Origin: a virus
Virus record (IMG/VR): IMGVR_UViG_3300030406_000458
Coordinates: 1 to 22,228 of that record
DNA: 22,228 nt
Strand: one strand, 5' to 3'
Within the stretch, counting starts at the first letter, position 1. Every line of letters begins with the position of its first letter. Shown here piece by piece: positions 1 to 22,228 of the stretch. Under the pieces are notes generated by a model. The model was not told the DNA's origin and ran no database searches. It saw only the letters and a program-made list of their open reading frames with translations. Both the position numbers and the translations under genes were made by a program.

Positions 1-102
1 CCGATCCAACTGGCGGCGGTCGATCTTCGGAACTTGTCAGACTCCGAGCTTGATGATATGCAACGATTGCTCGACAAGGTAGGGAGTGATGAGTCTAGCT
101 GA
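1..102 (+). CDS. C-terminal end of a gene in the terminase small-subunit position (partial)
   Basis: Frame 1 is open from the window edge to a TGA at 100-102 and gives 33 residues ending LDDMQRLLDKVGSDESS. The fragment is acidic and probably helical. The stop overlaps the start of the large terminase by a few bases, which suggests translational coupling. Position directly before the large terminase gene is typical of the small subunit, which recognises DNA for packaging. The fragment is too short to show any domain, so the function is inferred only from position. Confidence 0.55.
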   Translation, partial: PIQLAAVDLRNLSDSELDDMQRLLDKVGSDESS

Positions 103-1675
103 GAATGTAAACACAACAAGTCCTGCTGTACTGCGCGATCTTATCCGGACAGAGAAAGAGAGACGAGCTGCTAGTGCTTCGCTCTACGAGTTTGTCAAAC
201 AAAGCTGGCACGTTGTGGAGCCGGGGGTTCGGTTTATAGAGTCTTGGCACATACAGGAAATATGTGAGCACCTTGAGGCAGTTTCTGATGGTCAGATACA
301 GAAGTTGCTTATCAATATACCACCTCGACACAGTAAGAGCACGATAGTCAGTGTGATGTGGCCCATGTTCGAATGGTTAGCGTCACCAGATCAGAAGTTC
401 TTATGCGCGAGTTACTCAGGCAACCTCAGCATACGAGACAACCTCAAGGCGCGGAGACTTGTCCAATCCCCGTGGTATCAGGAACGTTGGGGTCATATGT
501 TCAAACTGTCAGGCGATCAGAACGCCAAGCAAAGATTCGAGAACGACAAGACCGGATACCGACTCGCCACATCGGTTGGTGGTACGGCAACGGGTGAAGG
601 GGGATCGAGACTGATCCTTGACGATCCGCACTCCGCACAAGAAGCGCAGTCAGATACAATCCGAGAGAGCGCACTGGATTGGTTCGACATGGTGTGGTCC
701 ACGCGACTGAACGATCCGCGCAATGACGCAATGGTCACCATCATGCAACGACTACATGACCGAGATATCTCAGGCCACATCTTGGATGACATCGGGGGTT
801 GGGAACATCTGATGATCCCAGCCGAGTGGGATGGTGTACCGAGGCGGTCGGTTCTCGGAGTGTATGACCCACGGCAAGTCGAGGGCGAACTGATTTGTCC
901 GGAACGGTTTGGCGAGAAGGAGATCACCGAACTCAAGCAGTTGTTGGGAACCTATGGCACGGCAGGCCAGTTGCAACAAGACCCGACACCGAGCGAGGGC
1001 GGTATCCTACGCACGCAATACTTTGAGTTGTGGCCTCACGATCAGGGGCTACCACCGTTTGAGTATATCCTACAAAGTTACGACTGTGCCTTTACGGAAA
1101 AGACAACGGGTGACCCGACAGCCTGTACGGTCTGGGCGATGTTTACCCACGAGGGCGAGAGGGGCGTGATGTTGATCGACGCATGGTCCGAGCACCTGAC
1201 TTATCCAGACCTTCGGGCCAGAGCAATCAAGGATTGGAACACCGAGTATGGGGGGATGAGTAAGGACAGCCCATACAGCCGAGCACGTAGACCGGATCGG
1301 ATATTGGTTGAGGCCAAGGCCAGTGGGCAATCACTCCTACAGGATTTGCGATTGGCTAAGGTACCTGCCGTGGGGTACAACCCACACAACGCAGACAAAG
1401 TCAGTCGAGCACATCAGGCCGCACCGATCTTGGAACTGGGCATGGTGTGGATACCGGAGAGCAAAAAAAATCCGGGCCATCGGGTTAGTTGGGCCAACGA
1501 CTTTTACAATGAGTTGACTAAGTTCCCAGTGGCTGCACATGATGATTATGTAGACACATTCACTCAAGCTATGATATATCTCAAAAATGATCACTGGTTT
1601 GAGCTACCGCAGGCGATGGATATCGATGAGCCTATCAAGCCCGACAAGCCAAGGATCAATCCTTATGCTGTTTAG
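89..1675 (+). CDS. terL: Terminase large subunit (packaging ATPase/nuclease)
   Basis: This is the motor that pumps phage DNA into the prohead through the portal and cuts the concatemer. Residue numbers count the GTG at 86 as residue 1. The ATPase half has a Walker A-type loop, IPPRHSKST (78-86), and a Walker B strand, LILDD (176-180). The C-terminal RNase H-like nuclease half has the expected acidic residues: D333 in SYDCAF, E409 in VEAKASG, and D486/D487 with D490 in HDDYVD. The length of about 528 residues is normal for the family. I prefer ATG 89 over GTG 86, with AAGG at 76-79 as the likely ribosome site. The gene overlaps the preceding one. Its GC content, judged from sampled lines, is clearly above that of the capsid and tail genes. 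Confidence 0.95.
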   Translation: MSLAENVNTTSPAVLRDLIRTEKERRAASASLYEFVKQSWHVVEPGVRFIESWHIQEICEHLEAVSDGQIQKLLINIPPRHSKSTIVSVMWPMFEWLASPDQKFLCASYSGNLSIRDNLKARRLVQSPWYQERWGHMFKLSGDQNAKQRFENDKTGYRLATSVGGTATGEGGSRLILDDPHSAQEAQSDTIRESALDWFDMVWSTRLNDPRNDAMVTIMQRLHDRDISGHILDDIGGWEHLMIPAEWDGVPRRSVLGVYDPRQVEGELICPERFGEKEITELKQLLGTYGTAGQLQQDPTPSEGGILRTQYFELWPHDQGLPPFEYILQSYDCAFTEKTTGDPTACTVWAMFTHEGERGVMLIDAWSEHLTYPDLRARAIKDWNTEYGGMSKDSPYSRARRPDRILVEAKASGQSLLQDLRLAKVPAVGYNPHNADKVSRAHQAAPILELGMVWIPESKKNPGHRVSWANDFYNELTKFPVAAHDDYVDTFTQAMIYLKNDHWFELPQAMDIDEPIKPDKPRINPYAV

Positions 1676-1684
1676 GAGAACAAC

Positions 1685-2704
1685 ATGGTGGTAGCTGACC
1701 TCATATCAGTCGAAGAGGCTTACGGACAAGATCCGGTCACGGGCGAAATTGACATGGATAAGTTCCGACAGTTTGCCGCGCAACAAGAACAGATACAGGC
1801 CAACAAGCCACAAGCTAGTAGAGAGATGCAATACCTTGCGGCCAACCCTGACGTTCTTCTGAATGCTCAGACAGAGTTAGCCAAAGCATCACGAGACAAC
1901 GAGCGACTTCGGACCAACCCGATAGGCGCGACAGCTTTTATTGAGAACGTAGCCCGACAGCATTACCTAAACTTTGGTAAGCAAGAAGGGCGTGAGGGGT
2001 TTGGGATAATTGATCCTCGAATGAAAGGTTTTGCGAACGTTATGGCGAACACCTACGACATGGATGATCCGGGAACTCAAGGAGGTACAAGGCCAGAGTT
2101 TTACACTGGAGCAAGCACGCTTGGTGACATGGAAAAATTTGTAAGTACAATTAGCCAACCATTGTACAATAAGTTAATTGACCGATTTGTTGATGACGAA
2201 ACGAATCCTGACAAAGCTCCCGGTCGGGTGGATGAGGTAATAAAATATATGTTTACCCCGAATAGTGTTGGTAACACGGGCTATGAAATATTTGGTGGTG
2301 ATGAGGCATTGTTAGAAGCGTATGATCAAATTGGGGTAACGGGTCAGGGTAAATCCTATGCCGATAAGCAGATAAAGACTCTTTTGGACCTTGCAAACAA
2401 ATATGAGGTTGACTTCAGTAGTCTTACTCCCGGTGTTTCAGATCAGGGGCCACGGTATGCTGGTGAATTAAACATGCCTGTCGGAGACGCTGCGCGACAG
2501 ATAGTTGGATCACTTATGCAAGTTGCTCCATTATTTTCTCCAAACGCTGCAGCGTTCACTCTTGGGAGTGGCGCTCTTAAATCTATTTTCGGCCCCAGAA
2601 CATTCCAAGAAGAGTTAGCGATGTCGTTAGGTTTTCCTAGTGCTGAACAGATAGCTGCGGAAGACGCTGATGAACTCAATATAGGAATGGGTGATAGCGA
2701 ATAA
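1685..2704 (+). CDS. Unknown 339-aa phage protein with NPDV...HYLNFG-x2-EGR motif
   Basis: I do not recognise a function. The ATG has a good ribosome site, AGGAGAA at 1674-1680. The N-terminal part is Gln/Ala rich and likely helical. It contains YLAANPDV (50-57) and, after about 35 residues, HYLNFGKQEGR (93-103). Together these resemble the two halves of a short motif common in secreted cyanobacterial and marine bacterial proteins, but with a longer spacer than usual. The middle (about 120-270) is mixed polar sequence. The C-terminus has a hydrophobic, Ala/Gly/Phe-rich segment around LMQVAPLFSPNAAAFTLG and then an acidic tail. There is no signal peptide. It lies between terminase and the giant next gene, with only two bases before the next start, so the two are probably co-translated. 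A virion or ejected accessory protein is possible. Confidence 0.75.
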   Translation: MVVADLISVEEAYGQDPVTGEIDMDKFRQFAAQQEQIQANKPQASREMQYLAANPDVLLNAQTELAKASRDNERLRTNPIGATAFIENVARQHYLNFGKQEGREGFGIIDPRMKGFANVMANTYDMDDPGTQGGTRPEFYTGASTLGDMEKFVSTISQPLYNKLIDRFVDDETNPDKAPGRVDEVIKYMFTPNSVGNTGYEIFGGDEALLEAYDQIGVTGQGKSYADKQIKTLLDLANKYEVDFSSLTPGVSDQGPRYAGELNMPVGDAARQIVGSLMQVAPLFSPNAAAFTLGSGALKSIFGPRTFQEELAMSLGFPSAEQIAAEDADELNIGMGDSE

Positions 2705-2706
2705 TT

Positions 2707-5700
2707 ATGAGCAAAAAGTCTCTCAAAGATAGTTTGCAATTAAATAAACCGAGACGCACGCCTAATCACCCAACCAAATCTCACGTTGTAAAGATCAACG
2801 ACAATGGCACCGAGAGACTAATCCGGTTTGGTCAACAAGGTGTGAGCACAGCGGGCAAGCCTAAGAAGGGCGAATCCAAAAAACAAAAGGCCAGACGTAA
2901 GTCGTTCAAGGCCAGACACGCCAAGAATATTGCTAAGGGTAAGACTTCGGCCGCGTACTGGGCGAACAAGGTCAAGTGGAACGAGGGTGGTCGTGTGTTG
3001 GGTGTCACCGGAGATGACCCACTGTCCGAGGCAATGGGTGATCGTTTAGTAACGCAACAACGTGGAGCCTTAGCTGATCTAAACGACGATGGACGAATTG
3101 ATATCATTGATGCCTATGAGTTCTTGCGTCCGTCTTATCCAACCGAGATTGCTGGGGCATTAAAGCAAGCTGGCAGTAACATTAGTCAGGGTGACATTGC
3201 AAAGGGTATGGCGATGGCTGGCTTGGGTACACTGATGGCCGCGGATTACATTCCGGGGGCGAAGTTTGCTACGAGCACGATAGGCAGACCTATCAAGAGT
3301 TTCTTACAGGGAGTTGGACAGAAGCTACCGGATACTTCCGTGTTAGAAGCTGCGAGTTACAAGGGCCGACTTGGAGAAAGACTTGGTAGCAGTCCACAAC
3401 AAAAAATGACGGTGGGTCAGGTAAGGAAACTTACTGAAGACATCAGCCCAACTGAGAAGCAGTTTATTGAACCGGAACTTGAAGACATAAGATATCAAGC
3501 CAAGCTACAGGAGATGGCTGGCGAAAAACCTGACGATACTGTCACGACAGAGTACCTACAGAAAGCGTTGCAGAGAAGAGTGCCAAAGTCTGGGGTGATC
3601 CGAGAAGAACTATTGAAATTCGATGACACTGGTGTTGTTCCAGAGTATGCAACAACCATGAGAAGACCGAAGGAGATTTCCCCCGGTTATGATCCTAAAG
3701 CCTCGGATGAGTATCAAGAGTTACTCGTAGGACTAACTCCGGAGATGGCAGTTAAATATCAAAAAGAAAATATGCGTACACAAGGTGGCGATTACTATGA
3801 TTTGCCTAATCCACACTTCGATGGGTATGAGAACACAATATTTCACATACGAAGTGATAGGTTTCGAGACAAAGCTATCCCCGGTCAGAAAGGAATGGAA
3901 GAGCCGAAGAACGTGACGTTTGCGGAAGAGATGCAATCGGACACGGCAATAATGAAAGCTAAACATGGCGAGTTTGATGTCAACACTGAAATAGATTTGA
4001 GTACGCCCAGAGTAAATGCAGACAAAAGAAATTTAGAAATAATTATAAGCGATGAGATTGTCCGTAATCCCGAAAGCAAAGAGACTTACGAGATTTTATC
4101 GGGTGGGCAACTTGGAGACATCTCAGCGGTGAGAGATGCAATCTACGAAAACATACAACGTGCTTTTCGTGAGTTAGGTGATGAAAAAATAACTCTTGGT
4201 AACAAAGCCAAGCTACAAAAAGAAATACAGGACGAATTAGGACAGATTAAAGACGGTATAGACCTCCTAAAGCTATTTGTTTCAGAATACCAAATGAAAG
4301 GAAATTTTACTAAGCTTCTAGATACCCAAAAGAAACTTGCAGGACTGCGCTATAAGCGTGATCGGTTAGAAATAAAACAAAGATTTTTAAATCGAATAGT
4401 TACGCCGCCGGGTGTGCCTAAAGGCTTTCCATTCTTGAAAGAGTGGCCCAAGTTAGCAATGCAACGATTAATCAACGAGGGTGTTGATAATGCTGACGAT
4501 GCAATTGGGTGGGTCAGTGGTACGCAATCGGCAGATATGCGTGAAAGTAGACGGTACATAGAGTCTTTCGATTATAATCCAAGCGAGGGTTATTTTAGTT
4601 ACTATGACCCAGTAAGAAAGACAGAGTTTAAAGATGAGATTTCAGTATTGGGGAATAGAAATCAAGAGGTGATACGGGAGCGATATGGCGAAGAAATAGC
4701 AGACATCATCTTTCAAAACACGGATGGAAACGAACAAGTCGGGCGTGCATTCGATAAGGATATTGCCGTTGATTTAATAGAGAATGGAAAAAATACAGCC
4801 GATGGTCCGAGACAGTTATACGACACTGTGATGGTCAAGGAAGCCAAGAAGATTGGCAAGAAGTATGGCGTAGAACCATACCAGACACCGAACGGTGATT
4901 GGCGAATGGACATCACGGACAAAATGCGTGAGGACTTTCTAACCGATGTAACCTATGCCGAGGGTGGTTCAGTCGAGCTTGACTTGGGGATGGACGAAAG
5001 AGATTTTCAAAGAGAGGTTACCAAACAGAGATCGAGTATTGCGGATTTGAATGATGACGGTGTTGTAAATTACATTGATCTGATTGAAGCCATCCGTCCT
5101 ACAGCCCCACAGGAATTACGAGAGATGGGGCAAACTATTATAAAACTATTAGACGATGATGAGATTGCTAAAGCAACGGCAATGGCTGGAATGATGGGTG
5201 TGAGCATGATACCGTTTGGTCGGACAGCTACTGCGGGACCGAGGCGTGAGATGACACGAAGTGTTATGAAAAAATACGATCCGAACATTGTCGAGAGCCG
5301 TGCCGAAGAAATTGTTAAGGGTGCAGAGAGTAGAGGTGGTAAAGGTCCGAGGGACGTAGGTGACACTGGTAAAGACGATTACTCTCGATTGACCAAAGAA
5401 GAGATTGATCCTTTGAACTATCAGGCAACCAAAATGGACAAGCCACCATCTGAGGTTGAGGTCGAATCAGAATCAGTAGTTGAGATGGCACCAAAGAAAA
5501 CAATCAGTATCGAAGATTTGGAAGGGAAAATAGCAATTCCTTTTTATGGAGATCGTTCGAGCCTTGGTGAAAAAATTACCGCTGTAGACGATATCAAATT
5601 GGAAACACCTGTCCTCACAGAAGGTGGCAGAGACTATATGCGTGGCGATGCAGGAAAAATAGGTGAGAATAAGCGTCTTCCAAATAATCCTGAAACAAAC

Positions 5701-6939
5701 ATTTGGGCATCGGGTCAAAGTATAATCGCTCGTTTAAAAAATCGTGCTCTTGAAGAAGCGAGAGAAACAGGTAAAGAAGTCGTGGGTATTACGGGAACAA
5801 TGTCACCCAGAGCTTTAGACTTTAACAATTTTACACCGGAGCTGCTTGCAGAAATGACAGCCGTGACTATTACTCGCGGTGGGATGAAGAAAAAAGATAT
5901 GAAAGCCTTTGACGCTCTGATGAAAAAACAAGTTGGTGAAGATAAAGATTTCAGACCTGTAAAGGATTGGCCCGGAATAGATTCACCGGATCTTCGTGAT
6001 TATATTGCTAAGGCACCGTCTAGAGTGCGGAAAAAATTTATGAGAATGATGGAGAAACAACCAGCACAGAAGGCTGGATTTCCTTCTCCGGGTAAAGCTA
6101 GGGTTGCTACTACGGATAGATCTCAACTAGATTCACCAGCCGGAATGTTTGGTGGAGCAATTGGTGAAATAGATTTAGAAGCTGATATTATTACCGATCC
6201 TCTAATACCACACTCTACCTACGACACACAAATGGCTGGGAAATATTTGGGTGCTCTTGAGCGTGATGTGCCACAAAGTCAATTATTTCAAGATTTGTAC
6301 AAAGAGCGTGAAGGAAAAATGGTTAGAGGCAAACTTGAATCAGAAGCAAATAAATCTACAGCGATACGCACCAAAGTACCGGGACAAGAAATAACACCGG
6401 AAATCGTAGATACAATTTCAGCGTCGATAGAAGAGATGAAAAAACGTGGCTATCAAGAGGGTGGATCAGTTGGTCAAAGTTTTTTTGATAACTTGTTCGA
6501 ACATTTTCTCGGAGCACAAGCCACGGGTGGAATTGATGTCAGTGGTGGTCGTAGCTATCGGGACATTTTGTTTTTCGATGGTGAAAAAGTTTCACAGAAA
6601 ACTTTACCACTTGACCAAATTCAAGGCTTTGCCGAGTTGGGTATTGTCAAAAACATCAACGACAATTTAGTGATAGATGCATCAGCGAGTGTCCAAGGTG
6701 GAATGGAAAACCTGCAAGATTTGTTTAGTTATGGACAATTACAAGCAGGTCCGGCTCAGGGCGGCATAACTTATCAGACCGATGACGGAAGTATCAGACT
6801 TGGTGGAAGATATGATCCACAGACGGATGAAAAGTTCATTGGGGTTCAAGGAAAGTTACGATTTGCCAAGGGTGGGGTTTACAACGCCAAAAAAGTTGAC
6901 ATGATGTCTGATCAGATACTGGAGGCATATGATGTCTGA
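2707..6939 (+). CDS. Giant 1,410-aa multidomain protein: basic N-motif, two dockerin-like loops, two polyvalent-type domains
   Basis: Visible parts in order are as follows. A very basic segment (about 50-92) has the core RRKSFKARHAKNIAKGK and AYWANKVKW. EGG follows at 93-95. A dockerin/EF-hand-like loop has D124, N126, D128, G129 and D135. A helical AMAG segment lies at 163-174. A large domain (about 340-740) has ENTIFHIR, FAEEMQSD (405-412), EWPKLAMQRL and LYDTVMVKEAKKIGKKYG. A second EGG lies at 752-754, a second loop at D780, N782, D784, G785 and D791, and a second AMAG segment at 825-828. A second domain spans about 930-1230. A third EGG (1251-1253) precedes a likely beta-rich C-terminal region that ends after KGG (1388-1390). 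The FAEEMQSD/LYDTVMV domain resembles a module I recall from large polyvalent proteins of marine phages. No catalytic function can be assigned. The start follows the previous stop by two bases without a strong ribosome site. Confidence 0.85.
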   Translation: MSKKSLKDSLQLNKPRRTPNHPTKSHVVKINDNGTERLIRFGQQGVSTAGKPKKGESKKQKARRKSFKARHAKNIAKGKTSAAYWANKVKWNEGGRVLGVTGDDPLSEAMGDRLVTQQRGALADLNDDGRIDIIDAYEFLRPSYPTEIAGALKQAGSNISQGDIAKGMAMAGLGTLMAADYIPGAKFATSTIGRPIKSFLQGVGQKLPDTSVLEAASYKGRLGERLGSSPQQKMTVGQVRKLTEDISPTEKQFIEPELEDIRYQAKLQEMAGEKPDDTVTTEYLQKALQRRVPKSGVIREELLKFDDTGVVPEYATTMRRPKEISPGYDPKASDEYQELLVGLTPEMAVKYQKENMRTQGGDYYDLPNPHFDGYENTIFHIRSDRFRDKAIPGQKGMEEPKNVTFAEEMQSDTAIMKAKHGEFDVNTEIDLSTPRVNADKRNLEIIISDEIVRNPESKETYEILSGGQLGDISAVRDAIYENIQRAFRELGDEKITLGNKAKLQKEIQDELGQIKDGIDLLKLFVSEYQMKGNFTKLLDTQKKLAGLRYKRDRLEIKQRFLNRIVTPPGVPKGFPFLKEWPKLAMQRLINEGVDNADDAIGWVSGTQSADMRESRRYIESFDYNPSEGYFSYYDPVRKTEFKDEISVLGNRNQEVIRERYGEEIADIIFQNTDGNEQVGRAFDKDIAVDLIENGKNTADGPRQLYDTVMVKEAKKIGKKYGVEPYQTPNGDWRMDITDKMREDFLTDVTYAEGGSVELDLGMDERDFQREVTKQRSSIADLNDDGVVNYIDLIEAIRPTAPQELREMGQTIIKLLDDDEIAKATAMAGMMGVSMIPFGRTATAGPRREMTRSVMKKYDPNIVESRAEEIVKGAESRGGKGPRDVGDTGKDDYSRLTKEEIDPLNYQATKMDKPPSEVEVESESVVEMAPKKTISIEDLEGKIAIPFYGDRSSLGEKITAVDDIKLETPVLTEGGRDYMRGDAGKIGENKRLPNNPETNIWASGQSIIARLKNRALEEARETGKEVVGITGTMSPRALDFNNFTPELLAEMTAVTITRGGMKKKDMKAFDALMKKQVGEDKDFRPVKDWPGIDSPDLRDYIAKAPSRVRKKFMRMMEKQPAQKAGFPSPGKARVATTDRSQLDSPAGMFGGAIGEIDLEADIITDPLIPHSTYDTQMAGKYLGALERDVPQSQLFQDLYKEREGKMVRGKLESEANKSTAIRTKVPGQEITPEIVDTISASIEEMKKRGYQEGGSVGQSFFDNLFEHFLGAQATGGIDVSGGRSYRDILFFDGEKVSQKTLPLDQIQGFAELGIVKNINDNLVIDASASVQGGMENLQDLFSYGQLQAGPAQGGITYQTDDGSIRLGGRYDPQTDEKFIGVQGKLRFAKGGVYNAKKVDMMSDQILEAYDV

Positions 6940-9466
6940 CGAAACTATGATGGAAGAAGAACAGCAAGGCGAAACTGTCGCTATCCCAAATGAGTTAGCA
7001 GAGGTTGAGGAAACAGAAGACGGTGGTGCTTTTGTTCGTCTTGAAGAAATGGAGTTGAGCCAAGAGCAAAGGCTTGCACATTTTGCTAATATTGTCGAAG
7101 AGGTAGACCAGAATAAACTCAACACGGCAATCATTGATCTAGTAGACAAGATTTCGAAAGACAAAGAGTCCAGAGAGAAACGCGACAAACAATACGAATT
7201 AGGTTTACAACGCACTGGACTTGGTGATGATGCACCGGGTGGAGCACAATTTGAAGGTGCTAACCGTGTGGTGCATCCAATGTTAATTCAAGCGTGCGTT
7301 GATTTTTCCGCACGATTTATGAAGGAAGCGTTTCCGTCGAACGGACCTGTCAAAAGTAAAGTTCAAGGTGAGCAAACACCAGACAAGCTAGAAAAAGCCA
7401 GACGGAAGACAGACTTTATGAACTGGCAAACTACGCAACAGATGCCTGAGTTTCGTGCTGAACTTGAACAACTAAGTACCCAACTCCCATTGGGTGGTGG
7501 TCAGTACATGAAATTTATGTGGGATAGTTTGCATCGTAAACCTCAGTCAGAGTTTATCCCGATTGACGATGTGTATTTACCGTTTGCCGCAACGAACTTC
7601 TATACGGCAGAACGTAAGACTCACGTTCAGTATATCACCAAGATGGAATACGAAAGACGGGTAAAATCCGGTATGTATATCGATGTCGATCTTGGTTATC
7701 CAAACGAGCCAGAGTATAGCAAGGCAACAACTGCCAACGATAAGATCGAAGGTAAGCAAGAAAGTAGTTACAACGAAGACGGCTTGAGAACTATCTTTGA
7801 AATTTACACCTTCATGGATTTCGATGATGGTTTAGAACCGTATATCCTGACGATAGACAAAACCACCAACAAAGCATTATCGCTGTACCGTAACTGGGAA
7901 GCAGATGATGAAATGAAAAACGAGTTGGATTGGATCGTAGAGTTTCCATTTGTTCCGTGGCGTGGTGCTTATCCTATCGGTTTGACCCAGATGATTGGTG
8001 GTTTGAGTGGTGCTGCAACCGGAGCACTGAGGGCATTGATGGATAGTGCTCACATTCAAAACATACCAACGATGTTAAAGCTCAAAGGTGGTCCAAGTGG
8101 ACAAACCATCAGCTTGCAGCCCACCGAAATAGCCGAAATCGAAGGTGGTGCAATGGTGGATGACATTCGCAAGATTGCAATGCCTCTTCCGTTTAGTGGA
8201 CCAAGCCCAACATTATTCCAATTACTTGGATTTTTAGTAGACGCGGGCCGTGGTGTTGTCCAAACATCATTTGAAAAGCTCAGTGATACAAATCCAAATA
8301 TGCCAGTTGGTACCACAATGGCCCTAATTGAACAGGGTATGGTGGTATTCAGTTCTATTCACTCACGTTTACATTCATCAATGGAGCGATGTTTCAAGAT
8401 TCTACACAGAATCAATAGTGCTTACATGGTGGATGAAGATCTACAGGGTAATGAAGCTGGTCTTGAGATAGAACCAGCAGACTTTGACGGTCCAATGGAC
8501 GTTATACCTGTTAGTGATCCAGCGATTTTTAGTGAAACACAGCGTTTTGCACAGATCCAAGCTATCATGGAACGTGCTCGGTTGATGCCTCAGATGTATG
8601 ATGCACGCAAAGTCGAGGAAATGTTCCTTAGAGTTATGAAAGTTCCCGACTCAGAGGTGTTAATTGACCCACCGGGAACAGAAAATCTTGACCCCGTGAG
8701 TGAAAATGTGGCGGCTGCACTGGGCAGACCCGTATACGTTCTCCCAGAGCAGGACCATATGGCACATATGATGACTCATTTGCCATTCCTGAAATCTCCA
8801 CTGTTCGGTGCAAACCCTGCAATCATGCCAAATTTTCTCTATCCTATGGCTATTCACTTACGGGATCATCTTTTGAACTATTATTTGGTCGAAGCACACA
8901 CGGCAGTGCAGCAAGCACAAGCTCAAAACTTAATTCAACAAGAAGCATCGGACGAAGTTACCGTCATTATGCAAGTTCAACAATTTATTGAGCAACAATT
9001 AGGCAATTTTGGCAAAGATTTAGCGCAAATGACTGCCGAAGCGCAGAAATATGCCCCACAACCGCCTATGCCACAGGATAAATCGCTAGAAATTGCACAA
9101 ATGACGCTTCAACAACGTGCTGAGTCAGATCGAGCTAAGATTCAACAAGATCAGATGGAACTTCAGGCGAAAATGCAGCTTGAAAAGGATAAAATGGAGC
9201 TAAAAGCCACTGAAATGATGAATGAAGACCAGCTTGAAGCGGCTAAAATAGAGAATGACATTGCAGATCGTCAGGCTAAATTTGACCTTGAAGCTATCAA
9301 ACAAGAGAACGAAAACAGAAGAAAGGCTGAGGATTTAGCCGCTAGAGAACGAATGAATGAGTCAGACAACGAGACAGCTAAGTTACTCGCAGCTGCTGAA
9401 ATGGCTACGGGTGAGAAGGTACGAGTATCCACTGGAACAGGAATTGACCCAGACCCGCAACCATAA
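6932..9466 (+). CDS. Portal protein (head-tail connector, podovirus type)
   Basis: The portal forms the dodecameric ring at one capsid vertex, docks the terminase and lets DNA in and out. The 844-residue length, the acidic N-terminus, the region GGAQFEGANRVVHPML followed by SARFMKEAFP, and the core PFVPWRGAYPIGLTQMIGG match the large portals of podovirus-type marine phages. The last 150 residues or so are Gln/Glu/Lys/Met-rich and predicted coiled coil, ending in a short Gly/Pro tail. This could form a long C-terminal barrel as in P22, which is inference. Two adjacent ATG codons exist at 6929 and 6932. GGAGG at 6921-6925 is better spaced for 6932. The start overlaps the end of the giant upstream gene by eight bases. 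Confidence 0.9.
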   Translation: MSDETMMEEEQQGETVAIPNELAEVEETEDGGAFVRLEEMELSQEQRLAHFANIVEEVDQNKLNTAIIDLVDKISKDKESREKRDKQYELGLQRTGLGDDAPGGAQFEGANRVVHPMLIQACVDFSARFMKEAFPSNGPVKSKVQGEQTPDKLEKARRKTDFMNWQTTQQMPEFRAELEQLSTQLPLGGGQYMKFMWDSLHRKPQSEFIPIDDVYLPFAATNFYTAERKTHVQYITKMEYERRVKSGMYIDVDLGYPNEPEYSKATTANDKIEGKQESSYNEDGLRTIFEIYTFMDFDDGLEPYILTIDKTTNKALSLYRNWEADDEMKNELDWIVEFPFVPWRGAYPIGLTQMIGGLSGAATGALRALMDSAHIQNIPTMLKLKGGPSGQTISLQPTEIAEIEGGAMVDDIRKIAMPLPFSGPSPTLFQLLGFLVDAGRGVVQTSFEKLSDTNPNMPVGTTMALIEQGMVVFSSIHSRLHSSMERCFKILHRINSAYMVDEDLQGNEAGLEIEPADFDGPMDVIPVSDPAIFSETQRFAQIQAIMERARLMPQMYDARKVEEMFLRVMKVPDSEVLIDPPGTENLDPVSENVAAALGRPVYVLPEQDHMAHMMTHLPFLKSPLFGANPAIMPNFLYPMAIHLRDHLLNYYLVEAHTAVQQAQAQNLIQQEASDEVTVIMQVQQFIEQQLGNFGKDLAQMTAEAQKYAPQPPMPQDKSLEIAQMTLQQRAESDRAKIQQDQMELQAKMQLEKDKMELKATEMMNEDQLEAAKIENDIADRQAKFDLEAIKQENENRRKAEDLAARERMNESDNETAKLLAAAEMATGEKVRVSTGTGIDPDPQP

Positions 9467-9490
9467 CTGACAAAGAGTAGAACTTAAAAC

Positions 9491-10261
9491 ATGGCATTTT
9501 TGCAGAGTAATATTCCGCACTTCAAATGTTGGGTGCGAAGAGAGTACACTTACAACCATCAACAATTTCATGGTGAATTTATTCATGCTATGGCGATTGC
9601 AGTAACGACAATTCCATGCCGTAGCCTCAGTTTCCAATTAATTTTTACAGGTGCAGAAACTTACGATACCGATGAACCAAACGTTCACGGCGGTGCTATG
9701 TGGGCGAGAATGCCAATAACAGCGTTAGTCGGTGATACACCGTTGGACGATTGGCCTGAGCCAATGGCAACTCACGATGCTCAACCGTGGGACTGTTCTT
9801 CTAGAACTCATAGTGTCTACGTTTTGGATCGGTGTACACCGTGTCCGTGGTTAGCAAAAATTGATGGGGAGTTTTTCCCTGCAAAATATTATTTCACTGT
9901 CGATTATACAGATTCAGAAATAGGAGATGACCCTGCTCAACACAAGCAGTCTCATGTTCTAGAACTTCTGGATGCAGGCGAATGGACAGGAAATATTGTG
10001 GCTCTACCAAATAATCGTGTAAGAGTTACGCACCCTGCGTGGTTTGAGGCAGGGGAAGGAGCACCGGAGTTTCGTCCTTCTCAGTGGGTACACTACAGCA
10101 AATCTGATTTGGACTATACTTTGGATGTTAATCGTGTCTTCGACAATCTTTATAAGGAGAATCCAGATGGGTTACAAACGGAACATGGACAACATGAAGG
10201 AAGCAAAAAATCCAAGAAAGCTATCCGAAGGTCCAAGAAAAGAATCGACGGGAAAAGTTGA
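9491..10261 (+). CDS. Conserved-looking hypothetical phage protein, 256 aa
   Basis: I do not recognise a function, although proteins of this general look follow the portal in marine phages. Residues 1-220 are well ordered and rich in aromatics, with many Trp, His and Cys residues. Examples are HAMAIAVTTIPCRSLSFQL, HGGAMWARMPITAL and RCTPCPWLAKIDGEFFPAKYY. Alternating hydrophobic strands suggest a beta fold. CTPC is a CxxC pair that could bind metal or be redox-active, but nothing else supports either role. The last 35 residues are a Lys/Arg/Ser tail, which overlaps another gene in a different frame, so their sequence may be shaped by the overlap. The ribosome site upstream is weak. The position between portal and co-chaperonin suggests a head-assembly or virion role. 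Confidence 0.8.
   Translation: MAFLQSNIPHFKCWVRREYTYNHQQFHGEFIHAMAIAVTTIPCRSLSFQLIFTGAETYDTDEPNVHGGAMWARMPITALVGDTPLDDWPEPMATHDAQPWDCSSRTHSVYVLDRCTPCPWLAKIDGEFFPAKYYFTVDYTDSEIGDDPAQHKQSHVLELLDAGEWTGNIVALPNNRVRVTHPAWFEAGEGAPEFRPSQWVHYSKSDLDYTLDVNRVFDNLYKENPDGLQTEHGQHEGSKKSKKAIRRSKKRIDGKS
10154..10160 (+). promoter_or_regulatory. Strong ribosome binding site for the overlapping 53-aa gene
   Basis: AAGGAGA lies inside the coding sequence of the preceding 256-aa gene and sits six bases before the ATG at 10167. It matches the anti-Shine-Dalgarno sequence well. It is the main reason to call the short frame a real gene and to place its start at 10167 rather than at the upstream in-frame ATG at 10044. 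Confidence 0.7.
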
Positions 10262-10328
10262 TGGCATTATGCCAGCCCGTTATGAGTACAAGCTATCAGG
10301 TAACGCAAAAGGTTATATGAAAGCGTGA
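10167..10328 (+). CDS. Small basic 53-aa protein overlapping the previous gene out of frame
   Basis: The product begins MGYKRNMDNMKEAKNPRKLS and ends GNAKGYMKA. It is strongly basic with no cysteines and no membrane segment. The frame lies in +1 relation to the 256-aa gene and shares its final 95 bases. It then runs alone for 67 bases to TGA 10326-10328, where the next gene begins by a GTGA overlap. A strong ribosome site ends six bases before the ATG. This spacing and the tight linkage on both sides argue for real translation. I know no function. The C-terminal half, DGIMPARYEYKLSGNAKG, looks more constrained than the overlap part. It could be a small virion or nucleic-acid-binding protein, which is speculation. 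Confidence 0.65.
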   Translation: MGYKRNMDNMKEAKNPRKLSEGPRKESTGKVDGIMPARYEYKLSGNAKGYMKA

Positions 10329-10522
10329 ACATAGAAACAAAATTGTTGAATGCTCTCAAAGCCAAACAGTTTGAGTTTGCTGAACAGGCTTTGAGACATC
10401 CACAAGAGCGCGATGTTTTCGAGTACGGGCATCGTTGCGGAATGATGGCAGGTTACGAGTCATCAATAAACGTACTATTGCAACTTTTAGATGAGGAAAA
10501 ATTCGGTGACAAAAACTTATGA
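10325..10522 (+). CDS. Small helical 65-aa protein, GTG start
   Basis: The start is a GTG at 10325 overlapping the TGA of the previous gene (GTGA), so it is probably translated by coupling. The protein is mostly amphipathic helix: an N-terminal segment KLLNALKAKQFEFAEQAL, then DVFEYGHRCGMMAGYESS, then a Leu-rich helix VLLQLLDEE. The FEYGxxxGMxAGxE pattern is similar to small proteins I associate with phage head regions, but I cannot name a family with certainty. The end overlaps the start of the GroES-like gene by 17 bases, placing the two under joint translation. No function is assigned. Confidence 0.65.
   Translation: MNIETKLLNALKAKQFEFAEQALRHPQERDVFEYGHRCGMMAGYESSINVLLQLLDEEKFGDKNL
10493..10497 (+). 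promoter_or_regulatory. Ribosome binding site deciding a GTG start for the co-chaperonin
   Basis: GAGGA lies eight bases before the GTG at 10506. The in-frame ATG at 10491 overlaps this site and has no Shine-Dalgarno sequence of its own, so GTG 10506 is the better start. Confidence 0.5.
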
Positions 10523-10922
10523 GAACGCATTGAAAGAGGCATTCCCTGATATTGACGCAGGTATACAGCCTTTTGGTAGCCGTGTTCTGGTTCAGATTAG
10601 GACAGCTAAAAAGAAAACAGCAGGTGGTATTATCTTAACGACAGATACCAAAGATACCGAAAAGTGGAATACACAAATCGGTAAAGTTATGCACGTTGGA
10701 CCTTTGGCTTTTAAAAATAGGAACACAATGGAATTATGGCCTGAAGGTAGTTGGTGTACCGATGGCGATTTTGTAAGGGTTCCAAAATACGGTGGTGACC
10801 GATGGGAAGTGCCTCTGGATAAAGATCCCAATGGCGAAAAAGCATTGTTCGTAATTTTTAATGATCTCGACATCATTGGAAAAGTGACAGGTGACCCACT
10901 TCAAATAAAAGCATTTATCTGA
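10506..10922 (+). CDS. GroES-like (Cpn10) co-chaperonin
   Basis: Counted from GTG 10506, the 138-residue protein follows the Cpn10 plan. PFGSRVLVQI (22-31) matches the first strand PLHDRVIVKR of GroES. KKTAGGIILTT (36-46) matches the mobile loop, with IIL (42-44) at the place of the IVL tripeptide that contacts GroEL. IGKVMHVGP matches the EVLAVG strand. DFVRVPKYGGDRWEV matches the GDIVIF/GYG region, and ALFVIFNDLDIIGKV matches the C-terminal strand. It is about 40 residues longer than GroES, mostly in an insertion around NRNTMELWPEGSWC and in both tails. Phage co-chaperonins such as T4 Gp31 retarget host GroEL to fold the capsid protein. The location just before scaffold and capsid genes fits that role. 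ATG 10491 is the alternative start. Confidence 0.85.
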   Translation: MTKTYENALKEAFPDIDAGIQPFGSRVLVQIRTAKKKTAGGIILTTDTKDTEKWNTQIGKVMHVGPLAFKNRNTMELWPEGSWCTDGDFVRVPKYGGDRWEVPLDKDPNGEKALFVIFNDLDIIGKVTGDPLQIKAFI

Positions 10923-10936
10923 CAAGGAGATAGAAA

Positions 10937-11926
10937 ATGGCAGAGTTAGGAAAAGAAGACGGTGACGAAATGCCTGATGACAACAAAGTTGTTATCGTTG
11001 AAGACGAAGCACCACAAGAGGAAAAGGCCGAGGAAATAAAAATTACAGAAACGGCTCCCGAAGAACCAAAAGAAGTTGAAAGTGCTTCAGAACAATCGGA
11101 TGAACGCGAAAGCATTCGTGAGCGAAGACGCAAAGAAAAACAGGAGCGTAAGCAACGTCGAGATACTGCGATCAAGCGAGACAAGGTCGAACTGAATTTT
11201 CTCAGGAAAAGAAACGAAGATCTTGAGCGTAGAATTTCAGCCCAAGAACAGAAATCCCAAAATTTGGAAATGGGTAATATCGATCAACATATCGCAGTAG
11301 CTCAAAAGGAATTGAACCTTGCGGATCAAGTTATTGCTAAGGGCGTGGAAACCCAAAGTGGTGAGGATGTACAAAAGGCTTTAGCGTATCGTGATCAAGC
11401 TCAGAAAAAAATAGCTCAACTTGAACGTCAAAAGCAACAAGCAAACGTTCAAATGCAGCAACAACTACAACCACAAACTCCGGTAGACGATAGAGTTTTA
11501 GCTCACGCTCAGGAGTTTATGGATGACAATCCTTGGTATGACATCAACGGTGGAAACGAAGAATCAAGCATTGTGAATGCAATAGACGCTTCGCTAACCA
11601 AAGAGGGTTTTGATCCAGCAACGGATGAGTACTGGGATGAGCTAACGGAACGAGCAGCGCGAAGACTGCCTGAAAAGTTTGAAGATTTCGTTGAAGAAGT
11701 TGGAGAACAAGAAGAACCAACGCCAGTTAAAAAGAAAAGGGTTGCTCGTGGTGGCCCTGCTGTCGGGTCTGGGAAAGAGCACGCACCTGCGTCTACTCGT
11801 AAGGAAGTTTATATCAGTCCTGAGCGTAAACAAGCCATGATGGACCACGGTGTTTGGGATGATCCGGTGCTTCGACAGAAGTATGTCAAACGGTATATGG
11901 AGTGGGATCGAGAGAACAAGGCGTAA
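10937..11926 (+). CDS. Probable capsid scaffolding protein
   Basis: The role is inferred from architecture and position three genes before the capsid gene. Residues 1-60 are extremely acidic and Pro/Glu-rich. Residues 60-95 are Arg/Lys-rich, in the stretch RESIRERRRKEKQERKQRR. A long Gln/Glu/Lys coiled coil spans about 95-180. A Gln-rich linker and a more ordered region containing EFMDDNPWYDINGG and DPATDEYWDELTERAARRL follow. The basic C-terminal part has KKKRVARGG and ends in a short helix (RKQAMMDHGVWDD...YMEWDRENKA). Scaffolds of podoviruses have this acidic-coil-basic layout and bind capsid protein through a basic C-terminal helix. The ribosome site AAGGAGA precedes the ATG. No protease gene is visible in the window, so the scaffold is probably released intact, which is inference. 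Confidence 0.7.
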   Translation: MAELGKEDGDEMPDDNKVVIVEDEAPQEEKAEEIKITETAPEEPKEVESASEQSDERESIRERRRKEKQERKQRRDTAIKRDKVELNFLRKRNEDLERRISAQEQKSQNLEMGNIDQHIAVAQKELNLADQVIAKGVETQSGEDVQKALAYRDQAQKKIAQLERQKQQANVQMQQQLQPQTPVDDRVLAHAQEFMDDNPWYDINGGNEESSIVNAIDASLTKEGFDPATDEYWDELTERAARRLPEKFEDFVEEVGEQEEPTPVKKKRVARGGPAVGSGKEHAPASTRKEVYISPERKQAMMDHGVWDDPVLRQKYVKRYMEWDRENKA

Positions 11927-11992
11927 ACAGGCTTGCGTTTTTAAAAAATCCAACTTATATTTCAAAAATCGCTGAAAAAGGAGCGACATTAA

Positions 11993-12523
11993 ATGTCAGA
12001 CGAACGAATTAAGAAAACCTCTGGAAGTAACCGCACAAGCAAGGCGATGCAAGATCGTCCGGTAACAGAAAATCGTGAAGTTACTGAAGATGAGAGGTTA
12101 GAAATGTTCAGGCAACAATTTTTCCAATCTAGTCTACCAGACCTTCCCGATATTCCGGGTTGGCATCTTTGTTGGATCACTACAACAAACCCTAGAGACA
12201 CTGTACAGCATCGCATTCGACTAGGCTACGAGCCTGTCAAACCGGAAGAAATAGCTGGTTGGGAGTATGCAACAATCAAAGGGGGTGAGTGGGATGGCTT
12301 CATAGGTGTCAATGAGATGTTAGCATTCAAACTCCCAATGTCTCTGTATGAAAAATACATGATGGAAGCTCATCACGATGCTCCCATGCGAGAAGAATTA
12401 AAACTCGCGGAGACAGCTGCGTTGATTGAAGAACAAGCACAAGCATCTGGCGGTAAAGTTGAGAAGGGTGATGGCACGGCTGAGATTGGTCAGTATCGGG
12501 AGGCTCAATTTGACCTCTCGTGA
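11993..12523 (+). CDS. Unknown 176-aa protein between scaffold and capsid genes
   Basis: I recognise no family by motif. The first 45 residues are polar and likely disordered. The core has LPDLPDIPGWHLCWITTTNP, then DTVQHRIRLGYEPVKPEEI and a WEYATIKGGEWDGFIGVNEM segment, which together look like a small mixed alpha/beta fold. After this comes MLAFKLPMSLYEKYMMEAHHDAPMREE and a helical tail that may be a coiled coil. The Trp-Cys-Trp core and the phrase GYEPVKPEEI are the most distinctive features. The spacing after the scaffold gene is 66 bases, the longest gap in this part, with AAAGGAG upstream of the ATG. The location suggests a head-assembly factor or minor virion protein. Confidence 0.75.
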   Translation: MSDERIKKTSGSNRTSKAMQDRPVTENREVTEDERLEMFRQQFFQSSLPDLPDIPGWHLCWITTTNPRDTVQHRIRLGYEPVKPEEIAGWEYATIKGGEWDGFIGVNEMLAFKLPMSLYEKYMMEAHHDAPMREELKLAETAALIEEQAQASGGKVEKGDGTAEIGQYREAQFDLS

Positions 12524-12556
12524 TCCTCAACTTTCAACCAATAGGGAGAATGCAGA

Positions 12557-13159
12557 ATGTCTTCAGTCTCTGCACCTTTTGGCTTTCGTGCGTCTTATCA
12601 CAACAGTGGGCAGATTATAGCGAAAGCCTATACTATTGCTTCGGGATACGCTCAAAATGTATTCCAAGGCGATCCCGTTAAATTGGTCGATACAGGTGTC
12701 GTACAATTAGGTACAAGCGATGGCACTCGTAGCGGTACAACTGACGGTATTTTACTTTTAGGCATTTTCGCCGGTTGCCAATATATTGATGCTCTTGGAG
12801 TTCCAACTGTGTCACCATACTGGCCTAGTGGAATTGCGGCGACAGAAATTACAGCTTGGGTCTATGATGATCCAGAAATTCTGTTTGCAGTACAATATGA
12901 CAATCCATCATCTGGAGTAACGGTACAAACGGCCGTTGGTGAGCAATGTGATTGGACTGTCGCTTCACCGGGTGGATCAACAAGAACTGGTCTATCTGAT
13001 TGCAAACTTACTCCTATTCAAACAACATCTGGACAATTTCAAATCACTGGATTTGAAGGAACGACAGGTGGCGTGGATAGTACACTAACTGATGCTTTTG
13101 TAGTTGCTACTGTTCGTATTAACGAACATCAATACAAAGCAGCTGTCAACTCGGTTTAA
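12557..13159 (+). CDS. Probable head decoration/stabilisation protein
   Basis: The 200-residue protein is Gly/Thr/Ser/Val rich with few charges and no long helices, so it is likely almost all beta. It starts SSVSAPFGFRASYHNSGQII and contains the strand-rich segments AQNVFQGDPVKLVDTGVVQL, TDGILLLGIFAGCQY and ITAWVYDDPEILFAVQYD. Small beta-rich genes directly before the capsid gene are commonly decoration or head-stabilising proteins in marine phages. The sequence alone does not prove that role. The upstream GGGAG gives a reasonable ribosome site, and the capsid gene begins 15 bases after its stop. A minor capsid or vertex protein is the main alternative. Confidence 0.6.
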   Translation: MSSVSAPFGFRASYHNSGQIIAKAYTIASGYAQNVFQGDPVKLVDTGVVQLGTSDGTRSGTTDGILLLGIFAGCQYIDALGVPTVSPYWPSGIAATEITAWVYDDPEILFAVQYDNPSSGVTVQTAVGEQCDWTVASPGGSTRTGLSDCKLTPIQTTSGQFQITGFEGTTGGVDSTLTDAFVVATVRINEHQYKAAVNSV

Positions 13160-13174
13160 GGGGGGTATTGAACT

Positions 13175-14089
13175 ATGGCTACTCCTATGCGTAGTACCGA
13201 CTTTCGTTCGATAGTTGAACCTATCTTAAACGAAGTCTTCGATGGAATATATGAGCAACGTGCTGATGAGTGGGCTGAGGTATTCGAAGAGTATCAAGGC
13301 ATTCCTCGACAGTACCATGAAGAACCAGTTCTTTATGGTTTTGGTGCGGCACCAGAACTACCAGACGGTATGGCAGTGACATATCAGTCCGGTGGTGTGC
13401 TTTTCATTCAGAGATACCTCTATAAAGTGTACGGGCTTGCATTCGCCCTTACCAAAGTGCTTGTAGAGGACGGTGACCATATTCGTATTGGTTCAACGTA
13501 TGCTAAACATCTCGCTCAATCTTTGGTCGAAACCAAAGAAACTCTTGGTGCGAATATTCTGAACAGAGCATTCAACGCGGCCTTTCCGGGCGGTGATGGC
13601 GTTGCACTGAACAGTAATGCTCATCCAATTGTTAACGGTACGTTTAGTAACATACTGACGAATGCGGCAGCACTGTCTCAGACCTCTCTGGAACAAATGC
13701 TAATTCAAATCCGTAATGCGGTTGACAATAATGGTAAGCGAATCAGACTTACACCAACCCAAATCGTTACCGGACCAGCAAACGTTTTCCAAGCAGAAAC
13801 TCTACTAAAATCTGCTTTGAGACCGGGAACGGCTGATAACGACATCAACCCTGTTAAGTCAATGGGGCTACTGGGTGACGGTCAGGCAAACATCTCGCGT
13901 ATCACTTCGAGCACTGCTTGGTGGGTACAAACGGATGCTCCTGAAGGTCTGAAGCTGATGATGCGAAGAGGACTTGAGAAATCAATGGAAGGCGATTTCG
14001 AAACTGACTCAATGCGTTATAAAGCCACTGAACGTTACAACTTCGGTTGGACAGATCCGAGAGCAATCTTCGGAACACCCGGAGTTTAA
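13175..14089 (+). CDS. Major capsid protein
   Basis: The 304-residue product is the shell subunit. Its order fits the HK97 fold: an N-terminal helical arm (MRSTDFRSIVEPILNEVFDG), a beta E-loop region (DGMAVTYQSGGVLFIQRYLYKVYG), a spine-like helix (IGSTYAKHLAQSLVETKETL), then NRAFNAAFPGGDGVALNSNAHP (130-151). KRIRLTPTQIVTGPANVFQA and a C-terminal part with LMMRRGLEK and ERYNFGWTDPRAIFG follow. The GGDG-x-ALNS-x-AHP motif resembles Mu gpT-like major head proteins as I recall them. It is the last gene before a strong terminator, and a GGGGGG-containing ribosome site precedes the ATG. No propeptide is obvious. Confidence is high from order and motifs. Confidence 0.88.
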   Translation: MATPMRSTDFRSIVEPILNEVFDGIYEQRADEWAEVFEEYQGIPRQYHEEPVLYGFGAAPELPDGMAVTYQSGGVLFIQRYLYKVYGLAFALTKVLVEDGDHIRIGSTYAKHLAQSLVETKETLGANILNRAFNAAFPGGDGVALNSNAHPIVNGTFSNILTNAAALSQTSLEQMLIQIRNAVDNNGKRIRLTPTQIVTGPANVFQAETLLKSALRPGTADNDINPVKSMGLLGDGQANISRITSSTAWWVQTDAPEGLKLMMRRGLEKSMEGDFETDSMRYKATERYNFGWTDPRAIFGTPGV

Positions 14090-14095
14090 TGAAAT

Positions 14096-14132
14096 CCCCT
14101 ACCGTCCTATCCCTGTGACGGTAGGGGTTTTT
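14096..14132 (+). terminator. Rho-independent terminator after the capsid gene
   Basis: CCCCTACCGTC (14096-14106) pairs perfectly with GACGGTAGGGG (14117-14127), an 11-base stem with a ten-base loop, followed directly by TTTTT (14128-14132). It starts six bases after the capsid gene stop. It probably ends the packaging/head transcript, or reduces read-through so that capsid and upstream genes are expressed at a level different from the tail genes. AAATCCC (14092-14098) and GGGATTT (14134-14140) can also pair and would extend or compete with the stem. Confidence 0.92.
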
Positions 14133-14146
14133 CGGGATTTAACCTT

Positions 14147-14190
14147 GTGTATTTGACAGTTCCCGACTGACGACATACCGACAAATACAC
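14147..14190 (+). promoter_or_regulatory. Inverted repeat with TTGACA box; candidate promoter/operator for the downstream genes
   Basis: GTGTATTTG (14147-14155) and CAAATACAC (14182-14190) form a perfect nine-base inverted repeat with 26 bases between them. The spacer contains a small nested hairpin, CAGT-TCCCG-ACTG (14157-14169). TTGACA at 14153-14158 is a consensus -35 hexamer, but the bases 17 positions on (TACCGA) are a poor -10. The region lies between the terminator and the 14212 gene, where new transcription would be useful. Function as promoter or operator is inferred. Confidence 0.35.
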
Positions 14191-14211
14191 GCAACTCGTA
14201 TGTGAGGAAAA

Positions 14212-14667
14212 ATGGGTACAACTACTTTTTCTGGTCCGGTAAAAGCCGGAACTATTCAAGCCACTACAGGAACAGAGATTGGCGTTAACGTAGCTAACGT
14301 TGGTTCTGTAGTAATGGCACAGTCAATGATGCCAAACATCACTGGTGCAAGCCAACTTAATCAAAGAGTTGCAGTGCTCCCAGCAAATTCTCAGATTGTA
14401 GATGTAATATTGAACGTTACAACTGCTGGTGACGATAGTGGCGCAGCTACTATTTCCGTAGGAACCGATACTGATCCCAATGCTTATCTGAATGCGGTGG
14501 ATACAAAATCTGTCGGTACGACTCGTGGAACACTAGATAGTGAGGCCACGAATGTTTCTGGAGCCGATAGGGAAGTTCTTGCAGATTTTACGGGTGCTAC
14601 TGGTGACGGTACATCGGGTGTTGCTTCACTGACAGTGTTGTATATCCAAAACAATAATCTCTCTTAA
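14212..14667 (+). CDS. Small beta-rich virion protein, 151 aa
   Basis: The product starts MGTTTFSGPVKAGTIQ and is rich in Thr, Ser, Ala, Val and Gly with few aromatic residues. Its strands include NVGSVVMAQSMMP, LNQRVAVLPANSQIVDVILNVTTAG, SGAATISVGTDTD and a C-terminal GVASLTVLYIQN. The pattern fits a jelly-roll or immunoglobulin-like beta sandwich. Genes starting with a similar TTTFSGPVKAGTI segment occur in marine phage head-tail regions, and I take it as a virion accessory or head-fibre protein. The family recall is from memory and not certain. It is the first gene after the terminator and has a purine-rich ribosome site, GAGGAAAA, close to the ATG. No enzyme motif is visible. Confidence 0.65.
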   Translation: MGTTTFSGPVKAGTIQATTGTEIGVNVANVGSVVMAQSMMPNITGASQLNQRVAVLPANSQIVDVILNVTTAGDDSGAATISVGTDTDPNAYLNAVDTKSVGTTRGTLDSEATNVSGADREVLADFTGATGDGTSGVASLTVLYIQNNNLS

Positions 14668-14669
14668 AG

Positions 14670-14677
14670 GGAGGTGA
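14670..14677 (+). promoter_or_regulatory. Near-complete Shine-Dalgarno sequence before the cupredoxin-like gene
   Basis: GGAGGTGA lies three bases before the ATG at 14681 and complements eight bases of the 16S rRNA 3' end. It is the strongest ribosome site in the window, suggesting that the product is needed in high copy number. Confidence 0.5.
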
Positions 14678-14680
14678 ACT

Positions 14681-15454
14681 ATGGCTGATGCAGTCACAAC
14701 TCAAGTTCTCCAAGATGGGGAGCGACAGTACATTGCAAAGTTTACTAATCTTTCGGATGGTACTGGGGAAACTAAGGTTACCAAGATAGATGTTTCCACA
14801 CTCGCTCCAAATTCATTTGGTTTAGCTTGCAATGGTCTAAAAATTACAAAGGTCGTATGTCAGACTTATGACATGGGTGTTGATCTTTTTTGGGTTGGTG
14901 ATCCAAGTCCAGCTGGTGATGCTCTCATAGCTAGTTTTCCACAAGGTGAACTGTATGATATCCCATACGTCCCGTATTTACCCTACAATGCAAGTGGCAT
15001 TAAAGGTGTCGATGCGGCTGGTGATATTGCTTTGAGCACTAGAAATGCTTCAAACGGTGATACTTATACAATAATAATTCATGCAATTAAGGAGTATCAC
15101 AGACCAGCGGACGTTAGTGGTCTAGTGTCTTACAATGTAAGAGTCGCAGCGGGTACAAACTCCTATGGAACTGGTAATGTTTTTTATGTTGATGATGCGG
15201 TAAGCCCACACTTCACATTTGAAGCAAACAGAAGTTATCGCTTTTTACAAAGTGATAATACCAACAACAACCACCCATTGCGATTTAGCACAACTCCAAA
15301 TGGAACACACGCAGGTGGTGTTGAATATACCGATGGGGTGACTATCAATAACACAGCAGGTACAGCAGGTGCATTCACTCAAATAGATACTACCGACTCA
15401 ACACCAGAACTGTATTACTATTGTTCAAACCATTCCGGTATGGGAGATGCATGA
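14681..15454 (+). CDS. Virion-type protein with C-terminal cupredoxin-like domain (possible copper site)
   Basis: Residues 1-145 are a beta-rich domain of unknown role, ending in TYTIIIHAIKEYHRPADVS. After a short linker, residues 149-257 look like one cupredoxin-type beta barrel: YNVRVAAGTNSYGTGNVFYV, FEANRSYRFLQSDN, HPLRFSTTPNGTH and a final YYYCSNHSGMG. The four residues of a type-1 or CuA-like copper site can be lined up as H198, C248, H251 and M254. The C-x2-H-x2-M spacing is like that of a subset of cupredoxins and of oxidase subunit II. Similar domains recur in marine phage structural proteins as I recall. Copper binding is unproven, and a purely structural beta domain is the alternative. 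It overlaps the next gene through ATGATGA. Confidence 0.75.
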   Translation: MADAVTTQVLQDGERQYIAKFTNLSDGTGETKVTKIDVSTLAPNSFGLACNGLKITKVVCQTYDMGVDLFWVGDPSPAGDALIASFPQGELYDIPYVPYLPYNASGIKGVDAAGDIALSTRNASNGDTYTIIIHAIKEYHRPADVSGLVSYNVRVAAGTNSYGTGNVFYVDDAVSPHFTFEANRSYRFLQSDNTNNNHPLRFSTTPNGTHAGGVEYTDGVTINNTAGTAGAFTQIDTTDSTPELYYYCSNHSGMGDA

Positions 15455-16008
15455 TGAAATCGAGCTATCCCTTTCGAGACGGTTGGCATTTTGATTCTTC
15501 GTTTGGTTTCACAAAATCAAGTTCTCGTGGAATGAAAAAAGGTGGATCAACATCTGACAAAAACTGGATTCAGGGGGCTGTAAAAAAGCCGGGTGCGTTG
15601 ACTTCCTACGTTAAAAGCGAAGGGGTCAAAATGAAGGATGGAAAAATTCCCAAGGGCGTGATTAACAAATTAGCCGAAGGGAAGCCAGCTAAAAAAGGTG
15701 CTGGTAAACCATCTGCAACCACTCAGAAAAGAGCCAACCTAGCCAAGACTTTTTCAAAAATGAATAAAGCTGATGGCGGTAGAGTCAACCGTAATATTCG
15801 TGATGAGGAAGCTCGTGTCATTGGTGTTCAGGACGATGCCGCGGATGAAATGCGTAGAGTTAGAGCACGAAGACCCAAAGATGCTCAGGAAAGACGCGAC
15901 AAGCGTCAACAACTAAAAAGAGTTGCATCTAGGGAAAGAAATGCTCGTGACGAAATGCGTAGACTTCGGGGCGAAGCTGAATATGATATTAAACGGAGAA
16001 AACGATGA
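15454..16008 (+). CDS. Basic protein with WIQGAVKKPGAL motif, 184 aa
   Basis: Counted from ATG 15454, the short N-terminal part contains Trp and Phe. It is followed by a KKGG motif and then WIQGAVKKPGAL (38-49), a segment close to a W-x-x-x-A-[IV]-K-[KR]-P-G-A-L motif found in many phage proteins. QKRANLAKTFSKM (91-103) follows; in such proteins it usually forms the second half of the same small domain. KADGGRV (105-111) comes next, and the final 70 residues are an Arg/Glu/Lys-rich coiled coil. The whole is strongly basic, so contact with packaged DNA or with the acidic scaffold is plausible but not shown. GGGAG at 15442-15446 fits ATG 15454 better than ATG 15451. The end overlaps the next start as ATGA. 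Confidence 0.7.
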   Translation: MKSSYPFRDGWHFDSSFGFTKSSSRGMKKGGSTSDKNWIQGAVKKPGALTSYVKSEGVKMKDGKIPKGVINKLAEGKPAKKGAGKPSATTQKRANLAKTFSKMNKADGGRVNRNIRDEEARVIGVQDDAADEMRRVRARRPKDAQERRDKRQQLKRVASRERNARDEMRRLRGEAEYDIKRRKR

Positions 16009-16415
16009 AATCTAAAGGTTATGCCAAAGGCGGCAAAAGAATGATGAAGTCCAAAGGCTATGCCAAGGGCGGTAAGAAACAAGGCTACAACGCAAGGCTT
16101 GACGAATCTCTCGGTATGAGAAGAGGCAAAGAGTCTTCCAAATCCCAGAGCATGAAGTCTCGAAGAGATGAAAGCAAGGGTATGGAAAAAGCTATGGGCC
16201 GTAGAGCTTATCAGTCTGTCGGAACGATGGATATGAAACGTGGTGGTTCTATGAAAACCAAAGGCATGAAACGTGGTGGTACCATGAAAACCAAAGGCAT
16301 GATGCGTGGTGGTTCGATGAAAAGTAAAGGCATGATGAAAGGCGGTTCCATGAAATCAAAAGGTGGTTTCAAGGCAATGCCCGGTGATGCCCAATTTAAA
16401 AGAAAGTCTTGGTGA
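16005..16415 (+). CDS. Lys/Gly/Met-rich repetitive basic protein, 136 aa
   Basis: The start overlaps the previous stop as ATGA. The product is made almost entirely of short Gly-Gly/Lys repeats. Two copies of MKSKGYAKGGK lie at the N-terminus. A middle segment (ARLDESLGMRRGKESSKSQS) is less repetitive. Four 11-residue units of the form M-[KM]-[RK]-GG-[ST]-MK-[TS]-KG follow, and the tail is GGFKAMPGDAQFKRKSW. There are almost no acidic residues in the repeats and no hydrophobic core, so it is probably disordered alone. Such a protein could bind DNA or RNA or coat another virion protein. I do not recognise a family beyond the Gly-Gly motif shared with other proteins here. Continuous reading frame and conserved repeat sense argue that it is real. 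Confidence 0.7.
   Translation: MKSKGYAKGGKRMMKSKGYAKGGKKQGYNARLDESLGMRRGKESSKSQSMKSRRDESKGMEKAMGRRAYQSVGTMDMKRGGSMKTKGMKRGGTMKTKGMMRGGSMKSKGMMKGGSMKSKGGFKAMPGDAQFKRKSW
16233..16364 (+). repeat. Four 33-base tandem repeats encoding M-x-x-GG-x-MKxKG
   Basis: Units begin at 16233, 16266, 16299 and 16332. Units 1 and 2 differ only at one codon (TCT versus ACC). Units 3 and 4 use different synonymous codons (CGT/AAA, GGT/GGC, AGT/TCA), while keeping the amino-acid pattern. The repeat thus combines a recent duplication (units 1-2) with older copies that have diverged at silent sites. Confidence 0.9.
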
Positions 16416-16471
16416 CTCAAAACTGAACGGGGTTTGCTGTATCAGCATCCGTAATTTAATTTAGGATTGAT

Positions 16472-17482
16472 ATGGCATACTCTAATAATATTGGTGTAAA
16501 AACCTTTAATTCATTGAAAGTGGTTGATCACGCTTTTAGGCGTTGTAGATTGCCTGCACAAGCGATTACCTCTGAAATGCAAGATTATGCATTAGACTCT
16601 CTGGCTTTTATGTTGGATGACTTGTCCAATATCCGAGTTCCCAGTTGGTGCATCGAAAAGATAATCCTTCCATTTTATCAAAACCAACCAGTGGTGACAT
16701 TGCCACTGGGTACAGTTGACGTTCTTAATGTTAATTTTCGTCAACCGATGTTTCCAACTGGGACAGTAACGGCTACTAATACGAGTTACTTGGTAAATTT
16801 TTCCTCGGCAACTATCGTTAACACAGTAGGTGTAAAATGGTCAGCAACTGCTATACCATTAACATTTCAAGTAAGTTCTGACGGTGTAAACTTTACTACA
16901 GTAGCAACAACAAACAGCTATGATCTTTCAACTGGGGCGTTGGCTCAAGCTGGAAAGATAGTATGGACAGACATAGTTCCAGCATTGGCATATCAATACT
17001 TTAAGATAATCCCAACGGATGGTGTTTCTACAATCAATTACACATCTATAACGTTGGGTAACGAGCCATATGTTATACCACTAGGAACGTTAAACCGCGA
17101 TCAATATGTAAATCAAAGTAATAGTGTGTTTGCGGGTCAACCTAGCACTTACTATTTTCAACGAAACGTTGCACAACCTGTTTTAAATGTTTGGCCTGCT
17201 CCTGATGAAGACACAGAAAAAACACAGTTGGTCGTATGGAGACATCGTTCGGTCATGGATACTGATACTCTACAACAAGAAGTTGAGATTCCTAATCGAT
17301 GGCTAGAGGCTATCGTGAACGGATTAGCATCTAAAGTTGCAATGGAAACACCAAGCGTCGATGCGAATATAATACCTTTACTAGAACAACGAGCTGCTAT
17401 TTCAATGCAACGAGCGTGGGATGGTGACGGTGATGGATCTCCAACACAAATCAATCCGGGTATTGGACCCTATACAAGATGA
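16472..17482 (+). CDS. Head-tail connector/adaptor protein with inserted beta-sandwich domain
   Basis: The ends look like podovirus head-completion or tail-adaptor proteins. The N-terminus (NIGVKTFNSLKVVDHAFRRC...ALDSLAFMLDDLSN) is helical. The C-terminus has PSTYYFQRN (223-231), VLNVWPAPDED, QLVVWRHRSVMD and the helix IPNRWLEAIVNGLASKVA (273-290), a pattern I associate with P22 gp4-like and related adaptors. Between them, residues about 94-199 form a beta-rich insert: SATIVNTVGVKWSATAIPL, FQVSSDGVNFTTVATT, WTDIVPALAYQYFKIIPTDG. This recalls the discoidin (F5/8 type C) fold. The role is to bridge portal and tail, and the insert would project from the virion neck, which is inference. The start has a weak AGGA site. 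The end overlaps the next gene as ATGA. Confidence 0.7.
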   Translation: MAYSNNIGVKTFNSLKVVDHAFRRCRLPAQAITSEMQDYALDSLAFMLDDLSNIRVPSWCIEKIILPFYQNQPVVTLPLGTVDVLNVNFRQPMFPTGTVTATNTSYLVNFSSATIVNTVGVKWSATAIPLTFQVSSDGVNFTTVATTNSYDLSTGALAQAGKIVWTDIVPALAYQYFKIIPTDGVSTINYTSITLGNEPYVIPLGTLNRDQYVNQSNSVFAGQPSTYYFQRNVAQPVLNVWPAPDEDTEKTQLVVWRHRSVMDTDTLQQEVEIPNRWLEAIVNGLASKVAMETPSVDANIIPLLEQRAAISMQRAWDGDGDGSPTQINPGIGPYTR

Positions 17483-17784
17483 GTAAGTATTTAGACCCGA
17501 CAGGACAACCAACATTTGGTATCGGAATATGTGCTAGATGTTCGCGTAAATTTTTTCTGGCTGATTTATTTCCTGATCCCAACGATCCCGGTCTACGAGT
17601 TTGTAAGGAAGATAGAGATCAATTTGACCCTTACCGATTACCACCACGAAGACCAGATCAAATCGTGTTGCCATTTGTTAGACCTGATAGAAATATAGAC
17701 ACGCATCCCGCTGGTTTAATTCAAGAAGCTGGGGATGAATTTATCGTCACGGAGGACGGTGATAATTATCTGGAGATAAATTAG
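17479..17784 (+). CDS. Small protein with CxxC plus Cys, zinc-ribbon-like, 101 aa
   Basis: The sequence has a Cys pair CARC (18-21) and a third Cys in VCKED (C42), in a layout close to the small Cys-rich proteins found beside phage connector genes. A fourth classical ligand is absent. D45 or D47 could serve, or no metal is bound. The segment DPYRLPPRRPDQ is Pro/Arg rich, and the last 35 residues are acidic. The length and the linkage to the connector by an ATGA overlap suggest a neck or tail-completion role. Direct joining of the next start to its TAG stop at 17784/17785 keeps the fibre gene translationally coupled. Confidence 0.65.
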   Translation: MSKYLDPTGQPTFGIGICARCSRKFFLADLFPDPNDPGLRVCKEDRDQFDPYRLPPRRPDQIVLPFVRPDRNIDTHPAGLIQEAGDEFIVTEDGDNYLEIN

Positions 17785-19446
17785 ATGACTAACGTTCCAA
17801 GTAATTTAATACCAACCAGAATATCGCAACTGCCTACGGCTCCGGTAGCATCTGCCGATGGTATGTTACTGTTCAATTACCAAGGTGTAAGTTATCAAGT
17901 TAGAGCAGGAGACTTATTACAAGTTGCAGGAGTCCCAACCACACGACAAGTCATAGCTGGAACTGGTTTGACAGGTGGTGGACAACTCAATCAAGACATA
18001 ACATTAAGCGTGGCAAGTGGCGGTATTGGAACGGTGCAACTCGCAGCTAGTGGAGCAACTCCCGGAACATATGGAAGCACAACTCAAATACCAGTAGTCA
18101 CCGTTGATTCCACTGGTCGTATTACAGCCGTGAGCACGGTGACTGCTTCTACAGGTGGAGTACCAACTTCCACACAGATTATTGCGGGCAATGGATTAGA
18201 GGGTGGTGGTAATTTAAGTTCGAATGTAACACTTACGGCAGACTTTGAAGATAACGTCCCACTTAAAGGAACAACTGGTGGGTCGGCTGGAACGTCTAAT
18301 GAGTTGGCAAGAGGTGACCATCAACACCCACCAGTAGATTTATCTAATTCAGACGAAATTGACGGTGTTTTACCAATTGATCAAGGCGGTACAGGACGGA
18401 GTATAACATCAACTCCCGGAGGTATAGTTTACGGTGGTAGTGGTGATCTTGCTATCGGTCCAGCGGGAGCTAATGGACAAGTTCTCGTTTCTGGTGGAAC
18501 TGGAACGTATAGTTGGGGATCTGCTCTCTTACAATCTGACCAACCAGCCAACGTAGTTTTTGCAGGTCCAACCTCTGGTGCGGCAGCCCCCACAGCATTT
18601 CGGGCATTAGTTGATGCAGACTTACCTACCTCTGGAGTGACACCCGGAACGTATGGATCATCGAGCGTTATCCCTGTCGTTACAATAAATGACAAGGGTG
18701 TAGTTACCTCGGTATCAACTGCATCTTTCCAAACGGGTTTAAATTTTCAGGGAACGTGGAACGCCTCGACTAACACGCCTACACTAACATCAAGCTCAGG
18801 TGTGAATGGTTATTACTACATCGTCAGCGTTGCGGGTAACACAAACCTAGACGGAATTACCGATTGGGAAGTAGGTGATTGGGCTGTATTTGCAAGCACT
18901 GGGGTTTGGCAAAAAATTGACCAGAGTAACACTGTCACATCCGTAAACGGTCAAGTTGGTGCTGTTACACTTACTGCTAGTGATGTTGGGGCAGTGCCAC
19001 TCAATGGAACGGGTGCTACGGGTACATGGGCCATAAGTATAACTGGTAACGCGGCTACCGCAACTAAAGCAACTAATGTGGCAGGCGGTTCAGCTAATAG
19101 AATTGTCTACAACACATCTGCCGACACAACCGACTTTATAGCCGCTCCATCAACTGCAAACAGATTTCTAAAATGGGATGGAAGTGCGTTTGCGTGGGCA
19201 GGTGCAATTACAACGGCTGTAAGTGCATTTAGTGCAGGAACAACAGGATTTACACCCAATAGTTTAAGCACGGGTGATATCACACTATCAGGTACACTCG
19301 TTCCAGCACACGGCGGTACGGGACTTACATCACCCGGAGCGAATGGAAATGTGCTTACATCTGACGGAACAAACTGGGTTTCATCAGCACCAAGTGCAGG
19401 GGTTACAACTGACGATGTCATTGCATTAGCGATTGCATTGGGGTAA
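17785..19446 (+). CDS. Tail fibre protein, 553 aa, repetitive
   Basis: A receptor-binding or structural fibre is suggested by low-complexity Gly/Thr/Ser/Val sequence with recurring blocks. VIAGTGLTGGGQLNQDITLSV (around 56-76) returns as IIAGNGLEGGGNLSSNVTLTA (around 132-152). TPGTYGSTTQIPVVTVDSTG (92-111) returns as TPGTYGSSSVIPVVTINDKG (286-305). LARGDHQHP (174-182) is the widespread fibre motif with an H-x-H pair (H179, H181), which in T4-type fibres coordinates metal. Later segments, YYYIVSVAGN, TDWEVGDWAVF and VTSVNGQVGAVTLTASDVGA, are typical of tail fibres. The ATG abuts the previous stop and uses TGGAGAT as ribosome site. No enzyme domain is visible. It is probably a trimer. Confidence 0.88.
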   Translation: MTNVPSNLIPTRISQLPTAPVASADGMLLFNYQGVSYQVRAGDLLQVAGVPTTRQVIAGTGLTGGGQLNQDITLSVASGGIGTVQLAASGATPGTYGSTTQIPVVTVDSTGRITAVSTVTASTGGVPTSTQIIAGNGLEGGGNLSSNVTLTADFEDNVPLKGTTGGSAGTSNELARGDHQHPPVDLSNSDEIDGVLPIDQGGTGRSITSTPGGIVYGGSGDLAIGPAGANGQVLVSGGTGTYSWGSALLQSDQPANVVFAGPTSGAAAPTAFRALVDADLPTSGVTPGTYGSSSVIPVVTINDKGVVTSVSTASFQTGLNFQGTWNASTNTPTLTSSSGVNGYYYIVSVAGNTNLDGITDWEVGDWAVFASTGVWQKIDQSNTVTSVNGQVGAVTLTASDVGAVPLNGTGATGTWAISITGNAATATKATNVAGGSANRIVYNTSADTTDFIAAPSTANRFLKWDGSAFAWAGAITTAVSAFSAGTTGFTPNSLSTGDITLSGTLVPAHGGTGLTSPGANGNVLTSDGTNWVSSAPSAGVTTDDVIALAIALG

Positions 19447-19455
19447 GGAGAAAAC

Positions 19456-19788
19456 ATGGCAAATGCTTTTGAAAGAAAATTATCGAGGGATATAGGAACG
19501 TCTCTAACAGCAGTTGGGTCGTATACCGTACCAGCAGCGACTCAAACAACTGTTATTGGTTTGACAGTTGCCAACACAACAGGGGCCACAGTCAACATTG
19601 ACGTTACTTTGAATGACGGAGCAAACGATACTTACATAGTCAAAAGTGCTCCGGTGCCTACGGGTGGTGCAATCGTACCAATCGGAGGTAATCAAAAAAT
19701 TGTTATGGAACCTAATGACTCGATCAAAGTTAAATCAGATACAGCTACATCCATAGATGCTGTTTTATCAATCTTGGAGATAACTTAA
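19456..19788 (+). CDS. Small beta-sandwich fibre-associated protein, 110 aa
   Basis: The product starts MANAFERKLSRDIGTSLTAV and then alternates hydrophobic strands with turns: GSYTVPAATQTTVIGLTVAN, GATVNIDVTLNDG, YIVKSAPVPTGGAIVPIGG, KIVMEPNDSIKVKS and a final IDAVLSILEI. This is the pattern of a small immunoglobulin-like or jelly-roll domain common beside phage tail-fibre genes. GGAGAAAAC precedes the ATG. The stop and the next start share one base (TAATG). The location among fibre genes suggests a fibre cap, base or attachment protein. No other function can be read. Confidence 0.7.
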   Translation: MANAFERKLSRDIGTSLTAVGSYTVPAATQTTVIGLTVANTTGATVNIDVTLNDGANDTYIVKSAPVPTGGAIVPIGGNQKIVMEPNDSIKVKSDTATSIDAVLSILEIT

Positions 19789-20006
19789 TGGCTAACCCGT
19801 ACATTGGTAATACCCCAACAAATATACCGCTAACAAGCGATCAACTAGCAGATGGCATTGTAACTACTGCTAAGTTGGCATCCCCTATTGCTCCTACAAT
19901 ATCTGGTGGAACAATAGACAATGCTGTAATTGGTGGATCAACGCCAGCAGCTGGAACGTTCACTTCATTGACTGCAACTTCTGGTATTTCAGGGGGGACA
20001 TTTTAA
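19788..20006 (+). CDS. Short tail-fibre N-terminal module, 72 aa
   Basis: The start shares a base with the previous stop (TAATG) after GGAGATAAC. NPYIGNTPTNIPLTSDQLADGIVTTAKLAS is a well-recurring beginning of marine phage fibre proteins. IDNAVIGGSTPAAGTFTSLTATSG is a motif that usually sits inside or between fibre domains. Here both are present but the frame ends 15 bases after them. It looks like a fibre gene reduced to the attachment part, or a stand-alone linker subunit. I see no frameshift evidence for a longer original frame in the next 28 bases. The neighbouring fibre gene begins with a different motif. Confidence 0.75.
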   Translation: MANPYIGNTPTNIPLTSDQLADGIVTTAKLASPIAPTISGGTIDNAVIGGSTPAAGTFTSLTATSGISGGTF

Positions 20007-20034
20007 TGTATAATACAATTAATAGGAGACTATA

Positions 20035-20703
20035 ATGCCACAATCTGGTTTTACACCTATTCAGCTATATCGGAGTTCGACATCTTCGAACGTACCAAGT
20101 GCTAGTGATTTAGTAGACGGTGAATTAGCTATAAACACTGCCGATGAAAAGCTGTTTTTCAAAAACTCGTCGGGAGTAGTAAAAGAAATAGCATCGTCTG
20201 GTGGTAGCACTGGCGATGTTGCGGGGCCAGCATCAGCAACGGATGGTGCCATTGTAGCCTTTGATGGAACTACCGGAAAACTTGTAAAAAGCGCACCACT
20301 TACAGCCAATAATGTCGTAATCGGTAACGGTACAGGCGCACCTAATTTCGTTGCTCCGGGAACGAGTGGTAATGTTCTGAAATCGAATGGGACAACTTGG
20401 ACATCTGCTGCCGAAGCGGCTGGTATAGAGGCACCCACGATTGTAAGTGGTAACACAAATGCAACATCTGGACAGTTTTTGGTAGCTAGTGCAGGATCCA
20501 TCACCATAACACTGCCAGCGGGTCCATCAGCAGGTGATTTTGTTGTTGTTAAAGATGGTACAGGTGCAGCAGCGACTACAAGTTTCACCGTAGCAAGAAA
20601 TGGAAGCAATATCGCAAGTTCTGCAAGTGATTTAGTTTTTGACAAAAATTTTGCCGAAATCACGATGACATACATCGACGCAACCATAGGGTGGAGCGTA
20701 TAA
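20035..20703 (+). CDS. Tail fibre/appendage protein, 222 aa
   Basis: Residues 8-50 contain IQLYRSSTSSNVPSASDL, then DGELAINTADEKLFFKNSSG, which is a characteristic N-terminal attachment motif of phage fibre proteins. A Gly/Ala/Thr/Asn-rich shaft follows, with PLTANNVVIGNGTGAPNFVAPG and GNVLKSNGTTWTSAA. The C-terminal domain, VVVKDGTGAAATTSFTVARNGSNIASSASDL, ends DATIGWSV and is common at fibre ends, where it forms a small beta structure. TAGGAGACTATA gives a good ribosome site. It and its neighbours may assemble as separate subunits of one appendage. No enzyme motif is visible. Confidence 0.8.
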   Translation: MPQSGFTPIQLYRSSTSSNVPSASDLVDGELAINTADEKLFFKNSSGVVKEIASSGGSTGDVAGPASATDGAIVAFDGTTGKLVKSAPLTANNVVIGNGTGAPNFVAPGTSGNVLKSNGTTWTSAAEAAGIEAPTIVSGNTNATSGQFLVASAGSITITLPAGPSAGDFVVVKDGTGAAATTSFTVARNGSNIASSASDLVFDKNFAEITMTYIDATIGWSV

Positions 20704-20704
20704 A

Positions 20705-22228
20705 ATGAGCAATCTGTCAGAGCTACTGCCCTCTGGCGGTGGACAAAATGCTCTAAATTTTACAGCGACAGGAACGCTTAGTAACGGAGCCGTAGTCGGT
20801 CTAAAATCGGATGGGACGGTTGCCGTTTTAGACCCCGATGCAGTAGGTAGTCCAGCTGACTTTCCTTCTAACTACAATGTACAGTTAGCTGCGGCTTGTT
20901 ATGATTCTATTAGAGATGTAGTTCATGTAGCATACAAAGATTTAGGAACCTCCTATGTAACGCATAGCGCGGGGTCAATTAGTGGCTCAACTATTACTTG
21001 GGGAACAAAATCTACCGTTGCCTCGGAAGATCCTAAAGATATAGATATCGCAATGAATGAATCAATTCAGTTCCCAATTATAGCCTTCTGTCAATCAAGT
21101 GGTGGAAATGTGAAGGTTCGTTCTGGATCAGGTGGCTCTGGAACAACGATGAATTGGAATGGAAATCTTTTAGTTGTTCAATATGGTGACAATAATAACT
21201 GCATGATAGTTCCTAACCCACCAAATTCAGATTCTTCAAGTGCAGAAACGTGCATAGTATTTAATACTCAAAGTAATGGAAGAGCTTACGTGGCGGCTCT
21301 TACAACTACAAGTGGTGCTTCTACAAGTATAAGGTTGGGACCAACTACTCTAGCTTACGTTGCTAATACTCATTTTTTACCAGTTGGACTCATCTATGAT
21401 GCAACTGCTCAGAGCCAAGTTTGTGTCCTAAACCAAGTTAACTACAGTAATGCTTATCAAGGATGTCAAGCCCATCAAATAAATATTGCATCAACTCAAA
21501 TAAATTTTAGTACAGGTGCAACCATAGGTACGGCATTTGGAGCGTCTGGTACAACTTGTGACGAATCTTTATCAAGTAACACTCGTAGAATGGCTACATC
21601 TGGAAATGGCAAGCAAGTGATAACCGGATCTTTCAAAGAAGGAAGTGGGGGATCAAATACTTTGAGAGCTTATGTGATTACTACAAATGGAACCTCTCAA
21701 GCTCCTTCTATCGCAAGTCCTGTAGATATGCTCCCCGGACAGTCCGGTAATATATTTTATGGCACTAACACTGTGTACGACTCGAATGCCGGTTTATTTG
21801 TTACAGTTGTTGGGTTGGGTACAAATTCGTATTATGCTACCGTTTTGACTTCAACATTAAGTGGTACAACATTCACTGTTAATTCTGGGCAAACAAGTTT
21901 GCAGTCTCAGAATATCTACTATGACGCAATTACGGCTACCTATTCCGATCACACAAACAACACTGTAATAACATCTAACCAAAATCCAGTTGCGGCCTAT
22001 CGAGGCGTTACATTTGCGGTCGGAACCTTAAATGTCGATAAACTTATCGGAATTACAGCGCAAGCAATTTCAAATGGTGCAAGTGGCACGGTAAATTTAC
22101 TGGGTGGTATCAATGAATCGCAATCCGGTTTAACACCGGGTCTAGACTATTATGTTGATGCATCTACAGGTCAATTAACAGCAACATCGTCGGGTAATAC
22201 GTTTATTAGCACGGCGGTATCAGCCACC
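20705..22228 (+). CDS. Tail appendage protein with divergent propeller-type repeats (partial, runs off the window)
   Basis: An ATG at 20705, one base after the previous stop, opens a frame that stays open for 508 codons to the window edge. The N-terminus is MSNLSELLPSGGGQNALNFTAT. The middle is a series of repeats with YDSIRDVVHVAYKDLG...GSISGSTITWG and, later, YDSNAGLFVTVVGLG...STLSGTTFTV, which look like worn copies of the YD-x-VVxAYxD repeat seen in phage tail proteins and probably form a beta propeller. The end has NVDKLIGITAQAISNGASGT, LLGGINESQSGLTPGLDYYV, an established-looking fibre module. The true stop is not seen. Adsorption or tail spike function is inferred; no lyase or sialidase catalytic motif was found. 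Confidence 0.82.
   Translation, partial: MSNLSELLPSGGGQNALNFTATGTLSNGAVVGLKSDGTVAVLDPDAVGSPADFPSNYNVQLAAACYDSIRDVVHVAYKDLGTSYVTHSAGSISGSTITWGTKSTVASEDPKDIDIAMNESIQFPIIAFCQSSGGNVKVRSGSGGSGTTMNWNGNLLVVQYGDNNNCMIVPNPPNSDSSSAETCIVFNTQSNGRAYVAALTTTSGASTSIRLGPTTLAYVANTHFLPVGLIYDATAQSQVCVLNQVNYSNAYQGCQAHQINIASTQINFSTGATIGTAFGASGTTCDESLSSNTRRMATSGNGKQVITGSFKEGSGGSNTLRAYVITTNGTSQAPSIASPVDMLPGQSGNIFYGTNTVYDSNAGLFVTVVGLGTNSYYATVLTSTLSGTTFTVNSGQTSLQSQNIYYDAITATYSDHTNNTVITSNQNPVAAYRGVTFAVGTLNVDKLIGITAQAISNGASGTVNLLGGINESQSGLTPGLDYYVDASTGQLTATSSGNTFISTAVSAT

Follow-up and report, generated by a model that had tools for sequence, protein, structure and literature searches.

GG joints and a repeated connector cassette mark exchangeable modules in a 1,410-residue phage protein

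A marine-phage protein of 1,410 residues, encoded at 2707–6939 (+) of the 22,228-nucleotide viral sequence analysed here (IMG/VR record IMGVR_UViG_3300030406_000458, hereafter the window), is divided by GG joints into modules. Two of these joints are followed by homologous copies of a cassette, and in sister phages cassettes and domains have been exchanged and modules fused or split at the joints (Table 1). The reading that we favour, by a modest degree, is that of a modular, polyvalent-type phage effector, probably packaged and injected, whose cassettes act as hinge and spacer connectors. A sequence-only reading had placed the gene between terminase and portal, which is borne out: terminase (86–1675) and a 339-residue gene without known function (1685–2704) lie upstream and the portal gene (6929–9466) downstream, and since terminase, portal and capsid are all encoded in the window, the gene stands among virion genes. 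The N-terminal domain matches the phrog_7595 profile at E 2.8e-35 over residues 7–91. The same order of elements was said to occur twice, and it does, with EGG at residues 93 and 752, loops spanning D124–D135 and D780–D791, and AMAG at 169 and 825, in both cassettes 45 residues from the loop's first Asp. The third EGG reported ahead of the C-terminal region is found at residue 1251; an additional EGG at 972 lies within domain B and is not a joint.

Table 1 Features of the 1,410-residue protein and their coordinates in the window.
Feature	Residues	Description	Position	Strand	Basis
N-terminal domain	1–91	phrog_7595 family; usually its own gene, ending ..YWANKVKW	2707..2979	+	phrog_7595 profile
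Joint 1	91–95	W-N-E-G-G	2977..2991	+	
Cassette 1	91–205	GG, GDDPLSEAM segment, calcium-type loop, Ala/Gly-rich AMAG..IP helix	2977..3321	+	homology to cassette 2
Loop 1	124–135	DLNDDGRIDIID	3076..3111	+	
Domain A	~295–748	GNAT-like model, helical insertion ~428–568	3589..4950	+	AF2 model, structural matches
Joint 2	750–754	Y-A-E-G-G	4954..4968	+	
Cassette 2	749–880	type I	4951..5346	+	
Loop 2	780–791	DLNDDGVVNYID	5044..5079	+	
Domain B	~893–1248	mostly confident alpha/beta model	5383..6450	+	
Joint 3	1249–1253	Y-Q-E-G-G	6451..6465	+	
C-terminal beta-rich region	1284–1385	low-confidence barrel-like model	6556..6861	+	
Joint 4 and C-terminal tag	1386–1410	FAKGG (1386–1390); FAKGGVYNAKKVDMMSDQILEAYDV	6862..6936	+	

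By sequence comparison, the two cassettes are homologous. Their local alignment scores 133, against a mean of 29 and a maximum of 56 in 2,000 shuffles. With the loop masked the score is 67, and the post-loop half alone scores 59, neither of which is reached by any of 2,000 shuffles; the EGG-to-loop stretch alone shows no significant similarity (101 of 2,000 shuffles reach its score). BLASTP aligns the cassettes at E 1e-15 (41% over 82), and an HHalign profile comparison matches the two families at 97.9% and E 4.4e-13, in agreement with the proposed internal duplication. The further motifs of the cassette (PTEI/PQEL, [DE]IAK, AMAG and the IP turn) are present in both window cassettes but do not occur in all relatives. 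Cassette 1 is also homologous to the cassettes of the relatives L200 and L019, the latter link being one of pairwise scores since the cassette profile has no match in the L019 record. No direct DNA repeat joins cassettes 1 and 2; the duplication is therefore old, and a recent duplication at the DNA level is ruled out. A search for a bacterial origin returned 595 pattern-matching stretches among 84,980 species genomes, none of which was confirmed. In the predicted structure both cassettes are of low confidence (mean pLDDT per block 26–61), and the models therefore lend a hinge no support.

Judging from these sequences, the general element is the GG joint and not the calcium-type loop, a point that goes beyond the sequence-only reading: L012 lacks the loop, L200 and L019 have degenerate forms of it, and it is therefore not the essence of the connector. 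The joint, of which the protein has four, is usually aromatic-x-charged-GG, and the residue preceding GG is E, K or R in the window's clade and D, Q or H elsewhere. Among the 80 phrog_7595 copies closest to the window (the best 80 of at least 597 relatives), 69 stop just after the joint-side end of the domain (KVKW followed by a stop codon), and all 11 that read through have GG within four residues. In L177, cassette 1 and domain A form a gene by themselves, which probably starts at the point that would be the end of joint 1, and L019 has a gene boundary at the position of joint 1. Among non-redundant proteins that carry two or more motifs, six of 19 have a segment doubled after GG, three of the six being from the window's own clade, compared with 3/57 at random sites; some background repeats therefore exist.

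This coincidence of module edges with gene edges elsewhere would also suit an alternative that we consider unlikely, in which the joints are protease sites and a polyprotein is cut at aromatic-x-E/K-GG at head maturation or after entry, freeing each module with its cassette. The E before GG, which we take to resemble T4 prohead-protease sites, can be counted in its favour. The residue before GG is, however, not constant, and neither Peptidase_C39 nor Peptidase_S78 was found in three larger relatives, which are possibly fragments. On the other side, zincin-like peptidases have been proposed to process polyvalent proteins (Iyer et al. 2017, PMC5512222).

The sister phages amount to natural experiments in which a domain is exchanged behind a constant connector, or a connector between constant domains. 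Relative to L085, nucleotide identity across cassette 2 of the window runs from 0.94 before the loop to 0.44 from the loop onward and 0.93 in the tail, with domain B at 0.96. Relative to L162, cassette 2 is at 0.94 from the loop onward and identity then falls to 0.39 in domain B, so that behind a 94%-identical cassette 2 domain B is replaced by another, B'. Cassette 2 (0.43) and domain B (0.66) are both exchanged in L169, where the C-terminal region remains at 0.98. L085, L086 and L169 carry a type II cassette 2 instead of type I; L084 and L086 are missing the C-terminal beta-rich region; and residues 601–715 of domain A occur as two alleles among relatives. Relatives have one or two cassettes, the single cassette of L003, L173, L174 and L175 following directly behind the N-terminal domain. 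The earlier suggestion of a modular layout, with new domains plugged into a common connector, thus finds support in these replacements of cassettes and domains.

The same data could be read as saying that the cassettes are mere scars of gene fusion and recombination, copies that persist between GG-linked modules without a function of their own. The loss or decay of the loop noted above and the use of GG joints to connect otherwise separate genes are both compatible with this, but several observations make it improbable. The exchanged cassette 2, about 30% identical in amino acids, still has the whole loop. The pattern DxNxDGxx[DN]xxD fits both window loops and all eight distinct loops in the clade; D1 and N3 were fixed by the search pattern, whereas D5, G6, D/N9 and D12 are constant in 8/8 while positions 2, 4, 7, 10 and 11 vary. 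Finally, the cassettes of L010, unrelated as they are, show hydrophobic peaks too, whereas the unrelated cassettes of L004 do not. At a threshold of 1.1, below which cassette 1 of the window falls, a scan of 12 proteins placed 12 of 15 peaks in cassettes; two others follow joint 1 of L057, the L003 peak lies outside the cassette, and four of the 12 proteins (L085, L004, L009 and L011) have none. The usual membrane cut-off is 1.6, and a transmembrane helix in the cassette is ruled out, all peaks being lower.

The cassette loops are likely to bind calcium, to go by their ligand pattern, and they share with type I dockerins (PF00404) a twelve-residue calcium-type loop of the same ligand arrangement. 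A type I dockerin has a tandem pair of loop-helix segments, packed into about 60 residues. The window has one loop per cassette (at 124 and 780, 656 residues apart) and no tandem pair, and searches of the window and of the L085, L084 and L173 records (47–55 kb, possibly fragments) turned up no cohesin; the cassettes are therefore very probably not dockerins. Tethering of the protein by its loops to a cohesin of virion or host, a dockerin-type form of the anchoring that was first suggested alongside spacing, is thus highly improbable, even though the Pfam Dockerin_1 match falls barely below its cut-off (22.4 bits against 22.9, E 1.4e-4), as that match is limited to positions 29–49 of 57. The phage proteins mentioned with 'dockerin' in the portions covered of PMC3558961 and PMC5967307 are other proteins.

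That the fold of domain A resembles GNATs is supported but not settled by its predicted model. Structural matches reach Z 9.2, and the model aligns with GNAT folds such as AtaT, KacT and NatD at Z 7–9 over about 120–140 residues; the 14 best matches (Z 8.0–9.2, several from one protein) we take, partly by title, to be of GNAT fold. Unlike these, domain A has a helical insertion of about 140 residues, and part of its core is of low confidence (first strands at pLDDT about 36–67). The acetyl-CoA motif of GNATs is [QR]xxGx[GA], which has no match in residues 295–748. Foldseek with the domain A model gave nothing at E < 0.001. A pattern search of viral contigs, with narrow patterns, found 14 domain A loci, all in the window's clade, and none was found in plasmids.

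Other marine phages encode domain B as a separate gene (among the best 80 of 190 relatives). The domain B pattern missed L087, L088, L089, L166 and L176 in the clade tally; by similarity search the domain is present in the first three, L166 has it as a second allele, and L176 ends ahead of it. HHalign of B against B' gives E 2.6e-4 but a probability of 42%. Domains A and B have no match among Pfam families, no activity is assigned to B or B', a sequence search of the PDB gave nothing useful, and Foldseek against the PDB with the model of residues 749–1410 gave nothing at E < 0.001. With the same model, VIA returned YTHDF2 (Z 6.3, 136 aligned) at rank 40; barrel-type matches, which fall on the low-confidence tail, ranked higher, and we do not claim a YTHDF2-like fold for domain B.

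In the polyvalent-type reading, the phrog_7595 domain, GNAT-like domain A, domain B and the beta-rich tail would be strung together at aromatic-x-charged-GG joints. The cassette after two of these joints would combine a GG hinge with short helices, one calcium loop of the EF/dockerin type and an Ala/Gly-rich, moderately hydrophobic helix mostly ending in a Pro turn. By analogy with polyvalent proteins, the protein is probably carried in the phage head and injected along with the DNA; as hinge and spacer, the cassette would let each module fold alone and thread one by one through portal and tail, and its constant edges may serve as homology arms for the exchange of cassettes and domains between phages. 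More speculatively, the cassette could be stiffened by calcium while the capsid is in equilibrium with seawater, and lose that calcium in the host cytosol. A wider proposal, possible but rather doubtful, is that marine phages share a joint grammar, with aromatic-x-charged-GG at every module edge and a phage-specific cassette copied before each effector, the effectors being swapped like cartridges; this clade's connector would also work as a calcium switch: ordered while the capsid, equilibrated with seawater, is rich in calcium, it would be released in the host cytosol and so free each domain.

The swaps show how phages may assemble and re-tool proteins that are probably injected into bacteria. 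If general, the joint rule would cut uncharacterised phage proteins into modules, locate effectors by position and offer a way to test GG joints as hinges versus cleavage sites. In other phages, L004 and L010 have doubled cassettes of their own, unrelated in sequence to those of the window, before different domains. The first part of L192 looked lysozyme-like by eye; Pfam gave no family.

Podophage ejection proteins, mosaically conserved according to the title of PMC8954989 and plastic according to its abstract, would share with our protein the route out of the head by way of the portal channel, a likeness of route only. Polyvalent proteins, for which packaging and injection have been proposed (Iyer et al. 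2017, PMC5512222), have many architectures, and the exchanges described above bear on how domains are added without breaking delivery. The covered portions of that paper describe no shared connector or GG joint, and the word 'linker' is absent from its main text; nor does any title or abstract opening among the papers listed on polyvalent proteins, dockerins, connectors and calcium or ejection describe such a joint or cassette, which is not proof of absence. A further difference is that domains A and B match no Pfam family. The likeness lies in a large multidomain protein adjoining the virion genes of a terminase/portal phage, and in the domains of other proteins with the same GG motif: PcfJ in L004 and L011 and the SLT transglycosylase domain in L031, both above cut-off, and ART-PolyVal, sub-threshold, in L004 and L031.

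Codon-wise comparison of relatives with the window as reference shows that the 1,410-residue protein is exchanged among sister phages in blocks with sharp edges. In L085 (L-numbers denote viral contigs or loci of relatives), nucleotide identity to the window within cassette 2 is 0.94 before the loop, 0.44 from the loop onward and 0.93 in the tail, with domain B at 0.96 and the C-terminal region at 0.97; the cassette 2 swap is bounded near window positions 5010-5040 and 5262. L162 has cassette 2 from the loop onward at 0.94 and domain B at 0.39, and the edge of the B swap falls near 5340, where the cassette ends. The corresponding values for L169 are 0.43 for cassette 2 from the loop onward, 0.66 for B and 0.98 for the C-terminal region, and those for L083 are 0.99 for B and 0.61 for the C-terminal region, which L084 and L086 lack (8 of 103 residues aligned). 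A second B allele is found in L166, within the L001-like group. Domain A residues 601-715 form a further exchanged block, present as two alleles among near relatives, with amino-acid identity of 0.49-0.52 in L084, L085, L086, L162 and L169 and 0.86 in L083. Connectors are exchanged between constant domains, and domains are exchanged behind constant connectors; these natural swaps bear out the sequence-only reading, which had proposed a modular layout with domains plugged into a common connector. Two stretches of domain A, residues ~430-555 (window 3994-4371) and residues 601-715 (window 4507-4851), diverge far faster than the rest of the domain in near relatives and may mark a target-specific surface.

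Architectures within the clade (20 contigs, window included) also vary. Both cassettes are present in 13/20, whereas L003, L173, L174 and L175 (4/20) carry a single cassette directly behind the N-terminal domain, without domain A, followed by B', a domain that takes the place of B. L012 shares these ends and B' but lacks a calcium loop. L169 is truncated at its 5' end and shows cassette 2 alone. In L177, cassette 1 and domain A form a gene of their own without the N-terminal domain or EGG; its likely start codon lies 2 bases past the stop of the upstream gene, with an in-frame ATG also further upstream. One-loop homologues, which would speak against a modular layout if swapping were lacking, do therefore exist, yet swapping occurs too.

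Genes of the window, which spans an entire 22,228-base virus record, itself possibly a fragment
Feature	Position	Match
Terminase	86-1675	
Unknown 339-aa gene	1685-2704	
1,410-aa gene	2707-6939	
Portal	6929-9466	
Cpn10 gene (GroES-like co-chaperonin), between portal and capsid genes	10491-10922	Pfam Cpn10, E 8e-10
Capsid gene	13175-14089	

The doubled cassette itself is confirmed, with every listed element found in the 1,410-residue protein where the sequence-only reading had placed it. Cassettes 1 and 2 give a BLOSUM62 local score of 133 (2,000 shuffles: mean 29, maximum 56). The score is 67 with the loop masked and 59 for the post-loop half only, each reached by 0/2,000 shuffles; the pre-loop part only scores 25, and since 101/2,000 shuffles equal or exceed this, pre-loop similarity alone is no evidence of homology. 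BLASTP between the two gives E 1e-15, and HHalign of the cassette 1 family (6 sequences) against the cassette 2 family (4 sequences) gives 97.9%, E 4.4e-13 over 85 columns. Judged by these alignments, the two cassettes are homologous.

The GG joint, usually an aromatic-x-charged-GG motif at module edges, is a more general result than the cassette. Among the 80 loci nearest the window with a phrog_7595 domain (best 80 of 597 found, one match each), a stop stands directly behind the YWxxKVKW end in 69 (65 distinct sequences), and 11 (11 distinct sequences) read through; all 11 read-through copies have GG within 4 residues of the Trp. Similarities within the 11 (L009/L011, L027/L045 and L001/L003/L012 of the window clade) reduce the number of independent cases, to about seven by our grouping on the downstream protein. 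L027 and L045 have a homologue of the 339-aa gene fused ahead of the phrog_7595 domain via FKEGG or YKEGG, and in L019 two separate genes abut exactly at the joint position behind that domain. Across 13 proteins, 6 from the window clade, there are 47 occurrences of [FYWM]x[EDKRQNH]GG, where composition shuffles predict 4.29; the figure describes these proteins, picked for belonging to the GG-jointed set, and is no genome-wide test. With less selection, a tally across all collected loci covers 153 non-redundant ORFs of 500 aa or more: 19 hold at least 2 joint motifs, and in 6 of these (L004, L010, L031 and three window-clade members) doubled segments lie behind the motifs, compared with 3/57 at random control sites in the same proteins. 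A joint-like motif also recurs in a small 136-aa protein (window 16005-16415) built from KSKGYAKGG / MKRGGSMKTKG repeats, with 7 [KR]GG motifs.

L004 (1,731 aa) and L010 (1,573 aa) each carry their own doubled cassette behind GG (within-protein z about 50 and about 31), with no relation to the window's or to each other's by this measure (cross-family z <=4.0). The L200 cassette is related to the window's (profile E 4.6e-9; z 22 versus cassette 1), as is that of L019 (z 18-20 versus cassette 1 of L001), though a cassette profile search of the L019 record gave no match; each holds two such segments (z 12-15 within protein). In L031, YAEGG joints connect an SLT transglycosylase domain (E 6.7e-27) to an ART-PolyVal-like domain matched below threshold (20.1 bits, cut-off 31.2) and, as judged by eye, to a beta-rich tail. 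PcfJ domains are above cut-off in L004 and L011, and L004 has a sub-threshold ART-PolyVal match (27.7 versus 31.2); a Pfam scan of the L010, L057 and L200 proteins matched no family. In L192, an 880-aa protein at 5677-8316 (-) contains cassette 1's GDDPLSDAMGPRL segment together with three EGG motifs; the N-terminal region ahead of them is lysozyme-like by eye, yet the Pfam scan matched no family.

Domain A was modelled with AF2 from 16 sequences, with block means of 68-94 for residues about 401-740 and just 36-67 for residues about 291-400, which hold the first strands. Rows 1-14 of its VIA-align search (Z 9.2 to 8.0, 126-142 residues, rmsd 2.9-4.3) are GNAT-fold proteins by title, several being entries of one protein, except for the ICL2 and Rv1916 rows, which we take to be GNAT-fold proteins as well; the helical insertion (residues 428-568) yields unrelated structural rows. 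Because a motif search did not find the usual acetyl-CoA motif, the domain is designated GNAT-like on its predicted fold and is not filed as an acetyltransferase. A weak match to domain A (E 1e-3) comes from a Dolichospermum phage protein, in which ART-PolyVal (68.3 bits, cut-off 31.2) follows immediately.

Block means for the domain B model are mostly 83-95. B and the scanned relatives matched no Pfam family above its cut-off, and a PHROG search of six B-carrying proteins returned no family beyond a weak phrog_4700 line at E 0.05. Compared with viral models, the predicted structure of residues 749-1410 has 16 matches at E <0.001; most are unnamed proteins of uncultured phages, one is called PcfJ-like and one a structural protein. 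Genes of their own encode B in other marine phages; ahead of B, L147 has a sub-threshold ART-PolyVal match, and L130, L093 and L143 show a similar region that was judged by eye and has no Pfam match. The C-terminal region (window 6556-6861) is modelled at low confidence as a beta meander, and its barrel matches (up to Z 8.5) were not relied on. At similarly low confidence, the beta-rich ends of GG-jointed proteins (this region and, by eye only, the C-terminal tail of L031 3579-7457) resemble outer-membrane-protein strands. Several large consecutive genes with a similar start, [MV][ST]NLS[DE]LLP.., in L208 6925-12565 (-) and window 20705-22228 may constitute a repeated cement-like gene family; the window copy matches Pfam Phage_cement_2.

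Cassette models are poor (block means <50 for cassette 1, 26-61 for cassette 2). The 32 loops in 19 contigs comprise 8 distinct sequences, all with D, G and D at positions 5, 6 and 12 and D or N at position 9; positions 2, 4, 7, 10 and 11 vary, and positions 1 and 3, fixed by the search pattern, are not counted as conserved. The L200 and L019 loops keep only Asp at 5, 9 and 12. Given these residues, calcium binding is likely for the window clade; for the wider family it is uncertain. Pfam Dockerin_1 matches just under cut-off and EF-hand models more weakly; the suggestion that the cassette is an anchoring element is not supported.

We propose that GG joints and cassettes would keep modules independent, so that each could unfold and pass alone, and that modules may be exchanged via recombination in the constant edges. 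The strongest rival is that the protein is cleaved at the GG joints. The 1,410-residue protein is probably of the polyvalent type, expressed late, packaged into the head and delivered to the host together with the DNA; we infer packaging, injection and the hinge role from gene position, domain company and the polyvalent-protein paper (PMC5512222).
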